A DNA stretch of 64,000 nt, taken from Streptomonospora alba (lineage in GTDB: Bacteria > Actinomycetota > Actinomycetes > Streptosporangiales > Streptosporangiaceae). The stretch spans positions 1-64,000 of the forward strand of contig NZ_JROO01000029.1 in NCBI RefSeq assembly GCF_000826685.1. Reading direction: 5' to 3'. Numbering within the stretch: position 1 is the stretch's first letter; each line of letters starts with the position of its first letter. Positions 1-64,000 of this stretch are shown here, piece after piece. The position numbers and the translations under genes are program-made. The notes beneath the pieces were generated by a model. It was not told the DNA's origin. It did not search any database and saw only the letters and a program-made list of their open reading frames with translations.

Positions 1-591
1 CGGCGCTGGTGGCAGCAGGCGATCGAGCGGCGCGCGGTGGTGCCAGGGCTCATCGGCGCTGCGATCGCGGGCGCGTTCAGCGCCTTCAGCGTCTACATGC
101 CGCTGCGGGTGTCGGAGGTGTCGGCATTCAACCCCGGGCTGGTGCTGTCGGTCTACGCCGCGACCACCCTGCTCCTGCTGCCCGTGGTGGGGCGGAGCTA
201 CGACCGCTTCGGACGGTCCTGGGTGCTGGTGCCGGCGTTGCTGAGTCTGGCCGCCGGACTGGCGGTGCTGTCCGCGGTCGTCCACCCCGCCGCCATCGTC
301 GGCGCGGCTGTGCTGGTCGGCGCCGGGATCGGCGGCGGTGTGCCCGGGTTGACCGCGTGGACCGCCGACCGCGTCGACGTCGACCGCCGCGCCGGGGCGC
401 AGGGCACCTTCTGGACCGTCTACGAGATAGGGCTCTTCGCCGGTTCGCTGTCCATGGGCCTGATGTTCGCCTCCTTGCGCTACGGCGGCTTCGCGGTGGT
501 GGCGGCGGTGATCGCGGCGGCGGCCGGAGCCTACGTGCTGGCGCTGCGCTCCGGGCGCGGCTTCGAGGAACGGGAGGCGGCCGATGAGTGA
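1..591 (+). CDS. MFS transporter, C-terminal part (5' truncated by window)
   Basis: The frame is open from base 1, so the gene starts outside the window. The visible ~196 residues hold about six hydrophobic segments separated by short loops. A loop of the form GRSYDRFGRSW matches the conserved MFS loop (GxxxDRxGRR) between the first two helices of a half-domain. It probably exports a small molecule across the membrane. Its stop overlaps the start of the following SDR gene by 8 bp, so it belongs to the operon that runs to about 8.1 kb and is likely the efflux or self-resistance component of that cluster. The substrate cannot be read from sequence. Confidence 0.8.
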   Translation, partial: RRWWQQAIERRAVVPGLIGAAIAGAFSAFSVYMPLRVSEVSAFNPGLVLSVYAATTLLLLPVVGRSYDRFGRSWVLVPALLSLAAGLAVLSAVVHPAAIVGAAVLVGAGIGGGVPGLTAWTADRVDVDRRAGAQGTFWTVYEIGLFAGSLSMGLMFASLRYGGFAVVAAVIAAAAGAYVLALRSGRGFEEREAADE

Positions 592-1426
592 GCCGGAAAC
601 GGGAGCGCCGGTCGCGCTGGTCACCGGGGCCAGCGGCGTGGTGGGCTCGCAGGCGGCCGTGGCGCTGAGCGCCCGCGGCTACCGCGTGGCGGTGCACGGG
701 CGCAGCCGGCGGCGGCTGGCGCGCACCGTGCAGGCCTGCTCGCGACCGGAGGAGACCGTCCTTCCCCTCACCGGCGACCTGGACGCCGAGGGGGTGGCGC
801 ACGGGCTCGTCGATGCCGTGCTGGAGAGCTTCGGGCGACTGGACGTGCTTGTCGCCGCGGCGGGCGCGTTCCCCAAGGAGGATTTCGAGGGTTCCGACGA
901 GCAGCTGTGGCACTCGGTCCTCGCGCTCAACCTCACTGCTCAGACCCGGCTGCTGCGCCGCGCCCTGGAGCCGCTGCGCCGAGCCCGCCCGGGCGTGGTG
1001 GTGCTGCTCGGCTCCGAGCCGGTGACCCGCCCGGTCGCCCGACCCGACCAGGAGGCCTACTACGCGAGCAAGGGCGGCCTGCTCGGGCTCGCGCGAGGGC
1101 TGCAGGCGTCCCTGCTGCACGAGCCCGTGAGCACGGTGATCGTGCACCCCGACTGGACACTGCCCGACCGGGAGGTCACCGACCCCGCGGCGCAGATTCC
1201 CGCCGGCCGGCTCGGCGAGGCCCTCGCCCACGTGGTGGCCATGGCCGGGCTGGTCCGTGTGCGCGAGGTGACGCTGCACCCACTGGAGGCCGTCGCGGCG
1301 GACGCGGACTCCCCGCTCCCGGCCGCGCCGCCCGGTCCCGGAACAGGACGGCCGCCGGCGGCCGCCGGCGGCGCCGCTTCGCACAGCGGTTCGCCTACAC
1401 AAGCAAGGAGTGCGGTCGATGACTGA
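584..1426 (+). CDS. SDR family NAD(P)-dependent oxidoreductase
   Basis: This 280-residue protein has a classical short-chain dehydrogenase fold. The cofactor motif TGASGVVG is at residues 14-21. An NAAG-like stretch (VAAAGAF) and a catalytic-type YYASK motif (Y159, K163) follow, with a serine in LLGSEP just upstream. The last ~45 residues are a low-complexity Pro/Gly/Ala tail not typical of the family. It should oxidise or reduce a carbonyl or alcohol in the cytosol. The start ATG overlaps the MFS stop and its end overlaps the next gene, so it is translationally coupled inside the biosynthetic-looking operon. The substrate is unknown. Confidence 0.85.
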   Translation: MSEPETGAPVALVTGASGVVGSQAAVALSARGYRVAVHGRSRRRLARTVQACSRPEETVLPLTGDLDAEGVAHGLVDAVLESFGRLDVLVAAAGAFPKEDFEGSDEQLWHSVLALNLTAQTRLLRRALEPLRRARPGVVVLLGSEPVTRPVARPDQEAYYASKGGLLGLARGLQASLLHEPVSTVIVHPDWTLPDREVTDPAAQIPAGRLGEALAHVVAMAGLVRVREVTLHPLEAVAADADSPLPAAPPGPGTGRPPAAAGGAASHSGSPTQARSAVDD

Positions 1427-2900
1427 GAAGCCCCGTGCTGCCCCTGCACACAGGGGAGAAGCGCAGACGGTACGCAGCTGGCTCCCCGGCGACCCGCCGA
1501 ACTGGGATCCCCACACCGGCGTCGACGACTGGTCCATGCGGATCCACGCCGGGCTGTTCGAAGGACTGGTCCGCCCCGCTCCCGACGGGGATCTGCGCCC
1601 CGCGCTGGCCGAGGGATGGCGGATCGACCGCTCCGGGCGGGTCGTCACCGTCCAGCTGCGGCGCACGGCCCGGTGGTCCGACGGCCGCCCGGTGCGGTCC
1701 GGCGACGTCGCCCACACCTTCCTGCGCGGCACCGACCCCGCCCTCGGGTTGCGCTGCGCCTGGCAGATGTACGTGCTCGGCGGGGCCCGCGACCGCCATC
1801 AGGGCGTCCCCGGCGCCGCCCTCGGCGTCGACGTCCTCGACGAGCACACTGTGCGCTTCCACCTGGAGCACCCGTTGGCCGACATCCGCGAGTTCTGGGC
1901 GCTGCCGGCGTTCGCGCCGCTGCGCGAGGACGCTCCGCCCGCGCGCAGCCCTCACGATGCCCTCGCGGTGCCCGCCAGCGGCCCCTTCCGCTACAGCGCC
2001 GTCGACCCGGGCGAGCGGATCGAGCTGGAGCGCAACCCGTACTACTGGGACGACGCCATGCCCGCGTCCCCGGTGCGCTACGTCGTCGGGGGCGATCCCG
2101 TGGAGCTTTACGCCAGCGGGGACATCGACCTGGCACCCCTGGAGATCCGCGCCCTGGACGAGGTCGACCCCGCCCACGTCACCCGGATTCCCGAGGCGAC
2201 CGTGAGCTACCTGGTGATGAACACCCGCGACGACCTGCTGGCCGACTCCGGGGTCCGCGCCGCTCTCGCCGACGCGATCGACCCCGAGGAGCTCGTCACC
2301 GACACCCGTTCGGGGGCGGCGCCCATCGGCCGGCTCGTCCCGCCCAGCGCCGGCACCCGCGCATACCTGCGCGCCAGCCCCCGGGTGGCGCGCCGCCGCC
2401 GCTCCGGCGGGAGGCTCGACGGCGTCCGCCTCACTTTGGTCTGCACCGACATCCGCGACCGCGTCGCTGAGGCCGAGCGGCTCGCCGACCAGATCCGCAA
2501 ACGCACCGGCGCCTCCGTCGAGATCGACGCGCGCAGCTACGCGGGCCAGTACACGGCGATCCGCGAGGGGACCTACCACCTTTCGATCGCATCCTGGCGG
2601 GCGGACTACGACGACCCGCTCGCGTTCCTCGCCGAGCACGTCTCCGACGGCGTGGCCGGCAACCAGTCGAAGTGGTCGGACGCCGAGTACAACAGGCTGG
2701 TCGCCGCCGCCCGCGACGAGATCGGCGACGCCGAGCGCCACTCCCGCCTCGCGGCGGCCGAGCAGCGGCTGCTGGACCACGACGCCGTCGTTCCCCTCTA
2801 TTCCTGGTCCGGGCTGTGGCTGCAGCGTCCCGGCCTCACCGGTGTGGTGCACCGTGCGGCGGGAGCCTCGCCCGACCTGCGTTGGGCGGTGCGCACATGA
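1419..2900 (+). CDS. Family 5 solute-binding-like protein without signal peptide
   Basis: The sequence matches the SBP_bac_5 (DppA/OppA-type) fold across its length (about 493 aa): an N-terminal WxPGDPPNWDP-type segment, LFEGLVR, GDVAHTF, SGPFRY with ERNPYYW, and a C-terminal WxADYDDP and VPLYSW. ATG 1419 is preferred over GTG 1410 because AAGGAG lies 8 nt upstream of it. Neither start gives a signal peptide or lipobox: the N-terminus is polar (MTEKPRAAPAHRG), so the product should stay in the cytosol. No ABC permease or ATPase accompanies it; it sits between an SDR and a Rossmann protein with 4-8 bp overlaps. A peptide-binding fold used as a carrier or enzyme in biosynthesis is an inference; a lost signal sequence is the alternative. 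Confidence 0.8.
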   Translation: MTEKPRAAPAHRGEAQTVRSWLPGDPPNWDPHTGVDDWSMRIHAGLFEGLVRPAPDGDLRPALAEGWRIDRSGRVVTVQLRRTARWSDGRPVRSGDVAHTFLRGTDPALGLRCAWQMYVLGGARDRHQGVPGAALGVDVLDEHTVRFHLEHPLADIREFWALPAFAPLREDAPPARSPHDALAVPASGPFRYSAVDPGERIELERNPYYWDDAMPASPVRYVVGGDPVELYASGDIDLAPLEIRALDEVDPAHVTRIPEATVSYLVMNTRDDLLADSGVRAALADAIDPEELVTDTRSGAAPIGRLVPPSAGTRAYLRASPRVARRRRSGGRLDGVRLTLVCTDIRDRVAEAERLADQIRKRTGASVEIDARSYAGQYTAIREGTYHLSIASWRADYDDPLAFLAEHVSDGVAGNQSKWSDAEYNRLVAAARDEIGDAERHSRLAAAEQRLLDHDAVVPLYSWSGLWLQRPGLTGVVHRAAGASPDLRWAVRT

Positions 2901-3442
2901 CCGCCCCGCGCGAGGTCGTCGTCGTCGGCGGCACCGGCATGCTCCGGCCCGCCGTTCACGAGCTGCTGCGCACCGGTGCGCGTGTCGTCTGCGTCGCGCG
3001 CCGGCCCGAACGCGCCGAGCGCGGGGCACCCGACACCGGGGAGCTGGTGCCGGTGCCTGCGGACTGGGCCGCTCCCCGGGAGCTGGGCGAAGCGGTCAAG
3101 GGGGCCGTCGAGGGTCGGCGGGTCGCCGAAGCGCTGCTGTGGGTCCACACGCCCTTCGACGAAGGCGTCCACGCTGCGCTGGTCCCGTTGCTGAGTGCGG
3201 ACGCGACCGTCGTGCAGCTGTGGGGCAGCTCCGGTGTCGACCCGCGCCGGAGTCGGCCCGAGCCCACGCATTATGCGCCACCGCGCAGCTACCGCAGTGT
3301 CGTTCTGGGGTTCGCCGACACCGGTCGGGGAACCCGCTGGCTGACGAATCAGGAGATTTCCGACGCCGCGTTGCGCGGCCTGCGCGACAGCGAACCGAAG
3401 CAGATCGCAGGAAGGGTTGAACCGTGGTCGGACCGACCGTGA
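2897..3442 (+). CDS. Rossmann-fold NAD(P)-binding protein
   Basis: This 181-residue protein begins with a short strand and the glycine motif VVVVGGTGML, typical of a reduced SDR or NAD(P)-binding domain. There is no YxxxK active site and the protein is shorter than ordinary SDRs. The later part contains LLWVHTPFDE and a WGSSG strand-loop. ATG 2897 overlaps the preceding stop in an ATGA junction, and its end overlaps the next gene by 19 bp. It may be a reductase or an accessory protein in the pathway; no specific function can be assigned. Confidence 0.7.
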   Translation: MTAPREVVVVGGTGMLRPAVHELLRTGARVVCVARRPERAERGAPDTGELVPVPADWAAPRELGEAVKGAVEGRRVAEALLWVHTPFDEGVHAALVPLLSADATVVQLWGSSGVDPRRSRPEPTHYAPPRSYRSVVLGFADTGRGTRWLTNQEISDAALRGLRDSEPKQIAGRVEPWSDRP

Positions 3443-4047
3443 GAGCCGACGTCCTGTGCATCCAGGGCAGTCTGGGACATCCATCGAGGACAGCGGTGCT
3501 GACGGAGCTCGTCCGCAGAACCCTGGAGCAGCTGGGGGCCCGCACCGACGTACTCGACCTCCGTGAGCACCGCCTGCCTCAGGTGGACGTGCGCTATCAC
3601 GGTAGCCCCGAGGACCCGCCCGACCCGGCCGTCGGCGACCTGTTGCACCGGGTGCGGGCCGCCGACGCCATGGTGTGGGCGAGCCCCGTCTACCACAACT
3701 CCTACTCGGCGGCGCTGAAGAACGCACTCGACCACCTGGCGATCGCCGACGTGCGGGGCAAGCCGCTGGCGCTCTGCGGCAACGGCGGGCGGCGCGCCAG
3801 TGGCCAGGCCGCCGACCACCTGCGGATCGTGGCGCGCGGACTGCACGGGATCGCCGTTCCGCTCGTGACGACCACCGCCGACGGCGACTTCCGGCGGGTC
3901 GACGGCGAGTACCGGATCGCCGCGCGGGAGACGATCGAACGCGCCGTGGCCATGTGCCAACAGCTGCTCGACTACACCGACAGGTTCCGAACCGCACCCC
4001 AGGACGCCGTCGGTGTGGCGGCGCCCGCGTCAGAAGGAGCATCATGA
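3424..4047 (+). CDS. NADPH-dependent FMN reductase-like flavoprotein
   Basis: The 207-residue product has the flavodoxin-like fold of the NADPH-dependent FMN reductase family. The phosphate-binding loop is IQGSLGHPSRT near the N-terminus. The mid-protein motif SPVYHNSYSAALKNALDHL corresponds to the family's SPxYNxSxPxxLKNAxD signature, and GNGGRRAS follows. GTG 3424 is chosen because GGAAGG lies about 8 nt upstream. It probably supplies reduced flavin or performs an NADPH-driven reduction in the pathway. It is coupled on both sides (19-bp and 4-bp overlaps). Confidence 0.85.
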   Translation: MVGPTVRADVLCIQGSLGHPSRTAVLTELVRRTLEQLGARTDVLDLREHRLPQVDVRYHGSPEDPPDPAVGDLLHRVRAADAMVWASPVYHNSYSAALKNALDHLAIADVRGKPLALCGNGGRRASGQAADHLRIVARGLHGIAVPLVTTTADGDFRRVDGEYRIAARETIERAVAMCQQLLDYTDRFRTAPQDAVGVAAPASEGAS

Positions 4048-5021
4048 GCCAGAGCACCCTGGACGACCTGCCCGACGCGGTCCGGCTGGAGCGCGAATAC
4101 GACGTCCCCCGGCTGGTCGCGGACCTGAAGCAGATCACCGGGCACCAATGGCAGCGGCAGCGGTACTTCTCCGACACCGGTGTCGGCACCGAGGTGAGCT
4201 ACGACTGGACGGTGCTGCCGCTGCGCAGCCCCGGGGGCGGCGACGACCGCACCGATCCCGGCGGGCCCGGACTGGTGGACCACGCCGACACCGGCTGGCT
4301 GGCCCGGACCCCCTACTTCGCCCGGATCCTCGCCGAGCTTCCGGTTCCGCTGCGCGCCGTGCGGCTGATGGCGCTGGGCCCCGGCGCGGCCACCCGCAAG
4401 CACGTCGACACCAAGTACGGCTTTCCCTGGGGCACACTGCGCCTGCACATCCCGATCACCACGGTCCCCGAGGCGACCCTGGAGTTCGGCGACGACGTGT
4501 ACCGGTGGCAGCCCGGGACACTGTGGTTCGGCAACTTCTGCAGGCCCCACCGCGTCAGCAACACCGGTACCGGAAACCGCGTGCACATGGTGATCGACAC
4601 CCACGTCACACCCGAGCTGGTCGAGCTGTTCCCCGCCGAACTCCGCGAAGCGCTCGCCGAGCCCGACGTCGTCTTCGCCCGCCCCGAGCAGCCGCTCGAT
4701 CCGGGCGGGGCCTCGCGGCGCCGGTGCCGGTTCGCCATGCCCAAACCCTTCACCAGCTGGGAGGACGATGACGAGTTCCGCACCAGCGACGCGCTGGTCG
4801 ACGCGTCGATCGACTGGGCGCAGGGACAGCTGGCCGTGCATCTCGACGGCAGCCCCGCGCTCGGACTCGTACACCTGGGCGAGGGGGAGTTCCGCTTCCG
4901 CGGCTGGACCGACGAGCGCTGGATCCGCGTGGAGGGGCAGGGAGACGGGATGACCGTCACACTCTTCAACCGGCGAGGGAGCGAGGTGCGCTCGCGCAAC
5001 TGCCCCGCCGCCGCACTGTGA
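4044..5021 (+). CDS. Aspartyl/asparaginyl beta-hydroxylase-type Fe(II)/2OG oxygenase
   Basis: This is a 325-residue member of the Asp_Arg_Hydrox (PF05118-like) family of iron- and 2-oxoglutarate-dependent oxygenases. The iron ligands are visible as H120-V-D122 in RKHVDTKYGF and H169 in FCRPHRVSN. R179 in GNRVHMVIDTH is placed to hold the 2-oxoglutarate carboxylate. A C-terminal domain of about 100 residues follows the double-stranded beta-helix core. ATG 4044 has AGAAGGAG upstream and overlaps the preceding stop (ATGA). It likely hydroxylates an amino-acid-like intermediate. Family members act on free or carrier-bound amino acids; the substrate here is not deducible. Confidence 0.85.
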   Translation: MSQSTLDDLPDAVRLEREYDVPRLVADLKQITGHQWQRQRYFSDTGVGTEVSYDWTVLPLRSPGGGDDRTDPGGPGLVDHADTGWLARTPYFARILAELPVPLRAVRLMALGPGAATRKHVDTKYGFPWGTLRLHIPITTVPEATLEFGDDVYRWQPGTLWFGNFCRPHRVSNTGTGNRVHMVIDTHVTPELVELFPAELREALAEPDVVFARPEQPLDPGGASRRRCRFAMPKPFTSWEDDDEFRTSDALVDASIDWAQGQLAVHLDGSPALGLVHLGEGEFRFRGWTDERWIRVEGQGDGMTVTLFNRRGSEVRSRNCPAAAL

Positions 5022-6235
5022 CGGCCCGGGCGGGGCCTGCTGAAGAGGTGTTCCGCGACGCCGTCGGGGGCCTCGGCGGCGCCGAGTGGGACCGGCTCGC
5101 CGGCGACCGCTTCTATTCGTCCCGCGGCTGGCTGGAGTTCTGCGCCTCCCTGGACGGCCACACCGGGGGAGCCGTCTGCGTCGAGGACGCCGGACGCCGC
5201 GCGGCGGTGCCGGTCTCGGCGGTGACCCGCCAAGCCCACACCCGCTACCGCTGGGACGCTCTGCTGCGCGACCTGGGGACGTCGGAGGTGCCCGCCGGCG
5301 TCCTCGTCGGCCCCGCCCGCGGATACCAGACCCACATCCTCTCGGCGGCGCAGCCCCACACCGGGCTGGTCGAACGGCTGCTCGACCGGCTGCGGCGGCT
5401 GCCCGAGCACGCGGCCGCCGCCGGCCTCCTGGGCGACGCCCCGCCGCAGCGGCCCCCGGTGATGGCGATGTTCCTCTCCACCGCCGAAGCCGAAGCCCTG
5501 CGGGCCGCCGGAGTCCGCCGGCAGCCGGTGCTCTTGGGCGCCGACGCCTGGTTCACGCTTCCCGACGGCGGCTGGGAGGGGTGGCTGGACTCGCTGTCGG
5601 CCAAACGCCGCAGCATGGTACGGCGCGATCTGCGCAGGTTCGACGAGGCGGGCTGCACGGTGCGGCACGCGCCTCTCGAAGACGTCGTCGACGTCGCCGC
5701 CGAGCTCCAAGCCCGCACCGACGAACGCTACGGACGGCGCGCCCCCGCAGAGGCGATCGCCGACTCCTTCCGCCGGCAGGCCGCGGCCGCGGGGGGCGCT
5801 GCTCGCGCTGCGCTGTGCTGCCGCGACGGCCGGATCATCGGCTACTGCGCCTACCTCCTCCGAGGCCGCACCCTCTTCCTGCGGTCGGCCGGATTCGACT
5901 ACACGCGGCTGAACGGCGTCGCGGAATACTTCACGACCGTCTACTACAGCCCCATCCGGGCCGCGGTGCGGGCGGGCGCGCGGCACGTGCACGCGGGCAT
6001 CGCGGCCGAGGACGCCAAGGCGCTCCGCGGTGCCGACCTGCACCCCTTGTGGCTGCTGGATCTCACCCCCGGCTCCCGCGGCACCGATCGGGACGAGCCG
6101 ATACTGGCCCGCAACGCCGAGGTCTCCGCCCGAGTCGCAGCCCTCTCCCCGGCCGTGGAACGGGCATGGACGCCCCAGGCCCGCAGCGCCGAGCAGTTCG
6201 GGCTCGCTCGAAGCCTGCCCTCGACGCGCCGATGA
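5018..6235 (+). CDS. GNAT/FemAB-like acyltransferase (peptidogalycan-biosynthesis family)
   Basis: The 405-residue protein resembles the 'peptidogalycan biosynthesis' GNAT group related to FemAB-type aminoacyl transferases. The N-terminal half contains FYSSRGWLEFC. The second half has LSAKRRSMVRRDLRRFDEAG, then GRIIGYCAYLL and FDYTRLNGVAEYFTTVYYSP, typical of the second GNAT lobe. It probably transfers an acyl or aminoacyl group to an amine. FemAB relatives use aminoacyl-tRNA to make peptide bonds, which would fit a hydroxylated amino-acid product, but this is inference. GTG 5018 overlaps the hydroxylase stop in a GTGA junction. Confidence 0.75.
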   Translation: MTARAGPAEEVFRDAVGGLGGAEWDRLAGDRFYSSRGWLEFCASLDGHTGGAVCVEDAGRRAAVPVSAVTRQAHTRYRWDALLRDLGTSEVPAGVLVGPARGYQTHILSAAQPHTGLVERLLDRLRRLPEHAAAAGLLGDAPPQRPPVMAMFLSTAEAEALRAAGVRRQPVLLGADAWFTLPDGGWEGWLDSLSAKRRSMVRRDLRRFDEAGCTVRHAPLEDVVDVAAELQARTDERYGRRAPAEAIADSFRRQAAAAGGAARAALCCRDGRIIGYCAYLLRGRTLFLRSAGFDYTRLNGVAEYFTTVYYSPIRAAVRAGARHVHAGIAAEDAKALRGADLHPLWLLDLTPGSRGTDRDEPILARNAEVSARVAALSPAVERAWTPQARSAEQFGLARSLPSTRR

Positions 6236-6311
6236 AACAGCTCTCGCGGCGCAGACCCGGGCCGCGACGCCCACCCGCGCCCCCCGCGCAGCGACGAAAG
6301 GCGACGGATAC

Positions 6312-7202
6312 ATGGATACGGCACCGCAGACCGCAGCGCCCCGCACCGACGTTTCGCGCGAGGACGGATTCCGGTTCGACGGCCGGGACCGCGACCCCGC
6401 CGGAATCGCCGAGCAGATCAGAATCCTCGACGTCAACAACAGCCGCCCAGCGGTCCGCGCGCTCAAGGAGTGGGCGTTTCGGCGGCTGGCGCCGCGGCCA
6501 GGCGAGACCGCCCTGGACGTCGGGGCCGGAACCGGCGAGGACGTCGTGGCGCTGGCCGCCGGGGTCGGCCGGCACGGGCGCGCCGTGGGGGTGGAGCCTG
6601 TCGCAGGGTTGCGTACCGAGGCCGAGCGCAGAGCGGCGGAACGCGGCGTCGCCGTCGACATGGCCGACGGCGACGTCCGCTCCCTGGCCTTTCCCGACGG
6701 GTGCTTCGACATCGTGCGCTGCGAGCGCGTCCTGCAGCACATCGAGGACCCCGCCCAGGCGGTCGCCGAGATGACGCGAGTCCTCGCGCCGGGCGGGCGG
6801 ATCGCGCTCCTGGACACCGACTGGTCGACCGCCGTGCTGCACCCCGGGCCCGCCGACGTCGTCGACCGGGTTCTCGATGCCCTCAGCGCGCCTTTGGCCA
6901 ACCCGCAAGCCGGTCGGCAGCTGCGGGGCCTCCTGGTCGCGGCCGGGGTGGATGTCGCCGACTGCGAAGCCGCCACCTGGATCGACGACGGCGCGGCGGG
7001 AGCCCGGGCCCCGGCGTCGGAGCTGCCGTGGCGGGCGCTGCGCTGCGGTGCCGTCACGCGAGAGGAGGCCGTAAGGCTCTCCCAGGAGCTTGCACGCGCC
7101 TCCGCGGCCGGCGCCTTCTTCCGCGCCACCACCGTGTTCGGTGCGTTCGGCACCCGCGTGGACGGCCCTCCGGGGAAGGCGAAGGGGCCGAGTATCGCGT
7201 GA
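6312..7202 (+). CDS. Class I SAM-dependent methyltransferase
   Basis: A 296-residue class I methyltransferase. Motif I is LDVGAGTGED (residues 68-77), an acidic residue follows in VGVEPV, ADGDVRSLAFPDGCFD is the motif II/III region, and CERVLQHIEDPAQAVAEMTRVLAPGG is the canonical UbiE/Methyltransf_11 post-motif. The start ATG 6312 is the first good one after a 76-bp gap from the GNAT gene, with a weak GAAAGG upstream. It probably methylates an O, N or C position on the cluster product in the cytosol. Confidence 0.85.
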   Translation: MDTAPQTAAPRTDVSREDGFRFDGRDRDPAGIAEQIRILDVNNSRPAVRALKEWAFRRLAPRPGETALDVGAGTGEDVVALAAGVGRHGRAVGVEPVAGLRTEAERRAAERGVAVDMADGDVRSLAFPDGCFDIVRCERVLQHIEDPAQAVAEMTRVLAPGGRIALLDTDWSTAVLHPGPADVVDRVLDALSAPLANPQAGRQLRGLLVAAGVDVADCEAATWIDDGAAGARAPASELPWRALRCGAVTREEAVRLSQELARASAAGAFFRATTVFGAFGTRVDGPPGKAKGPSIA

Positions 7203-7286
7203 ACACGGGAGGCCGCGCATGCGGCCGCGCGGAGAGACTCGAAAGCGGCGGAAGGCAAGCCGCGACCGGTGTGAGAGGGGAGCGCG

Positions 7287-8141
7287 ATGCGGGTGTTCGC
7301 GGTCGGAGCCACAGGAGTGCTCGGCCGGCGGCTGGTACCGCTGCTGACGGCGCGCGGCCACAAGGTCACAGCCATGGCACCGGACAGGTTGGACTCCCTG
7401 CCCGAAGGGATCCCGACGGTGCGGGCTGGGCTGCTCGACTCCGGACTCGACCTGCGCGCCCAGGTCGAAGGCCACGACGCCGTCGTCAACCTCGCCACCA
7501 GTATGCCGCGCGACCCCTCCGCCGCCGGCGCATGGCGGCCGACGGGGCGTATCCGCAGCGTGGGCACCGGCGCTCTGGTCGAGGCCGCGCGGGCTGCGGG
7601 CGTACGGCGTCTCGTGCAGATGAGCATCACCATGGCCTACGCCGACGGCGGGGACGGCTGGCTGGCCGAGGACGCCCTCTTCGACGCCGACCCCCGGCGC
7701 CGGGAGATCGTGGACCCCGTCGCGGAGATGGAGAGGGCCGTCAGCGCGGTACCGCCCACCGAGGTCGCCTGGTGCCTGCTGCGCGGAGCGCGCTTCGCCG
7801 GTCCGGGAACGGCCCAGGACACGCAATGCGGCCAGCTCGCCCGCGGCGAGCTGCGCATTCCCGGCGACGGACGCGCTTTCGTGTCGATGGTGCACGTCGT
7901 CGACTACGCCGCCGCGGTGGTCGCGGCCCTGGAGCGAGCCCCCGCCGGATGGACGTTCAACGTCGCCGACGAACCGCTGCGTGTCGGCGACTACTACACG
8001 AGGCTCGCCCGCGCCACCGGCTGCGCACCGCCCGAGTCCGACGGCGCGGACGAGAGCGGCATCCCGTCGCACCGGATCGACAGCACCGCCGCACGCCAGA
8101 AGCTGGGATGGCATCCCGCTCGCGGGATCTGGCCGTCCTAA
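7287..8141 (+). CDS. NAD-dependent epimerase/dehydratase-like oxidoreductase
   Basis: The 284-residue protein is an extended-SDR relative. The N-terminal motif is MRVFAVGATGVLGRRLVP, residues in the middle (VEAARAAGVRRLVQMS) match the NAD(P)-binding epimerase family, and VHVVDYAAAVVAALE plus FNVADEP are typical of its second half. The classical YxxxK is not evident. ATG 7287 has GAGAGGGGAG upstream. It is the last gene of the left-hand operon before the nitrate reductase unit. The role is probably a redox or isomerisation step; the substrate is unknown. Confidence 0.8.
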   Translation: MRVFAVGATGVLGRRLVPLLTARGHKVTAMAPDRLDSLPEGIPTVRAGLLDSGLDLRAQVEGHDAVVNLATSMPRDPSAAGAWRPTGRIRSVGTGALVEAARAAGVRRLVQMSITMAYADGGDGWLAEDALFDADPRRREIVDPVAEMERAVSAVPPTEVAWCLLRGARFAGPGTAQDTQCGQLARGELRIPGDGRAFVSMVHVVDYAAAVVAALERAPAGWTFNVADEPLRVGDYYTRLARATGCAPPESDGADESGIPSHRIDSTAARQKLGWHPARGIWPS

Positions 8142-8223
8142 CGGGTGCTCCGTCCATCGCACCCATGCTGCGCGGGAGCGGGCGGCACCCTGCCCGGACC
8201 GCGGGGACCGGAGGTCCGACGCC

Positions 8224-10305
8224 ATGACCGTTACACACTGCCCCTACTGCGCGCTGCAATGCGCCATGCGGCTGACTCCGGCCCCGCAGGGCGGACTGTC
8301 GGTGCGACCGGTCGACTTCCCGACGAACCGGGGCGGTCTGTGCCGCAAGGGCTGGACGGCGGCCGAACTGCTCCGCTCCCCGGAGCGGCTGACCCGGCCC
8401 CTACTGCGGATCCGTCGCAGCGCCCCCCTGCGGGAGGTGGACTGGGAGACCGCCCTGGACCACGTCGCGGCCCGCCTGGGCGAACTGCGTACGGAGAGCG
8501 GCTCCGACGCGGTGGGCGTGTTCGGAGGCGGCGGGCTGACCAACGAGAAGGCCTACCTGCTCGGCAAGTTCGCCCGTCTCGCCCTCGGCACGTCCCGTAT
8601 CGACTACAACGGCCGGTTCTGCATGTCCTCCGCTGCGGCGGCGGGCACCCGCGCCTTCGGCGTGGACCGCGGGCTTCCCTTCCCGCTACCCGATCTGGCC
8701 GGGGCCGAGGTCGTGCTGCTGGCGGGCGCCAACCCTGCTGCGACCATGCCGCCCATGATGGGCCATCTCGCCTCCCCGCGGCTGATCGTGGCGGATCCGC
8801 GCCGGTCGGAGACCGCGGCCCGAGCAGAGGAGGGCGGAGGCCTGCACCTGGCCCCGCGCCCGGGAACCGACGCCGCCCTGGCGATGGGACTGCTGCACTC
8901 CGCCCGCAAGCAAGGGCTCCTCGACGAGGCGTACATCGCGGAGCGGACCACCGGTTTCACCGCGGCCCTGCGGCAGGCGGCCGCCTGGTGGCCCGAGCGC
9001 ACCGAGCACGTCACCGGAGTCGCCGCCGCCGACATCCGCACCGCCGCGGACATGCTGGGCACCGCCTGCGGCGCGTACGTGCTTACCGGGCGCGGCGTCG
9101 AACAGCACAGCACCGGAACCGCCACCGCGGGCTGGTGGATCAACCTGGCCCTGGGCCTGGGCCTGCCCGGCAGGCGCGGTTCCGGCTACGGCACCATCAC
9201 GGGCCAGGGCAACGGGCAGGGCGGGCGCGAGCACGGCCAGAAAGCCGACCAGCTGCCGGGTTACCGGAGCATCGGCGATCCCCGCGCCCGCGAGCACGTG
9301 GCGAAGGTGTGGGGAGTCGAGCCCGACGAGCTGCCGGGGCCGGGGCCCAGCGCCCAGGAGTTGCTGGAGTCGCTGGGGCGGCCGGAAGGGCCGCGCGGAC
9401 TGGTGGTGATGGGCTCCAACCCGGCGGTCTCGGCCCCGGACTCCGACCGCGTCCGGGAACGGCTGGGCGCAACGGAGTTCCTGGTCGTATCCGACTTCGT
9501 GCTCTCCGAGACCGCCGCGCTGGCCGACGTGGTGCTGCCGAGCCTGCAGTGGGCCGAGGAGGAAGGCACGCTCACCAGCCTCGAAGGGCGGATCCTGTGC
9601 CGGCGGGCGGTCGCGGAGCCGCCGGAAGGGCCGCGCAGCGACCTTCGGATCCTTTCCGAGCTGGCCCGTCGGCTGGGGCAGTCCGCCGCCCGGTTCCCGG
9701 CCGAACCCGAAGCGGTGCTGTCGGAGCTGGCCGCCGCATCGGCCGGGGGACCGGCCGACTACGCAGGGCTGAGCCCGGACCGGCTGGCGGGCGGAGAGGC
9801 GCTGTACTGGCCCCTCCCGGACTCCGCCAGCAGCACTCCTCGGCTTTTCCTGGACGGGTTCCACCACCCTGACGGACGGGCCCGGTTCCACAGTGGCGGG
9901 CTGAGCGCGCCCGACGAAGCACCCGACGCTGAGTTCCCGCTGCTGGCCACCACCGGACGGCTGCTGAACCACTACCAGTCCGGCGCCCAGACCCGCCGCG
10001 TGCCCGAACTGGCCGAGGCCGCACCCGAGGCCGAGGTGCAGGTGCACCCTGACAGCGCCCACCACTACGGGATGTCCGAGGGCGAGTGGGTGCGCGTGGT
10101 CTCCCGGCGCGGCCGCATGCTCGCACGCCTGCGGCTGAACGGCGGAATCCGCCGCGACACGGTGTTCCTGCCCTTCCACTACTCCGGCGAGCAGGCCGCC
10201 AACAAGATCACCAATCCCGCCTTGGACCCTGTCAGCCGTATGCCCGAGTTCAAGCTCAGCGCCGTGCGCCTGGAAACGTGCGCCTCCGGCGCCGACCCGG
10301 CCTGA
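8224..10305 (+). CDS. nasC: Assimilatory nitrate reductase, molybdopterin catalytic subunit
   Basis: A 693-residue molybdopterin oxidoreductase of the NarB/NasC/NapA group. Cysteines C6, C9, C13 and C40 (CPYCALQC, then GGLC) bind the N-terminal 4Fe-4S cluster. C133 in NGRFCMSS is in the position of the molybdenum-ligating cysteine of periplasmic and assimilatory nitrate reductases. GQGNGQGGREHGQ and the C-terminal molydop-binding domain (LLATTGRLLNHYQSG, RRGRM) complete the family pattern. There is no Tat signal, so it is cytoplasmic and assimilatory. It reduces nitrate to nitrite. The BFD-containing flavoprotein immediately downstream is the likely electron donor. No nitrite reductase is visible nearby. 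Confidence 0.88.
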   Translation: MTVTHCPYCALQCAMRLTPAPQGGLSVRPVDFPTNRGGLCRKGWTAAELLRSPERLTRPLLRIRRSAPLREVDWETALDHVAARLGELRTESGSDAVGVFGGGGLTNEKAYLLGKFARLALGTSRIDYNGRFCMSSAAAAGTRAFGVDRGLPFPLPDLAGAEVVLLAGANPAATMPPMMGHLASPRLIVADPRRSETAARAEEGGGLHLAPRPGTDAALAMGLLHSARKQGLLDEAYIAERTTGFTAALRQAAAWWPERTEHVTGVAAADIRTAADMLGTACGAYVLTGRGVEQHSTGTATAGWWINLALGLGLPGRRGSGYGTITGQGNGQGGREHGQKADQLPGYRSIGDPRAREHVAKVWGVEPDELPGPGPSAQELLESLGRPEGPRGLVVMGSNPAVSAPDSDRVRERLGATEFLVVSDFVLSETAALADVVLPSLQWAEEEGTLTSLEGRILCRRAVAEPPEGPRSDLRILSELARRLGQSAARFPAEPEAVLSELAAASAGGPADYAGLSPDRLAGGEALYWPLPDSASSTPRLFLDGFHHPDGRARFHSGGLSAPDEAPDAEFPLLATTGRLLNHYQSGAQTRRVPELAEAAPEAEVQVHPDSAHHYGMSEGEWVRVVSRRGRMLARLRLNGGIRRDTVFLPFHYSGEQAANKITNPALDPVSRMPEFKLSAVRLETCASGADPA

Positions 10306-10372
10306 TCCCGGGCGCCGGCGGCACCCGGCGCCCCCTGCGGCCGGCCTTCGCGACGCCAGGAAGGATCCGCCC

Positions 10373-11797
10373 GTGACATGTGCCGTGCGCCATCTCGTCG
10401 TAATCGGCAACGGGATGGTCGGAGCCCGTTTCGCCGAGGAGGTCGCCCGCCGCGACCCGGACGGGCGGCGCTGCCGCGTCACGGTTGTCGGTGCCGAGGC
10501 GGGCGGCGCCTACAACCGCGTTCTGCTGCCCGGCGTCGTGGCGGGGGACTACACCCTGGACGACATCCGCCTGCCGGAGCCGGAGACGCCCTCGGTCCGG
10601 GTGCGCACCGGGGTGGCCGCGCGCGCCATCGACCCCCGCCGCAAGACCGTCGCCCTGGACGACGGAACCCGGCTGAACTACGACAGGCTTGTGCTGGCCA
10701 CCGGCGCGCGTGCGCGCGTGCCTCCCGTCGCCGGGATCGCCGACGAAGCGGGGAGACTGGCCGCGGGAGTGAGCACGCTGCGCGACATCGCCGATTGCCG
10801 CCGCCTCATGGCTCAGGCCCGCCCAGGCGGGGCCGCGGCCGTGCTGGGAGGCGGCGTCCTCGGCCTGGAGATCGCCCGGGCGCTGGCCGGTCGGGGCGTG
10901 CGCTGCACCGTGGTGGAGGCGATGCCCTGGATCATGCACCAGGAGATCGACGAGCAGGCCGCGGAGGTCCTCTCCCGGCGCTACGGCGAGGCCGGTGTGG
11001 CCGTCTGCGCCGGCCAGGCGGCCGCGCGCTGGCATCCGACCGCGGGTCTGGAACTGGACGACGGCCGGACGCTGGCCGCCGAAGCGCTGGTGCTGACCAC
11101 CGGGGTGCGCGGCAGCACCGAACTCGCCGATGCTGCCGGCATCGCGACCGACCACGGCGTCCTCGTCGACGACGAGCTGGCGTCCTCCGAACCCGGCGTC
11201 TACGCGATCGGGGACTGCGCTCAGCACCCGGCGGGAGGAGCCGGCCTGGTCCAGCCGGGCTGGGAGCAGGCCGCGGTACTGGCCGATCGTCTGACGGGAA
11301 CCGGCCCCGGCGCCTGTTACACCGGCGTCCGGCCGGTGACCCGGCTGAAGGCCGAAGGGATCGAGCTGGCGGCGATGGGGCGGCTCGACACCGGCGATCC
11401 CGTGCTGACCATCGACGACTTCCGCGCCGGCCGCTATGCCCGCCTGTCGGCGCAGGGGGACCTGGTGACCGGCGCGGTGCTCTTGGGCTTCCCGCGCGCG
11501 GCCGGGACGCTGGGGCGGCTGTTCGCCACCGGATCGCCCTTGCCCGCCGAGCCGCTGGCACTGTTTCACGAGTCGGCGACCGCGGCCGCCGATACAGGCG
11601 AGGAGGAGCCGGTGTGCCGGTGCAACGCCGTTTCCCGCGACCGCATCGAGGCCGCATGGCGCGACGGAGCGCGCAGCCGGACGTCGGTGGCGGAGCGGAC
11701 GCGGGCCACCACGGGGTGCGGCGAGTGCGCCCGCGACGTCGACGCGCTGCTCTCCGCCTGGAGCGGCGGGGACGCGGCGTCCCGGTCGCAGAGGTGA
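10373..11797 (+). CDS. nasB: FAD-dependent electron-transfer subunit of nitrate reductase with BFD [2Fe-2S] domain
   Basis: A 474-residue NAD(P)H/FAD oxidoreductase. The FAD-binding motif is VVIGNGMVGARF, the second dinucleotide motif AVLGGGVLGLEIARAL follows, and GVYAIGDCAQHP is the ATG/GD motif. At the C-terminus, C415 and C417 (VCRCNAVS) with C449 and C452 (TGCGECARD) form a bacterioferritin-associated ferredoxin-like [2Fe-2S] domain. GTG 10373 is supported by AGGAAGGA upstream. The layout matches NasB-type proteins that pass electrons from NAD(P)H to the catalytic subunit. It lacks the sirohaem domains of the large nitrite reductase NirB. Confidence 0.85.
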   Translation: MTCAVRHLVVIGNGMVGARFAEEVARRDPDGRRCRVTVVGAEAGGAYNRVLLPGVVAGDYTLDDIRLPEPETPSVRVRTGVAARAIDPRRKTVALDDGTRLNYDRLVLATGARARVPPVAGIADEAGRLAAGVSTLRDIADCRRLMAQARPGGAAAVLGGGVLGLEIARALAGRGVRCTVVEAMPWIMHQEIDEQAAEVLSRRYGEAGVAVCAGQAAARWHPTAGLELDDGRTLAAEALVLTTGVRGSTELADAAGIATDHGVLVDDELASSEPGVYAIGDCAQHPAGGAGLVQPGWEQAAVLADRLTGTGPGACYTGVRPVTRLKAEGIELAAMGRLDTGDPVLTIDDFRAGRYARLSAQGDLVTGAVLLGFPRAAGTLGRLFATGSPLPAEPLALFHESATAAADTGEEEPVCRCNAVSRDRIEAAWRDGARSRTSVAERTRATTGCGECARDVDALLSAWSGGDAASRSQR

Positions 11798-12011
11798 CCG
11801 CGCCGCGGGCGCCTCACCGGGACCGGCGTCCGTACGCCCGGTTGCCGGCCTCGCAGCCGTTCGCGATCGTTCCCGGCTTCGGCGGGCAGAGCCGTGAAGC
11901 GACGAGCCGTTCGCTGGCCCCGGCCGGTGAGCAGGTCGCGTGCCTATGCGGGTGACATCGGCGTGTGCGGCTAGCGAAAGGAACGGGCATGCGCTCGTCG
12001 TGCGGCTGGCG

Positions 12012-12443
12012 CTACTCGCACCCCACCCCGTCGCGATCGCGATCGAGGTGCGGTCCGTATCCGGGGTCGCCTTCGCGGACGGGGGCGGCGCCCGCTGCGC
12101 GGGCCTCGTCGCAGTTGTCGTAGTACGTGTCAAGGCCGCCGTCTTGGGCGGGCGCCTGCTCAGTGACCGTCTGCCGGACGGTCTCCGTAGCGGTCACCTG
12201 CACTTCACGGGTTTCGGTGGAGGTGGCTTCGACCTTCTGGGTGGCGGTAGCGGTAACGGTGACGGTCGCTGTCGGTGCGGGGGAAGGCGCCGGTGCGCTT
12301 CCGGTGGGCTCGGTGCCCCCGCCGGCGCAGCTCTGGGCGGTTGCGGCGATCAGGCCGACTGCAAGGAGGGTGCCGGTGACGGACACGGACATGCGAGTGC
12401 CGTGTTCACCGCGTCCGGGGGATCTGGTGGAAGGGCGCTGCAT
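12012..12443 (-). CDS. Putative lipoprotein with C-terminal Excalibur calcium-binding domain
   Basis: A 143-residue reading frame. A hydrophobic segment (SVTGTLLAVGLIAATAQSC) ends in a cysteine that could be lipidated, and is followed by a Pro/Ala/Thr-rich linker with many TVTVTAT and TETREVQ repeats. The C-terminus (YDNCDEARAAGAAPVREGD, then HLDRDRDGVGCE) is an Excalibur domain with the DxDxDGxxCE calcium-binding motif. It should be anchored on the outer face of the membrane. An internal ATG at 12392, just before the hydrophobic stretch, is an equally possible start. The function is unknown; Excalibur proteins are common in cell-surface contexts. Confidence 0.75.
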   Translation of the reverse strand: MQRPSTRSPGRGEHGTRMSVSVTGTLLAVGLIAATAQSCAGGGTEPTGSAPAPSPAPTATVTVTATATQKVEATSTETREVQVTATETVRQTVTEQAPAQDGGLDTYYDNCDEARAAGAAPVREGDPGYGPHLDRDRDGVGCE

Positions 12444-12662
12444 ACCCGAAGGATGCTCTGGTCGGGGGGAGGTTGTCAGTCGAAACTAGGAAAAATCACC
12501 GTGCAATCGGGGTCACCCGAGGCGACCGGCCCCGGGCTCAGGCGGCAGAGTCGCCGGGTACAGCCTTCCGCGCCCGATGTGAAACTCCGGACCACCGCCG
12601 CCTCGTCGCACGAGGCCGAGGGAGCGTCTCGCACGGCGCCCCGAGCTTCGCCGCAGCCTCGG

Positions 12663-13136
12663 CTACCTGCCGGATTCGGGAGGAGTCGGGCGGTCGGCCG
12701 GTGTGGAGCGGTCGGCGGTGTCGTACTCGCGGCGGTTGGCGAGAACCTCGTCCATGTGCGCTTCCGCCCACCCTTTGATGCCGCGCATGACGCCGTGGAG
12801 CGACAACCCCAGGTCGGTCAGCTCGTAGGTGACCGTGACAGGCACGGTCGGCGTCACCGTGCGGGTAAGCAGGCCGTCGCGTTCGAGGGAGCGAAGGGTC
12901 TGGGTGAGCATCTTCTGGCTGACGCCGGACAGCCGGCGCGACAGTTCGGAATAGCGCATCGCCCGCGGATCACCGCGGCGGTCCTCGCCGGGGTGCGGGC
13001 CGTCGCTGCCGAGCGCGGCCAGGACCAGCGTCACCCACTTGTCCGAGATCCGGTCGAGGAGCAGGCGGCTGGGACAGTTCGCCAGGAACGCGTCGTACTC
13101 CGCCTTCTCCTTCGCCCGTTTCTGGGCCGCCGTCAT
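12663..13136 (-). CDS. HxlR-family winged-helix transcriptional regulator
   Basis: A 157-residue HxlR-type regulator: NCPSRLLLDRISDKWVTLVL, then MRYSELSRRLSGVSQKMLTQ, LRSLERDGLLTR and VTYELTDLG, all hallmarks of the MarR/HxlR winged helix. There is a non-conserved insertion (GSDGPHPGEDRRGDP) before the recognition helix. ATG 13136 has GGAGGAGGGG upstream. It is divergent from the quinone oxidoreductase gene at 13261, a common HxlR arrangement in which the regulator responds to electrophiles or quinones. A 14-bp palindrome between them is a candidate operator. Confidence 0.88.
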   Translation of the reverse strand: MTAAQKRAKEKAEYDAFLANCPSRLLLDRISDKWVTLVLAALGSDGPHPGEDRRGDPRAMRYSELSRRLSGVSQKMLTQTLRSLERDGLLTRTVTPTVPVTVTYELTDLGLSLHGVMRGIKGWAEAHMDEVLANRREYDTADRSTPADRPTPPESGR

Positions 13137-13177
13137 CGTCGGCAAGGACCCCTCCTCCCTACCTCGCGGTGGCCAAC

Positions 13178-13191
13178 GCACTTCGAAGTGC
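13178..13191. promoter_or_regulatory. Perfect 14-bp palindrome, candidate HxlR operator
   Basis: GCACTTCGAAGTGC is a perfect palindrome in the 124-bp gap between the divergent HxlR and quinone oxidoreductase genes. A second dyad (CTCCA/TGGAG) lies nearer the oxidoreductase start at about 13216-13231. The position and symmetry fit a binding site for the dimeric HxlR protein controlling both genes; binding is inferred. Confidence 0.6.
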
Positions 13192-13260
13192 GTACTTCCC
13201 GTTGGAGAGTTACCCCTCCATTGTGGTGGAGCAGTACCGATATCTCCACAGGAGGCAGAC

Positions 13261-14169
13261 ATGTCCACCACGTTCCGGACCGCGGTCGTCCGCATCCCGG
13301 CCGGTCCCGACTCCATCGAGATCATCGACGTGCCCGTCGTCGAGCCCGGGCCCGGCCGGATCCGGGTCGACATCGCCGGGGCCGCCGTCAACCCCGTCGA
13401 CCTGGCTGTGGCCGGCGGGGTGTTCCACGAACTCGGCCTGATCGACCAGCCCGAGCACACCGGCCTGGGTTGGGACTTCGCCGGTACGGTCACCGCGGCC
13501 GGACCGGGCACCGACCTTCCGGTCGGCAGCCGTGTCGCGGGGATGGTCGGCGGGTTCGACCGCGACCTCGGTACATATGCCGAGCAGGTGGTCGTCCCGG
13601 CGGGCGACGCCGCTGTTGTGCCCGACGGTCTCGACCTGGTCACGGCGGCGACGGTCCCGGTCAACGGCCTGGCCGCGGCTCAGTTGGTCGACCTGCTCGG
13701 CGAGGGCAGGGGCCGGAGCCTGCTGGTGACCGGGGCCGCAGGGGCGGTCGGCGGTTATGTCTCCTCGCTCGCCCAGGAGCGCGGCTGGCGCGTCACCGGT
13801 CTGGCCCGCGCGGAGGACGAAGAGTTCGTCCGCAGCCTCGGCGCCGACTTCACCACCGAGGCGGCATCCGGATGGGACGCCGTAGCCGACGGTGCCGCGC
13901 TCCAGGAACGGGGCCTCGCGCTGGTCGGCGACGGCGGCCTCTTCGTCGGCGTGCAGCCGGGTGCGGCGCCGGCGGAAGAGCGCGGCGTCACCGTCCGGGT
14001 GGTGGTGGCGCAGCCCGACGGCGCCCGGCTCGCCGGGCTCCTCGAGGCCACCGCACGCGGTCGGCTGCCCGGGCGGGTGCACGCCGCGGTACCGCTGGAT
14101 GAGGTCGCCGCCGCCCACCGCGCGGTCGCGAAGGGCGGAGTGCGCGGGAAGTACGTCCTTCGGCCTTGA
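13261..14169 (+). CDS. Zinc-independent MDR family NADP-dependent quinone oxidoreductase
   Basis: A 302-residue medium-chain dehydrogenase/reductase of the quinone oxidoreductase type. It has the GroES-like N-terminal domain (GRIRVDIAGAAVNPVDLAV), LGWDFAGTV, and a nucleotide-binding motif LLVTGAAGAVGGYVSSLA. Zinc-ligand cysteines are absent, and VPLDEVAAAHRAVAKGGVRGKYVL closes the protein as in QorA-like enzymes. It likely reduces quinones or other reactive carbonyls with NADPH. ATG 13261 follows ACAGGAGG. The divergent HxlR neighbour suggests induction by an electrophilic ligand. Confidence 0.87.
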   Translation: MSTTFRTAVVRIPAGPDSIEIIDVPVVEPGPGRIRVDIAGAAVNPVDLAVAGGVFHELGLIDQPEHTGLGWDFAGTVTAAGPGTDLPVGSRVAGMVGGFDRDLGTYAEQVVVPAGDAAVVPDGLDLVTAATVPVNGLAAAQLVDLLGEGRGRSLLVTGAAGAVGGYVSSLAQERGWRVTGLARAEDEEFVRSLGADFTTEAASGWDAVADGAALQERGLALVGDGGLFVGVQPGAAPAEERGVTVRVVVAQPDGARLAGLLEATARGRLPGRVHAAVPLDEVAAAHRAVAKGGVRGKYVLRP

Positions 14170-14217
14170 GCGTCGGGGCGCCACGGGAAGGGGCGGAAGT
14201 GCGGTCGAAGCGGCTCG

Positions 14218-14273
14218 GCGATCCCGGGGACCTGCGCCCGGGGATCGCGGAACCGGTCGCAGGCGCGGTTCCG
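14218..14273. terminator. Two adjacent hairpins between convergent genes
   Basis: GCGATCCC at 14218 pairs with GGGATCGC ending at 14248, and immediately after it CGGAACCG (14248-14255) pairs with CGGTTCCG (14266-14273). They lie in the 236-bp gap between the convergent quinone oxidoreductase and ABM-domain genes. They probably terminate transcription from one or both sides; no U-tract is present, as is common in high-GC actinomycetes. Confidence 0.5.
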
Positions 14274-14405
14274 TTCTCCCCATGGCCGGGGTGGATACGG
14301 CGATCCAGCCCGGCCCTAGGGCCCGGCCGCCCCCCATGGCGCGACGAGCCGGGTCGGTGGACGACGCCCCACCCCAGCGTTCGCAGCGGAGTCCGTCCGG
14401 CCGGC

Positions 14406-14708
14406 TCATTCCGCACCGTCCCCGAACGCGGGTCGCATGTCGGCGATGTCGAACTCCTGGACTGAGGCCGTGAGCATCGCCGGTTCCGGTTGCGATTCAG
14501 GGCCGCTGCTGCGGAAGGCCGCCAGCGCCGCCCGCGATTCCCAGCGCTCGTAGACGTTGACACGGCCGGGGTCGGCCAGGTCCGCGCAGATCGCGAAGTC
14601 GAGGCAGCCGACCTCCCGGCGAGCCTGTTGGACGATGGGTGCACAGCCCGCGAGATAGGACTCGCGTTGATGCGGTTCAACGGTGATGTGTCCTGCAACG
14701 ATGACCAT
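14406..14708 (-). CDS. Antibiotic biosynthesis monooxygenase (ABM) domain protein
   Basis: A 100-residue single-domain protein of the ABM dimeric alpha/beta-barrel family: MVIVAGHITVEPHQRESYLAG at the start, then GCLDFAICADLADPGRVNVYERWESRAALAAF, which is the typical ferredoxin-like core. ATG 14708 has GGAG about 9 nt upstream, and the first residues match the usual family start. Such proteins are often cofactor-free monooxygenases or of unknown role. It sits alone, convergent with the quinone oxidoreductase. Confidence 0.8.
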   Translation of the reverse strand: MVIVAGHITVEPHQRESYLAGCAPIVQQARREVGCLDFAICADLADPGRVNVYERWESRAALAAFRSSGPESQPEPAMLTASVQEFDIADMRPAFGDGAE

Positions 14709-15005
14709 GGATGCGCTCCAGTGCTGTCGCCTTCGTGCCCCGCGCGCCGGGCAGTTCCGCTGGGATGGACTTGCAGGGGCGGAGAAACTCATCGTCGGGT
14801 ACGCAGAAACGCCCGGCGCTTCGGCTCGGGTTTCGAGGGGACCGGTACCGGCGGACGCCGCCTGGCCGGGCGGGTCGATTCACGCGGATGCCGGTGACCC
14901 GGGCATCCTCGATAGAGGAAAAGCGGGTTTCTCCGCCTCAGGTTCCCGCCCGAGTGGCGCCGTATATACCGCCGGGTTTCCGGATACCTGCCGGTCGTTC
15001 TCGGG

Positions 15006-15020
15006 CATACTTCGTTCATG
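15006..15020 (+). promoter_or_regulatory. Candidate leaderless promoter for the RHIM-like membrane protein
   Basis: A -10-like hexamer CATACT lies at 15006-15011, exactly 6 nt before ATG 15018, and no Shine-Dalgarno sequence precedes that ATG. This is the geometry of actinobacterial leaderless transcripts. The ~300 bp upstream (14709-15005) holds no other gene I can support. Confidence 0.45.
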
Positions 15021-15428
15021 CGATGGTTGGCGGTGGGGACCTTCGGGGGAGTGGCGGCGGTGGCTGCTGTCGCGGCGGCGCTGCTCAAGTACGTCATGGA
15101 CCTCGACGAATTGGCCCAATGGGCCGCGGTCGCCGCGGTGGCCGTAGGCATTGCCGCTATCGCGGTCGCCATCTGGAGCGCCCGACGTTCCGGCGGCAGC
15201 GCTGCGCCTGTTCCCCGGGCCGGCGGTGTGTCCAACCGAATCGAGGGCAACGTGTCGGGCACCGTGATCCAGGCAGACACCATCACGGGGGGCGTCACCC
15301 ACGCGACCTATGCGGGCGACCGCATCGACCTCTCTCACGGCACCTTCCACGGATCGGTGGCAGGAAAGCACAGCGGCCACACCCGCCCCCGCCGCGAATC
15401 AGAGAACACGGACGAGGACGAGCAGTGA
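15018..15428 (+). CDS. Small two-helix membrane protein with RHIM-like (BASS-type) amyloid motif
   Basis: A 136-residue protein. Two hydrophobic helices (about residues 4-25 and 33-53) with a short polar loop are followed by basic ARR, then the motif NRIEGNVSGTVIQADTI (residues 73-89) and GGV (91-93). The tail is His/Gly-rich and then acidic. The motif has the N-x-I-x-G-x-V-x-G-x-V-x-Q-A pattern seen next to NLR-like proteins in actinobacteria, comparable to RHIM-type amyloid cores (VQxG); here the core glycine is replaced by D87. A similar motif is in the small protein encoded at 16312-16638. A role in prion-like signalling at the membrane is inferred. Confidence 0.65.
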   Translation: MRWLAVGTFGGVAAVAAVAAALLKYVMDLDELAQWAAVAAVAVGIAAIAVAIWSARRSGGSAAPVPRAGGVSNRIEGNVSGTVIQADTITGGVTHATYAGDRIDLSHGTFHGSVAGKHSGHTRPRRESENTDEDEQ

Positions 15429-15622
15429 CCGACCCGGGCACCGGGACGTGCCAGGAGCCATGTCGACGTCTTCCCCGGCATTTCCTTCTGTTTCGCCCGC
15501 AGAACGGATGCACCACCACCGGGTCGCATCCGGAGTCCTTGTGCGGGCAGATCGCGCACCGATGAGTTTCCCGCGCCGCGCCGGTCTGCACGCCGAAGAC
15601 CGACTCACGGAAGGCTGGCGCC

Positions 15623-16186
15623 ATGCGGAAACTGATCTACGGCATCAACGTGACCCTGGACGGCTACATCGCCGCGCCCGGCGACGACATCGGCTGGAGC
15701 GCGCCGAGCGACGAGCTGTTCCAGTGGTGGCTTGACCGGGAGCGGGCGATCGGACTGTCGCTGTACGGGCGCAAGCTGTGGGAGACGATGAGTGCCTACT
15801 GGCCGACCGGTGACCAGCGGCCCGACGCGACCCCGGCGGAGATCGAGTTCGCGCGGAACTGGCGGGACACGCCGAAGGTGGTGTTCTCCTCGACGATCGA
15901 CAGGGTCGACTGGAACACCCGCTTGGTCACCGGCGACGCGGTCGCCGAGATCACCCGGCTCAAGGCCGAGGACGGCGGTCCGATGGGCATCGGCGGCGCA
16001 ACGCTCGCCGGAGCTGCCATGCGGGCCGGGCTGATCGACGAGTACGAGCTGGCCACCCACCCGGTCCTGGTGGGCGGCGGCACGCCGTTCTCCACGGCGT
16101 TGGACAGCTGGGTGAACCTGAGCCTGGTGGAGACGCGGACGTTCCCCGGCGGCGTCGTGCTGACCAGATACGAGACGACGCGCTGA
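15623..16186 (+). CDS. Dihydrofolate reductase family protein (RibD C-terminal-like)
   Basis: A 187-residue protein of the RibD_C/DHFR-like family. It starts MRKLIYGINVTLDGYIAAPGD and contains LYGRKLWETMSAYWP, KVVFSSTIDRVDWN, GPMGIGGATLAGAAMRAGLIDEYEL and HPVLVGGGTPFS, all family landmarks. Family members bind NADPH and reduce mostly unknown substrates. ATG 15623 has GGAAGG upstream. The gene sits between the two RHIM-like proteins; no functional link is evident. Confidence 0.85.
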   Translation: MRKLIYGINVTLDGYIAAPGDDIGWSAPSDELFQWWLDRERAIGLSLYGRKLWETMSAYWPTGDQRPDATPAEIEFARNWRDTPKVVFSSTIDRVDWNTRLVTGDAVAEITRLKAEDGGPMGIGGATLAGAAMRAGLIDEYELATHPVLVGGGTPFSTALDSWVNLSLVETRTFPGGVVLTRYETTR

Positions 16187-16311
16187 GGGGAGCGACCACA
16201 CCAGTCACAACAGGCACACCGCCCCAAGCCGCATAATCACGTCACCACATGAGACACGCTCCTAGGGGCACTGCACTGGCCCCGGCGCACCCTAGCGTCG
16301 GCGGCTTCTCC

Positions 16312-16638
16312 TCAGGACGCCGGGCCTTCGCTGTGGTCGCCGGCCCTGGCCGAACCGCCGCGCTCCTGGTCGTTCAGCCGGGGGGAGGCCTCAGGCGGAG
16401 GCGCGGCGCCGCGACGGTGGCCGTGTTGCGAGCAACCGCGGCAGTGGTGATGGAACTGGACGTGGCCGATGGTTCCCGCCTGTACCGCCGTTCCCGTCAC
16501 TACGCCGTCTACCGAGTTACGGGTTCCGCTGGGGTCCGCGCGGGGTGTGCGGTTTATGCGGCGTTGAACGACGTTCAACAGGATTCCCGCGAATCCCCAC
16601 CCCAGCCTGGCTAAAAACGTCGATACCCCAGCGGCCAC
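16312..16638 (-). CDS. Small protein with RHIM-like (BASS-type) amyloid motif
   Basis: A 108-residue reading frame. A hydrophobic N-terminus (VSTFLARLGWGFAGILLNVV) precedes a basic linker and the motif NSVDGVVTGTAVQAGTI (residues 41-57) followed by GHVQFHHH. This aligns with the motif in the protein at 15018 (N-x-x-x-G-x-V-x-G-T-x-x-Q-A-x-T-I) and keeps the VQAG core of RHIM-like amyloids. GTG 16638 has no good ribosome site. The open frame continues upstream to 16719 and adds VDILLIAV, which would lengthen the hydrophobic helix, so the true start may be upstream with a non-standard codon, or the gene may be decaying. The opposite strand also has an open frame here, but only the minus frame shows a recognisable motif. 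Confidence 0.55.
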   Translation of the reverse strand: MAAGVSTFLARLGWGFAGILLNVVQRRINRTPRADPSGTRNSVDGVVTGTAVQAGTIGHVQFHHHCRGCSQHGHRRGAAPPPEASPRLNDQERGGSARAGDHSEGPAS

Positions 16639-17067
16639 CGCTATGAGGAGAATGTCTACGGGGTGGAGGTTCTGATTTTGGGCAGGGGATGCTAGCAGTG
16701 TATGGCTATGTAAAACGAGCTAAACATCCCTGGTGCCATTATCTGCTTCCGCGGATTCTCCCTCTGCGTCCCGGTAGGGGCGGGTGCTCTCTCCGGGCAC
16801 GTCCAGACGACGGCGGATTCTATCAGTCGTATGCCGCAGGCGCGGAACCGCGTGGACATGCGCCCGCGCTCGCCGAAGAGCAGCGCCGGTCCCCGGTGGT
16901 GGCAGAGCGTCCGGTTCCTACGGGCGGGGATCGCCGAGCCGACGGCGTGTCCGGACCGCTCCCGCCACTTTCATCTTATATCAGATCCGCGCACCTCATG
17001 AGGAACCGAAAACCGCTCCATACTTGCTGCCGTGCGGACCGGATCGACGAACGACGGGGGAGCGGAA
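16639..17067. other. Gene-free, locally AT-richer region upstream of the rifampin phosphotransferase
   Basis: About 430 bp without a supportable gene. The part near 16670-16745 is unusually AT-rich for this window (runs such as gtaaaacgagctaaac). A short palindrome CCTCATGAGG (16994-17003) and a TATATC-like -10 near 16977 lie before the downstream gene. I see no convincing copy of the rifamycin-associated element, but I cannot search for it rigorously. Confidence 0.4.
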
Positions 17068-19674
17068 TTGCGCTATGTGATGGATTTCGAGCAGATCGAC
17101 GCGACGAACGCCGCGGACGTCGGCGGAAAGGGGGCGCTGCTGGGCGAGTTGTCGCGGATCGCCGGTATCCGCGTGCCGGACGGCTTCTGCATCACGACGG
17201 ACGCATTCAGAGGGATCGTCGCCGAGGAACCGTCGATCGGTGCCCGGTTCGATCTGCTGTCGCGCGTGGAACCGGGCGACCGCGCGGCGATCCGCACCCT
17301 GAGTGCCGATATACGACGCAGCATCGAAGGCGTCGCGGTGCCCGAGGCCCTTGCGGCGGCGATCAGCGAAGCGCTCGCCCGGTTCGGGGAGCACACCTCA
17401 TACGCGGTGCGGTCCAGCGCGACCGCCGAGGACCTGCCGACCGCGTCCTTCGCCGGCCAGCAGGACTCCTACCTGAACATCACGGGTCCGGCGGCGGTCC
17501 TTCGGCACGTCCGGCGGTGCTGGGCCTCGCTGTTCACCGAGCGGGCGGTGACCTACCGTCTCCGCAACGGCTTCGACCACCGGGACACGGGAATGGCCGT
17601 GGTCGTACAGCAGATGGTGTTCCCGGACGCGGCCGGGACCCTGTTCACCGCAGACCCGGTGACCTCGAACCGCACAACCGCCACTGTGGAAGCCGGCTGG
17701 GGGCTCGGGGAGGCGCTCGTCTCCGGGCTGGTCTCCGGTGACGTCTACACGGTGCGCGACGACCAGGTCGTCTCCACCGCGCTCGCCACCAAGGCCCGGT
17801 TCGTGCAGGCGTCGCCGGGAGGCGGTACCCGTGACGCACCGATCGAGCCGAAGCGGCAGACGCAGCCGACTCTCACGGAATCACAGGCCGTGCACCTGGT
17901 GCGGCTGGGGCGGCGCATCGAAGCGCACTTCGAGTGGCCTCAGGACGTCGAATGGTGCCGGATCGGCGACGAGTTCCACATCGTGCAGAGCAGGCCGATC
18001 ACCACGCTGTTCCCCGTCCCCACGACCGACGACCGGGAGAACCACGTCTACGTCTCCGTCGGTCACCAGCAGATGATGACCGACGCGATGAAGCCGCTGG
18101 GGCTCTCCCTGTGGCAGCTGACGACCCCGCGGCCGATGCACGAGGCGGGTGGACGGTTGTTCGTCGACGTCGCGCCCGCCCTGGCGACGCCCGCAGGTCG
18201 CGCGAGCCTCATGGAGGGCCTGGGGAGCTCCGACCCGCTGATCGGCGACGCGCTGCGGACCGTCCTCGACCGCGGCGACTTCCTCCGCGCGCTTCCGGAG
18301 GACGATTCCACCGCCGCCCCCGCCGGTGACGGCCCCGCTCCGATCGCGACCGATCCCGACGTCGTCAGCGAGCTGATCCACCGCAACGAGGCTTCGGTCG
18401 CCGCCCTGCGCAGCGGGATCCGGAAGCTGTCCGGGCCGGAGCTGCTCGCCTTCATCCGGGCCGACATCGCGGAGCTGAAGCGCATACTTTTCGATTCGCA
18501 GAGCCTCCAGGTGGTCACGGCGGCGATGGAGGCGAGCCGGTGGCTCAATGAGCACGTGCAGGAGTGGCTGGGCGAGAAGAACGCGGCCGATGCGCTCACG
18601 CAGTCCGTCCCCCGCAACGTGACCTCCGAGATGGGGCTGGCGCTCCTCGACGTGGCGGACACCGTCCGGCCGTACTCCGACGTGGTGGCGTTCCTGCACC
18701 GTGTCGTGGACGAAAGCCGGGAGGGCGACGGCTTCCTGGACGAGATGGCCGAGCTGGCCGGCGGACCGCAAGCACGGGACGCGATCCGGGGCTATCTCGA
18801 CGCCTACGGAATGCGCTGCGTGGGCGAGATCGACATCACCAGGACACGCTGGAGCGAGCGACCCGCCGCACTCGTGCCCGCCATCCTCGGCAACGTCAAG
18901 AACTTCGATCCGGGCGAAGGGGAGCGACGCTTCGAACGAGGGCGCCGGGAGTCACGCCGGAAGGAACACGAACTGCTGGCGCGCTTGCGGGCCCTTCCCG
19001 ACGGCGAGAGCAAGGCAGAGGAGACCAGGCGGATGATCGACCGCGTGCGTACCTTCGCCGGATACCGGGAGTACCCCAAGTACGGCATGGTCAGCCGCTA
19101 CTTCGTCTACAAGCAGGCGTTGCTGCGGGAAGCCGACCGCCTCGTCCGGTCCGGCGCCCTGCGCGAGGAGGAGGACATCTTCTTCCTCCGGTTCCGGGAG
19201 CTGGAGGAAGTCGCGCGCACCGACTACGTGGACCCCCGCCTCGTTGTGGAAAGGCGGGAGGCGTTCCGTTCGCACGAGGCGCTCACCCCGCCTCGGGTCC
19301 TCACATCGGACGGCGAGGCCGTCACCGGCCGGTATCGGCGTGACGACGCCCCGCCCGGCGCACTGGCCGGCCTCCCGGTCTCGGCCGGGGCCGTCGAAGG
19401 CCGGGCCCGTGTCGTCACGGATATGGCGCAGGCCGACCTTGAGGCGGGCGACATCCTGGTCACCGCCTACACCGACCCCAGCTGGACGCCCCTGTTCGTC
19501 ACCGTCTCCGGACTGGTGACGGAGGTAGGCGGACTCATGACGCACGGGGCGGTGGTCGCGCGGGAGTACGGCCTGCCGGCCGTCGTGGGGGTGGAGCAGG
19601 CCACCCGCACGATCCCGGACGGGCAGCGGATCCGCGTGCACGGAACCGACGGGTACGTCGAGATCCTCACGTGA
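17068..19674 (+). CDS. rph: Rifampin phosphotransferase (PEP synthase-like)
   Basis: An 868-residue three-domain protein of the rifampin phosphotransferase family. The N-terminal ATP-grasp domain contains VGGKGALLGELSRI, VRSSATAEDLPTASFAGQQ and EAGWGLGEALVSG. A long central rifamycin-binding domain follows. The C-terminal swivelling domain carries GGLMTHGAVVAREYG with H826, equivalent to the phospho-carrier histidine (His825 in the Listeria enzyme). It would inactivate rifamycins by phosphorylation using ATP. TTG 17068 is chosen because GGGGGAG lies 5 nt upstream and LRYVMDFEQID aligns with the family start (MxRYVLxFxEI); GTG 17032 would add 12 residues without a ribosome site. It is monocistronic and ends at a hairpin shared with a convergent MFS gene. 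Confidence 0.87.
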   Translation: MRYVMDFEQIDATNAADVGGKGALLGELSRIAGIRVPDGFCITTDAFRGIVAEEPSIGARFDLLSRVEPGDRAAIRTLSADIRRSIEGVAVPEALAAAISEALARFGEHTSYAVRSSATAEDLPTASFAGQQDSYLNITGPAAVLRHVRRCWASLFTERAVTYRLRNGFDHRDTGMAVVVQQMVFPDAAGTLFTADPVTSNRTTATVEAGWGLGEALVSGLVSGDVYTVRDDQVVSTALATKARFVQASPGGGTRDAPIEPKRQTQPTLTESQAVHLVRLGRRIEAHFEWPQDVEWCRIGDEFHIVQSRPITTLFPVPTTDDRENHVYVSVGHQQMMTDAMKPLGLSLWQLTTPRPMHEAGGRLFVDVAPALATPAGRASLMEGLGSSDPLIGDALRTVLDRGDFLRALPEDDSTAAPAGDGPAPIATDPDVVSELIHRNEASVAALRSGIRKLSGPELLAFIRADIAELKRILFDSQSLQVVTAAMEASRWLNEHVQEWLGEKNAADALTQSVPRNVTSEMGLALLDVADTVRPYSDVVAFLHRVVDESREGDGFLDEMAELAGGPQARDAIRGYLDAYGMRCVGEIDITRTRWSERPAALVPAILGNVKNFDPGEGERRFERGRRESRRKEHELLARLRALPDGESKAEETRRMIDRVRTFAGYREYPKYGMVSRYFVYKQALLREADRLVRSGALREEEDIFFLRFRELEEVARTDYVDPRLVVERREAFRSHEALTPPRVLTSDGEAVTGRYRRDDAPPGALAGLPVSAGAVEGRARVVTDMAQADLEAGDILVTAYTDPSWTPLFVTVSGLVTEVGGLMTHGAVVAREYGLPAVVGVEQATRTIPDGQRIRVHGTDGYVEILT

Positions 19675-19855
19675 ACCGCCGGAGCGGGCCCGCCACCGGA
19701 CCGAGGGCGGGTCGCAATCGGGGACGGGGCCGCGGCAGCCGAGCACCGAGCACACACCGTCCGTTCGGCAGGCGGTGACGGATTCGGTGATGGCCTCCAG
19801 GCCCTCGTCGAGCCGCCTCAGGACCGCGAACCCTGTCCGTCCGCGGCCTCGGGGG

Positions 19856-19887
19856 CGCCCGGCCGGCACGGAACGGCCGGCCGGGCG
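19856..19887. terminator. Bidirectional hairpin terminator
   Basis: A perfect 12-bp stem (CGCCCGGCCGGC pairing with GCCGGCCGGGCG) around an 8-nt loop lies between the convergent rph and MFS genes. It is a strong candidate factor-independent terminator serving both directions. Confidence 0.6.
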
Positions 19888-19915
19888 GGGATCCGCAGGG
19901 GGAGCGGGGAAACCC

Positions 19916-21091
19916 TCATCGAGCGGGTGTCCGTATCCACGCTGCTGCGGCGGCGACGGCCGCGCCGGTGACCATGGCGATTCCGGACCAGGTGAAGGCG
20001 CCGCCGACTCCGATGGATCGGACCACGGGCTGGGCGGCCAGCGGCGAGAGGAACTGGCCGAGGAAGATCGCGGCGACGAGTCCGCTGAGGATTCGGCCGC
20101 GCCAGGCGGGCGGGGCGAGCTCGGACAGGCGCAGGGTGAGGTTGGGGACGGCGAACCCGACACCGGCGCCGCCGACGAGCAGCCCGGCCGCGGCGCCCCA
20201 GGCCGTGCCGGTGCTGCCGACCAGCAGCCAGCCCGCGCCGAGCAGCGCGATGCTGACCGTCGTAGTCGTGGCGGAATCCAGTCGCCTGCGCAGCGCCGGG
20301 AAGGCGAACGCGCCGAGGGTGCTGGTCAGCGTGCTCGCGGCGACGACGACCCCCACGAGGGCGGGCCCGATGCCGAGGCTCTCCAGCAGGAACGGAACCT
20401 GCGTCGGCGCCATGTAGAACGCCATGGTCGCGCCGAGTGCCAGAGCGTAGATGCCGAGCATGCGGCCGGTCACCGCCCGCCCGCGGTCGGCGGCCACCGT
20501 GGGAGCGTCCCGCGGCCCGTCCCGTACGGCGAGGACCGCGAACAGCGCGACCACGGCCGCCAGGCTGTAGAGCCAGAACGGCACCTTCCAGCCGATCGTC
20601 GCGAGCACTCCGGCCAGCGGCAGGAACACCACGCCGCCGAGGCTTGCGAACGCCTGCTGCAGTCCGAGGAAGGAGGCCCGCCTCGGCCCGTCGAACCAGT
20701 CGGTGATCGTCGCGCTGACCGCCGTCATGACCCCGCCGACGGCGATGCCCAGCACGGCTCTGGTCCCCAGCAGCAGGAAGAGGTCGGTCACGAAGTACCC
20801 GGCGGTTCCGCCGGCCGCATACAGCACGAGGCTGAACACGAGCAGCGGGCGGCGCCCGACGCGGTCGGCGACCAGTCCGGACACCGGCGCGCTGACGGCG
20901 ATCATGAGCGAGGTGACCGTCATCACGAGGCGGACCAGCAGGGGCGCTCCTGGCTGGGCCGCGAAGACCTGCTCCATCGTCGGAAGGCTGGGGGCGATGA
21001 GGGCCGGGGCCATGATCGTCAAGGTCGCCGCGGCGAGGATGGTGCCGCGTGCGAGGCGCTGAGGGGCCATGCGGGCGGTTTCAGTCGTCAT
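19916..21091 (-). CDS. MFS drug-efflux-type transporter
   Basis: A 391-residue, 12-helix major facilitator. The loop after helix 2 is GLVADRVGRRPLLVF, the classical motif A, and LGTRAVLGIAVGGVM resembles motif B of drug:proton antiporters. The C-terminal half repeats the pattern (GGAGVGFAVPNLTLRLSEL). ATG 21091 lies exactly 6 nt after the -10-like box of promoter element R1 and has no Shine-Dalgarno sequence, so the mRNA is probably leaderless. It would export a small hydrophobic compound. Convergence with rph is suggestive of a resistance island but proves nothing. Confidence 0.85.
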   Translation of the reverse strand: MTTETARMAPQRLARGTILAAATLTIMAPALIAPSLPTMEQVFAAQPGAPLLVRLVMTVTSLMIAVSAPVSGLVADRVGRRPLLVFSLVLYAAGGTAGYFVTDLFLLLGTRAVLGIAVGGVMTAVSATITDWFDGPRRASFLGLQQAFASLGGVVFLPLAGVLATIGWKVPFWLYSLAAVVALFAVLAVRDGPRDAPTVAADRGRAVTGRMLGIYALALGATMAFYMAPTQVPFLLESLGIGPALVGVVVAASTLTSTLGAFAFPALRRRLDSATTTTVSIALLGAGWLLVGSTGTAWGAAAGLLVGGAGVGFAVPNLTLRLSELAPPAWRGRILSGLVAAIFLGQFLSPLAAQPVVRSIGVGGAFTWSGIAMVTGAAVAAAAAWIRTPAR

Positions 21092-21097
21092 GCCGTC

Positions 21098-21133
21098 ACG
21101 ATCGCTTGGGCGCGGCCGCGTTCGCGTCGGTGA
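21098..21133 (-). promoter_or_regulatory. Promoter-like element R1 (TCACCGACGCGAA-N16-CGATCGT)
   Basis: Read on the minus strand: TCACCGACGCGAA at 21133-21121, 16 nt, CGATCGT at 21104-21098, 6 nt, then ATG 21091 of the MFS gene. The same blocks with identical spacing recur at 21930-21965, 24924-24959 and 41408-41443. The geometry suggests -35 and -10 boxes of an alternative (ECF-type) sigma factor producing a leaderless mRNA. Confidence 0.65.
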
Positions 21134-21257
21134 CGATCGCCGATGTGTTCGCCTCCGCCCGCTGCTTCGGGGCGCTGCCGGCGCCGCTCTGCACGCAGGC
21201 GGCGGGCGTGACCCGTGATCGGGGTCACGCCCGCCGCGGGCGGCTCGCCGCGGCAGG

Positions 21258-21674
21258 TCAGTTCCCGTGCTTGCCGGGTGCGGCGCTGCCGGTGTACTCG
21301 CCGAGGTCGGAGACCAGTCCGGCGATCTCGGGCATGGTGTCGTAGCGGCGCTGGTGGATCTCGGCGATCTTCGCGCCGGTCTCCGGGTCCGGGTCGTCGG
21401 TGATGTCGAACGACATGAAGGTCTCGACCAGCGGCAGCCCGATCCGGTCGGTGTGCTGGTGCGCCGGGTGGTTCATGTACTCCTCGTAGCCTTCGAGGTC
21501 CGTGAGCACGAAGACGGCGCCGTACTCGTACTCCCCGCCGAAGTCGGGGCCGACGACGAACGAGGTGACGGACGGGATGGCGCGGCCCTGGTTGCGCAGG
21601 CTCTCCAGAGCGGCCTGCTTGTCCTCCTCCGAGACGCCGGGCCTGAGGGTGAAACGGTTGCCGTGGTAGATCAT
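21258..21674 (-). CDS. Dabb-family (stress-responsive alpha/beta-barrel) protein
   Basis: A 138-residue protein. The first ~100 residues (MIYHGNRFTLRPGVSEEDKQ, then SVTSFVVGPDFGGEYEYGAVFVLTDLEGYEEYMNHPAHQ) are the dimeric alpha/beta-barrel (Dabb) fold; a short extra C-terminal helical segment follows. ATG 21674 has GGAAGGA upstream. It overlaps the stop of a small upstream ORF by 4 bp (ATGA). Promoter element R2 lies about 260 bp upstream on the same strand. Dabb proteins are small enzymes or stress proteins; the substrate is unknown. Confidence 0.82.
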   Translation of the reverse strand: MIYHGNRFTLRPGVSEEDKQAALESLRNQGRAIPSVTSFVVGPDFGGEYEYGAVFVLTDLEGYEEYMNHPAHQHTDRIGLPLVETFMSFDITDDPDPETGAKIAEIHQRRYDTMPEIAGLVSDLGEYTGSAAPGKHGN

Positions 21675-21865
21675 CGAAACGTTCCTTCCAGCGGATGGGT
21701 GTACACGCGCGAATGCGGTGAGGGGTGTCCCTCGGCGGGTCCGGGCGCGGTTCGGCTCGTGCGCACGGTGGCCGCGACCGGCTGTGCCCCGGAAGCGGGG
21801 ACGGGCGGCGGTGCGAGGGCGATGAGGACGGACGCGGCCGCGCTGAGGAACGCGGTCGTCGACAC
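21671..21865 (-). CDS. Small hydrophobic-N-terminus protein coupled to the Dabb gene
   Basis: A 64-residue frame starting at GTG 21865, with GGAGG 4 nt upstream. The N-terminus STTAFLSAAASVLIALAPPPV looks like a signal peptide or a single membrane helix; the remainder is Pro/Ser/Arg-rich. Its TGA overlaps the Dabb ATG (ATGA), a sign of translational coupling, and third codon positions are strongly G/C. It starts about 60 nt downstream of promoter element R2. No homologue is recognised; it could be a secreted peptide, a leader ORF or a gene remnant. Confidence 0.45.
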   Translation of the reverse strand: MSTTAFLSAAASVLIALAPPPVPASGAQPVAATVRTSRTAPGPAEGHPSPHSRVYTHPLEGTFR

Positions 21866-22188
21866 GATGCCTCCGTACGCTCGCGAGGCGTCGAGGCGCC
21901 CTGCCGCCGGCTGGTGTGGCCATGCCACGACGATCGCGTGGGCGTGCTCTCGCTCGCGTCGGTGAGGATCACCTACTTCGACGGCGGCGCCGCCGACCGC
22001 TCCCGGCCCCTGGCCGCCGCGACGAACGCCCGTCGCTGCGGGCCGTCGACGACGTGCACGTGGCGGACACCGACTCGGCGGCGCGGGACCCGCCACCGTT
22101 GCGGTCGGACCACCGGATCGCCGGTCCGATCGCGCTTCGGCCGACGCGCGGGACACGGCCCGCTCCCGCAAGAGCGTTCCAGCCCGCG
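21866..22188. other. Intergenic region holding promoter element R2
   Basis: About 320 bp between the LuxR stop and the small ORF upstream of the Dabb gene. Apart from element R2 I find no supportable gene. Long frames here are on strands opposite to real signals and have no ribosome site. Confidence 0.4.
21930..21965 (-). promoter_or_regulatory. Promoter-like element R2
   Basis: On the minus strand TCACCGACGCGAG (21965-21953), 16 nt, CGATCGT (21936-21930), 6 nt, then an ATG at 21923. The blocks match element R1. Sequence similarity extends upstream (GAAGTAGG...GAT). It is positioned to drive the small ORF and the Dabb gene. Confidence 0.65.
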
Positions 22189-24867
22189 TCACCCGAGTTC
22201 GGGCATGTCCCTGAGCTGCCTGCGCGACGTGATGCCGAGCTTGCGGAAGATGCTGCGCAGGTGGGCGTCCACCGTGCGCGGGCTGAGGAACAGGTGCGCG
22301 GCGACCTCCTTCGTCGTCGCGCCCCCAGCGACCTGGCGCGCGATGTGCATCTCCTGCATGGTCAGCCGGTCGTAGGTGTGCTCGGAACGGCTGCGCGCCA
22401 CCTCGCCGGTCGCGCGCAGCTCGTCCGCGGCTCGCCGGGCGAACGCCTCCATCCCGATCCCCGACAGCTGCTCGTGGGCGGTACGCAGGTGTTCGCGGGC
22501 GTCGCGGCGGCGGCCGGCACGGCGCAGCCACTCCCCGTAGCGCAGGTGCGCCCGCGCGAGCTCCGGCCTCAGCGGGCTCTCCGCCAGGCGCTCGACGGAC
22601 TCCCGGTAGTCGTCCTCCGCGCCGCGGACCAGAGCCCGTGCGCCCGCCGCGACGCCGAGGCCGTAGGCGGTGCCCGAGGGCGCGGTGCGCTCGAGTAGGG
22701 ACTCCAGCGCCGACTCCGCGACGGTGTTCTCGCCGCACCGCACCGCGGCCTCCACCAGTTCGGGCAGCGTGAAACCGGCCAGGAAGAGGTCGCCGCGTGC
22801 CACCGTGCGCCCGGCCGCCTCCAGTGCGGCCGGGTAGTCGCCGAGGCCGTTGTACAGCACGGCCGCGGCCCCGTCGGTGTTCGCGGCCAGCTGGCCGGCG
22901 CCCCGCCTCCGCGCTTCGGCGAACAGCTCCAGCGCCTCCTGGCGGCGGCCGCGCACCGCCGCCAGGTGCACTCGCGAATACAGCTGAGGCACATCGCCCA
23001 GGGCGTCGGCGATCGCCTCCTCCTCGGCGATCGCCGCCATCGCCCGCCCGAAGTCACCGGTCAATACCGCCGACATCGCCACCTGAGACAGGCCGAGCCG
23101 GATGGTGAGGGGCGACCCCGTGTCCCGCCCGCTCCGCACCAGCCACTCGGTGATCGCCGTGTGCAAGTCGAGGTCCCACAGTTCGCCCGCCACCATCGTG
23201 GCCAACGCCGGCACCCGGGTCCAGCCGGCGTCGTCGCCGGTGAGAACCTCGCGGAGCATCGGCACACCGGTGCGGTGGCCCTCGGTGCTCAGCAGCACCA
23301 GCGCGTCGAGGAGGTCCGGGGGGTGCGGCGCCGGCGGCGCCGCGCGGGCCGCATCGAGCATCCGGTCCATCACCCCGGCGGCCCTGCCCACGACGAGGCC
23401 CATCTCCAGCGCCGCCACGAAGGACTCGCGCGACCGTTTCGGATCACTGGCGGCGAGCCGCTGTGCGGCCCGCAGGATGAGGTCCGGCCCGCTGTCGGAC
23501 CCGTCCGCACCCCCGACGAAGGCGATCCGCCCGCGCAGCAGGTCGACGGACGCGTGCTGGAGATCGTCCAGCGTCGCGGTGTCGACGCTGGCCAGCAGGT
23601 TCGCCGCCGCGTCCGCCCCGCCCGCGTCGAGCGTGGCCCGCGCGGCCGCGATCGTGCGCTCGGTCTGCTTACCGCGGTCGTGTGACAGCGCCGCCGCGCG
23701 TTCCAGGAAGGCGGCGGCCGCCGCCACGCCCCCGCGCGCCTGCGCCCGCGCCGCCGACGACTCCAGCGCCTCCGCGACCTGTTCGTCCGGCCCGGCGGTG
23801 GCCTGAGCGCGGTGCCAGGCCTGCCGGTCCGGCGCCGTGGCCGGGTCGGTGGCATCGGCCAGCGCCCGATGCGCCGCATGGCGCCGCTCCGGATCGGCCG
23901 CACGGTATACGGCCGAGCGCGCCAGCGGGTGGCAGAACCGCGCGCGCGTGCCGAACAGCGCCAACCCGGATGCCTCGACGGCGGCGCTCGCGGCGGGAAC
24001 GTCGATGTCCGACCGCTGAGCCGCCGTCCACAGCAGGCCCGGATCCCCGGTGGGATCGGCGCTCGCGAGGATCAGCAGCAGCCGCGCGTCCAGCGGGAGT
24101 TCCGCCGTTCTGGCCTGGAAGCTCCGCTCGATCCGGTCGGCGACCGGCGAGGGTGTGGGCAGCACGAAGCCCCCGGCCTTCGGCAATTCGAGCAGGGCCA
24201 GCGGGTTTCCGCGTGCCTCGGCGAGAACGCGATCGCGCACCCGCTCGTCGAGCGTCACGGTCTTCCCCTCGGCCAGCAGCGTGCGCGCATGCGCGTCGTC
24301 CAGGCCCTCGACCGCCATCCCGGGCAGATCGTCCAGCCCTCGGGCGGTGCCCTGGTCGCGGGCCGCGAACACCATCGCGATCGGCTCCGCCGCGATGCGC
24401 CTCGCCAGGAACGTCAACGCCTTCGCCGAGGCGGCGTCCATCCAGTGCGCGTCGTCCACGACGCACAGCAGCGGACGCTCCGCCGCGGCGGCGGACAGCA
24501 GTTCGAGGGCGGCAAGGCCGACGCGGAACGGGTTCGGCGCGCCGTCGGCCAGTCCGAACGCGACCAGGAGGGAGTCCCGGTAGGGAGCCGAGACCGCGTC
24601 GAGGTGTCCCAGCACCGGGACGCACAGCTGGTGCAGCGCCGCGGACGGCAGCTCGGCCTCGAACTCCGTCCCGGATGCGCGGATGGTCTGGAACGTCTCC
24701 GGCGCCGCACGTTCGACCCGGTCCAGCAGTGCGCTCTTGCCGATTCCCGGGTCGCCGCGAAGGACGAGCGCGCCGCCCTCGCCCCTTTCGGCGGTCCCGA
24801 CGAGGGCGAGGAGGCGCTCGATCTCGTCGTGCCTGCCGACGAGCGAGCGGGGGTGCCTCGGGAGCAT
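22189..24867 (-). CDS. Large LuxR-family (LAL-type) ATPase transcriptional regulator
   Basis: An 892-residue LAL regulator. The N-terminal AAA/STAND-like ATPase has Walker A GDPGIGKSALLD (near residue 40) and Walker B LLCVVDDAHWMD. A long helical TPR-like middle region follows. The C-terminal LuxR helix-turn-helix is LTMQEMHIARQVAGGATTKE followed by LSPRTVDAHLRSIFRKLGI. It probably binds DNA in response to ligand or ATP. ATG 24867 lacks a Shine-Dalgarno sequence, but TAAAGT lies exactly 6 nt upstream, suggesting a leaderless mRNA. It is divergent from the NmrA-like gene and may regulate it or the MFS and Dabb genes downstream. Confidence 0.9.
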   Translation of the reverse strand: MLPRHPRSLVGRHDEIERLLALVGTAERGEGGALVLRGDPGIGKSALLDRVERAAPETFQTIRASGTEFEAELPSAALHQLCVPVLGHLDAVSAPYRDSLLVAFGLADGAPNPFRVGLAALELLSAAAAERPLLCVVDDAHWMDAASAKALTFLARRIAAEPIAMVFAARDQGTARGLDDLPGMAVEGLDDAHARTLLAEGKTVTLDERVRDRVLAEARGNPLALLELPKAGGFVLPTPSPVADRIERSFQARTAELPLDARLLLILASADPTGDPGLLWTAAQRSDIDVPAASAAVEASGLALFGTRARFCHPLARSAVYRAADPERRHAAHRALADATDPATAPDRQAWHRAQATAGPDEQVAEALESSAARAQARGGVAAAAAFLERAAALSHDRGKQTERTIAAARATLDAGGADAAANLLASVDTATLDDLQHASVDLLRGRIAFVGGADGSDSGPDLILRAAQRLAASDPKRSRESFVAALEMGLVVGRAAGVMDRMLDAARAAPPAPHPPDLLDALVLLSTEGHRTGVPMLREVLTGDDAGWTRVPALATMVAGELWDLDLHTAITEWLVRSGRDTGSPLTIRLGLSQVAMSAVLTGDFGRAMAAIAEEEAIADALGDVPQLYSRVHLAAVRGRRQEALELFAEARRRGAGQLAANTDGAAAVLYNGLGDYPAALEAAGRTVARGDLFLAGFTLPELVEAAVRCGENTVAESALESLLERTAPSGTAYGLGVAAGARALVRGAEDDYRESVERLAESPLRPELARAHLRYGEWLRRAGRRRDAREHLRTAHEQLSGIGMEAFARRAADELRATGEVARSRSEHTYDRLTMQEMHIARQVAGGATTKEVAAHLFLSPRTVDAHLRSIFRKLGITSRRQLRDMPELG

Positions 24868-24873
24868 GGGCCA

Positions 24874-24879
24874 ACTTTA
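24874..24879 (-). promoter_or_regulatory. Leaderless -10 box of the LuxR-family gene
   Basis: TAAAGT (consensus TANNNT) on the minus strand, 6 nt before ATG 24867, with no ribosome-binding site in between. Confidence 0.5.
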
Positions 24880-24923
24880 TGTGGCGGGGCGGTCGGCGGC
24901 GCCATCGGCGAAGTAGGCGATTG

Positions 24924-24959
24924 TCACCGACGCGAATGCGGGTGCCTCCGCGCGATGGT
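24924..24959 (+). promoter_or_regulatory. Promoter-like element R3
   Basis: TCACCGACGCGAA (24924-24936), 16 nt, CGATGGT (24953-24959), 6 nt, then ATG 24966, on the plus strand. The ATG opens a 109-codon frame that ends at 25295, just before the NmrA-like gene, and has no recognisable domain. The element would transcribe the NmrA-like gene with a ~330-nt leader. Confidence 0.62.
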
Positions 24960-24965
24960 CATGGC

Positions 24966-25297
24966 ATGACGGCACACGCCCGCGGAACGGCGGAGCACCT
25001 GCCTCGCCCGCGGCACGTTTCGGGCGGGCCCCCGGGCGCGGCCCTCGCCGCCGTCGGAACACGGAATCAGCCGCCCCGTGCCGAGGACGTGTCGATGAGC
25101 AGCGAAGCCGCTCTCACCGCGGTGCCCGACCGCCTGCGGGCGCCGCGCGGTCCCGCTCGTCTGCACCGCCATCGCCCTGTCGCCCGTCCCGACCGCCGAT
25201 ACACGGCCGGTCCCCGATCGCACGGGCGCGCGCTGACCCCCGGGCAGACCCCGCCGAGGCACCCGCCTGGGCGGCACCGAGGAAGGAACACCTGACG
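24966..25297. other. Long leader of the NmrA-like gene, possible gene remnant
   Basis: The 332 bp between element R3 and the NmrA-like start contain an open frame from ATG 24966 (MTAHARGTAEHLPRPRHVSG...) whose composition is Arg/Pro-rich and unlike a folded protein. It may be an untranslated leader or the remains of a gene. Confidence 0.35.
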
Positions 25298-26152
25298 ATG
25301 AACGCACCCACCGTGCTCGTGACCGGCGCGACCGGAACCGTCGGATCAACCCTGGTCCCCGCCCTGCAAGCCCGCGGCGCCGACGTCCGCGCCATGACCC
25401 GCAACCCCGACCGGCCCGTCCCCGGCGCCGAGAACGTCGTCGCCGACCTGCGGAATCCGGAGTCGGTCACCGCCGCGCTGAAAGGCGTCGACGCGGCATT
25501 CCTCAACAGCCCTTCGGCAGCGGACGCCGCCGCGCTTCAGATCCGGTTCGCCGAGCTGGCCCGCGGCGCGGGCGTGGACCGCCTCGTGGTGCTCTCGCAG
25601 TACGCGGCACGCCCCGACTCACCGGTGCGGTTCCTGCGCTGGCACGCCGAGGTCGAGGCACACGTGCACCAGCTCGGCCTCGACCACACCGTACTGCGCC
25701 CCAACCTCTACATGCAGGCGCTGCTCGCCTTCGCGGGCACCATCGCCCAGGGCCGGTTCGCCGCGCCCATCGGGGGTGCCGCCGTCAGCACCGTCGATAC
25801 CAGGGACGTCGCCGAGGCCGCCGCCGCGGTGCTGACCGGCGCGGGGCACACGGGCCGCACCTACACACTGACCGGGCCCCGGGCCGTGACCCACGACCAG
25901 ATCGCCCAGGCGCTGTCCACCGCCACCGGGCGCGCCATCGCCTTCCACGACGTCCCCTCCGACCGGTTCGCCGCCGCGCTGGACGGCATGCTTCCGCCGT
26001 GGCAGGTCGCCGGTCTCCTAGAGGACTACGCCCACTACGCCCGCGGTGAGGCCGCCGACGTGCACACGTCGGTCGCCGACCTGACCGGGCACCCCGCGCG
26101 CGACATCACCGACTTCGCCCACGACTACTCCGCCGCGTTCATCCCGGCGTGA
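25298..26152 (+). CDS. NmrA-like NAD(P)-binding oxidoreductase
   Basis: A 284-residue NmrA/YtfG-type atypical SDR. It starts MNAPTVLVTGATGTVGSTLV, contains RAMTRNPDRP, GVDRLVVLSQYAARPDSPV, LRPNLYMQ and STVDTRDVAEAAAAVLTG, all typical of NAD(P)H-dependent quinone-reductase-like or sensor NmrA proteins. ATG 25298 follows AGGAAGG. It may reduce quinone-like compounds or act as a redox sensor. Element R3 upstream places it in the same putative regulon as the MFS and Dabb genes. Confidence 0.87.
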   Translation: MNAPTVLVTGATGTVGSTLVPALQARGADVRAMTRNPDRPVPGAENVVADLRNPESVTAALKGVDAAFLNSPSAADAAALQIRFAELARGAGVDRLVVLSQYAARPDSPVRFLRWHAEVEAHVHQLGLDHTVLRPNLYMQALLAFAGTIAQGRFAAPIGGAAVSTVDTRDVAEAAAAVLTGAGHTGRTYTLTGPRAVTHDQIAQALSTATGRAIAFHDVPSDRFAAALDGMLPPWQVAGLLEDYAHYARGEAADVHTSVADLTGHPARDITDFAHDYSAAFIPA

Positions 26153-26475
26153 GGCCGCCGGTGGACCCGGTGTCTTCACCTCGTCCGCCGAGCCGGTCTC
26201 CGCCACGCGGGCCGTCGGTACGGGTGGCGTGATCCTCTCCGCATGCCCGACCTCGGGCGAGACGAAAGGGAGGCGACGTATGGATCCCGCGTCCCCTCCG
26301 GCGGCGGAGGAGGTCGTCTCCGCGCGGCGGCCGCCGCGCGCCCCGAACAGGTCGTGCTCCTGCCCGGTCTGGATGACGCGAAGACGGATTCCTGGGCCAC
26401 GCCGCCTCCCCGTCCGGCGCAGGGGGGGGCGGCGATTCCGAGGTGCGGGCGGTGCTTGACGGAGGTGGCCGCCGC
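26153..26475. other. Gene-free gap between convergent genes
   Basis: About 320 bp between the NmrA-like gene and the MmyB-type regulator. It contains short frames with ribosome-like sites (for example before ATG 26281) but no recognisable protein. A fragment reading RPEQVVLLPGLDD might be a decayed gene, but the evidence is too thin to call it. Confidence 0.3.
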
Positions 26476-27318
26476 TCAGCGCGTCGGGCGTGGAAGCGGC
26501 GCCGGCTCGGCGGCCAGGGACCCCAGCAACCGCAGCGCCCGGAAGTCGGGACCGCCCTGCTCGGCCCGGTACACGACCAGCATGAGTCCGTCCTCGCCCC
26601 GCACGTCGAACACGTGCGAAGACAGGGTCAGCTCACCCACCGCGCCGTGCCGAAACGTCTTGGCCTCCTGCGACTTGCCGCGAACGTCGTGCTCGTTCCA
26701 CAGGTCGCGGAACCGGGGACTGCCCCGGTCCGCCTCTTGCACGAGTTCCTGCACCCTGCGGTCGTGCGGATCGTGACCGAGCGCCAGACGCAGGTTGGCC
26801 ACGCACGCCCGCGCGGTGCGCTGCCAGTCGGCGAAGAAGACCTCTCCCGCCGGGTCCAGAAAGGCCATCCGCACCAGGTTGTCGGCCTCGGCGAAGTCGG
26901 CGTACAGCGCGTCCGCCAGCGCGTTGGTCGCCAGGAGGTCCAGGCGCCGGTCGATGATCATCGCCGGGGTGTCCGGCCAGGAGTCGAGCAGCATACGCAG
27001 GTGAGCGTCGACACGCGGCCGGGCGGGTGCGGGACGGTGCTCCGGCGCGACACCGGCCAGGCGGAACAGGTGCTCGCGGGCGTCGGGCTCCATGTCCAGG
27101 GCGCGGGCGACGGCGTCCAGCACCGAGGCGGAGGGACGGCGTTCCCGGCCCTGCTCCAGCCGGCTGTAGTAGTCGGCGCTCACCCCGGCCAGAACCGCGA
27201 CCTCCTCGCGGCGCAGCCCGGCCACCCGGCGCGTCCCGCTGTAGGCCAAGCCGACGTCGTCGGGAGCGAGGCGGGCGCGACGGGCGGTCAGGAAGGCTCC
27301 GAGTGCGGTGCGGGGCAT
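26476..27318 (-). CDS. XRE/MmyB-type transcriptional regulator
   Basis: A 280-residue protein. The N-terminal Cro/CI helix-turn-helix (RRVAGLRREEVAVLAGVSAD followed by YYSRLEQGR) is followed by the MmyB ligand-binding domain (RMLLDSWPDTPAMIIDRRLD, LLATNALADALYADF, VANLRLALGHDPHD, LVQEADRGSPRFRDLWNEHDV). MmyB-type regulators bind fatty-acid-like ligands and commonly control neighbouring short-chain dehydrogenases or hydrolases. ATG 27318 is preceded 7 nt upstream by TAAGCT, which could be the -10 of a leaderless transcript. It is divergent from the Atu4866/amidohydrolase pair and likely controls it. Confidence 0.9.
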   Translation of the reverse strand: MPRTALGAFLTARRARLAPDDVGLAYSGTRRVAGLRREEVAVLAGVSADYYSRLEQGRERRPSASVLDAVARALDMEPDAREHLFRLAGVAPEHRPAPARPRVDAHLRMLLDSWPDTPAMIIDRRLDLLATNALADALYADFAEADNLVRMAFLDPAGEVFFADWQRTARACVANLRLALGHDPHDRRVQELVQEADRGSPRFRDLWNEHDVRGKSQEAKTFRHGAVGELTLSSHVFDVRGEDGLMLVVYRAEQGGPDFRALRLLGSLAAEPAPLPRPTR

Positions 27319-27456
27319 GGTCACCAGCTTACGGAGGCCGGGCGGAGCCAGCCAGGGTGTGCCGCACCCAGGGGGAGCCCGGCCTGGTAGTCCGGCCGCC
27401 CGGCTCCGAGGGTGGAAAGCGTTCCTGAAGACGCACCCACCTTGCGGAGGAAGACC

Positions 27457-28182
27457 ATGAGCACCACGCTGCTCGACGAGGACCTGCTGAAGACCGTCGC
27501 CGCCGAGCCGCACCGGCCGCTGCTGTTCGGAAACGCCACCGTGCACACGCTCCACCCGGTGATGGGCGACCTGACCGGCGCCGACCTCCTCCTGAACGGG
27601 AACGAGATCGCCGGTGTCGGCACCGGTCTGCACACGGCCGCCGAGGACGACGGCATGATCGTCGTGGACTGCGCGGGACTGACCGTCGTGCCGGGCGTCG
27701 TCGAGAACGACACCGTCGCCGGACTGCGCCGGCGCCCCTCCGACCGGGTCGGCACACTGGCGCCCGGAAACCCCGCGACCTTCGCCGTGATCTCCGGGCA
27801 CCGGCCCGAGGCCCCGGAGCTGGAGCGGATCGTCTGGCGTCCGGAGCAGGCCGCCGCGATCGTCGTCGAGGGCGAGATCGTCCTGTTCAACGGCCGCCGC
27901 CTCGTCGAGCCCCGGACCGCGCAGGTCCCGGACCCCGCACAGACGCCGGCGGACAGCCCGTACCTGGGGATGTGGATCGACGAGACGGGCTTCATCCACC
28001 AGGAGCTGACCGCCGACGGCCGCTACGACGAGACGCGCGGCGGACGCCCCCACGCCTACCAGGGATCGTTCTGGATCGAGGGCGACCGCATCGTCTACCG
28101 GGACGACCTGGGGTTCTGGGCCTACGGCCGCTTCGCCGACGGTGTGCTCCACCACGCGGGCTACGTCTTCCACCGCCGATGA
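27457..28182 (+). CDS. Atu4866-domain protein fused to a barrel-less amidohydrolase composite domain
   Basis: A 241-residue protein with two parts. Residues 20-158 read like the flanking beta-sandwich of amidohydrolases (LLFGNATVHTLHPVMGDLTG, LTVVPGVVENDT, RVGTLAPGNPATFAVI, IVLFNGRRL), but the TIM barrel is missing: the usual PGFIDTHxH is replaced by PGVVENDT and the sequence jumps directly to the C-terminal strands. Residues 168-241 (YLGMWIDETGFIHQELTADG, YDETRGGRPHAYQGSFWIEG, LHHAGYVFHR) are an Atu4866 domain, a small beta-barrel of unknown role. ATG 27457 has GGAGGAAG upstream. It precedes a complete amidohydrolase, from which the partial domain may derive. Confidence 0.75.
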   Translation: MSTTLLDEDLLKTVAAEPHRPLLFGNATVHTLHPVMGDLTGADLLLNGNEIAGVGTGLHTAAEDDGMIVVDCAGLTVVPGVVENDTVAGLRRRPSDRVGTLAPGNPATFAVISGHRPEAPELERIVWRPEQAAAIVVEGEIVLFNGRRLVEPRTAQVPDPAQTPADSPYLGMWIDETGFIHQELTADGRYDETRGGRPHAYQGSFWIEGDRIVYRDDLGFWAYGRFADGVLHHAGYVFHRR

Positions 28183-28232
28183 CCGCACCCGGCACGTACC
28201 GATCACACCCGGGCAGAACACGAAGGAGAACC

Positions 28233-29573
28233 ATGACCGCCACACTCTTCACCGGCGGGACCGTCGTCACGATGGACCCCGGGATCGGAGACCTGGAACG
28301 CGGCGACGTCCTGGTCCGCGGCGACCGGATCGTCGCGGTCGGCGCGGACCTGGCAGCGCACCCGGACGCGGCCGGGGCGAGGGCGGTCGACACGTCCGGG
28401 CGCGTCGTCGCCCCCGGATTCGTCGACACCCACCGCCATGCCTGGCAGTCGCAGATGCGCCGCACCATCCCCGACGTGTCCGACCTCGGCTCGTACGTGA
28501 GGTCCACGCTGGGCGAGGTCGCCCCCCGATACACGCCCCACGACATGTACGTGGGCACCCGGCTCGCGGCGCTCACCGCGCTGGACGCCGGGATCACCAC
28601 GATGCTGGACTTCTCGCACAACTCGCGCACGTCCGCCCACTCCGACGCGGCGATCCGCGCACTCGCCGACACCGGTATCCGAGGGGTGCACGCCTCCATG
28701 GGTCCGCACTTCGGCGCCTGGGACCACCAGTGGCCCGGGGACCTGGAACGCCTGTGCGACGCCCACCGGGGAACCGGGGACGGCCTGGTCACGATCCGCC
28801 TGGCGGCCCTGGCCACCGACGAGGTCGCGGGCCCCGACCTCGCCTACGGGAGCGAGCTGGCGGCGGTGGCCCGCGACCTCGGCATCGGGGTGAGCGTCGA
28901 CGCGGTGTTCGGGGCTCCCTCCTCCCGGGCGATCCTGGGCTGGGCCGACGCGGACCTCCTCGGCCCCGAGGTGTGCCTGATCCATGCCACCGGCCTGACC
29001 GCGCCCGCGTGGCGTGCCGTCGGCGAGACCGGGACCACCGTGTCGCTGGCGCCCTCCTCCGACGCCCAGATCGGCTTGGAAAGCGCCGTTCCGGCGATCG
29101 ACGAGGCGCTCGCGGCCGGCATCCGCCCCGGTCTGAGCATCGACGTGGAGGTGGCGCTGGCAGGCGACATGTTCACGCAGATGCGGACACTGCTCGCGAT
29201 CCAGCGCATGCGCGCGGTGCGGGGCGTGTACGGGAGCGGCGCCCCGGTGCCGGAGCGGATCACCGCCCGTGACGTGCTCGACTTCGCCACCCTGCAAGGC
29301 GCGCGCACCATCGGGCTGGGCGAGGCCACCGGCTCGCTGTCCCCGGGGCGGCAAGCGGACCTGATCGTGGTCGACGCCGGCGACGTCAACACCATGCCCT
29401 TGAACGACCCGGTGGGGATGCTCGTGCTCGGCGCCGACGCCCGCAACATCGAGACGGTCATGGTGTCCGGTCGGATCCGGAAGGCGCACGGGCGCTTGGT
29501 CGGGGTGGACGTGGACGGCCTGCGCGAGGAGGTGACCGCCTCCCGGGACCGGATCGTCGCGGCCCTGGGGTAG
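28233..29573 (+). CDS. Amidohydrolase family protein (cytosine deaminase/chlorohydrolase-like)
   Basis: A 446-residue metal-dependent hydrolase. The composite domain and the HxH motif (GFVDTHRHAW, H67 and H69) are followed by barrel strands with LIHATGL and SIDVEVALAGD; GLGEATGSLSPGRQADLIVVD closes the family pattern. The strand-5 position reads VSVDAVFG, without the usual histidine, so metal coordination may differ from typical deaminases. ATG 28233 has GAAGGAG upstream. It likely hydrolyses or deaminates a heterocycle or amide in the cytosol and ends before a strong bidirectional terminator. Confidence 0.87.
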   Translation: MTATLFTGGTVVTMDPGIGDLERGDVLVRGDRIVAVGADLAAHPDAAGARAVDTSGRVVAPGFVDTHRHAWQSQMRRTIPDVSDLGSYVRSTLGEVAPRYTPHDMYVGTRLAALTALDAGITTMLDFSHNSRTSAHSDAAIRALADTGIRGVHASMGPHFGAWDHQWPGDLERLCDAHRGTGDGLVTIRLAALATDEVAGPDLAYGSELAAVARDLGIGVSVDAVFGAPSSRAILGWADADLLGPEVCLIHATGLTAPAWRAVGETGTTVSLAPSSDAQIGLESAVPAIDEALAAGIRPGLSIDVEVALAGDMFTQMRTLLAIQRMRAVRGVYGSGAPVPERITARDVLDFATLQGARTIGLGEATGSLSPGRQADLIVVDAGDVNTMPLNDPVGMLVLGADARNIETVMVSGRIRKAHGRLVGVDVDGLREEVTASRDRIVAALG

Positions 29574-29639
29574 GCCCCCGCTACCGGCAGGGGAACACCG
29601 GGCCTTTCCGCGCGGGGGAGCCGGGGGCCGAACCGTGAG

Positions 29640-29685
29640 GCCGCCCCGGCGCCTTCCCGCACCTGCGGGAAGGCGCCGGGGCGGC
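29640..29685. terminator. Strong perfect-stem terminator, 22-bp arms
   Basis: The arms 29640-29661 and 29664-29685 are perfectly complementary (beginning GCCGCCCCGG and ending CCGGGGCGGC) with a 2-nt core, so about 20 bp can pair around a small loop. It lies between the convergent amidohydrolase and permease genes and should stop transcription from both sides. Confidence 0.75.
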
Positions 29686-29698
29686 ACGTGCCGATCGG

Positions 29699-31060
29699 CT
29701 AGAGCAGGTACAACCACACGGTGAGGACCAGGCCGGCGATGGCGACCGCCCAGGTGTAGGGGATCGTGGAGAGCATGGAGCGCTCCGGGCGGACTCCCGC
29801 GTACTGGGCGCTCCAGACCGTCTGGGTGCTGGTGGGGTCGGAGACGCCGAGGACTTGGCCGTAGGAGGCCATCAGGCCCAGAACCGCCGGCGGCGGGTAG
29901 ATGCCGCCGGAGATCAGGACCCCCGCCACTCCGGCGCCCAGCCCGAAGATGTTCATCGGGCCGCGGTAGAGGCACAGCGGCACCAGGACGGCGAAGACGG
30001 CGACGAACAGCAGCGGGCTGCTCGGGCTGATCGCGGTGACGACCGGGCTGAGGGCCTCGACCGCGCCGGGCAGGTTGACGGCCGCCAGCAGCATGCCGAT
30101 CGCGATGAACAGCACGATCGGCGGCGCCGCCACGTCGAACGAGCGGTAGAGGCTGCGCAGCGCCGTCGACGCCATCTCGCGCCAGCGCACCGCGGTGACC
30201 AGCGCGAAAACCAGACCGGTCAGCAGTGACGGGACGATGGGGATCTCCAGTCCCAGGGCGAGCGCGATCGGCACCACGGGGGTGAGCAGCGCGTACCAAG
30301 GTGCGTCGCCGCGGCGCTCGCGGCGGCGCGCCGCTCGGGTGAAGGCGCCGTGGCCCCCCTCGGCATCCGGCCCGCCGCCGGCCTCGGGGCCGGAACCGCC
30401 GTCCGCGCCGCCCGCCGGGACGCGTACCGCCCAGGTGTGGCGTGTGCCGCGGCGGCGCATCTCGATCAGGATGTAGGCCAGGCCGCCGACCACCGCGATC
30501 GGGAACATCCGCAGCTGGAAGTGCTGAACCGTCGAGACGGGCACGCCGATGGCGTCGGAGAGGAACTGCCAGTTGATCAGCTCCAGCGGCAGGCCCGCCG
30601 CGATGCCGACCAGCACGGTTCCCGCGGCCACCACCGGCGGCACCCCGACCGCGATCATCGCGGGGATGCCGACCACTCCGGCGAGCATCGCCGCAGGGGC
30701 CGAACCGGTGATGCTGCCGCACATGATCGCGACGGCGAACACGCCGACGGCCACCACCGACGGCCGCTCTCCGCCGAACTCCACGATCTTGCGGACGAGC
30801 GTGGACGCGATGCCGGTCTCCGACATCAGTGTGCCCAGCCAGCTGCCGAGCAGGATGGCGACCATGGTGGACGCCAGCATCGGGGCGCCCTCCTGCAGGA
30901 CGGTGCCGGTGACGCTGCCCTCGTCGCCCGTCAGCGGGGCGCCCGCGATGAGCGCGATGGCCACGGACAGCAGGACGAGGGCGAAGGCGGTCGGCAGGCG
31001 GCGCGTGAGCATCAGGCCCACGCCCACCGCCATCACCGCGAGGATTGCGAACGCGGTCAT
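29699..31060 (-). CDS. Ion-transporter-superfamily permease (CitMHS/GntP-like)
   Basis: A 453-residue integral membrane protein with about 11-12 hydrophobic helices, a re-entrant-like GSITGSAPAAMLAGVVGIPA segment and a long Gly-rich polar loop in the middle (residues ~210-245). The pattern resembles citrate/gluconate-type carriers of the IT superfamily rather than MFS. ATG 31060 overlaps the HExxH gene stop (ATGA), so it is the last gene of the LacI-FAD-HyuA operon. It probably imports the organic acid or lactam-type substrate of that operon. Confidence 0.7.
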   Translation of the reverse strand: MTAFAILAVMAVGVGLMLTRRLPTAFALVLLSVAIALIAGAPLTGDEGSVTGTVLQEGAPMLASTMVAILLGSWLGTLMSETGIASTLVRKIVEFGGERPSVVAVGVFAVAIMCGSITGSAPAAMLAGVVGIPAMIAVGVPPVVAAGTVLVGIAAGLPLELINWQFLSDAIGVPVSTVQHFQLRMFPIAVVGGLAYILIEMRRRGTRHTWAVRVPAGGADGGSGPEAGGGPDAEGGHGAFTRAARRRERRGDAPWYALLTPVVPIALALGLEIPIVPSLLTGLVFALVTAVRWREMASTALRSLYRSFDVAAPPIVLFIAIGMLLAAVNLPGAVEALSPVVTAISPSSPLLFVAVFAVLVPLCLYRGPMNIFGLGAGVAGVLISGGIYPPPAVLGLMASYGQVLGVSDPTSTQTVWSAQYAGVRPERSMLSTIPYTWAVAIAGLVLTVWLYLL

Positions 31061-31746
31061 GCTGGGCCTCCGGGGGACGGGACGGACGCCGGCGCCGCCG
31101 GAGCGGGAGGGCCGGCGTGGGCGAGGGTGGCGGCGACGGCGGCGGTGAGCAGCAGCGGACTGCGCCGCATCCGGCCGCGCCGGTGGGCGTAGGCGTGCGC
31201 GGCGATCTCGTCCGCGCCGACCACGTGTCCGCGGACGCGCAGGCGCCCCACCGCCGCAGCGGTGTGGTCGAGCCGGCGCCGCAGGTCGCGGCCGCGGGGT
31301 CCGTGCAACAGCCGGTGCGCGCACTCGTGGTCCAGGGCGGCGGCGCGGACGGCCTCTCGCGGGAAGTCCGCGGCCCAGCCCGCGGCCTCGGCCACGGTGC
31401 GCGCGTAGTCGAGGGCGTCGGTGTAGAGGACGACGGTGCCGCCGCGCGCCCGGCGGCGGTACTCGGCGAGCAGAACCTCGTCGCGGCGGAGTCCGCCGGT
31501 CGACTCGGCGACCCGCGCCTCGGCGCCGCTGCCGGCCGCGTCGGCGTCGCCGGCCATCTCGGTGCCGACCGCGATGGCGGTGCGCGCCCATGCGCGCAGC
31601 CGCTCGGGGCTTCTGCCCTCGTGGGTGGGGGCGGCCGCGAGCATCCGGGCGCCGAGTTCGACGTCGCCGAGCGCGGCGAGCTCGGCGTAGCGCTCGGCCG
31701 GGGCGAAGCGGCGCGGCTCCGCCGCGCCGGAAGTCGGCGCGCTCAC
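31057..31746 (-). CDS. Uncharacterised protein with HExxH motif in hydantoinase operon
   Basis: A 229-residue protein with no confidently recognised domain. It contains ALDHECAHRLLHG, in which H140-E141-C-A-H144 is an HExxH zinc-hydrolase-type motif on a predicted helix. The flanking sequence is helical and Arg/Ala-rich, and the C-terminus is a hydrophobic Ala/Pro stretch. GTG 31746 overlaps the HyuA stop by 4 bp, and its own stop overlaps the permease start. It may be a metallohydrolase or an accessory subunit for the hydantoinase; the motif could also be fortuitous. Confidence 0.6.
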   Translation of the reverse strand: MSAPTSGAAEPRRFAPAERYAELAALGDVELGARMLAAAPTHEGRSPERLRAWARTAIAVGTEMAGDADAAGSGAEARVAESTGGLRRDEVLLAEYRRRARGGTVVLYTDALDYARTVAEAAGWAADFPREAVRAAALDHECAHRLLHGPRGRDLRRRLDHTAAAVGRLRVRGHVVGADEIAAHAYAHRRGRMRRSPLLLTAAVAATLAHAGPPAPAAPASVPSPGGPA

Positions 31747-33968
31747 CGCCGCTCCTCCGTGATCGCGACGAGTTCCTCGCCGGGCATGCGCCCGCCGGCC
31801 TCCGTCGCCGCCAGCGCGAGCAGGTGGCCGGCGTCCAGCACCCCGGAGAGGTCCACGAGCTTGGGGCCCAGCAGCAGCCACAGGGCAGGGGCGCGGGAGC
31901 CGCCGTCGCCGTAGGAGGTGCGTTCGGCCACCAGCTCCTTCAGCCGCGCATCGGCCTCGCCGGCGGTCATCGTGTCGACGCGTGCGTCGGCGCTGTGCAG
32001 CCGCACCACGCCTTCGGTATCGACGACCCGGACGCGGGTGCGCTCGCGCGCGAAGCGGCGCGCAAGCCCGCCCGGGCGGCGGGTGTGGCCGAGGACGCGG
32101 TACTGGGCGGTGGCGGCCAGTTCCCGCATTTCCCCGGGCGGAGCGCCGAGGCTCGCGGCCGCCGCCCGCCGTGCCTCCTCGGAGCCCACGACCTGTGCAC
32201 GGTCCTTGGTGCGCAGCTCGGTGGCTCCGGTGGCCACGGCCGAGACGAGGTTGCGCTGCGGGTCGACGGTGACGTCCACCTCGACCGCGGCGGGGTCGGC
32301 GCCCTGCCGCAGGACCGCCTGCTCGGCCTCGGTGCGCACCGCCAGCACGTCGGAGTGGCCGGCTCCGGGGATGATGCGCTCCACCGACTCCCGCACCAGC
32401 GCCAGAGCCACTCCGAGCGGGCTGATGACCTCGCTGTGCGCGGCGATGCGCGCCTCCAGCCGCATGCGCGCTCCCAGGTAGGGGGTGACCGTGGCCGCAC
32501 CGCCGCCCCCGCCCACCAGGCTGCACACGTCCCGGTCGAGCCCGTGGTCGGCGATGAGCCCGGCGACCGTGGACTCGATCCGGTCCGTCGCCCGCTGCAG
32601 TACGGCGCGCGCGGCGCTCTCGGCGTCGGTGCCCAGTTCGCGCGCCAGCGGCTCCAGCGCGGCGCGGGCGGTGGCGGGGTCGGAGCGGGCGTAGTCGTCT
32701 TCGGGGACGAGTCCGGCGGCGTTGGCGGCGCAGGTGAGGGTGAGCGCGAACCGCCCTCCGGCGGCCTCGATGACGGCGTAGTCGGCGGGGTCGCCTTCAC
32801 GCGGGCTGAGGCGGACGAGTTCCGCGTCGCGCAGGTCCTCGGCCGCGGCGAAGCAGGCATAGGGCAAGCCCGCGATGTGCGCGCTGCGCGGCCCCACGTC
32901 GGCCACCTTCGCGCCGCCGCCGCGTGTGGAGCCGAGTCGGACGAGCGAGCCGCCGCCGATGCCGACAGTGCGCACGTCCAAAGCCGAAAGGTAGGTCTCC
33001 TTGCCGCCGAGGCGGGCGTGCCGGATCTGCACCCGGCCGCGGCGGATGACGCTGATGTCGGTGGAGGTGCCCCCGGTCTCCAGGAACACGCCCTCGCTGA
33101 CCTTCTCGCCCATCAACGCACCGGCCACCCCGGCGGCCGGGCCGGAGAGCACGGTCAGCAGCGGACGCGAGCGCATCTCGGCCAGCGACATGACACCGCC
33201 GTCGCAGCGCATCACCATCAGCGGCGCGCTGACACCGGCCTTGGCGATGCTGCGCTCGACCAGGTCGGCGGTCTCCAGCATGCGCGGCATCACCCCGGCG
33301 TTGAGGACCGCGGTGCGGGCGCGCTTGCCGAGCCCGTAGAGCTGGGTGATCTCGTGGGTGGCGGTGACGGGCACACCCGCCTGCACGGCCGCGGCGGCCA
33401 CCGCGTCCTCGCCCTCGGGGGCGTCGACGCTGAACGGCTCGACCGCCACCAGGACGTCGGCGCCCTCCTCGCGCAGCCGGTCCACCGCGGCGCGGGCCTC
33501 GCCCGGCCGCTCGGGGTGCTTGAGGCCGGTGTAGCGGATGGGCAGGGGGCGGCCGGAGTCGAGCTTGAGCCGGCCCAGCGAGCGCAGCCGCCCGGTGGCG
33601 AAGGCGTCGTAGCCGGTGCCGATGCCGACGATCCCGACCGTGGCGACGTCGCCTTCCAGCAGCGCGTTGGTGGCCTGGGTGGTGCCGTGGGCGAGGAAGG
33701 TGACGTCGTCGGCGCCCACGCCGATGTCGGCGAGCAGGCGCTCCAGCGCGGCCATGATGCCGTGGGCGACGCCGTCGGCGTGGTCGTGGCTGGTAGGAAC
33801 CTTGGCCTGGCCGAGCAGTTCGAAGGTGCGCGCGCTGACGGCGACGGCGTCGGTGAAGGTTCCTCCGACGTCGATGCCGATGCGCACTGCGGTGTCGTCC
33901 GGGCCGGACGGTTCGCCGGGCACGGCCGGTTCCGCCGGTTCGGCGGGGGGATGGGGTTCGGTCGGCAT
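31743..33968 (-). CDS. Hydantoinase/oxoprolinase family protein, HyuA type
   Basis: A 741-residue HyuA-type subunit. After a Pro-rich N-terminal extension, RIGIDVGGTFTDAVAVS is the ASKHA ATPase motif; HGTTQATNALLEGDVATVG, VLSGPAAGVAGALMGEKV, LETGGTSTDISVI and GIGGGSLVRLG are family signatures. These enzymes use ATP to open cyclic amides or to activate carbonyls for carboxylation. No HyuB partner is present in this operon, which is unusual. ATG 33968 follows GAAAGGTG. The gene lies between the FAD oxidoreductase and the HExxH gene. Confidence 0.88.
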   Translation of the reverse strand: MPTEPHPPAEPAEPAVPGEPSGPDDTAVRIGIDVGGTFTDAVAVSARTFELLGQAKVPTSHDHADGVAHGIMAALERLLADIGVGADDVTFLAHGTTQATNALLEGDVATVGIVGIGTGYDAFATGRLRSLGRLKLDSGRPLPIRYTGLKHPERPGEARAAVDRLREEGADVLVAVEPFSVDAPEGEDAVAAAAVQAGVPVTATHEITQLYGLGKRARTAVLNAGVMPRMLETADLVERSIAKAGVSAPLMVMRCDGGVMSLAEMRSRPLLTVLSGPAAGVAGALMGEKVSEGVFLETGGTSTDISVIRRGRVQIRHARLGGKETYLSALDVRTVGIGGGSLVRLGSTRGGGAKVADVGPRSAHIAGLPYACFAAAEDLRDAELVRLSPREGDPADYAVIEAAGGRFALTLTCAANAAGLVPEDDYARSDPATARAALEPLARELGTDAESAARAVLQRATDRIESTVAGLIADHGLDRDVCSLVGGGGGAATVTPYLGARMRLEARIAAHSEVISPLGVALALVRESVERIIPGAGHSDVLAVRTEAEQAVLRQGADPAAVEVDVTVDPQRNLVSAVATGATELRTKDRAQVVGSEEARRAAAASLGAPPGEMRELAATAQYRVLGHTRRPGGLARRFARERTRVRVVDTEGVVRLHSADARVDTMTAGEADARLKELVAERTSYGDGGSRAPALWLLLGPKLVDLSGVLDAGHLLALAATEAGGRMPGEELVAITEERR

Positions 33969-34037
33969 TTCCGCACCTTTCGTAGGGCGGGGACGGGGAT
34001 CAGGCGGGGGAGCCGCGGGCGGCTCCCCCGAGGGCTG

Positions 34038-35660
34038 TCAGTAGCCGCGCACGTCGGGCCAGCGCCGTTCGACGCCGGCGCGGTCCAGCACCGCGCAGAA
34101 CCGCTCCAGCAGGTCGTCCTTCTCACGCACCGCGTGCGGCCGGGTGCCGTTGTCCAGGGCGAACGCGGCCAGGTGCCCGGCGGTCTCGCCGATGTTCCAC
34201 TCGACGGGGTGCAGCCGGAAGCAGCCGTTGGTGATGTGGGTGGTGCCCGCGTTCTTGCCGGCGGGCAGCAGATTGCGCATGCGCACAGGCAGCAGCGCGC
34301 CCAGCGGGATCTCGAACGGCACGCTGGGGATGTCGATGTAGGTGTCGCCGCCGGTGGAGGGGTGCAGGTCGATGCGGTAGCTGCCGATGCCCACCGCGTC
34401 GTGGCGGCGCGTGATGCCGTAGGGGCCGACGAGATCCATGGCGACGTCGTGTTCGGTGACGGTCGTGACGGCCTTGATGCGGCGGGACTCGCGCACGTAG
34501 GCGGCCTTGGCCAGGCCGTACTCGGCTCCCGTGACGTCGGGGCGGGGCCGCAGGCCGGGAAACCCGGTGCCGCCGTCCGGGCGGGGCGCCTCGGTCTGCA
34601 GCCAGTACAGCACCGACAGGGAGAGCTGGCGGGCCTCCTCGTGTGCCAGGCGCACGGTCTCGGCGTCGGCGCGGCCGTCGATCTCCAGCGCGGGCCGCAG
34701 CCAGTAGTCGTTCAGCGGCCAGTTGGCCAGCGTGATGTCGGAGTCGAAGGCCCCGGGCCGGTGCAGCCTGCGCGCGAGGATGCGGCGGAACCCCCACAGC
34801 TCCTTGTCGCCGGCCTCGGCGCTCTGGTCGGCGGCCACGTCCAGCGGGTCGACGTCGGGGTTGGGGTCGAACCTGCGGGTGACGGGTTCGAGCGTGCGGG
34901 GGTCGGGGGCGGAGAAGCCCACCAGCGGCCCGGGCCAGAAGTCCGGCCGGTACGAGCGCCAGAAGTCGTAGAGGCCGGGGCGCTCGATCGTGTGGTCCTC
35001 GCCCTCGTGGTGGGAGACGGCGAAGCAGTAGGTGATGCCCTGCAGATTGGCGGGGTCGGCCGCCTCGGGGGCGTGCGGTTCGCCGTACTCGGCGCGGGAC
35101 TCCGCCCCGGTGGCGTACTCGGCTCCCGCCAGCGGCAGCAGGTCGCCGTTCTCGGTGGCGTCGAGCACGTAGTCCGCCAGGATCGTGTGCCGCCCGCCCT
35201 CGGCGTCTTCGAGTTCGACCGCGTGCACCTCGTCCCCGTCGGTGCGGGCGGCGACGGGCCGGTGGCCGGCGAGCAGGGTGATGCGGCCGGCGGCCCGGTG
35301 CGGAGCCAGCAGCTCCTCCAGTACGGCCAGGGCCGCCCGCGGTTCGTGGCAGAGCTTGCTGACCCGTCCTGCGCCCGGGTTGAGGGCGGGCGACGCGGCG
35401 GCTTCGGCGCGCAGGGGGTAGGCGCGGCGGTAGTAGTCGCGGATGCCCTCGCGCACCTGCCGGTAGGAGGCCGTGCAGCCGAACCGCTCGATCCACGGGT
35501 TCTCGTCGGGCGGGACCGCCTGCGAGGTGAGCTGGCCCCCGATCCAGTCGGTCTCCTCTGTGAGGACCACCCTGCGCCCCGACCGTGCGGCGGCGAGGGC
35601 GGCGGCGACGCCGCCCAGCCCGCCTCCGACGACCAGGATCTCGGTGCTGCTCTCCGTCAT
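34038..35660 (-). CDS. FAD-dependent oxidoreductase (PF12831-like)
   Basis: A 540-residue flavoprotein. The N-terminal FAD motif ILVVGGGLGGVAAALAAARSG is followed by TEETDWIGGQLTSQ, DYVLDATENGDLLPLAG, ITYCFAVSHHEG, RNLLPAGKNAGTTHITNG and EWNIGETAGHLAAF, diagnostic of the FAD_oxidored family found in sugar and organic-acid catabolic operons. No signal peptide is seen. It likely oxidises an alcohol or amine of the operon's substrate. ATG 35660 has GAAAGG upstream. LacI is immediately upstream on the same strand. Confidence 0.87.
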   Translation of the reverse strand: MTESSTEILVVGGGLGGVAAALAAARSGRRVVLTEETDWIGGQLTSQAVPPDENPWIERFGCTASYRQVREGIRDYYRRAYPLRAEAAASPALNPGAGRVSKLCHEPRAALAVLEELLAPHRAAGRITLLAGHRPVAARTDGDEVHAVELEDAEGGRHTILADYVLDATENGDLLPLAGAEYATGAESRAEYGEPHAPEAADPANLQGITYCFAVSHHEGEDHTIERPGLYDFWRSYRPDFWPGPLVGFSAPDPRTLEPVTRRFDPNPDVDPLDVAADQSAEAGDKELWGFRRILARRLHRPGAFDSDITLANWPLNDYWLRPALEIDGRADAETVRLAHEEARQLSLSVLYWLQTEAPRPDGGTGFPGLRPRPDVTGAEYGLAKAAYVRESRRIKAVTTVTEHDVAMDLVGPYGITRRHDAVGIGSYRIDLHPSTGGDTYIDIPSVPFEIPLGALLPVRMRNLLPAGKNAGTTHITNGCFRLHPVEWNIGETAGHLAAFALDNGTRPHAVREKDDLLERFCAVLDRAGVERRWPDVRGY

Positions 35661-35727
35661 TGCGCGCCTTTCGGTGTGGGGTCGGGGTGGACGGGGGGTT
35701 GGGGGACGGCGGTGCGGGGGCGGCGGG

Positions 35728-36825
35728 TCAGTTCGCCGGAGCGGGCGGGCCGATGGTCGCGCCGGACACGGGCTCGCAGGCCAGCAGGTGGCGGCGCGGG
35801 GCGGCCTCGCCCTCGATGAGGTCGAGCAGGAGGCGCACGGCGGCCCGGCCCATCTCGCGCATGGGCACGTCGAAACCGCTGATCTCCCCGCCGAGGGCGG
35901 GCGCCGCGCCGGCGGGAGCCGCGGTCGCGGTGCCGAGCAGGGCGAGGGACACCTCGCCCGGACAGGCCAGGCCGGCGCGGGCGACGGCGGCGGTGAGCCC
36001 GGACAGCGCCGCGCCGGTGTCGGTCTCCTCGGTGATCACCGCTGTGACGCCTTCGCCGCGCCAGCGCGCGAGCCGGGCGTCCACGTCGCCTCCGTCGGTG
36101 CGCTCGACGAGGCCGGCCGTCTCCAGCCCGGCGTCGCGGGCGCCCTCGACGACACCGCGCTCGCGGTCGGTGGAGGCGGGGGCGTCGTCGTTCTCGCGCA
36201 GGTAGCGGACCCGGCGGTGCCCTTGCGCGGCGAGGCGAGCGGCCACCTCGGCCGACGCCGAGACGTAGTCGGCACCGACGTAGCTGATGCCGGGCTCCTC
36301 GCGGCGGCCGATGTAGACGAAGGGGAACCCGTCCTCGCTGAGCCTGCGGATCGGGTCCTCGGGGACGTGGCGGCCGAAGAACAGGCAGCCGTCGGCCGCG
36401 CGGACGCGGCGCACCGCCGCCGCGTCGCCGGAGTCGTCCGCGGCGCGGCTCGCGCCGGTGAACAGGATCAGGTCCTGGCCCTGGGCGGCCGCCTCCTCCT
36501 CCACGCCCACGAGGACGGGGTAGTACGAGTGCGCCACGTCGGTGGGGAAGGTCGTGCTGAACGTGTAGAGCCCGAGCATGCCGTTGCGCGCCGCCGCCAA
36601 GCGGGTGGCGACGGGGTCGGGCACGTATCCCAGGTCCTCGGCGGCGCGCAGCACGCGCCGACGTGTCTCGGGGGCCAGTACCACACCGGTCGCGGCGCCC
36701 CGCAGCACCAGGGAGACGGTCGCCTGGGACACGCCCGCGGCCCGGGCGATGTCGGACTGGCGGGGCTTCGCCCGGCCGGCCGCACGGGGCGGCTTCGGCG
36801 AGGGCGGCACGGTGTCGGACACCAA
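35728..36825 (-). CDS. LacI-family transcriptional regulator
   Basis: A 365-residue LacI/GalR protein. The helix-turn-helix is RQSDIARAAGVSQATVSLVL followed by RRRVLRAAEDLGYVPDPVA, and the remainder is a periplasmic-binding-like sensor domain (GLYTFSTTFPTDVAHSYYPV, SLALLG, RHLLACEPVSGATIGPP). It heads the FAD oxidoreductase-HyuA operon and is divergent from the Tat-exported propeller protein. Two operator-like palindromes of the form TAATnCGnATTA lie in the divergent gap. It probably represses both units until its sugar-like or acid ligand is present. Confidence 0.9.
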   Translation of the reverse strand: MVSDTVPPSPKPPRAAGRAKPRQSDIARAAGVSQATVSLVLRGAATGVVLAPETRRRVLRAAEDLGYVPDPVATRLAAARNGMLGLYTFSTTFPTDVAHSYYPVLVGVEEEAAAQGQDLILFTGASRAADDSGDAAAVRRVRAADGCLFFGRHVPEDPIRRLSEDGFPFVYIGRREEPGISYVGADYVSASAEVAARLAAQGHRRVRYLRENDDAPASTDRERGVVEGARDAGLETAGLVERTDGGDVDARLARWRGEGVTAVITEETDTGAALSGLTAAVARAGLACPGEVSLALLGTATAAPAGAAPALGGEISGFDVPMREMGRAAVRLLLDLIEGEAAPRRHLLACEPVSGATIGPPAPAN

Positions 36826-36843
36826 CGTTCTCCTCTGTTCGCA

Positions 36844-36861
36844 AGCTAATGCGGATTAGCT
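36844..36861. promoter_or_regulatory. LacI-type operator O1
   Basis: AGCTAATGCGGATTAGCT: 7-bp arms around GCGG, 19 bp upstream of the lacI-type gene. It shares the (C/T)TAATnCGnATTAG pattern with O2. It is positioned for autoregulation. Confidence 0.65.
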
Positions 36862-36936
36862 CAAGACTCTGAGTCGCAGCACAGTGGATCGTCAATGGTT
36901 TCCGGGATATTTCCTCCCGGAACCGGGGAAGTTTCG

Positions 36937-36950
36937 TTAATACGTATTAG
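36937..36950. promoter_or_regulatory. LacI-type operator O2
   Basis: TTAATACGTATTAG contains a perfect 12-bp palindrome TAATACGTATTA with a central CG, as LacI-family proteins prefer. It lies about 90 bp upstream of the Tat-exported protein gene and matches O1. Confidence 0.65.
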
Positions 36951-37040
36951 GTTCTTGACTGAGGCATCGGTGCTGGTCGAGGCTCTCGTTCTCAACACCC
37001 GGACGCGCCGCCCCCGGCGCCCCCGGAAGGGAGCCCCCTC

Positions 37041-38096
37041 ATGCCCGAGACACAGCCCCACGCCCGCCCTTCGACCTCCTCGGACGCCGCACCCGGCGTC
37101 GACCGCCGCACGCTGCTGCGCGGAGCCGCGGCGGTCACCGCCGCCGGCGCGCTCGGAGGACTGGCCGCATCCCCCGCCGGCGCCTCCCCCGCCGCATCGG
37201 GAGCGGGTGCCGCGAACGTCCTGCCGCGCTACACCTTCGTGCGGGAGGCCCTGGACACCGCGAACCTGGCCTACAACCCCACCGGCGAGTTCATCTTCCC
37301 CTGCCTGCGCGGGACGGTGGGGCGGCTGCCCGACGCGCCCGGCCGCTTCCTGCTCTACTACGCCCCGCACGACGCGCCCGGCGGGATCTGCCTGGCCTAC
37401 GCGGACACGCCCGAGGGTCCCTACACCGAGTACCCGCACAACCCGATCATCGGGCGCGAGTGGGCGCCGCACTACTCGGTCAGCCACGTCTCCTCGCCGC
37501 ACGCGCTGTGGAACGAGCGGGAGCGCGAGATGTGGCTGTACTTCCACGGCGAGAACACCACCACCCGGCTGGCGCGCTCCGGCGACGGAATCCACTTCCA
37601 CTACGAGGGCGAGGTGCTGACCACGGCGATGCTGCCCGAGGGCACCACCGAGACCTCCTACGCCCGCGTGTTCGAACACCCGCTGCCCGACCGCGGGTCC
37701 CGCTACGTGATGGTGTTCATGCGCAACGACACCACGAACCACCGCTCGATCGGCTGGGGGTGGTCGGCCGACGGCGTCTCGTTCGACTTCGACCCCGAAC
37801 CGCTGGTCGACCACGCGGCGGCGGGGGCGGCGAACCTGTCGGGGCCGCACGTGGTGGAAGAGGGCGGGAGCACCTACGTCGCCTACCACACCGGCGAGGG
37901 CGACATCCGGCTCACCGAGGTCGGGCGCGACTTCTCGCTGCGGCGCCACCTCGGCACCGTGCACGAGCCCATGGCCGGACCGCCGGACAACGGGCGCTCG
38001 GCCGCGCCGTCGTACGGCTCCCACCACGGAACGCAGTACATGCTCTACGAGGCGGGCAGCCGCCTGGGCGCCACGATCGCCGTCGCGCGCGCCTGA
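37041..38096 (+). CDS. Tat-exported GH43-like beta-propeller protein
   Basis: A 351-residue protein with a twin-arginine signal (VDRRTLLRGAAAV, then a hydrophobic Ala-rich stretch ending near ASPAGAS). The mature part shows propeller-like repeats: FLLYYAPHDAPGGICLAYAD, EGPYTEYPHNPIIG, MWLYFHGEN, RLARSGDGIHFHYEGEVL and TYVAYHTGEGDIRL, typical of five-bladed glycosidase (GH43/GH32/GH117-like) folds. The catalytic acids cannot be assigned with confidence. ATG 37041 follows GGAAGGGAG. It is divergent from the LacI operon and probably acts on an extracellular sugar-containing substrate whose product enters that operon. Confidence 0.8.
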   Translation: MPETQPHARPSTSSDAAPGVDRRTLLRGAAAVTAAGALGGLAASPAGASPAASGAGAANVLPRYTFVREALDTANLAYNPTGEFIFPCLRGTVGRLPDAPGRFLLYYAPHDAPGGICLAYADTPEGPYTEYPHNPIIGREWAPHYSVSHVSSPHALWNEREREMWLYFHGENTTTRLARSGDGIHFHYEGEVLTTAMLPEGTTETSYARVFEHPLPDRGSRYVMVFMRNDTTNHRSIGWGWSADGVSFDFDPEPLVDHAAAGAANLSGPHVVEEGGSTYVAYHTGEGDIRLTEVGRDFSLRRHLGTVHEPMAGPPDNGRSAAPSYGSHHGTQYMLYEAGSRLGATIAVARA

Positions 38097-38458
38097 CCAG
38101 GCGGGGCCCGGCCCGCCCGAGCCGGCCCTCTCGGCACCGCACGTCCGCCGCCGCGTGCCCGCCGCATCCGGGCGCCCGCCCGGTCCTCGACAGGAACGGC
38201 CGCGTACCGCCGCCTCCCGCTCGGCGGCGGCCGCGAGAGAGGGCCATGCCGGTGTCGAACGGCTTCGCGGTGCTGCTCTGCGGAGGCGGACGCCGTAAGG
38301 AAGCCGGGTCGCGGCTCGGCCCTGCGGACCCGACACGAGCGCCGATCGCCGCTACGGCCGCCGGGCGATCGGGGAGGCCGGGTCGGCGCGGCATCGGGGG
38401 TCGCGGTGCTCGCGGGCGGCCCCCGACGAATCCGTCCGGCTATCGGCGGGTCCGCCTG

Positions 38459-39532
38459 TCATGGCTCGCCCCGATCGTTCCGACGGCGCGTGCCGGGGGA
38501 CCGGTCGCCGCAGGGCCCGGCATGACCGGTGCCGCCGTGGTGGCCGGACGGTTCGCCCCGGGCGGTGGCCCGGTGCACCCGGGCGGCGATCGCCACGGCG
38601 AGTGCCAGCAGGACGCTGTTCTGCACGTACTTGGCTGCGACGCTCACGCCTTCGGGCACCGGACTGAGGAACCCGGTGATCGTGCCGCCGATGATCGCGG
38701 CCGCGGCCAGCAGTCCGAACTCGCGTGCTTCCCAACGCCGGGTGACGGCAAGCCGATGGATCGCCGCGGCCCCGAGGAGCAGGACGGCGGCACGTCCCGC
38801 CGTTCCGACCCAGGTGGAGGGCAGCAGATCGATGAGGAGTTTGCCGGCCAGCCCGCCGAGCAGGATCGCCGCCGGTGCGACCGGTCTACCCGAGGGGTCG
38901 GCGGGCAGCGGTCTTCCCCAGCGGGAGAACGCCGCGGCTCCCAGCGCCGACACCACCACTGCGACGCCGACGACTTGCCCGGGCCCGGGGGAGTAGTCGT
39001 ACATCTGCCGGCCGTCGATATGCACCAGGGCCGCGGCAACGGCGCCCAGCCCGGTGACCACCGCGATCCCGGTCCGCCCGAGCAGGGGGCGCCCTCGCTG
39101 TTGCGGCGCGAGGGCGTGCAGCAGAGCCAGCGGCGCGCCCACGCTCATCAGCACATGCCCGGTGACCCAGCCGAGCGTGGGCCCTGCGGCCACGCCCAGC
39201 GGCTCGATCAGTGTGGGTCGTCGGAGCTCCTCCCAGTACGGGACATCCGCCCGATGCTCGCCCAGCAGCGAGAGGTCGATCAGCCCCGGCATCGCCACCC
39301 CGAATGCGGCGGCCAGCAGCAGCACGCCACGCCAACCGAGCCCGCTGCGAACCGCCGCTTCCCGGATCAGCAGCGCCGCGCCGCCGTAGAGCGGGCCGAG
39401 GAACAGCAAACCGCCTAAGAGCTGAAGTGCGTTCCCGGTCAACGACAAGTAGGCCTGCAGGTATTCGGCGCACACAGGCGCGCCGAAGTAGACGGCGAGG
39501 ACCGGACCCAGTCTGCGGCGGAGGGCGAGCAT
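38459..39532 (-). CDS. Multi-pass membrane protein of unknown function
   Basis: A 357-residue protein with about nine hydrophobic helices and no recognised family motif. An N-terminal acidic/aromatic segment (VCAEYLQAYLSLTGN) and YGGAALLIREAAVRSGLGW are notable. The cytosolic tail is Gly/Arg-rich. It is divergent from a TetR-family regulator 47 bp away that has an inverted-repeat operator between, so it is likely the target of that regulator. It could be an export or stress membrane protein; no function is assigned. Confidence 0.7.
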   Translation of the reverse strand: MLALRRRLGPVLAVYFGAPVCAEYLQAYLSLTGNALQLLGGLLFLGPLYGGAALLIREAAVRSGLGWRGVLLLAAAFGVAMPGLIDLSLLGEHRADVPYWEELRRPTLIEPLGVAAGPTLGWVTGHVLMSVGAPLALLHALAPQQRGRPLLGRTGIAVVTGLGAVAAALVHIDGRQMYDYSPGPGQVVGVAVVVSALGAAAFSRWGRPLPADPSGRPVAPAAILLGGLAGKLLIDLLPSTWVGTAGRAAVLLLGAAAIHRLAVTRRWEAREFGLLAAAAIIGGTITGFLSPVPEGVSVAAKYVQNSVLLALAVAIAARVHRATARGEPSGHHGGTGHAGPCGDRSPGTRRRNDRGEP

Positions 39533-39546
39533 GGCCGCAATGTTAA

Positions 39547-39562
39547 TGGAGTGACTGCTCCA
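39547..39562. promoter_or_regulatory. TetR operator-like inverted repeat
   Basis: TGGAGTGACTGCTCCA: 5-bp arms with partial further symmetry (ATGGAGT/GCTCCAA), in the 47-bp gap between the divergent TetR and membrane-protein genes. It would overlap the promoters of both. Confidence 0.6.
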
Positions 39563-39567
39563 ATAAC

Positions 39568-39573
39568 TAGGAT
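39568..39573 (+). promoter_or_regulatory. Leaderless -10 box of the TetR gene
   Basis: TAGGAT lies 6 nt before GTG 39580, with no Shine-Dalgarno sequence between. This matches the geometry of the other leaderless starts in the window. Confidence 0.5.
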
Positions 39574-39579
39574 GGGCGT

Positions 39580-40179
39580 GTGCCTCGACCGATCGACCCC
39601 GAACGCCACCGCGCCCGACGTCTGCAGATCATCGACGCCGGACTGACCGTGTTCGCCAGTCACGGCTACGCCGGCGCCACGACCGCGCTGATCTGCCGCA
39701 CTGCGGGCATCGGCTCCGGCACGTTCTTCCACTACTTTCCGACCAAGGCGGACCTGCTGGCGGCGATCATCGAATGGGGGACCGCCGAGACCCGGGAGTT
39801 CTTCGCCGCCCAGGAGGGCCGCGCCGATGCCCGGCAGGTGCTGTTCGACTTCGTCCGGCACGCGACGGCCGAGTTGGAGGACGAGCGTGCCGCAGGCTTC
39901 GTCCGCGCCGTCGGCGGCCAGGTCGGGGACACCGGGGTGGCCGCCGCGCTCGAAGCCGACGACCGAGCGGTCCGCCTGGGCCTGCGAACCTGGGTCGAAC
40001 GCGCCCAAGGCGACGGCGGCGTTCGCACCGATCTGCCGGCCGACCGCCTCGTCGAGTGGATCGTTCTGCTGCTCGACGGCTTCGCCTCGCTGGTGGCGGG
40101 ACGGAGCGGATTCGAGGCCGCCCGTGAGGCCCCGATGCTGCTCGAACAGACCGAGCGGCTGCTCGCCCCGACTCGCTGA
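39580..40179 (+). CDS. TetR-family transcriptional regulator
   Basis: A 199-residue TetR protein: RRLQIIDAGLTVFASHGYAG, TTALICRTAGIGSGTFFHYF and PTKADLLAAII form the canonical N-terminal helix-turn-helix; the C-terminal domain is a ligand pocket of variable sequence. GTG 39580 is the start supported by the -10 box and by alignment to the family. It likely represses itself and the divergent membrane protein. Confidence 0.9.
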   Translation: MPRPIDPERHRARRLQIIDAGLTVFASHGYAGATTALICRTAGIGSGTFFHYFPTKADLLAAIIEWGTAETREFFAAQEGRADARQVLFDFVRHATAELEDERAAGFVRAVGGQVGDTGVAAALEADDRAVRLGLRTWVERAQGDGGVRTDLPADRLVEWIVLLLDGFASLVAGRSGFEAAREAPMLLEQTERLLAPTR

Positions 40180-40438
40180 CGCCAGCGGCCGGGAGTCGGG
40201 GTGCACAGTGCACCGGGGCGGTGGAGGCTGCCGGCCCGGCACCGGTCGAGGCCCACGATCTCCATCGGTGTGGATCTCCGTCTACCGCACCCGGCGACGG
40301 GACTCCACGTAACGCGTGCCGGAGAGCCCCATGGGCTTCCTGTGCAGGGCTGACAGGCGATCGGCGATCACGTCGAAACCCGGGGGACCTGTTGGGGCTC
40401 GGGGCCACCGCGTCGATGCTGTCGGACTCGTGATGACG

Positions 40439-40528
40439 GTGCTCCCCGCGCACGCGGGGTTGGTCCCCCTCAAACGGGCAGTTGATGATGCGCCCGGTGT
40501 GCTCCCCCGCGCACGCGGGGATGGGCAC
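40439..40528. CRISPR. Degenerate two-repeat type I-E CRISPR remnant
   Basis: Repeat 1 (40439-40467) starts GTGCTCCCCGCGCACGCGGGG and is followed by TTGGTCCC, close to the actinobacterial type I-E consensus (GTGCTCCCCGCGC...GCGGGGATGGTCCC). A 31-nt spacer (40468-40498) separates it from repeat 2 (40499-40528), which has an extra C in the stem and ends ATGGGCAC. No further repeats or cas genes are visible in the window. It is probably an orphan relic of a larger array or an off-target insertion. Confidence 0.7.
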
Positions 40529-40575
40529 CGGTCGATCTCACGTAGGCCGAGCCCGCCGAGTGACTCGCTGGCCGA

Positions 40576-40880
40576 TTACGGGGCCGCCGTGGCATAGGCC
40601 TCCAGGAGGAGGTCGCCTCGGCGCGTGCGGGCGATGCTGACCGTGCGGCCCTGCCGCCTACGGTGGATGAGTCCGGCTTTGGCGAGTGCCGCGCAGTGAT
40701 GGGTGGCGGTGGGCGGACTGCAGGTGAGCAGGGCGGGCACCGCGCTCATGGGGGTTTCGCGGTCCAGGTAGCGCAGCAAGCGGGCTCGGATCGGAGTCAG
40801 CAGCGCGTCGAGCTGTGCCGGGTTGGCGCGGTGACCGGAGAGCAGAGCGGTTGCGAAACCCGAGTGAGTGCCGAGGCGTA
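40576..40880 (-). pseudogene. C-terminal remnant of an ArsR-like winged-helix regulator
   Basis: The minus-strand frame reads LDALLTPIRARLLRYLDRET, PMSAVPALLTCSPPTATHHC, AALAKAGLIHRRRQGRTVSI and ARTRRGDLLLEAY, the winged-helix end of a ~300-residue ArsR/HTH_20-type regulator. The N-terminal domain is missing, the only in-frame starts are internal (TTG 40779), and the frame runs back into the end of the SRPBCC gene. It appears to be truncated and non-functional. The SRPBCC gene upstream may have been its regulatory target. Confidence 0.5.
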
Positions 40881-40900
40881 CGGCCGGTCGGGCCGGACCC

Positions 40901-41347
40901 TCAGGCGTGCTCGGCCGCGCTTTTCAGGTGGCCGAGCCACGAGGCGAGGGAGTCGTCGAGAGCGGCCCGCATGCCGGCGACGTCGGCGCGTACCGGCTCC
41001 CCGTCCCAGGACTCCTCGGTGCGAACGCGCACGGAGGAACCCGCCTCCTCGAACGTCCACAGATGGACGCCGACGATCCCGTGGGCCGACCCGCCCCAGA
41101 GGATTCGCCGCGGCGCCTCGACGGCGTACACGGTCGATTCGATGTCCAGTCCCGCCGTGCTCCAGCGGAACGTGTCGCCGACCGCCAACGGTCCGGCGGC
41201 TCGCGCGGCGGTGATCTCGGGCTGCCACCGCGGCCACGAGGGCACGTCCGCGAGTAACCGCCACACGCGCTGCAAGGGCGCGCCGACGTGGATACTGCGG
41301 CGTACGACGACAGGCGCGTTCGCGTCGATCTCGGTGATCGCGTTCAT
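40901..41347 (-). CDS. SRPBCC/polyketide-cyclase-like lipid-transfer protein
   Basis: A 148-residue START/SRPBCC protein: APVVVRRSIHVGAPLQRVWR, LLADVPSWPRWQPEI, VGDTFRWSTAGLDIESTVYA, WTFEEAGSSVRVRTEESWDG, then a C-terminal helix. ATG 41347 has GAGGAG upstream and the usual family start; an in-frame ATG at 41401 lies 6 nt after promoter element R4 and would give a leaderless version with 18 extra residues. It likely binds a hydrophobic ligand. Confidence 0.82.
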   Translation of the reverse strand: MNAITEIDANAPVVVRRSIHVGAPLQRVWRLLADVPSWPRWQPEITAARAAGPLAVGDTFRWSTAGLDIESTVYAVEAPRRILWGGSAHGIVGVHLWTFEEAGSSVRVRTEESWDGEPVRADVAGMRAALDDSLASWLGHLKSAAEHA

Positions 41348-41407
41348 GGTCCGTTCTCCTCGGTGACGTGGATCCGGAGCTCGCTGCGGCTCCGCGGCCA
41401 TGGGAGA

Positions 41408-41443
41408 ACGATCGCGCGGCAGCACGGCGGTTCGCGTCGGTGA
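41408..41443 (-). promoter_or_regulatory. Promoter-like element R4
   Basis: On the minus strand TCACCGACGCGAA (41443-41431), 16 nt, CGATCGT (41414-41408), 6 nt, then ATG 41401, in frame with the SRPBCC gene. The blocks and spacing are identical to elements R1-R3 located 16-20 kb away. Confidence 0.65.
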
Positions 41444-41461
41444 TGACCGCCTAACCCGCCT

Positions 41462-41501
41462 GGAATACCCCGCCCGGAATACCCCGCCCGGAATACCCCG
41501 C
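41462..41501. repeat. Three 14-bp tandem repeats
   Basis: The unit GGAATACCCCGCCC occurs twice in full (41462-41475, 41476-41489) and a third time with a changed end. It lies directly upstream of element R4 relative to the SRPBCC gene. It could be a regulator-binding array or simple slippage. Confidence 0.6.
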
Positions 41502-41846
41502 TTCGTCCCCGCTCCGTCCACGGTCCGCCGGGGGAACGCACCGCCCTGGGCGTTCCGGGCGCTCGGGAGCCGGGTCGGCTCCCCGAAGTCCGGCACGTGC
41601 CGCAGCCGTGTGCGGACGGGTGCTCCGTGGTCACGGCATTCGGAGAGCCCGCAAATGGGGAAGCGGAACGCCCCCGAGGGCGAGGAGCGATCCACGTCGC
41701 GGCGGACCGGACCGTGCCGCCGTCCTTCGGCGGTGCGCTTGCCGGGGGCCCGGGGCCCTCTCAGCGTCCTGCCTGGCGCCCTGGCCGTGCACCGCGAGCG
41801 GTGCCGCCTGTTCGCACCCCTCGCTGAGCACGCCCCGCTGCGGCGC

Positions 41847-42611
41847 TCACTCGCGCCAGGTGCTCAACGTGCGTGAGACCTCGGCGGCGTCGTTGACGAC
41901 CTCCTCGCGGATGCGGGCGGCGCGCTCCTCGCCGATCCGGTACTGGGGGCCGGCGACGCTGATCACCGCCACCATCCGGTTCGACACCGTGATGGGTGCC
42001 GCCACCGCCCAGACGTCCTCGTCCACCTCCGAAACGCTTTGCGACCAGCCCTGCGCGGTGATGAGCGGCAGCTCGGCCAGCACCGCATCGCGCTCGGCCG
42101 GCGGAGGCCGGTTCTCCAGCCGGTCGAAGTAGCGCTCGGCCCACTCCCGCCCCATACCGGCGAGCAGCGCCTTGGGGCCCGCGCCGTGGTGCAGACTCAT
42201 CGTCTGGCCGGGCCGGAACGACAGCCGGATGGACCGGTCGGCCTGGGATATCTCCGTGCAGGTGGCGAAGTCGCCGGCGCGGCGGATGACCAGAGCGGTC
42301 TCCCCGGTGACCGAGGAGAGCCGCTCCACCATGGGGCGCAGCACGTGGGACATGCGCATGCTGCGCTCGGCGGTGTCGGCAAGGGCGAGGATGCGCGGGG
42401 TGAGGACATAGCCGCCCGCGCCGTTGTCCTCGACGAGGTCCAGCTCGCGCAGCAGGGACAGGAACCGGTAGGCGGAGGGTGTGGAGATGCCGACGCCCTC
42501 GGCGACGTCGTCCGCGGTGAGCTCGGGAGACTGCTCGGAGAACTGAAGCAGCGCCTTCAGCGCCCGGCGTGCGCTGTCCACGCCGGGGGTGCGGCCTCGC
42601 ACCTCTGTCAC
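41847..42611 (-). CDS. IclR-family transcriptional regulator
   Basis: A 254-residue IclR protein. The helix-turn-helix is VDSARRALKALLQFSEQSPE then LTADDVAEGVGISTPSAYRF and LSLLRELDLVEDNGAGGYVL; the effector domain follows (HVLRPMVERLSSVTGETALV, HHGAGPKALLAGM, VWAVAAPI, MVAVISVAGP). GTG 42611 has GGAGGGGG upstream. It is the last gene of the minus-strand vitamin B6 block and most likely controls it, perhaps through the 20-bp inverted repeat at 50622-50641 upstream of the first gene. Confidence 0.9.
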   Translation of the reverse strand: MTEVRGRTPGVDSARRALKALLQFSEQSPELTADDVAEGVGISTPSAYRFLSLLRELDLVEDNGAGGYVLTPRILALADTAERSMRMSHVLRPMVERLSSVTGETALVIRRAGDFATCTEISQADRSIRLSFRPGQTMSLHHGAGPKALLAGMGREWAERYFDRLENRPPPAERDAVLAELPLITAQGWSQSVSEVDEDVWAVAAPITVSNRMVAVISVAGPQYRIGEERAARIREEVVNDAAEVSRTLSTWRE

Positions 42612-42767
42612 TGCGTCCCCCTCCTCTCTTCGTTCCTTCGTTCCTGACGGTCGTGCGGCGTCCGGGCCGCCTGCGGGCATTCACAGAGTGCCAGAGGCCG
42701 GGTACCGGAAAACCCCGGTGCGGGGTGGAGGCGCGTCCGCACGGGGCGGCCGCACCTCCGCCCGGCC

Positions 42768-43232
42768 TCAGGCCGAGTAGGTGCCGACGATGCGGTTCTG
42801 CTCGATGATGTTTCCGGCGTAGTCGGCGAGGAACGCCTCGCGCGAGGGTGCGCCCTCGACCCGGGTGTCGAGCGCGTAGACCCAGAAGTAGTAGTGGTGC
42901 GTGCCGTGGCCGGGGGGCGGGTTGGGGCCGGCGTAGGCGTTCTCCCCGAGTGTGTTGGGGCCCTCGCGGCGGTCGGGGCCTCCGCCGCTTCCGCTGCCGA
43001 TGCGGGCGGTGGAAGGCGTGATCCCGTAAACCGTCCAGTGCGTGAACCCGCGCGGGAGCGGCGCGTCGGGGTCGTGGCAGACGACGGCGAGCTCCACGGT
43101 CCCCGCCGGGATTCCGGAGATCTCCAGGTCGGGTGCGGTATCGCCGCCGTTGGCCGCGTGGGCGTCGGGGATCCGCTCGCCCTGCTCGAACTGGCGGGCC
43201 GCGATCGACAGGTCGCGGATGTTCAGGGGCAT
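42768..43232 (-). CDS. PEBP family (YbhB/YbcL-like) protein
   Basis: A 154-residue phosphatidylethanolamine-binding-family protein: GGDTAPDLEISGIPAGTVEL, AVVCHDPDAPLPRGFTHWTV and NPPPGHGTHHYYFWVYALDT are the family's conserved ligand-site segments. It has no signal peptide and is presumably cytosolic. ATG 43232 has AAAGGAGA upstream. Its position in the B6-degradation block is unexpected; PEBP proteins bind anionic small molecules, so a chaperone or accessory role for an intermediate is conceivable but unsupported. Confidence 0.85.
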   Translation of the reverse strand: MPLNIRDLSIAARQFEQGERIPDAHAANGGDTAPDLEISGIPAGTVELAVVCHDPDAPLPRGFTHWTVYGITPSTARIGSGSGGGPDRREGPNTLGENAYAGPNPPPGHGTHHYYFWVYALDTRVEGAPSREAFLADYAGNIIEQNRIVGTYSA

Positions 43233-43293
43233 GGTTCGTCTCCTTTTCGGTGTCGGTTGTCCGGTGCCGAGGGCGGCGCGGCGCCTGGGCGCC

Positions 43294-44109
43294 TCACTCC
43301 GCTTCCTCCAGCACACGGGTGATCTCGTCGGCGACGGTCCGCGGACGCTGCTCGGGAACGTAGTGGTCGGCCTCGGCGACCTCCAGCGCCCGCAGGTCCG
43401 GACGCAGTCGCCGGGTGGCGGCGAAGGCGCGCTCGGAGACGATCCGGCTCGCCTCGCCGCGCAGGAGGGTGACGGGGACGGCCACCTCGCGCATCGCCTC
43501 GGCGAAGTCGGTGCGCAGGCCTTGGACCGTCTGGCGCATCGCGTCGGGGGCGGCCAGCGCCTGCAGGCCGCCCCCGACGCGGGTGTAGCCGTAGGCGATC
43601 CGGCGTCGCAGCGCCTCGCGGGGCGTGCGCGGGTAGCGGTCGTGCAAGTACTCCTCGACTTCGGCCGCGGAGCCGAAGAGCCGGTCGCCCCCGCGCACCC
43701 GCGATTCGAGGGCGTCGAGCACGGCGGGCTCGACGTAGGGCGTGTAGTCGACCGCGACCACGCCCGCCACGCGCTCGGGCCGCGCGGCGGCGAGCACCAC
43801 CGCGTTGCGCGCCCCCAGCGAGTGGCCGCACAGCACCGCCCTGTCGCAGCCGAGTTCGTCGAGGAGGGCGCCCAGGTCCGCGCAGAAGTGGTCGGCGGTG
43901 TACCCGCCCGCGGGCTTGGCGCTGCGGCCGTGCCCGCGCTGGTCGAGCGCGATCGTGCGGACGCCGCCGCCCAGCAGCTCCACCACCGGGTCCCATACGC
44001 CCAGGCTGGCGGTGGTGCCGTGCAGCAGGACCACGGTCGGTCCCGACCCCTGTTCGCGGTAGCACAGCTCGGCGGGCGTGGAGCGGGTGAACGACAGGTG
44101 CGCGGTCAT
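43294..44109 (-). CDS. E-2-(acetamidomethylene)succinate hydrolase (alpha/beta hydrolase)
   Basis: A 271-residue alpha/beta hydrolase: VVLLHGTTASLGVWDPVV, ALDQRGHGRSAKP, nucleophile S97 in CGHSLGAR, D121 in VAVDYTPY and H249 in EADHYVPEQRP. Those positions are each 9 less than the catalytic triad I recall for the Mesorhizobium enzyme (S106, D130, H258), so the spacing agrees. It would perform the last step of vitamin B6 degradation, splitting the ring-opened product to succinic semialdehyde, acetate, ammonia and CO2. The three neighbouring genes match the other enzymes of the lower pathway, which strengthens the call. Confidence 0.82.
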   Translation of the reverse strand: MTAHLSFTRSTPAELCYREQGSGPTVVLLHGTTASLGVWDPVVELLGGGVRTIALDQRGHGRSAKPAGGYTADHFCADLGALLDELGCDRAVLCGHSLGARNAVVLAAARPERVAGVVAVDYTPYVEPAVLDALESRVRGGDRLFGSAAEVEEYLHDRYPRTPREALRRRIAYGYTRVGGGLQALAAPDAMRQTVQGLRTDFAEAMREVAVPVTLLRGEASRIVSERAFAATRRLRPDLRALEVAEADHYVPEQRPRTVADEITRVLEEAE

Positions 44110-44118
44110 CGGCCCGCC

Positions 44119-45051
44119 TCAGACCGGCGTGATCTCGGAGAGCGCCTTGCGCACGGTGACCAGGCCGCGCAGGATGTCGGCGCGCTTGGCGGCGACCTCT
44201 CCCTCGGCGTAGGGGTACATCCCGTCCTCCGTCTTCATCCCGAGGCGGTTCTGCTCCGTAAGCTTCGTCACCAGGGGGGAGATCCCCTTTTCGTCGGACA
44301 AGTCGGGATTGAGGTAGCCCGACACCGACGAGTAGATGTCGAGGCCGGCCATGTCCAGGAGCCGCATGGGACCGATCACGGCCAACTTGTAGCCGATACC
44401 CCACTTCACGCAGGTGTCGATGTCCTCCTGGCTGGCCACGCCCTGCTCGACCAGGGACAGGCACTCGCGCATGATCGCGTAGAGCACCCGGTTCTCCACG
44501 AATCCGGGGACCTCCTTTTCCACCACCGCCTTATAGCCGAGCGCCTCGACGATCGCCACGGTCGCCGTCTCGACTGCCGGGTCGGTCCGCTCGCCGCGGA
44601 TCACCTCGATCATCGGGATCAAGTGCGGCGGATTGGACCAGTGCATGCCGACCAGGCGCTGCGGGTGTGCCATGGCTGCGGCCATGTCCGAGATCGGGAT
44701 GCCGGAGGTGTTGGTCGCGATCACGACTCCGGTGCCCACGGCGGCCTCGATCCTCTCCAGAACCCGGCGCTTGAGTCCGATCTCCTCGGGCACGGCCTCG
44801 ATGACCAGTTCGGCGCCGTCGAGAGCCGCCGCCGCGTCCAGCTCGAAGGAGACCGACCCGCCCTCGGTGACGGGCGTACCGAGCTGGTCGAGTGCGCCCG
44901 AGGCGGCCGTGCATGCGGACTCGGCGCGGTCGAGCGCCTCCTGGCTGATGTCGTTGAGGCGGACCTCGGATCCGTGCCGGGCCAGCAGCGCGGCGATGCC
45001 GGGGCCCATGGTGCCCGAGCCGATCACGGCGCAGATGCCGGGAACGTTCAT
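44119..45051 (-). CDS. 5-formyl-3-hydroxy-2-methylpyridine-4-carboxylate dehydrogenase (hydroxyacyl-CoA dehydrogenase family)
   Basis: A 310-residue member of the 3-hydroxyacyl-CoA dehydrogenase family. The NAD motif is AVIGSGTMGPGIAALLARHG, with VIEAVPEE, NTSGIPISDMA (S116), GMHWSNPPHLIPMIEVI (catalytic-type H137) and KEVPGFVENRVLYAIMREC. On sequence alone it would be called a hydroxybutyryl-CoA dehydrogenase. Beside MHPC oxygenase, the decarboxylase and the AAMS hydrolase, it fits FHMPC dehydrogenase, which belongs to this family and oxidises the pyridine aldehyde with NAD. Length and H137/S116 numbering agree with the Mesorhizobium enzyme as I recall it. Confidence 0.78.
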   Translation of the reverse strand: MNVPGICAVIGSGTMGPGIAALLARHGSEVRLNDISQEALDRAESACTAASGALDQLGTPVTEGGSVSFELDAAAALDGAELVIEAVPEEIGLKRRVLERIEAAVGTGVVIATNTSGIPISDMAAAMAHPQRLVGMHWSNPPHLIPMIEVIRGERTDPAVETATVAIVEALGYKAVVEKEVPGFVENRVLYAIMRECLSLVEQGVASQEDIDTCVKWGIGYKLAVIGPMRLLDMAGLDIYSSVSGYLNPDLSDEKGISPLVTKLTEQNRLGMKTEDGMYPYAEGEVAAKRADILRGLVTVRKALSEITPV

Positions 45052-45105
45052 GGTGGTTCCTCCTATGCGGGTCGTTTCGGCGCGGGAAGGGCGCCGCGGG
45101 CGTTG

Positions 45106-45846
45106 TCAGCGCCGGGCCTCGTGCGCGTCGAGCTTCCGGTTGAAGTACATCCAGTAGTTGTCGCGGGCGCGCTGGGGGTAGATCCGCCGGTGCTTGTCGA
45201 CGGTCTCCGCGGCGTCGGGAGGCGTGTGGGCCAATCCGGAGGCCCCCAGCGCCAGCTGCGCCTTGGCCGCCCACTCCAGGAAGATCCCGGCGAGGGTGGC
45301 GTCGCGGACGTCCTTGCCGACGAAGGCGATCCCGTGGTTGGCCAGCAGGACGGCCTCGGCCGGGCCCAGGGTGGCGGCCACGGCGGTGCCCAACTCCGGC
45401 GTGGTGACGATGTGGCTGGTCTCGCTGAAGCGGGGGACGCCGTGGTCGGCGAACCACACCGCGTGGTTGACGTAGGGGCCGATTTCGCCGTCCGTCGCGC
45501 CGAACACGGTGGCGTGGAAGGCGTGGGTGTGCCCGACCACGGCCACGTCGGGCCTGGCGCGCATGATCTCGGCGTGCAGCGGCCACTCCAGGTGTCGCAG
45601 GCCTTGGCCCTCCAACACGTCGCCGTCGAAGCCGATCAGGATGAAGTGGTGGGCCTCCACCTCCTCCAAACCGAGGTTGCCCTGCTTGAGCCAGAGTCCG
45701 CGGCCGTGGGGATCGCGATAGGAGAGGTGGCCCATGGACATGTCGCCGTGGCCCTCCAGTTCGAGGATCCGGTGGGCGCGGGCGAGTTCGCACAGCACGT
45801 TGCCGATGGACTCGTCCTGGTTGTACAGGGCGTGGCTGTGGGACAT
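45106..45846 (-). CDS. 3-hydroxy-2-methylpyridine-4,5-dicarboxylate decarboxylase (class II aldolase family)
   Basis: A 246-residue class II aldolase/adducin-type protein. Metal-binding candidates are E93, H106 and H108 in VVGHTHAFH, and H171 in LLANHGIAFVG; EGHGDMSMGHLSYRD is the N-terminal family motif. HMPD decarboxylase of the B6 pathway is in this family, and the neighbours make that the best call over a sugar aldolase. It would release CO2 from the dicarboxylated pyridine to give the MHPC substrate of the monooxygenase. ATG 45846 has GGAAGG upstream; an ATG 7 codons earlier lacks one. Confidence 0.78.
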   Translation of the reverse strand: MSHSHALYNQDESIGNVLCELARAHRILELEGHGDMSMGHLSYRDPHGRGLWLKQGNLGLEEVEAHHFILIGFDGDVLEGQGLRHLEWPLHAEIMRARPDVAVVGHTHAFHATVFGATDGEIGPYVNHAVWFADHGVPRFSETSHIVTTPELGTAVAATLGPAEAVLLANHGIAFVGKDVRDATLAGIFLEWAAKAQLALGASGLAHTPPDAAETVDKHRRIYPQRARDNYWMYFNRKLDAHEARR

Positions 45847-45906
45847 GGCGGACCTTCCGTGCGGCATGGGGTGAATGCGGCGAATGCGGCGGGTTCTGGG
45901 CCGTGC

Positions 45907-46506
45907 TCAGGAGGAGGCCGCCGCCCGGGCCTCCCCGGCGTCGAGACCGCCGACTCGGTGGTGAACGCGTCCGCCGCTGGCCACGGCGACGCAGATCAGC
46001 AGCTCGTCGGGCCGCGGAGCGTCGGGCGCGCTCAGTGTGATCGCGTCATAGTGCGAGCGCACGTAGATTTCGTCCTTGAACGCCAACGGGATGTCGATGG
46101 GTGTGCCCGGCGCGGCGGTCTTGGTCGCCGATGAGATCCAGGCGGCGCCGCCGCCCACCGCCGCGCGCAGGGCGTCGCCGAAGACGGTGGTCACGCAGGC
46201 GACGACGTGCTCCTGCTCGCCGTCGACTCCGGCGATGCCGCCCTTGCCGTAGCTCTGCACCTCCCGGCCGCCCAGCAGCGCGGCGGCCCGTCGGCCCAGC
46301 TCTGTGCCCAGGGCGGCGCTCGGCGCGGTCAGCGCCGAGAGGTCTGCGGCATAGGAGCCGGCGAAAGGGTTGCCGATCACGACACCGCAGGCCGCCTTGA
46401 CCAGGGGCTCTTCGGGCCGGGGGCCGTTCTCGTGTGCGATCTCCTCGACGGTGCCCACCCAACGGCGAACCCGGTAGTGCTTGTCCACTTCGGCTGCGCC
46501 GGTCAT
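45907..46506 (-). CDS. Amino acid synthesis (AA_synth, DUF1185) family protein
   Basis: A 199-residue protein of the AA_synth/DUF1185 family: VGTVEEIAHENGPRPEEPLV, KAACGVVIGNPFAGSYAADL, REVQSYGKGGIAGVDGEQEH and GAAWISSATKTAAPGTPIDI, with HYDAITLSAPDAPRPDEL. The biochemical role of this family is not established, to my knowledge. ATG 46506 has GAGGAG upstream. It lies between the decarboxylase and the monooxygenase of the B6 block, suggesting involvement with a pyridine intermediate or its ring-opened product. It is not part of the classical pathway. Confidence 0.8.
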   Translation of the reverse strand: MTGAAEVDKHYRVRRWVGTVEEIAHENGPRPEEPLVKAACGVVIGNPFAGSYAADLSALTAPSAALGTELGRRAAALLGGREVQSYGKGGIAGVDGEQEHVVACVTTVFGDALRAAVGGGAAWISSATKTAAPGTPIDIPLAFKDEIYVRSHYDAITLSAPDAPRPDELLICVAVASGGRVHHRVGGLDAGEARAAASS

Positions 46507-46579
46507 GGCCGGTGCTCCTCTCACGATGGCTGTCGCTGCGGCGGGCGCCGCCGCAGAGCGCGGTGCCGGGGATGGGCGG

Positions 46580-47731
46580 CTAGCTCGCCCCGGCGGTGTG
46601 GCGTCGGGGGTCGGTGGGGTCGTAGACGGCGGTTTCCAGGTTCTCGGGGCCGAACTGGTTGCCCTGCGACATGCGGCGTGTGGCGGCGTAGTCGGCGGAG
46701 CGGCGCTGGCAGCGGTCGGTGATGGGCCGCTCGCGCCGCTCCCACTCGGCCAGCGCGCCGGCGACCGCCGCGGAGTCGGCGGCCGCGGCGGTCACGGCCT
46801 GGGCGAGGGTGTAGGCGTTGGCCATCGCCGTCCCTGCGCCCTGGGCCAGCGCCGGGCACATGGCGTGGGCCGCGTCCCCGACCAGCGCGACCCGCCCGCT
46901 GGCCCAACTGCGCAGCTGCGTGGTCTGGTAGCCGTAGTAGCGGGCGTCCTCGGCGACGGCGGCCGAGCGCAGCACGGGAGCCAGTTCCGGAAAGACCGAG
47001 GTCCACAGGTCCAGGTCGATGGGGGTGCGGCTGCCCTGCTCGTCGGCGCTGGGTGCTCCCAGCGCGATGTAGAGCTCGCGCTCGTTGCAGGGTACGTAGA
47101 GGACCCGCAGGTAGCGCGGCTCCAGATTCCAGAAGTCGATCACGTTGTCCCACTCGCCGGGCCCCAGTTCGTCCTTGTGCCGCGGCACGAGGAAGCGGAT
47201 GATCCCGTCGGCGGACTTCCAGCGGTCCTGCTCGAAACCGATCGAGTCGCGCACGCGGGAGCGCACTCCGTCGGCGCCGACGACCAGGTCGGCCTCCCTG
47301 GTCTCCCCTGAGGCCAGCGTGATCGTCCCGGCGGGGTCGGCGGCCACAACCTCCGAGCCGCTGCGGATCTCCGCCCCGGCCCGTCGCGCCGCCTCCAGCA
47401 GACAGCGGTGCAGGTGCGGGCGTGTCATGGTCCGCCACCGCAGGCCGCCGAAGTCCTCCTTCGACACGGTCTGGCCGTGCATCCGCGTTTCGTAGTACGG
47501 CGGGGTCATGGAATCCGACCCGGCCTCGTCGTAGGCCCCGATCGCCTCCAGGACGCGGATGCTGTTGTGCCAGAGCACGATGCCGGCGCCTTGCTCGCGG
47601 AGATGTTCCCCCTTCTCGTGAACGCGTACCGTCCAGCCGAGCCGGGCCAGGGCCGCTGCCGCGGTCAGCCCTGCGAACCCCGCGCCCGCGATCTCGGCGT
47701 GGCGGCCGCGGCCGCCGGTTGTGTGTGTCAT
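46580..47731 (-). CDS. 2-methyl-3-hydroxypyridine-5-carboxylate monooxygenase (MHPCO)
   Basis: A 383-residue class A flavoprotein monooxygenase. The FAD motif is AEIAGAGFAGLTAAAALARL; VVGADGVRSRVRDSIGFEQD is the DG motif, and VALVGDAAHAMCPALAQGAG is the GD motif. The sequence agrees throughout with what I recall of the Mesorhizobium MHPC oxygenase, including AGIVLWHNSIRVLE, SVSKEDFGGLRWRT-type and RPITDRC segments. It hydroxylates and opens the pyridine ring of MHPC using NADH and O2, giving E-2-(acetamidomethylene)succinate, the substrate of the hydrolase at 43294. This is the gene that identifies the whole block. Confidence 0.87.
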   Translation of the reverse strand: MTHTTGGRGRHAEIAGAGFAGLTAAAALARLGWTVRVHEKGEHLREQGAGIVLWHNSIRVLEAIGAYDEAGSDSMTPPYYETRMHGQTVSKEDFGGLRWRTMTRPHLHRCLLEAARRAGAEIRSGSEVVAADPAGTITLASGETREADLVVGADGVRSRVRDSIGFEQDRWKSADGIIRFLVPRHKDELGPGEWDNVIDFWNLEPRYLRVLYVPCNERELYIALGAPSADEQGSRTPIDLDLWTSVFPELAPVLRSAAVAEDARYYGYQTTQLRSWASGRVALVGDAAHAMCPALAQGAGTAMANAYTLAQAVTAAAADSAAVAGALAEWERRERPITDRCQRRSADYAATRRMSQGNQFGPENLETAVYDPTDPRRHTAGAS

Positions 47732-47785
47732 CAGGTCCTTCGCCTCTTCGTGTCGGCGTTCAGCGTGCGGCGCGTCGCGATCCGG

Positions 47786-48856
47786 TCAGTTCCCGGAGTG
47801 GTAGGACTCCTGGAACGAGGGGTCGTAGACCTCCTCCACCGGCGGAGCCTGGCCCTTGAGGGCACCCTGGTCGGCGAGGATGTCGACGGTCGCCTGCCAC
47901 CGCTGCTCCTCCATCGCCCCCAGGCCGCCCTCCTCGGTGGCCGGGCTGGTGAAGGTCTGATCGATGTCGGCCTGCAGCTGCTTCTGGAAGAGGTCGGCGT
48001 TGTCGGCCTGCTCCGGTGCGGAAGCCGCGAGGATCTCCGCGGTTTCGGCCGGGTGGTCGGCGACGTACTCGAAGGCCTTGAGGTAGGCGTCGGTGAACGC
48101 CTGCACGGTTTCGGGATCCTGCTCGACCATGTCGTCGCTGGTGGTCAGGCCGGACCCGTAGGCGTCGTAGCCGGCGTCGGCGCCGAGCAGGACACTGAGC
48201 GAGCCCTCGCCGCCGGCGTGCTGGCGCAGGAGGGGGACCTCGGCGTCGACGTAGCAGATGACGGCGTCGACCTGCCCTTCGAGCAGGTAGTTCTCGTAGG
48301 GCGGGGTCACGGTGACCTCTTCGACCTTGTCTCGGTCGATGTCGTTGGCGGCCATCAGGGCCTCGTAGAAGATGTAGGTCGATCCGGCGGGGTGCACGCC
48401 GATCTTCAAGCCGCTCAGATCGTCGACCGAGCCCAACTGCACGTTGTCCTTGAGCGTGCACATCCCCAGCGGCGAGACCTGGTTGACCGCGGCCAGGGCT
48501 TGCACGGGCACGCCCTGGGAACGCGCTGTGACCAGGGAGGGCAGGTCGGCGAAGCCGAAGTCGGCCTGGCCCTTGCCGACGGTGCGCAGGGCGTCGGGCG
48601 AGCCGGAGCCGGTGGTGATCTCCTCGACCTCGATCCCGGCGTCCTCGAAGTAGCCCTTCTCCTGGGCGACGTAGAACATCCCGTGGTTGCCGCGCAGCTG
48701 GTAGTCGAGTTGCACGGTGACCGTTGTGGGGCCCTCGTCTTCGGCGCCTCCGGAGCCGCAGGCGGCGGCTGCCAGCAGGACCGCCGAAGCGGCCATGGCG
48801 GTGCTCGCGCGCAGCGCGGATCGGGTGGGCAAGCGGTGGTATCCGGTGTATGGCAT
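47786..48856 (-). CDS. NMT1/ThiY-type ABC substrate-binding lipoprotein
   Basis: A 356-residue lipoprotein: the signal ends at C33 in LLAAAACGSGG. The mature part reads TVQLDYQLRGNHGMFYVAQE, KGYFEDAGIEVEEI, KGQADFGFADLPSLVTARSQ and VDAVICYVDAEVPLL, typical of NMT1/THI5-like binding proteins that carry pyrimidine, thiamine-precursor or sulfonate ligands. ATG 48856 has GGAG about 7 nt upstream. Together with the adjacent permease and ATPase it forms an importer. Given the linked enzymes, pyridoxine, 4-pyridoxate or a related pyridine is the likely ligand. Confidence 0.85.
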   Translation of the reverse strand: MPYTGYHRLPTRSALRASTAMAASAVLLAAAACGSGGAEDEGPTTVTVQLDYQLRGNHGMFYVAQEKGYFEDAGIEVEEITTGSGSPDALRTVGKGQADFGFADLPSLVTARSQGVPVQALAAVNQVSPLGMCTLKDNVQLGSVDDLSGLKIGVHPAGSTYIFYEALMAANDIDRDKVEEVTVTPPYENYLLEGQVDAVICYVDAEVPLLRQHAGGEGSLSVLLGADAGYDAYGSGLTTSDDMVEQDPETVQAFTDAYLKAFEYVADHPAETAEILAASAPEQADNADLFQKQLQADIDQTFTSPATEEGGLGAMEEQRWQATVDILADQGALKGQAPPVEEVYDPSFQESYHSGN

Positions 48857-48938
48857 GACGTACTCCAAAGGGACATGCGCGGGGAGCGCGGGGGATGTCG
48901 GTGCGAGTGCGCGGTACGCGGCGATGACCGCGCCGGGT

Positions 48939-49784
48939 CTACTGGGATTCGGCGGTGATGTGCGGGAACCGGCGCGCGAGGGCGAACTCGGCGAGCGACA
49001 TCCCGTAGTACAGGACCAGTCCCAGCAGCGATACGAGGATCAGGGCGGAGAACATGAGCGGGGTGTCGAGCTGGGTCGACGCGAACTGGATGAGGTAGCC
49101 GAGGCCGTCGGAGGCTCCGGCGAACTCGGCGACGACGGCGCCGATCACCGCCAGCGTGATGGCGATCCGCATTCCCGCGAACAGGTAGGGCAGGGAGGTG
49201 GGGATCTGGATGCGGGCGAGGATCTGGTTGCGGGTGGCGCCGACCGACTTCATCAGCAGCAGCAGGTCCGGGTCGATGCTGCGCAGTCCGACGAGCATGT
49301 TGAGGGTGATCGGGAAGAACGCGATCACCACGACCAGCAGCAGTTTGGGTGTCACGCCGTAGCCGAACCAGAGGATGAAGATCGGGGCCAGCGCCACCTT
49401 GGGGACCACCTGGAACAGGACCACCAGCGGGTACACCGCCCGGTCGACCCAGCTGAAGCGCGCGATCACCACGGCCAGTCCTACGCCTACCGCGACGCTG
49501 ATCAGGAATCCGTAGAGGATCTCCTGGGTGGTGATCCAGGCGGCCGCGAGTAGCAACTCGCGGGAGTTCCAGGTCTCGGCGGCGAAGGCGCTCGGCGGGG
49601 CGACGACGAACTCCGAGACCCCGAGAAGGGCCACCGCCAGCTCCCACGCCACCAGCACGGCCAGGAGTAAAAGGGCGCTGGGCCAGGCGCGGGAGTACCA
49701 CCGCCGCAGCCGACCGGGGGTTGTCGACACCGGCCTGCTGTGCTCACGGGTGGGGACGCCGGGTGCCGCGGTCACCATGGTCAC
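48939..49784 (-). CDS. ABC transporter permease (SsuC/TauC family)
   Basis: A 281-residue membrane protein with about six helices. The EAA-type loop is LMKSVGATRNQILARIQIPT followed by SLPYLFAGMRIAITLAVIGA, the conserved contact with the ATPase, and FAGASDGLGYLIQFA follows. The GTG start overlaps the ATPase stop by 4 bp; an ATG two codons in is also possible. It is the translocation component of the importer that precedes the B6-degradation enzymes. Confidence 0.87.
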   Translation of the reverse strand: MTMVTAAPGVPTREHSRPVSTTPGRLRRWYSRAWPSALLLLAVLVAWELAVALLGVSEFVVAPPSAFAAETWNSRELLLAAAWITTQEILYGFLISVAVGVGLAVVIARFSWVDRAVYPLVVLFQVVPKVALAPIFILWFGYGVTPKLLLVVVIAFFPITLNMLVGLRSIDPDLLLLMKSVGATRNQILARIQIPTSLPYLFAGMRIAITLAVIGAVVAEFAGASDGLGYLIQFASTQLDTPLMFSALILVSLLGLVLYYGMSLAEFALARRFPHITAESQ

Positions 49785-50563
49785 ACCGTCGCTTTCGGTT
49801 CGAGTAGCTCGCGCAGCCGGGATGTGTAGTCGGTGAACACCGGGTCGTCGAACACCTCGCGGGTGCGCGGGCGGGGGAGGGAGATATCGAGGGTCTGCAC
49901 GAGCCGTCCGGGATCGGCGCCCATGACGTGCACCGTGTCGGAAAGGAAGACCGCCTCGCTGATCGCGTGGGTGACGAAGACGACGGTCTTGCCCGTCTGA
50001 GTCCAGATTTCGGCGAGCTTCTCGTTCATCTCGTCGCGGGTGATGGCATCGAGGGCGCCGAAAGGCTCGTCCATCAGCAGGATCTCGGGGTCCATGGCCA
50101 GTGCGCGGGCGATGGAGACCCGCTGTGCCATACCGCCCGAGAGCTGGTGGGGCAGCTTTCCGGCCGCCTCCTCAAGGCCGACGAGGGCGAGCGCGTTCTC
50201 GGCCGCCCGGAGCGACTCGGCGCTGCGGCCCTTTCCGGTGGCGACGTCGCGCAGTACGCATGCGTTCTGCAGAGCGGTCTTCCACGGCAGTAGGGCCGGC
50301 CGCTGCGGAACGAGGCCGATCTGGCGCCGGTCGACCGCTTCCGAGGGCGGTCGGCCCCCGATCGAGACCTCTCCGTCGGTGGGTTCCAGAAGCCCGCCCA
50401 GGATCTTCAGCAGTGTGCTCTTTCCGCAGCCCGACGGTCCGAGCAGGGTGACGAAGGCTCCGGGGGCGATGGTCAGGTCGAGGGCCTCCAGAACGGGCTG
50501 TGCGGTGCTGGTTCCGCCGAAGCGCATCCCGATGCCACGTGCGGAGATGAATCCCGATTCCAT
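49781..50563 (-). CDS. ABC transporter ATP-binding protein (NitT/TauT family)
   Basis: A 260-residue ABC ATPase. Walker A is GPSGCGKST, the signature is LSGGMAQR, Walker B is ILLMDEPFGALD, and the switch histidine lies in VFVTHAISEAVFLSDTVHVM. It energises the importer and is the first gene of the minus-strand block, so the promoter of the whole unit should lie in the gap above 50563. Confidence 0.92.
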   Translation of the reverse strand: MESGFISARGIGMRFGGTSTAQPVLEALDLTIAPGAFVTLLGPSGCGKSTLLKILGGLLEPTDGEVSIGGRPPSEAVDRRQIGLVPQRPALLPWKTALQNACVLRDVATGKGRSAESLRAAENALALVGLEEAAGKLPHQLSGGMAQRVSIARALAMDPEILLMDEPFGALDAITRDEMNEKLAEIWTQTGKTVVFVTHAISEAVFLSDTVHVMGADPGRLVQTLDISLPRPRTREVFDDPVFTDYTSRLRELLEPKATV

Positions 50564-51117
50564 GCGGCCGGTCCTTCCTTGTACTGAGCGGACGACAGCA
50601 GCGCTCCGACGGTTATCACTCTCTAATAATGTTCTATTAGATCCACTACGCTAAGAATCGAGATCTTGGGAGTCAAGGGGGTCTGTGCAAGAAAATCCCT
50701 GGTCACAGCATGTTTACAAGGGAGAGAGAAGTAGCTCCGCGTGTTCGCTCCGTCACGCGCCACCCTGGGTTCGGGTGCGAAACGACTGCTGTGTCAGGCT
50801 TTCCGTTGACTCGGTCAGAATGGGGCAGATGCGTAAAATTGCATCAAATCAGACATTTGGTCTCGGGGGTGGCGAGGTGGCGAACCCCGTTGAATGCGGT
50901 CCGCCGGCCGTCGGATCCCCGCATGGAGGCGACGGGCAGGACGCCGTGGGGGCGGTTTCGCCGCGCGCGGCCGCGGATGCGGGTGAAGCGGTGTCCAGCG
51001 ACCGCATGTGCGCAAGGCGGCGCGCTGTGAACGCGTTCCGCCTGATGCTCCGGTCCGTGCCGGGGCGGCGTTCGAGAACGGTCAGCCCGTCGAAAGAGCC
51101 ACCGCCGACTGCACTTT
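50564..51117. other. Promoter region of the B6 block and gene-free stretch
   Basis: About 550 bp. The part near 50600-50850 is relatively AT-rich and carries the inverted repeat at 50622-50641. No frame on either strand has both a ribosome site and a recognisable domain. The downstream boundary is the convergent-side stop of the CPBP gene. Confidence 0.4.
50622..50641. promoter_or_regulatory. 20-bp inverted repeat, candidate IclR operator of the B6 block
   Basis: TCTAATAATGTTCTATTAGA: 7-bp perfect arms (TCTAATA/TATTAGA) separated by 6 nt, 59 bp upstream of the first gene of the importer-degradation unit. Its AT-rich arms stand out from the surroundings. The size fits IclR- or GntR-type regulators; the IclR gene at the other end of the block is the obvious candidate. 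Confidence 0.6.
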
Positions 51118-51867
51118 TCAGCCGTACAGGGTGAGCACGGCGACGACGGCCGCGGTGTTCCACAGGCAGTGGCTGACCATCGAGGCGGTCACGCGGCCTG
51201 TGAGCATGAAGAGGCCGACATAGACGAGTCCGGCCACGGCGATGGCGACCGCTGCCGACCAGCTGGAGGGCACATGCAGCAGGCCGAAGAGCAGCACCGA
51301 CAGCACCGCGGCCACGCCCACCGCGCGGCGGCGCCGGCGGAAGGCCTCCGGTAGAGCTCCGATCATGAATCCGCGGAAGTAGAGTTCCTCGGCGACGCCG
51401 CCCCCGATGACGCCGAGCACGAGCGTGGCGGCCAGGGCGGCCCCGCCGGCAGCCGTGTTGTCCAGGACCTCGCGGGCCTCGGGGCTGTCGGCTCCACCGG
51501 CCATCGGAACGAGGACGCCGAACTCCAGCAGCAACCGCGGCACCACGGCTGCGGCGCCCAGCGCGGAGTCGCGGACCCAGTGCCGCGCGCTCAGTCCGAC
51601 GTCTACCCACCGCAGACGGCGGCGGTGCAGCCACCACGCCGTGATGGCGCATACCAGCAGCAGCTCGGCCAGCGCCACGGTGATCAGCACCGCGGGCCCC
51701 TGGCCGGTGAAGACCCCTGCCGCCAGCGGAGGCGCCACGAAGACGATCAGTGCCCCGCCGAGGAACACCAGGCTCGCCCGCACGGGCGCGGGACGTCGCT
51801 CCGGCGCCCGAGCGTCCGGCCGCGCCTCAGGTGTCGGTTCCTCGCGCTGTTCCCACTCCCTCGCCAT
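51118..51867 (-). CDS. CPBP-family intramembrane metalloprotease
   Basis: A 249-residue protein with about six to seven helices after a polar 30-residue N-terminus. The three CPBP (Abi) motifs are clear: E160-E161 with R165 in VAEELYFRGFMIG, H198 in FGLLHVPSS, and H233 with N237 in SMVSHCLWN. Members are intramembrane proteases related to CaaX prenyl endopeptidase. The start ATG lacks a Shine-Dalgarno sequence but has TAGGCT 8 nt upstream. It stands alone, divergent from the GAF/PucR-type regulator. Confidence 0.87.
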   Translation of the reverse strand: MAREWEQREEPTPEARPDARAPERRPAPVRASLVFLGGALIVFVAPPLAAGVFTGQGPAVLITVALAELLLVCAITAWWLHRRRLRWVDVGLSARHWVRDSALGAAAVVPRLLLEFGVLVPMAGGADSPEAREVLDNTAAGGAALAATLVLGVIGGGVAEELYFRGFMIGALPEAFRRRRRAVGVAAVLSVLLFGLLHVPSSWSAAVAIAVAGLVYVGLFMLTGRVTASMVSHCLWNTAAVVAVLTLYG

Positions 51868-51965
51868 GGGAATGGAGCCTATGCCTGGATACCGGCCGGT
51901 CTGGGAAAACCGACGGCGACCGGGCTCAGTGGCGAGCCGGTAACGAGAAGGGCATCCTGTCTGAC

Positions 51966-53912
51966 ATGGAAACGAGTGCCGACGAGCAGGGGCGGGGCAT
52001 TCCGGTGACGCATGTGGTCGAGTTGCTCGACGCTGTGGCTGCCGACTCCGAGGAGACCGCCGATGAGGCGCTGGAGCGGTCGAGTGGCAAGCTCCCGGCC
52101 GAAGACCTGGCGGCGCTGACGAACCGTGTTCGCAATCTCCGCTCCTTGCTGGCGCGGTGGCGGCGTCGCGGTCTGGAGTTGTCGGCCTTGTTCTCCAGCG
52201 CCCGCGAGTTGGCCGAGCTGCGTGACACCGACACGCTGCTGCACCGTCTCGTAGAGCGAGCGCATGACCTGATGGGTACGGATGTCACTTACCTGTCGGA
52301 GTTCTATGAAGGCAGCGACGAGCTGCGAGTGCGTTCGACTCTGGGAGCGGTCGCGCCGTCGTTCCGGGAGCTGCGGGTTCCTCCGGGGATGGGCCTGGCG
52401 AGTCAGGTTGTGCGTACTCGATGCCCGCAGTGGACGTCCGTCTACCACGACAACCGTTCGATTCAGCGTGAGCAGGGAATCGATGCGGCTGTGGCGGCGG
52501 AGGGACTCGTCTCCCTGCTCGGTGTACCGCTTGTGGCGGGAGGCCGGGTGCTGGGAGTGCTGTTCGCCGCCAACCGCAGCAAGCACGAGTTCGTTCCCGA
52601 TGAGATCGCCCTGTTGAGCGCTTTCGCCGATCACGCGGCGGTGGTGCTGCAGACCACGCGACTGCTGGAGCAGGCGCGCGTCGCGGCCCAGGAGGCCGAG
52701 CGGGCGAATTCCATACTGGCGAGCAACGTCACCGCGATGGAACGCGCCAGCACGGTACACGAGGATCTCACCGCCGTTGTGTTGCGGGGTGGCAGCGCAC
52801 ACGAGGTGGCGGAGACGCTGGGGAAGGCGCTGGATCGCCCGGTGACGATCCTCGACCGAGAACTCGCGCTCATCGTGGAGCCGGACAACGGCGGGATGCA
52901 CTATTGCGAGACAGACGGCGACCTACCGCATTCCGTGCACGAGGCGATCGCAGCGAGCCGGCTGTCGGGTCGATGCGTCTTCATCGAGGATACTGCGCCG
53001 CTTCCGGAGGTCGCGGTAGCCATCGTAGCCGCCGAAACCTTCCTGGGGGCGGTACTCGTCGGATACGGCGACCTCGAACTCCGCGAAGTCGAGCAGCGCA
53101 CGATCGAACGTGCCGCACAGATCGCCGCCCTCGTCGAGGTCAAGCAGGAGGCGGTGGCCGCAGCCGAGGATCGCGTGCGCGGAGAGTTGCTGTCCGACAT
53201 ACTGCGTGCCGATCAGCACCGCTGGCAGGAGTTGCTGCTCAGGGCGCGAGCCCGCGACGTGCGGTTGGACGAGTTGCGTTCGGTGGTGGTGGCGACGGTC
53301 CCCGCCGACGGGCGGAGACCGGCCCTCGAAGGACTGCGGAGAGCGGTTGAGGGCGGGTTGGTCGGGGAGCGGGACGGCATGCTGGTGATCCTCTCGCCTC
53401 AGGATGACCCCATGACGGCCGCGCACGAGGTGCGGCACACGCTCAACCGCGTGCAGCGGGGACCGGTGCTGGCCGTCGCGGGCCCGCCGGCTCCCTCAGT
53501 CGAGGCGCTGGGGACGTGCTTCGAAGCCGCCCGCCGGTGTGTCGAGCTCATGCGCAAGCTGAATACGACGGAAGGGACGGCCGACGCGCGGGCATACGAG
53601 CCCTACATGGCGATGTTCGGCACCGGCGGCGAACACCTGTCCGGTTTCATCGAATCGACGATCGGGCCGGTGCTGCGGTGGGACGAGGAGCGCGGCACCG
53701 AGCTGTTCGAGACGCTGTCCGCCTTCGCCGACTCCCACGCGAGCCCCAGCCGTACGGCGCGGTTCCTCCACGTCCACATCAATACGGTGACACAGCGGCT
53801 GGATCGGATCAGCGCCCTGCTGGGCCCGGAGTGGCGTGAGCCCGAATCGCTGTTCCGTGTCTCCGTCGCCGCCCGCCTGCACGCCCTGGCACGGCCGAAG
53901 ACGGTGGGATGA
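51966..53912 (+). CDS. GAF-domain regulator with PucR/CdaR-type C-terminal helix-turn-helix
   Basis: A 648-residue regulator. After an N-terminal helical stretch, a GAF domain occupies about residues 75-240 (SARELAELRDTDTLLHRLVE, ASQVVRTRCPQWTSVYHDNR, LGVPLVAGGRVLGVLFAANR). A coiled segment and central domain follow, and the C-terminal PucR-type helix-turn-helix is SPSRTARFLHVHINTVTQRL. Such proteins activate catabolic genes when the GAF domain binds a small molecule. It lies directly upstream of the HMG-CoA reductase operon on the same strand and is its likely regulator. Confidence 0.87.
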   Translation: METSADEQGRGIPVTHVVELLDAVAADSEETADEALERSSGKLPAEDLAALTNRVRNLRSLLARWRRRGLELSALFSSARELAELRDTDTLLHRLVERAHDLMGTDVTYLSEFYEGSDELRVRSTLGAVAPSFRELRVPPGMGLASQVVRTRCPQWTSVYHDNRSIQREQGIDAAVAAEGLVSLLGVPLVAGGRVLGVLFAANRSKHEFVPDEIALLSAFADHAAVVLQTTRLLEQARVAAQEAERANSILASNVTAMERASTVHEDLTAVVLRGGSAHEVAETLGKALDRPVTILDRELALIVEPDNGGMHYCETDGDLPHSVHEAIAASRLSGRCVFIEDTAPLPEVAVAIVAAETFLGAVLVGYGDLELREVEQRTIERAAQIAALVEVKQEAVAAAEDRVRGELLSDILRADQHRWQELLLRARARDVRLDELRSVVVATVPADGRRPALEGLRRAVEGGLVGERDGMLVILSPQDDPMTAAHEVRHTLNRVQRGPVLAVAGPPAPSVEALGTCFEAARRCVELMRKLNTTEGTADARAYEPYMAMFGTGGEHLSGFIESTIGPVLRWDEERGTELFETLSAFADSHASPSRTARFLHVHINTVTQRLDRISALLGPEWREPESLFRVSVAARLHALARPKTVG

Positions 53913-54004
53913 ACGAGCAACCCACCCGAGCGCTTCCCTCGGGGCGAGAACGTCGCGCAATCGGCTGACCTGGGAGTTGTCGGAACCCGGCCTGGGTGAT
54001 TCAC

Positions 54005-54041
54005 ACGTGTACGGTCGTCCGGAAACGTGTAGTTCGACCGT
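54005..54041. promoter_or_regulatory. Operator-like repeats upstream of the HMG-CoA reductase operon
   Basis: Two direct copies of ACGTGTA (54005-54011, 54025-54031) and an overlapping inverted repeat ACGGTCG (54011-54017) with CGACCGT (54035-54041) lie about 130 bp before the HMG-CoA reductase start. They may bind the GAF/PucR-type regulator encoded just upstream. Confidence 0.45.
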
Positions 54042-54171
54042 GTTGCTGAGGTCACACTCCCCCTAGCGTTGCCTCTAACCCGGCGGCTTTGCGGCACCGG
54101 GGAGACCGCCCCCGGCCGTGCGTCGGTACGGCGCGGCCCGCACGGCTTCGGCCGAGGACAGGGAGGTATGT

Positions 54172-55446
<1,275 letters not shown>

Positions 55447-55498
55447 CCACCGGCCACCCGGCGACAACCAGCACCGAGCCGAAGGAGACGCAGCAACC

Positions 55499-57553
55499 AT
55501 GACTCTGCACGTGGGCATCGATGTGGGGGGCACGTTCACCGACGCGGTCGCCGTCCACGACGGCCGCGCCGTGCGCGGCAAGGCATTCTCAACACCCAAC
55601 GTCACGACGGGTATCCTCGACGCCCTCGGCGTCCTCGAAGGTCGGCTCGGCGTGGCCACGGGCGACTTCTACCCGCAGATCGACCGTTTCGTCCTGGGCA
55701 ACACGATCGTCACCAACGCCGTCGACGAGCAGAAGTACTCGGCCGTCGGCCTGCTGACCACGCAGGGATTCCGCGACACGCTGCGCATCGCCCGCTCAGC
55801 GCGCGACGACGAGCGCGACCCGCACCGGACGGCACCGCCGCCCGCGGTCATCGATCGCAACCGCATCGTCGAGGTCCCCGAACGCATCGACTCCCACGGC
55901 GACGTCCTCGTCCCGCTGCGCGAGGACGCCGTGGCCGAGGCCGTCGACCGTGTGCTTGCGACGGGAGCGGAATCCCTGGCGGTGTGCCTGCTGTGGTCGT
56001 TCCGCAACCGCCAGCACGAGGAGGCGATCGGCAGATACCTCGAAACCCACCATCCGGACCTGCCCTACACCCTGTCCAGCCGGCTCACGCCCGTGTATCG
56101 CGAGTACGAGCGGATGGTGACCACAACGCTCGATGCGGCGGTCAAGCCGATCGTGGCACAGCACTTCGATCATCTCGCCGAGGAGCTCGCCGCCCGAGGC
56201 CTGCGCACACCTGTGCAGATTATGCAGGTCCACGGCGGCTTCCTGTCAGCGGAGGAGACCAGCAGGGCGCCGATCGCCATGTTCAATTCCGGTCCGGTGG
56301 GAGGAGTGACCGGCGCGCGCCTGCTCGGCCAGCACCTGGGGCGGCACCGGGTGCTCACGGCGGACATGGGGGGAACCAGTCTGGATGCGGCCGCCATCAT
56401 CGACGACGAGTTCCGTGTGCTGCCGCGCGCCGAGATCGGCGGACTGCCGACCAGCCTGACCGCGGTGGACATCGAGACGATCGGAGCCGGAGGCGGCAGC
56501 CTGGCCTGGGTCGACGGCCGGGGTGTCATGCGGGTCGGTCCGCACAGCGCCGGTTCCGTGCCGGGACCGGCCTGTTACGGAAAAGGCGGTGACCGGCCTG
56601 CCGTCACCGACGCCGCTCTGGTGATGGGCCTGCTCAACCCCGACTACTACCTCGGCGGTACCGTCACCCTCTACCAGGACGAGGCCCGCGACGCGGTACA
56701 CCGCCACCTCGCCGAGCCGCTCGGGCTGTCCACCGACGCTGCCGCCCACGGTGTCTATCGCCTCGCCGTGTCGCAGATGGCCAACGCGGTCCGCAAGATC
56801 ACCGTGAACCGGGGGCACGATCCCCGCGATTTCACCCTGGTCGGTTTCGGTGGGGCGTGCGGGCTGTTCGCGGCCGCCATCGCCGCGGAGATCGGGGTGG
56901 GAGAAGTGATCATTCCGCGCAACGCCGCAGTGTTCTCCGCCTACGGCCTCATGCACGCCGACTCCGTCTTCTCCGCAGTGCAGACCACGCCGTGGACGTT
57001 CTCCGAGCCGGCCGCGCAACTGGAAAAGGAGTTCTCCGCTCTGGAAGCGCGAGCGCAGGATTGGTTCGAGTCCGAGAGCATCCCCGCCGAGCGGCGCGAG
57101 ACGCATCGCGAGGCGGACATGAAGTTCCTGGGGCAGATCTTCGAAGTCACCACGCGGCTGCCGAGCAAGGTATTCGACGATGAGGACAAGGACGTGCTGC
57201 GTCGACGCTTCATCGAGGACTACGAGGCCGAGTTCGGCGTCGGGACGGCGTGGACCGAGGCCGAGGTGCTACTCGTCAATTCCCGGGTCAAGGCGGTCGG
57301 GCGCACCGAGGCTCAGCGGATCACGGACAGTGGAAGCGGCGGCGAGCAGCATTTCGACGATGCACGGGAATGCGTCGACCCCGTCACCGGAGAACGTCGC
57401 AGCGTCGAGGTCCACCGCGGGTTCGGCGCCTTGGGCGCAGCGCACGGTCCCTGCCTCCTGGAAGAACCCGACACCACCGTGTACGTGCCCGCAGGGGCGG
57501 TTGTGGAGGTGGTCGACGGAGGCCATTTCTCGATCCGCCTGAACGCATCGTGA
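55499..57553 (+). CDS. Hydantoinase/oxoprolinase family protein, HyuA type
   Basis: A 684-residue HyuA-type subunit. HVGIDVGGTFTDAVAVHDGR is the ATPase motif; VLGNTIVTNAVDEQKYSAVG, FNSGPVGGVTGARLLG, TADMGGTSLDAAAII and IGAGGGSLAWVDGRGVMRVG are family signatures, and FGGACGLFAAAIAAEIGVGE is the acetone-carboxylase/hydantoinase-type C-terminal segment. ATG 55499 follows GAAGGAG. With the next gene it should form an ATP-dependent ring-opening hydrolase or carboxylase. In this operon the substrate could be a lactone or CoA-free acid related to mevalonate; that is inference. Confidence 0.88.
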   Translation: MTLHVGIDVGGTFTDAVAVHDGRAVRGKAFSTPNVTTGILDALGVLEGRLGVATGDFYPQIDRFVLGNTIVTNAVDEQKYSAVGLLTTQGFRDTLRIARSARDDERDPHRTAPPPAVIDRNRIVEVPERIDSHGDVLVPLREDAVAEAVDRVLATGAESLAVCLLWSFRNRQHEEAIGRYLETHHPDLPYTLSSRLTPVYREYERMVTTTLDAAVKPIVAQHFDHLAEELAARGLRTPVQIMQVHGGFLSAEETSRAPIAMFNSGPVGGVTGARLLGQHLGRHRVLTADMGGTSLDAAAIIDDEFRVLPRAEIGGLPTSLTAVDIETIGAGGGSLAWVDGRGVMRVGPHSAGSVPGPACYGKGGDRPAVTDAALVMGLLNPDYYLGGTVTLYQDEARDAVHRHLAEPLGLSTDAAAHGVYRLAVSQMANAVRKITVNRGHDPRDFTLVGFGGACGLFAAAIAAEIGVGEVIIPRNAAVFSAYGLMHADSVFSAVQTTPWTFSEPAAQLEKEFSALEARAQDWFESESIPAERRETHREADMKFLGQIFEVTTRLPSKVFDDEDKDVLRRRFIEDYEAEFGVGTAWTEAEVLLVNSRVKAVGRTEAQRITDSGSGGEQHFDDARECVDPVTGERRSVEVHRGFGALGAAHGPCLLEEPDTTVYVPAGAVVEVVDGGHFSIRLNAS

Positions 57554-57605
57554 ACGGACTCAGCATCGTTTGCCGGTCCGCCGCACACATTCCCAGGAGA
57601 CGGCC

Positions 57606-59774
57606 ATGACCATGAACTCCACGCACGTCCCCGCCGGGTACGACCCCGTCACCCTCGAAGTCCTTCGGATGCGCCTGGACTCGATCGTCGAGGAGATGGG
57701 CAGCGCGATGATCCGGTCCTCCGGCTCACCGGTGATCACCGAATCCGGCGACTTCAACACGGCATTGTTCGACCCCGAAGGCAGGATCTACTCCTACTCG
57801 GACTTCGTCCAGTTCCACATCGGATCCGGCAGCGTGGCGGTGCAGAACCTCGTCGCGGAGATCAAGGGCGAACCGCTTCACCCCGGCGACGCGTTCATCT
57901 GCAACGACCCCCACACCGCCGGCTCGGCGCACCCGCCGGACACCAACGTCATCTCGCCGATCTTCTACGGCGACGAACTCATCGGCTGGGCGCAGTCGCA
58001 GGCGCATCTGGTGGACGTGGGCGGAATGACCCCGGGCGGCTTCGCGCCGGGAGCCTACGACTGCTTCAGCGAGGCGTTGCGGCTTCCCCCCGGAGTGAAA
58101 ATCTTCGAGCAGGGCAAGCCCATCGAGTGGGTCCGCCGCGTGCTGCTGAACAACGTCCGCGTCCCCACACTGTTCTGGAACGACGTGCGCAGCCTGGTCG
58201 CCAGCAACAACACCGGGATTCGCAGGCTGTTCAGCACCGTCGAGGAATTCGGACTCGCCGCGTTCCGCGAGTACACGCGGGTCAACTTCGAAATCGCCGA
58301 GCGCGTGGTGCGCGAGCGGATCGCCCTGCTCGCCGACGGCGTCTACGAGGCGGACGAGTGGACCGAGCACAACGGGCACATCAACGAGCTCTACCGCGTG
58401 CACTGCACTATGACCAAGGCCGATGACCAGATCACGATGGACTTCACCGGCTCCAGCCCTCAGACCGACGGCTTCATCAACCTCAGCTACGGAACCCTGG
58501 TGGGTAGCGTCGCCAGCGCACTCGTGCCCATCCTCGCCTGGGACGTGCCATTCAACGAGGGTGTGATGACCGCCTGCACCGTTCTGGCCGAACAGGGCTC
58601 CCTGGTCAACCCCGTGCCGCCGGCACCCATCAGCAACGGCCACCTCACGACCGGGGCCCGTGTCAGCCGACTCGTCACCAAGCTCCTCAACGAGGCGGCC
58701 AGGACCAGCACCAGTGAGCTGATACGCGCACGTACCCAAGGAGTGTGGGCGGACTCCTGGACCGGCGGCATCTCCGCAGGCACGCGCGACGACGGCGAGT
58801 ACTTCGTGCTGTTCAACATGGACGGCGGAGGCATGGGCACCGGTGCCCAGCCCGTCACCGACGGCCTCGACTGCGGCGGGATGATGACCCAGGTCAACAA
58901 CTCTCTGCCCGATGTAGAGATGAACGAGATGCTCTACCCGGTGCTGTACCTGTGGAAGCGGCTCAATACCGCGAGCGCGGGACACGGCGCCTACCGGGGC
59001 GGGCAAGGGCACGAGTTCGCCTGGAAACTGCACGGCACCCCGGAGGTGATCCAGACGGTGTTCGCCCCCAACGCGCAGGTGGTCGCCGACGGGTTCGGCG
59101 GCGGATTCCCCGGCGGTGGCAGCGGACATGCGGTCTGGCGCACCACCAACATCAACGACCTGCTCGACCAGGGGACCGTCCCGACCGACACCGACCTGAC
59201 CGCGGGCGCGCGCGAGCTCCTGGAGATCAACCAGCAGGGCGTCACGATCGGCTCCGACGACGTGTTCATGCAGTGGGTCGCCGGAGGAGGCGGATACGGC
59301 GACCCACTGCTGCGCGCCCCAGATCTGGTCGCACGCGACGTGGCGGACGGATACGTCACCGACGCCGTCGCGGCGAAGGTCTATGGGGTGGTTCTCGTCG
59401 ACGGAGAGGTCGACGGCACCGAGACCGAGCGCCGACGCGCAGCCCTGCGGGTCGAGCGCCTCGGGGGCCGCGAGCCCGCAGTCTCGATCGCGCCCGGAGC
59501 AGCTCCCGGGAGCTCGGCTCCGCAACGCGACAGCGACGGCTGGTACTGCCCCGCAAGCGGCGCTCGGCTGAGCACCGACGACGACTGGCGCGGTGACGTG
59601 CTGACTCGATCCAGCGCCGCCGCGCAGCGGTTGTCCGAGCTCGGTGTGCGAGTGCGCTCGCGGGACGCCGAGCCGGCCGTGCTGATCGACGAGCTGGTAA
59701 GCCCGGCGTGCGGCACGCTGCTGGAGACGCGCATCCGCGTGGAATCGCGCGGGAAGGAGGCGGAGACGCTGTGA
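57606..59774 (+). CDS. Hydantoinase/oxoprolinase family protein, HyuB type
   Basis: A 722-residue HyuB-type subunit. It starts with VTLEVLRMRLDSIVEEMGSA and RSSGSPVITESGDFNTALFD, contains FICNDPHTAGSAHPPDTNVI and AHLVDVGGMTPGGFAPGAYD, and ends with a GGGGYGDPLLRAPDLVARDV segment typical of the family. A short Zn-ribbon-like tail (GWYCPASG) is present. ATG 57606 has AGGAGAC upstream. It partners the HyuA gene 52 bp before it and overlaps the CoA-transferase start by 4 bp. Confidence 0.88.
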   Translation: MTMNSTHVPAGYDPVTLEVLRMRLDSIVEEMGSAMIRSSGSPVITESGDFNTALFDPEGRIYSYSDFVQFHIGSGSVAVQNLVAEIKGEPLHPGDAFICNDPHTAGSAHPPDTNVISPIFYGDELIGWAQSQAHLVDVGGMTPGGFAPGAYDCFSEALRLPPGVKIFEQGKPIEWVRRVLLNNVRVPTLFWNDVRSLVASNNTGIRRLFSTVEEFGLAAFREYTRVNFEIAERVVRERIALLADGVYEADEWTEHNGHINELYRVHCTMTKADDQITMDFTGSSPQTDGFINLSYGTLVGSVASALVPILAWDVPFNEGVMTACTVLAEQGSLVNPVPPAPISNGHLTTGARVSRLVTKLLNEAARTSTSELIRARTQGVWADSWTGGISAGTRDDGEYFVLFNMDGGGMGTGAQPVTDGLDCGGMMTQVNNSLPDVEMNEMLYPVLYLWKRLNTASAGHGAYRGGQGHEFAWKLHGTPEVIQTVFAPNAQVVADGFGGGFPGGGSGHAVWRTTNINDLLDQGTVPTDTDLTAGARELLEINQQGVTIGSDDVFMQWVAGGGGYGDPLLRAPDLVARDVADGYVTDAVAAKVYGVVLVDGEVDGTETERRRAALRVERLGGREPAVSIAPGAAPGSSAPQRDSDGWYCPASGARLSTDDDWRGDVLTRSSAAAQRLSELGVRVRSRDAEPAVLIDELVSPACGTLLETRIRVESRGKEAETL

Positions 59775-61018
59775 ACAGGCTGCCCGAGCCACCCGGCACG
59801 GAGACCACCGCGCGCGGCCCGCTCGCCGGAGTGGTCGTCCTCGACATCACCCGCGTGGTGGCCGGCCCGTTCTGCTCCATGATCCTGGCGGATCTGGGGG
59901 CGACGGTCATCAAGATCGAACGGCCCGGCGAGCCCGACTACGCGCGGGACTTTCCCCCGTTCCTCGAATCCGACGGCGGTGACCGGTTCAGCGCCTTCTT
60001 CGCCCAGTACAACCGCAACAAGATGGGCCTGACGCTCGATCTCGCCGCCGCAGAGGGCAAACAGTTGCTGAAGCGGCTCGCCGAGCACGCCGACGTGCTC
60101 GTCGAGAACTTCCGCCCGGGCACGATGGACAAGCTCGGCCTCGGCCACGTCGACCTCCAGCACGTCAATCGCAGGCTCGTCTACACTGCGATCTCGGGCT
60201 TCGGGCAGACCGGGCCGTACCGGCGGCGCCCGGCGTTCGACAACAGCGCGCAGGCCGCGGGAGGCCTGTGGTCGATGAACGGGAACCCCGACCAGCCTCC
60301 GACGCGGGTGGGCACCATCATCGGAGACCTCGCGGCGACCATGTACGCCGTGATCGGCACACTGGCAGCACTGCGGCACGCCGAACGCACCGGGGAGGGC
60401 CAGCTCGTCGATGTCGCCCAGCAGGACTCCGTGCTCTCCCTGACCGAGAGCGCCGTCGTGTCCTACACGGTCGAGGGAAAGACCGCCAAGCCCTTGGGCA
60501 ACGCCCACCCGTTCGTCCGCCCCTACGGGCTCTATCCCTGCAAGGACGGGTACGTGTTCTTCGGCGGGTACACCGACAAGTTCTGGAGACTGACGTGCGC
60601 CATGTTCGGGGAGCCTGAGGCGGCCGACGATTCCGAGATCGACACCATGGCCAAGCGATTCGATCCGGAAGTCTACGAACGGCGCATCCGCCCCCTGCTG
60701 AACCGGTGGATGGCCCAGCGTACGCGGGCGGAGTTGGAGGAGCTGGCCGGCGAGCAGGTCCCGCTCACCGCGATCAAGGACATCGGCGATGTCGTCAATG
60801 ATCCGCACATCAAGGCGCGCGACATGATCGTCGATGTGGAGTACCCCGAGCTCGGCACGCTTGAGATGTTCGGGCAGCCGATCCACCTCGGTGCCACTCC
60901 GGCCGAGCCCCGCGGGCTCGCGCCCGCTGTCGGCGAGCACACCGACACGCTCCTGCGGGCGATGGCGGGGCTGTCCGATGACGAGATCGCCGCGCTACGC
61001 GCCTCCGGGGTGGTGTAG
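59771..61018 (+). CDS. Class III (CaiB/BaiF-type) CoA-transferase
   Basis: A 415-residue family III CoA-transferase. VVVLDITRVVAGPFCSMILA, DLGATVIKIERPGEPDYARD, FAQYNRNKMGLTLDLAAAEG and VLVENFRPGTMDKLGLG form the N-terminal half; the catalytic aspartate is in FDNSAQAAGGLW, and EGQLVDVAQQDSVLSLTESA follows. It moves CoA between organic acids. GTG 59771 overlaps the HyuB stop (GTGA). In this operon it could activate or release HMG or a related branched acid as a CoA thioester. Confidence 0.9.
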   Translation: MNRLPEPPGTETTARGPLAGVVVLDITRVVAGPFCSMILADLGATVIKIERPGEPDYARDFPPFLESDGGDRFSAFFAQYNRNKMGLTLDLAAAEGKQLLKRLAEHADVLVENFRPGTMDKLGLGHVDLQHVNRRLVYTAISGFGQTGPYRRRPAFDNSAQAAGGLWSMNGNPDQPPTRVGTIIGDLAATMYAVIGTLAALRHAERTGEGQLVDVAQQDSVLSLTESAVVSYTVEGKTAKPLGNAHPFVRPYGLYPCKDGYVFFGGYTDKFWRLTCAMFGEPEAADDSEIDTMAKRFDPEVYERRIRPLLNRWMAQRTRAELEELAGEQVPLTAIKDIGDVVNDPHIKARDMIVDVEYPELGTLEMFGQPIHLGATPAEPRGLAPAVGEHTDTLLRAMAGLSDDEIAALRASGVV

Positions 61019-61822
61019 GTGGGCATCACCGTCGAACGCGAGGGGGCGGTGGCGGTCATCCGGTTCGACCGCCCGGACAAGCTCAACGCCTTGACCCTGG
61101 CAATGTACGACGAGCTGGCGGCCGCCTTCGCCGAGGTCCGCGACGACGCCTCGATCTCCGCCGCTGTACTGACCGGCCGAGGTGACCGCGCCTTCTGCGT
61201 CGGGGCGGACCTGGGCGAGTCCATCCCGGCCCTGGCCGAAGGACGGTTCGACATCTCCCGTTGGGACGGCGCCCACCAGAAGCACACCGACCTCTTCAAA
61301 CCCGTGATCGGTGCGGTCAACGGGCTCTGCCTGGGCGGCGGATTCGAGATCCTGCTGTCGACGGATCTGCGCGTCGCCAGCGAGCACGCCGAGTTCCAGT
61401 TCCCCGAACCCGGGGTCGGCGTGGTGCCCGCCGGTGGCACGCTCGTTCGGCTCACGCGCCAGATTCCGTACGCGTGGGCGATGCGGCTGCTTCTGCTCGC
61501 CGAGCGCATCGACGCCCGGGAAGCGTTGCGCTATGGGCTGCTGAACGCCGTGGTTCCGGCCGATGAGGTACTGCCCACCGCGGTCGAGTGGGCGGAACGC
61601 CTCGCGGGACTGAGCGGGACGGCGATCGCCACTATCAAGGAGGCGGTGCTGCGGCTGGCCGACCTTCCGTCCCGGGAGGCGTTCCAGAGCGAAGCCCGCT
61701 ACGGGCAACGCGCGTTCGAAAGCCCGGACGCCCGCGAAGGGCTGGCCGCATTCCAGCAGAAACGCGCCCCCGTGTTTCCGTCGCGCCAGTCATCGACGAG
61801 CGATGAGAGCGCCGAGGAGTGA
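61019..61822 (+). CDS. Enoyl-CoA hydratase/isomerase family protein
   Basis: A 267-residue crotonase-fold protein. AVIRFDRPDKLNALTLAMYD, AFCVGADLGESIPA and GAVNGLCLGGGFEILLSTDL form the oxyanion-hole regions, and FPEPGVGVVPAGGTLVRLTR has the glutamate position of hydratases. GTG 61019 directly follows the CoA-transferase stop. It would hydrate or dehydrate a CoA thioester; 3-methylglutaconyl-CoA/HMG-CoA interconversion is a reasonable hypothesis next to HMG-CoA reductase, though other enoyl-CoA substrates are equally possible. Confidence 0.88.
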   Translation: MGITVEREGAVAVIRFDRPDKLNALTLAMYDELAAAFAEVRDDASISAAVLTGRGDRAFCVGADLGESIPALAEGRFDISRWDGAHQKHTDLFKPVIGAVNGLCLGGGFEILLSTDLRVASEHAEFQFPEPGVGVVPAGGTLVRLTRQIPYAWAMRLLLLAERIDAREALRYGLLNAVVPADEVLPTAVEWAERLAGLSGTAIATIKEAVLRLADLPSREAFQSEARYGQRAFESPDAREGLAAFQQKRAPVFPSRQSSTSDESAEE

Positions 61823-62810
61823 CAGTGAGGATGTGTCGCGGTTCTCTGCCGGTTAGTCGACTCGCCGGTATGCGCTCCTCGCACCTGCCCCAGTACACGG
61901 TCAGGTTCACTCTGGGAGTCCTCGCTTACCATCGGCACCGGTTTCGCCGCGCGCTCGGCATCAGCCTGATCCGCAGCGCACTGCGTCCCGAGTGGCGAAC
62001 GTCCTCACACCGAAACGCGCCCCGGTAGGTCGGAGCGTGCCCCGGTGGGCCGGTGCCCGCGAGCGCGCGGGCCCTGACCGTAGAGGTGCCGCCGCGGAGC
62101 CGGGGACGGCGTAAGTCGATACCGCTGTCGTGGGGGCGGTTCGCCACGGGCCAGCATCGGCGTCCTACTCGATCGCCGCCCGTTTCCCGCGTTGATCTTG
62201 TACCTGCGGTGACATGTGATCGCTCACAATGACCGCAGGTACAAGATCAACGCTGATGCGGGCGGTGCCCTGGGAACAATTCGGGCAAGTCGGGCCCCTA
62301 GTGGTCGGCAGTGCGCCCGGAGCGCGTCCATGCACGCGGAGCCGTCGGCGCCGCCCCGGATCTGCGGTGCCGTCGCCGCCTACGTCGGGCGCTGGGCCAT
62401 TCGCCGGCAGCACCGACTCCTGCCCACCCCGGCCATCCGCCGCCCTCGCCGCCACCGTCAGGCGACGAACCCCGCGCCGGCAGAGCCGTCTTCCGCCTCG
62501 GGAACCGTCCCTGCCCGGATGCCGTGCGCGCGAGCTCCAGGGGTGCGTCGGCCCATGCGGATGCGCCGCCCTTGACGGGACCGTCCCACGCCTACGCCCG
62601 AGGGCACGGGTGTCTTCGAGGCGCGGCCACCTCTGACAGGGCGGGTCCAGGTGTACACCGCGATGGCCCCGTCGGCGAGTATGGCGAAGAGAGCGGGCAG
62701 GATCTCCGTCGTGATTCGCCCGAACGCCTCTCGGGGGACGCTGCCCCCGCCTTGACCGGCGGCACGACTCGAACTCCGCCGCCAGCACGGACAACGACCC
62801 GCCTCGCTGG
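61823..62810. other. Long gene-free region
   Basis: Almost 1 kb with no frame that has both a ribosome site and a recognisable domain. It contains a perfect inverted repeat (62189-62253). The translated frames are Arg/Pro-rich and look like non-coding high-GC DNA. It may be the remains of a deleted gene or the site of a past insertion. Confidence 0.45.
62189..62253. repeat. Perfect 22-bp inverted repeat with 21-nt loop
   Basis: The left arm 62189-62210 (GCGTTGATCTTGTACC..., ending TGCGGT) and the right arm 62232-62253 (beginning ACCGCA, ending GATCAACGC) are fully complementary. It lies in a gene-free region. It is too far from a gene end to be an ordinary terminator; a REP/MITE-type element or the footprint of a mobile element is possible. 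Confidence 0.7.
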
Positions 62811-63080
62811 ATGCGCCGGCGCCTTGTCGTCGGCATGGTAGCCGTCCTGGCAATGATCACCGCAGTCCCCGCGGCTACCAGCAGCCGAGGTCGTCGTCCC
62901 CGGGCAGACTGCCTTGGCCGCCTTCCGCGGGCGGAGGTTCTTCCCGAGACGGTCGCCGAATACGGCTGTGTCGGATTCACCGGAACGAGCCCTGGCACTA
63001 TGAGCTGCGTGACAGGGGCGATCGTGGTTGCCCAGCGGATGTATGCCGACCCCACCGAGGACCCGAGGACGCAGCAGTGA
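62811..63080 (+). CDS. Possible small secreted protein upstream of the EEP gene
   Basis: An 89-codon frame. The N-terminus RRRLVVGMVAVLAMITAVPA resembles a signal peptide; the rest contains four cysteines. Its TGA overlaps the GTG of the next gene by 4 bp, which favours real coding. There is no Shine-Dalgarno sequence before ATG 62811, and the composition is Arg-rich, so it could also be a chance frame or the tail of a decayed gene. No homology is recognised. Confidence 0.3.
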   Translation: MRRRLVVGMVAVLAMITAVPAATSSRGRRPRADCLGRLPRAEVLPETVAEYGCVGFTGTSPGTMSCVTGAIVVAQRMYADPTEDPRTQQ

Positions 63081-64000
63081 CCGACAGTGAACCAGTGCGG
63101 GCGATGGCGGGGCCGGATGCGGCGGAGCCCGGAGAGGAGGGCGCCGACCGTCGCGACACCGGTTTCGGTACCCGGCGCGCGCGCATCCGCCGGGCACTTC
63201 GTATCGCTACCCGGCCGGGGCCCTGGAAGCGCGGCTCGGTGCTTGCGGCGCTGGCGCTGCTGCCGGGTCTGCTCATGCTGCTGCACGCGAAGATCCCGAA
63301 CCGGATCGGAGGCGTCGGCAGCCTGGTGGAGACCTTCCTGCCGTGGTTCGGCCTGTTCATCCCGGTGATGCTGGCGGGGGCGCTTTGGCGCCGCTCCGCC
63401 TCCGCGGCGGTCGCGCTGCTGCTTTCGGCGACGGTGTGGCTGAACCTCTTCGGCGGGCTGCTCATCGACAAGTCGCAGCCGGGCGGGGACCTTACAGTGG
63501 TCAGCCATAACGTCGGTGCCGAGACCCCCGACCCGGTCGGCACCGCCCGCGACCTCGCCGCCTCCCGCGCGGACCTGCTGGCTCTGGAGGAGATCACCCC
63601 TCAGGCGGAACCGCTGTACGAGAAGGAGTTGGCGAAGGCGTACCCCTACCACGCGGTGCAGGGCACGGTCGGGCTCTGGAGCAAGCTGCCGCTGTCGGAC
63701 ACCGAGCCGGTCGACGTCATGATGGGCGAAACCCGGGCGCTGCGCACCACGGTGAGCACGGACCACGGGCCGTTGGCGGTGTATGCGGCCCATCTGGGGT
63801 CCGTACGGGTGATGCCCAGAGGAGGCTATTGGACGGCCTCGCGGGACAGAGGCGCGCAGGCGCTCGGCACGGCCGTCGCCGCCGAGCAGAATGAGCGGGT
63901 GGTACTGCTCGGCGACCTCAACGGCACCGTCGACGACCGCGCGTTCGACAGGATCACCGCGCAGCTGGACTCGGCCCAGGAGGAGGCCGGGGACGGCTTC
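63077..64000 (+). CDS. Membrane-anchored endonuclease/exonuclease/phosphatase (EEP) family protein (3' truncated by window)
   Basis: The frame is open from GTG 63077 to the window end (308 codons). A basic N-terminus is followed by about three hydrophobic helices (residues ~53-70, 82-103, 110-128). Then comes a DNase I-like EEP domain: LTVVSHNVGAETPDPVGTAR, ADLLALEEITPQ (metal-binding E), VYAAHLGSV and VVLLGDLNGTVDD (catalytic D and N). The catalytic domain is probably extracytoplasmic. The protein continues past the window, so the C-terminal histidine motif is not seen. Substrates of such actinobacterial proteins are usually unknown. Confidence 0.82.
   Translation, partial: MTDSEPVRAMAGPDAAEPGEEGADRRDTGFGTRRARIRRALRIATRPGPWKRGSVLAALALLPGLLMLLHAKIPNRIGGVGSLVETFLPWFGLFIPVMLAGALWRRSASAAVALLLSATVWLNLFGGLLIDKSQPGGDLTVVSHNVGAETPDPVGTARDLAASRADLLALEEITPQAEPLYEKELAKAYPYHAVQGTVGLWSKLPLSDTEPVDVMMGETRALRTTVSTDHGPLAVYAAHLGSVRVMPRGGYWTASRDRGAQALGTAVAAEQNERVVLLGDLNGTVDDRAFDRITAQLDSAQEEAGDGF

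What the first reader, a model, noticed from the sequence alone, without database searches (positions are those of the whole stretch)
51966..61822. HMG-CoA reductase operon with HyuA/HyuB hydantoinase, CoA-transferase and hydratase: a possible new mevalonate or branched-acid catabolic system
Five genes run in one direction with short gaps or 4-bp overlaps after a GAF/PucR-type regulator: class II HMG-CoA reductase with all four catalytic residues, HyuA, HyuB, family III CoA-transferase and crotonase-fold hydratase. The operon has no mevalonate kinase, HMG-CoA synthase or HMG-CoA lyase, so it is neither a standard isoprenoid operon nor the known Pseudomonas mevalonate pathway (reductase plus lyase). 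An ATP-dependent HyuAB enzyme could open a lactone-like form (for example mevalonolactone) or carboxylate an intermediate, with the transferase loading CoA and the hydratase handling HMG-CoA/3-methylglutaconyl-CoA. The pathway is inference; the gene identities are not.
Basis: partly seen in the sequence, partly recalled or inferred. Interest (0 to 1): 0.82.

Follow-up and report, generated by a model that had tools for sequence, protein, structure and literature searches.

The report
Mevalonate catabolic operon with hydantoinase module
An actinobacterium carries a rare operon that probably breaks down mevalonate-like acids, perhaps ones derived from fungal iron-binding molecules, by turning a dehydrated acid back into mevalonate and then into acetyl-CoA and acetoacetate.

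Summary
The gene identities are right: GAF/PucR regulator, degradative HMG-CoA reductase (HMGR), HyuA, HyuB, family III CoA-transferase (CaiB-type), crotonase. The operon is catabolic: HMGR exceeds the degradative cut-off (434.7 vs 260 bits); the genome has Dxr and no detected HMG-CoA synthase. 'No lyase' is only local: 11 of 14 type-A loci carry HMG-CoA lyase, Sciscionella's same-order operon included, and the host has one elsewhere. CaiB orthologs sought without HMGR lie beside HMGR in 23 of 24 places (the last contig ends). The hydratase is a crotonase or, in eight loci, an unrelated FAS1_DH-type protein, so hydration is its likely role. Best reading: HyuAB frees a 3-methyl-branched unsaturated acid, most likely anhydromevalonate; CaiB and hydratase convert it to mevalonate by CoA cycling (reverse of fungal SidI/SidH); HMGR and lyase finish. 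Three of 11 proteobacterial versions sit beside hydroxamate-type siderophore receptors (0 of 23 controls; post hoc), but any TonB receptor is not enriched (4/11 vs 3/23, p 0.18), and no such genes were seen in 31 actinobacterial stretches. Substrate and direction are inference; nothing was assayed.

The parts
51966..53912 (+). GAF + PucR-type HTH regulator (REG)
   Evidence: Pfam GAF_2 60.5, HTH_30 58.6 bits; homolog near HMGR in most actinobacterial loci
54172..55446 (+). degradative class II HMG-CoA reductase
   Evidence: TIGR00532 434.7 bits, cut-off 259.95; best PDB matches 6dio and 1qax (source organisms Delftia and P. mevalonii recalled); only PF00368 match in genome
55499..57553 (+). 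HyuA, ATP-binding subunit of an ATP-dependent cyclic-amide/lactone hydrolase (substrate inferred)
   Evidence: Pfam Hydantoinase_A 298.7 bits; best PDB N-methylhydantoinase 7hk5 1.2e-114, 6yra 1.1e-92 (6yra as caprolactamase recalled)
57606..59774 (+). HyuB, partner subunit
   Evidence: Pfam 422.5 bits; best PDB 7hk5 1.1e-54, 6yra 1.2e-50
59771..61018 (+). family III CoA-transferase (CaiB type)
   Evidence: Pfam 414.8 bits; PDB 4ed9 3.3e-67, succinate-hydroxymethylglutarate CoA-transferase 9br6 2.8e-64; orthologs beside HMGR
61019..61822 (+). crotonase-fold enoyl-CoA hydratase
   Evidence: Pfam ECH_1 202.8 bits; two crotonase Glu positions kept by eye, motif recalled
47786..48868 (-). NMT1/SsuA-type solute-binding protein of an ABC importer (link to operon not shown)
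   Evidence: Pfam NMT1 159.2 bits
48939..49784 (-). ABC permease of the same importer
   Evidence: Pfam BPD_transp_1 110 bits
49781..50563 (-). ABC ATPase of the same importer
   Evidence: Pfam ABC_tran 117.7 bits

Best explanation
The operon is a catabolic route that ends in mevalonate oxidation. HyuAB uses ATP to open a cyclic or amide-like precursor and release a free 3-methyl-branched 2-enoic acid, most likely anhydromevalonate (5-hydroxy-3-methylpent-2-enoate; its cis form closes to a lactone, recalled chemistry). The CoA-transferase makes the CoA thioester, the hydratase adds water to give mevalonyl-CoA, and the transferase passes the CoA to the next acid, releasing mevalonate (the logic of carnitine CaiB/CaiD, and the reverse of fungal SidI/SidH). 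HMGR, run with NAD+ and CoA, oxidises mevalonate to HMG-CoA, and HMG-CoA lyase (beside the set in most type-A relatives, elsewhere in this genome) splits it to acetyl-CoA and acetoacetate. Shown by sequence: identities, degradative type of HMGR, conservation of the set. Inferred: all substrates, directions and the role of HyuAB.
For: HMGR over the degradative cut-off, one HMGR match in the genome, no HMG-CoA synthase match, Dxr present. HMG-CoA lyase beside the set in 11 of 14 type-A loci, L020 and L147 being near-copies. CaiB searches that took no account of HMGR position gave 24 places beyond those already held, one of them the Murinocardiopsis locus met again; 23 have HMGR in the fetched stretch, the other (L174) is cut by its contig end. 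The hydratase is a crotonase (types A and C) or a FAS1_DH-type protein (8 type-B loci) beside CaiB, which fits hydration of a CoA ester made by CaiB. CaiB-ECH is tied to two separate HMGR clades. Brevibacterium aurantiacum and Agrococcus hold both a plain HMGR-lyase-TctA locus and a CaiB-hydratase-HMGR locus, so the module probably handles something other than mevalonate itself. Luteimonas marina and a second genome of its order carry the trio with a TonB receptor (Luteimonas: best PDB FhuE 3.6e-94), a PF00756 esterase (Luteimonas: best BES 2qm0 1.5e-35, then siderophore triacetylfusarinine C esterase 1.5e-26) and an acetylornithine deacetylase-type gene. G1298 has it beside FecCD, Peripla_BP_2, an esterase and a FoxA/FhuA-like receptor. 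Coprogen and TAFC contain anhydromevalonyl groups made through SidI and SidH (PMC3709128, passages).
Against: Any TonB receptor within about 10 kb of HMGR: 4 of 11 CaiB+ proteobacterial loci versus 3 of 23 CaiB- loci with a profile search, p 0.18; the earlier single-sequence search had missed two controls. Receptors of the FhuE/FoxA kind: 3 of 11 versus 0 of 23, p 0.028, but chosen after sight and two are kin. L192's receptor is Cir/BtuB/heme-like. L071, a control, has TonB, FecCD and Peripla_BP_2 matches without CaiB. None of 31 actinobacterial stretches, window included, matches the siderophore seeds. SidH is far from ECH's best PDB match (1.6e-28 versus 1.3e-52). HyuAB is missing in types B and C. 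CaiB of L169, and HyuA and REG of L170, are split over reading frames. No substrate was tested.
Confidence: 0.48

Rival explanations
1. The CoA-transferase, hydratase and lyase form a route for a free dicarboxylic acid: 3-methylglutaconate (acyl group of ferrichrome A, recalled) or HMG is loaded with CoA, hydrated to HMG-CoA and split, like itaconate degradation; HMGR handles mevalonate as a parallel input.
For: CaiB's PDB hits include succinate-hydroxymethylglutarate CoA-transferase (2.8e-64); best NCBIfam models are succinyl-CoA:mesaconate and succinate-glutarate CoA-transferases, below cut-off; the lyase adjoins in 11 of 14 type-A loci.
Against: HMGR is in 32 of the 33 CaiB+ loci held, the other being cut by a contig end, while the lyase adjoins in only 2 of 8 type-B and 3 of 11 type-C loci; HMGR would be unneeded.
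Confidence: 0.2
2. Catabolism of a nitrogen-bearing cyclic compound (lactam, imide or peptide-like) unrelated to siderophores whose carbon skeleton enters at mevalonate level; HyuAB is the ring-opening enzyme.
For: HyuAB resembles N-methylhydantoinase and caprolactamase; dipeptide-type ABC importers, Amidohydro_3 and HyuA-like/S-Me-THD genes recur in some type-A and type-B loci; no siderophore genes seen in actinobacterial stretches.
Against: No known compound of this kind is pointed to; some proteobacterial loci point to hydroxamates.
Confidence: 0.16
3. A plain mevalonate or mevalonolactone operon: HyuAB opens mevalonolactone, HMGR oxidises mevalonate, CaiB and ECH serve a side reaction.
For: Five actinobacterial loci have HMGR, lyase and a TctA-cluster transporter without CaiB (TctA by Pfam for L018 only).
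Against: CaiB and a hydratase accompany HMGR in more loci than HyuAB does; two genomes hold both kinds of locus.
Confidence: 0.12
4. HyuAB is an ATP-dependent carboxylase of the acetone/acetophenone type that builds the branched acid.
For: Detectable homology to both carboxylases.
Against: 290.1 and 151.6 bits against acetophenone carboxylase cut-offs of 1500; higher similarity to hydrolases.
Confidence: 0.03

Closest known systems
Pseudomonas mevalonii mevalonate catabolism (HMGR + HMG-CoA lyase; operon recalled)
   Same: Degradative class II HMGR; most type-A relatives also carry the lyase
   Different: Adds HyuAB, CoA-transferase and hydratase; lyase not in the window
Carnitine/crotonobetaine CaiB-CaiD pair (mechanism recalled)
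   Same: Works like: family III CoA-transferase plus crotonase interconvert a hydroxy acid and its dehydrated form with CoA recycling
   Different: Below both carnitine model cut-offs; weak PDB hit 9.8e-27
Fungal SidI/SidH anhydromevalonyl-CoA branch of siderophore synthesis
   Same: Same proposed intermediates, run backwards; SidH matches the crotonase
   Different: SidI is a ligase, here a transferase is proposed; SidH is not the nearest relative
Caprolactamase CapAB / N-methylhydantoinase / 5-oxoprolinase
   Same: HyuAB architecture and ATP motifs; nearest solved structures
   Different: Below the caprolactamase cut-offs; substrate unknown
Itaconate degradation (CoA-transferase, hydratase, lyase; recalled)
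   Same: Same order of logic for an unsaturated branched acid
   Different: HMGR added; different enzymes

Membership tests
Degradative class II HMG-CoA reductase (TIGR00532) | score over curated cut-off | tested here: met
   434.7 vs 259.95 bits
Degradative class II HMG-CoA reductase (TIGR00532) | catalytic Glu, Lys, Asp, His of P. mevalonii enzyme | tested here: met
   identical in alignment; roles recalled
Degradative class II HMG-CoA reductase (TIGR00532) | oxidative direction with NAD+ | not testable with these tools
   Asp146 equivalent kept, no assay
P. mevalonii-type mva operon | HMG-CoA lyase in the operon | tested here: not met
   no lyase in window; present in 11 of 14 type-A loci
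Isoprenoid mevalonate pathway | HMG-CoA synthase in genome | tested here: not met
   0 matches to PF01154 in a 97.5% complete genome; Dxr present
Caprolactamase CapAB (NF050156/NF050157) | score over cut-off 1000 | tested here: not met
   467.6 and 236.6 bits
Acetophenone carboxylase | score over cut-off 1500 (ApcC, ApcD) | tested here: not met
   290.1 and 151.6 bits
HyuA/CapA ATP site | DxGGTxTD, DxGGT and GxxPGP motifs (PMC8453981 passages) | tested here: met
   DVGGTFTD, DMGGT, GSVPGP in alignment
HyuB/CapB metal site | Asp-His-Asp-His ligands (PMC8453981 passages) | not tested
   no residue-by-residue alignment of HyuB was printed
Succinate-glutarate CoA-transferase (NF052585) | score over cut-off 750 | tested here: not met
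   297 bits
Carnitine CaiB/CaiD | equivalog score | tested here: not met
   142.6 vs 413 (CaiB); 153.6 vs 500 (ECH)
Siderophore catabolic island | siderophore uptake or esterase genes beside the operon | tested here: not met
   none in the window with proteobacterial seeds; present in L198+L023, L214+L191 and L196

The most novel reading that the evidence does not exclude
A rare but widely scattered bacterial pathway for eating the anhydromevalonyl arms of fungal hydroxamate siderophores (coprogen, fusarinines, TAFC): esterase and amidase steps free the acid or its lactone, HyuAB opens the lactone with ATP, CaiB plus one of two unrelated hydratases turn it into mevalonate, and degradative HMGR plus lyase finish it. 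This would explain why some MEP-pathway bacteria keep an HMG-CoA reductase.
Probability: 0.27. Interest if true: 0.78.

Novelty: new variant of a known kind. Interest (0 to 1): 0.6.

Why it matters
It gives degradative HMG-CoA reductases a concrete, testable input other than mevalonate itself, suggests a link to fungal siderophores in part of the family, and predicts a role for a distinct clade of HyuAB enzymes now annotated only as 'hydantoinase/oxoprolinase family'.

Tried and rejected
Isoprenoid synthesis: rejected. Carboxylase reading of HyuAB: disfavoured. A residue said to differ between CapA and one acetophenone carboxylase subunit (Asp/Lys, passages) was looked at and dropped: carboxylase chains printed also have Asp. 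PepSY-like genes in L178 and L179 (by eye) were not counted, since L179 has a copper-chaperone-like gene near by. The Azospirillum plasmid receptor is FemA-like and that locus has no CaiB, so it stands in the control group. Seed sensitivity is uneven: FecCD and esterase seeds find each other, the two Peripla_BP_2 seeds do not, and the FemA-like receptor seed finds no other. A FecCD family search of 31 genomes listed only the best matches, so places beside the operons cannot be read off in full; it shows none in G939 and one weak match in Luteimonas (G404). Promoter/terminator scan 50500-63000: none found, uninformative here. Paper searches: no listed title or abstract start describes bacterial catabolism of anhydromevalonate or this gene set; many subscription papers are not in that library. 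Seen as passages only: PMC8453981, PMC13370337, PMC13001223, PMC3709128, PMC11800396; the last is on peptidic siderophore degradation by bacteria, has no mention of mevalonate, and its passage says Aspergillus degrades fusarinines by esterases.
Full report
What is there. The window lies in a 5.9 Mb, 110-contig actinobacterial genome. Six genes run on the plus strand: a GAF/PucR regulator, HMGR, HyuA, HyuB, a family III CoA-transferase (CaiB) and a crotonase (ECH), identities confirmed by Pfam. Likely starts give a 4-nt overlap HyuB/CaiB and a direct abutment CaiB/ECH. An NMT1/SsuA-type ABC importer and a CPBP protease lie upstream on the other strand.

Direction of HMGR. The enzyme passes the degradative NCBIfam model (434.7 bits, cut-off 259.95) and aligns along its length with PDB 6dio and 1qax with all four catalytic residues and the Asp146 equivalent kept (residue roles and source organisms recalled). 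It is the only HMGR match in the genome; no HMG-CoA synthase match is found and Dxr is. PMC13370337 (passages) states that the B. cenocepacia and P. mevalonii enzymes use only NADH. A catabolic role is therefore very likely; direction was not assayed.

Lyase. tblastn of relatives' HMG-CoA lyases finds none in the window. The Sciscionella operon (L015) has the same six genes at 70-86% identity in the same order, followed by a lyase overlapping ECH (369.5 bits, cut-off 246). The host genome has a lyase at another place (L152, 322.3 bits). L170 and L171 also show no adjacent lyase.

Relatives. In these and later loci I distinguish: type A (HyuAB, CaiB, ECH, HMGR): window, L015, L016, L020, L022, L036, L147, L168, L170-L175, 14 loci; L174 shows no HMGR because the contig ends inside HyuB, L020 and L147 are near-copies, and HyuA and REG of L170 are split over frames. 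Type B (CaiB, FAS1_DH-type hydratase, HMGR, no HyuAB ortholog): L059, L148, L176-L181, 8 loci. Type C (CaiB, ECH, HMGR, no HyuAB beside them): L023, L024, L026, L169, L191-L197, 11 loci, from Proteobacteria or from the orders of proteobacterial centres; CaiB of L169 is split over frames. Plain loci without CaiB, with lyase and a TctA-cluster transporter: L017, L018, L019, L021, L034. L028, a partial MAG contig, has ECH, HMGR and lyase but no CaiB ortholog at 1e-100 in its genome. The window's exact gene order recurs in L015, L170, L171 and L172; elsewhere order and strand vary while the set stays together. The lyase adjoins in 11 of 14 type-A, 2 of 8 type-B and 3 of 11 type-C loci.

CaiB-first test. 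Searching for CaiB alone at strict E limits gave 13 genomes besides the window among 345 of its order (1e-130), one new among 250 of the order of Luteimonas (1e-130), six new among 347 of the order of Xanthobacter (1e-130), two of 72,556 plasmids (1e-120), and second loci in Agrococcus and Brevibacterium aurantiacum, whose genomes were already known to hold an HMGR elsewhere (1e-100): 24 places, one of which is, by its coordinates, the Murinocardiopsis locus already held. HMGR is in the fetched stretch in 23; the 24th (L174) is cut. The limits leave out remoter CaiB relatives. HyuA orthologs (57-86%) occur in 6 of 15 other HMGR-locus genomes; in a phylum sample of 396 genomes, 77 have a match at 1e-100, but only the own genome above 44% identity.

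Tree. In a quick tree of 104 HMGRs, all 13 type-A rows, all 8 type-B rows, 8 of 11 type-C rows, the 5 plain loci and L028 form 35 rows on one side of a branch with SH-aLRT 99. The other 3 type-C rows (L169, L194, L197) group with an Aurantimonadaceae HMGR (L041) in another clade; each has a MocR-type regulator gene. So CaiB-ECH is found with two HMGR lineages.

Why hydration before HMGR. The core is CaiB + hydratase + HMGR; HyuAB and lyase come and go. The hydratase is replaced by an unrelated family in type B (FAS1_DH_region, E 4.3e-7 for L059; the others by 43-76% identity to it). A transferase plus hydratase that hands a free acid to HMGR gives all enzymes a job if the acid is anhydromevalonate. 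The opposite branch is known in fungi: SidI and SidH make anhydromevalonyl-CoA from mevalonate, and coprogen and TAFC carry that group (PMC3709128, passages).

Siderophore links. Luteimonas marina (L198+L023) and a second genome of its order (L214+L191) carry the trio with a TonB receptor (Luteimonas: best PDB FhuE 3.6e-94, pyoverdine receptor 7e-82), an MFS, a PF00756 esterase (Luteimonas: best BES 2qm0 1.5e-35, then siderophore triacetylfusarinine C esterase 1.5e-26), an acetylornithine deacetylase (Luteimonas over its cut-off), an amidase (L214 over a cut-off) and AraC- and Lrp-like regulators (by similarity and eye). FecCD is absent in G939 and only weakly matched in Luteimonas, so the MFS may be the inner-membrane step there. 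G1298 (L196) has the set beside a fused FecCD permease, a Peripla_BP_2 protein, an ATPase, an esterase and a FoxA/FhuA-like receptor. Counts: any TonB receptor within about 10 kb of HMGR, by profile, 4 of 11 CaiB+ versus 3 of 23 CaiB- proteobacterial loci (p 0.18). Receptors of the FhuE/FoxA kind, L023, L191 and L196, which match one another's seeds, 3 of 11 versus 0 of 23 (p 0.028); the control receptors L048, L071 and L182 match neither seed even at E 10. This last contrast was chosen after sight and includes two kin. L192 has a receptor of Cir/BtuB/heme type. Esterase-like and ArgE-like matches: a weak esterase match also in control L062; ArgE-like in CaiB+ L191 and L194. In 31 actinobacterial stretches (some overlapping the same loci) none of these genes is seen with proteobacterial seeds of uneven sensitivity. 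The link is suggestive for part of the Proteobacteria and unproven for the window.

HyuAB. Scores place it nearer N-methylhydantoinase and caprolactamase than the carboxylases, below the equivalog cut-offs reported. Some type-B loci carry instead a HyuA-like protein plus an S-Me-THD protein (L148 by Pfam; L059 HyuA-like by Pfam; L180 by eye). An ATP-dependent opening of the lactone of cis-anhydromevalonate is my favoured role; a lactam or peptide-ring role is not excluded.

Verdict. Gene identities confirmed; catabolic use of mevalonate very likely; the full scheme with CaiB/hydratase upstream of HMGR and anhydromevalonate as the acid about 0.48; siderophore origin about 0.27.

Noticed in passing
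window 62189-62253: Perfect 22-nt inverted repeat with 21-nt spacer downstream of the operon; could be a terminator or a mobile-element end.
   Followed up: no
window 47786-50563: NMT1/SsuA-type ABC importer on the opposite strand; similar importers lie near the set in L168 (permease 37%, binding protein 27%, ATPase 47%) and L197 (36%, 25%, 43%).
   Followed up: partly
L015 9-6747: Molybdenum hydroxylase large and FAD subunits, nitrilase, luciferase-like and DUF2848 genes upstream of the Sciscionella operon.
   Followed up: no
L147 and L021 (Brevibacterium aurantiacum, G402); L148 and L019 (Agrococcus, G400): Two HMGR loci in one genome, one plain with lyase and TctA-cluster gene, one with the CaiB-hydratase module.
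   Followed up: partly
L016 11309-12436: SMP-30/gluconolactonase-family gene between HMGR and lyase in a Streptomyces: a possible lactonase.
   Followed up: no
L026 1310-3289, L169 20380-22350: PNPOx/ferredoxin-reductase/2Fe-2S flavoprotein near type-C loci (Pfam for L026; L169 annotated as pyridoxamine 5'-phosphate oxidase family).
   Followed up: no
G087:C4:2725-3888 and G109:C4:46963-48123: Degradative-type HMGRs (47% to the window) over cut-off in other genomes of the phylum sample; the G087 frame holds one TAG.
   Followed up: no
L170 2305-7770; L169 15221-16428: REG and HyuA (L170) and CaiB (L169) are split over reading frames: decay or sequencing error.
   Followed up: no
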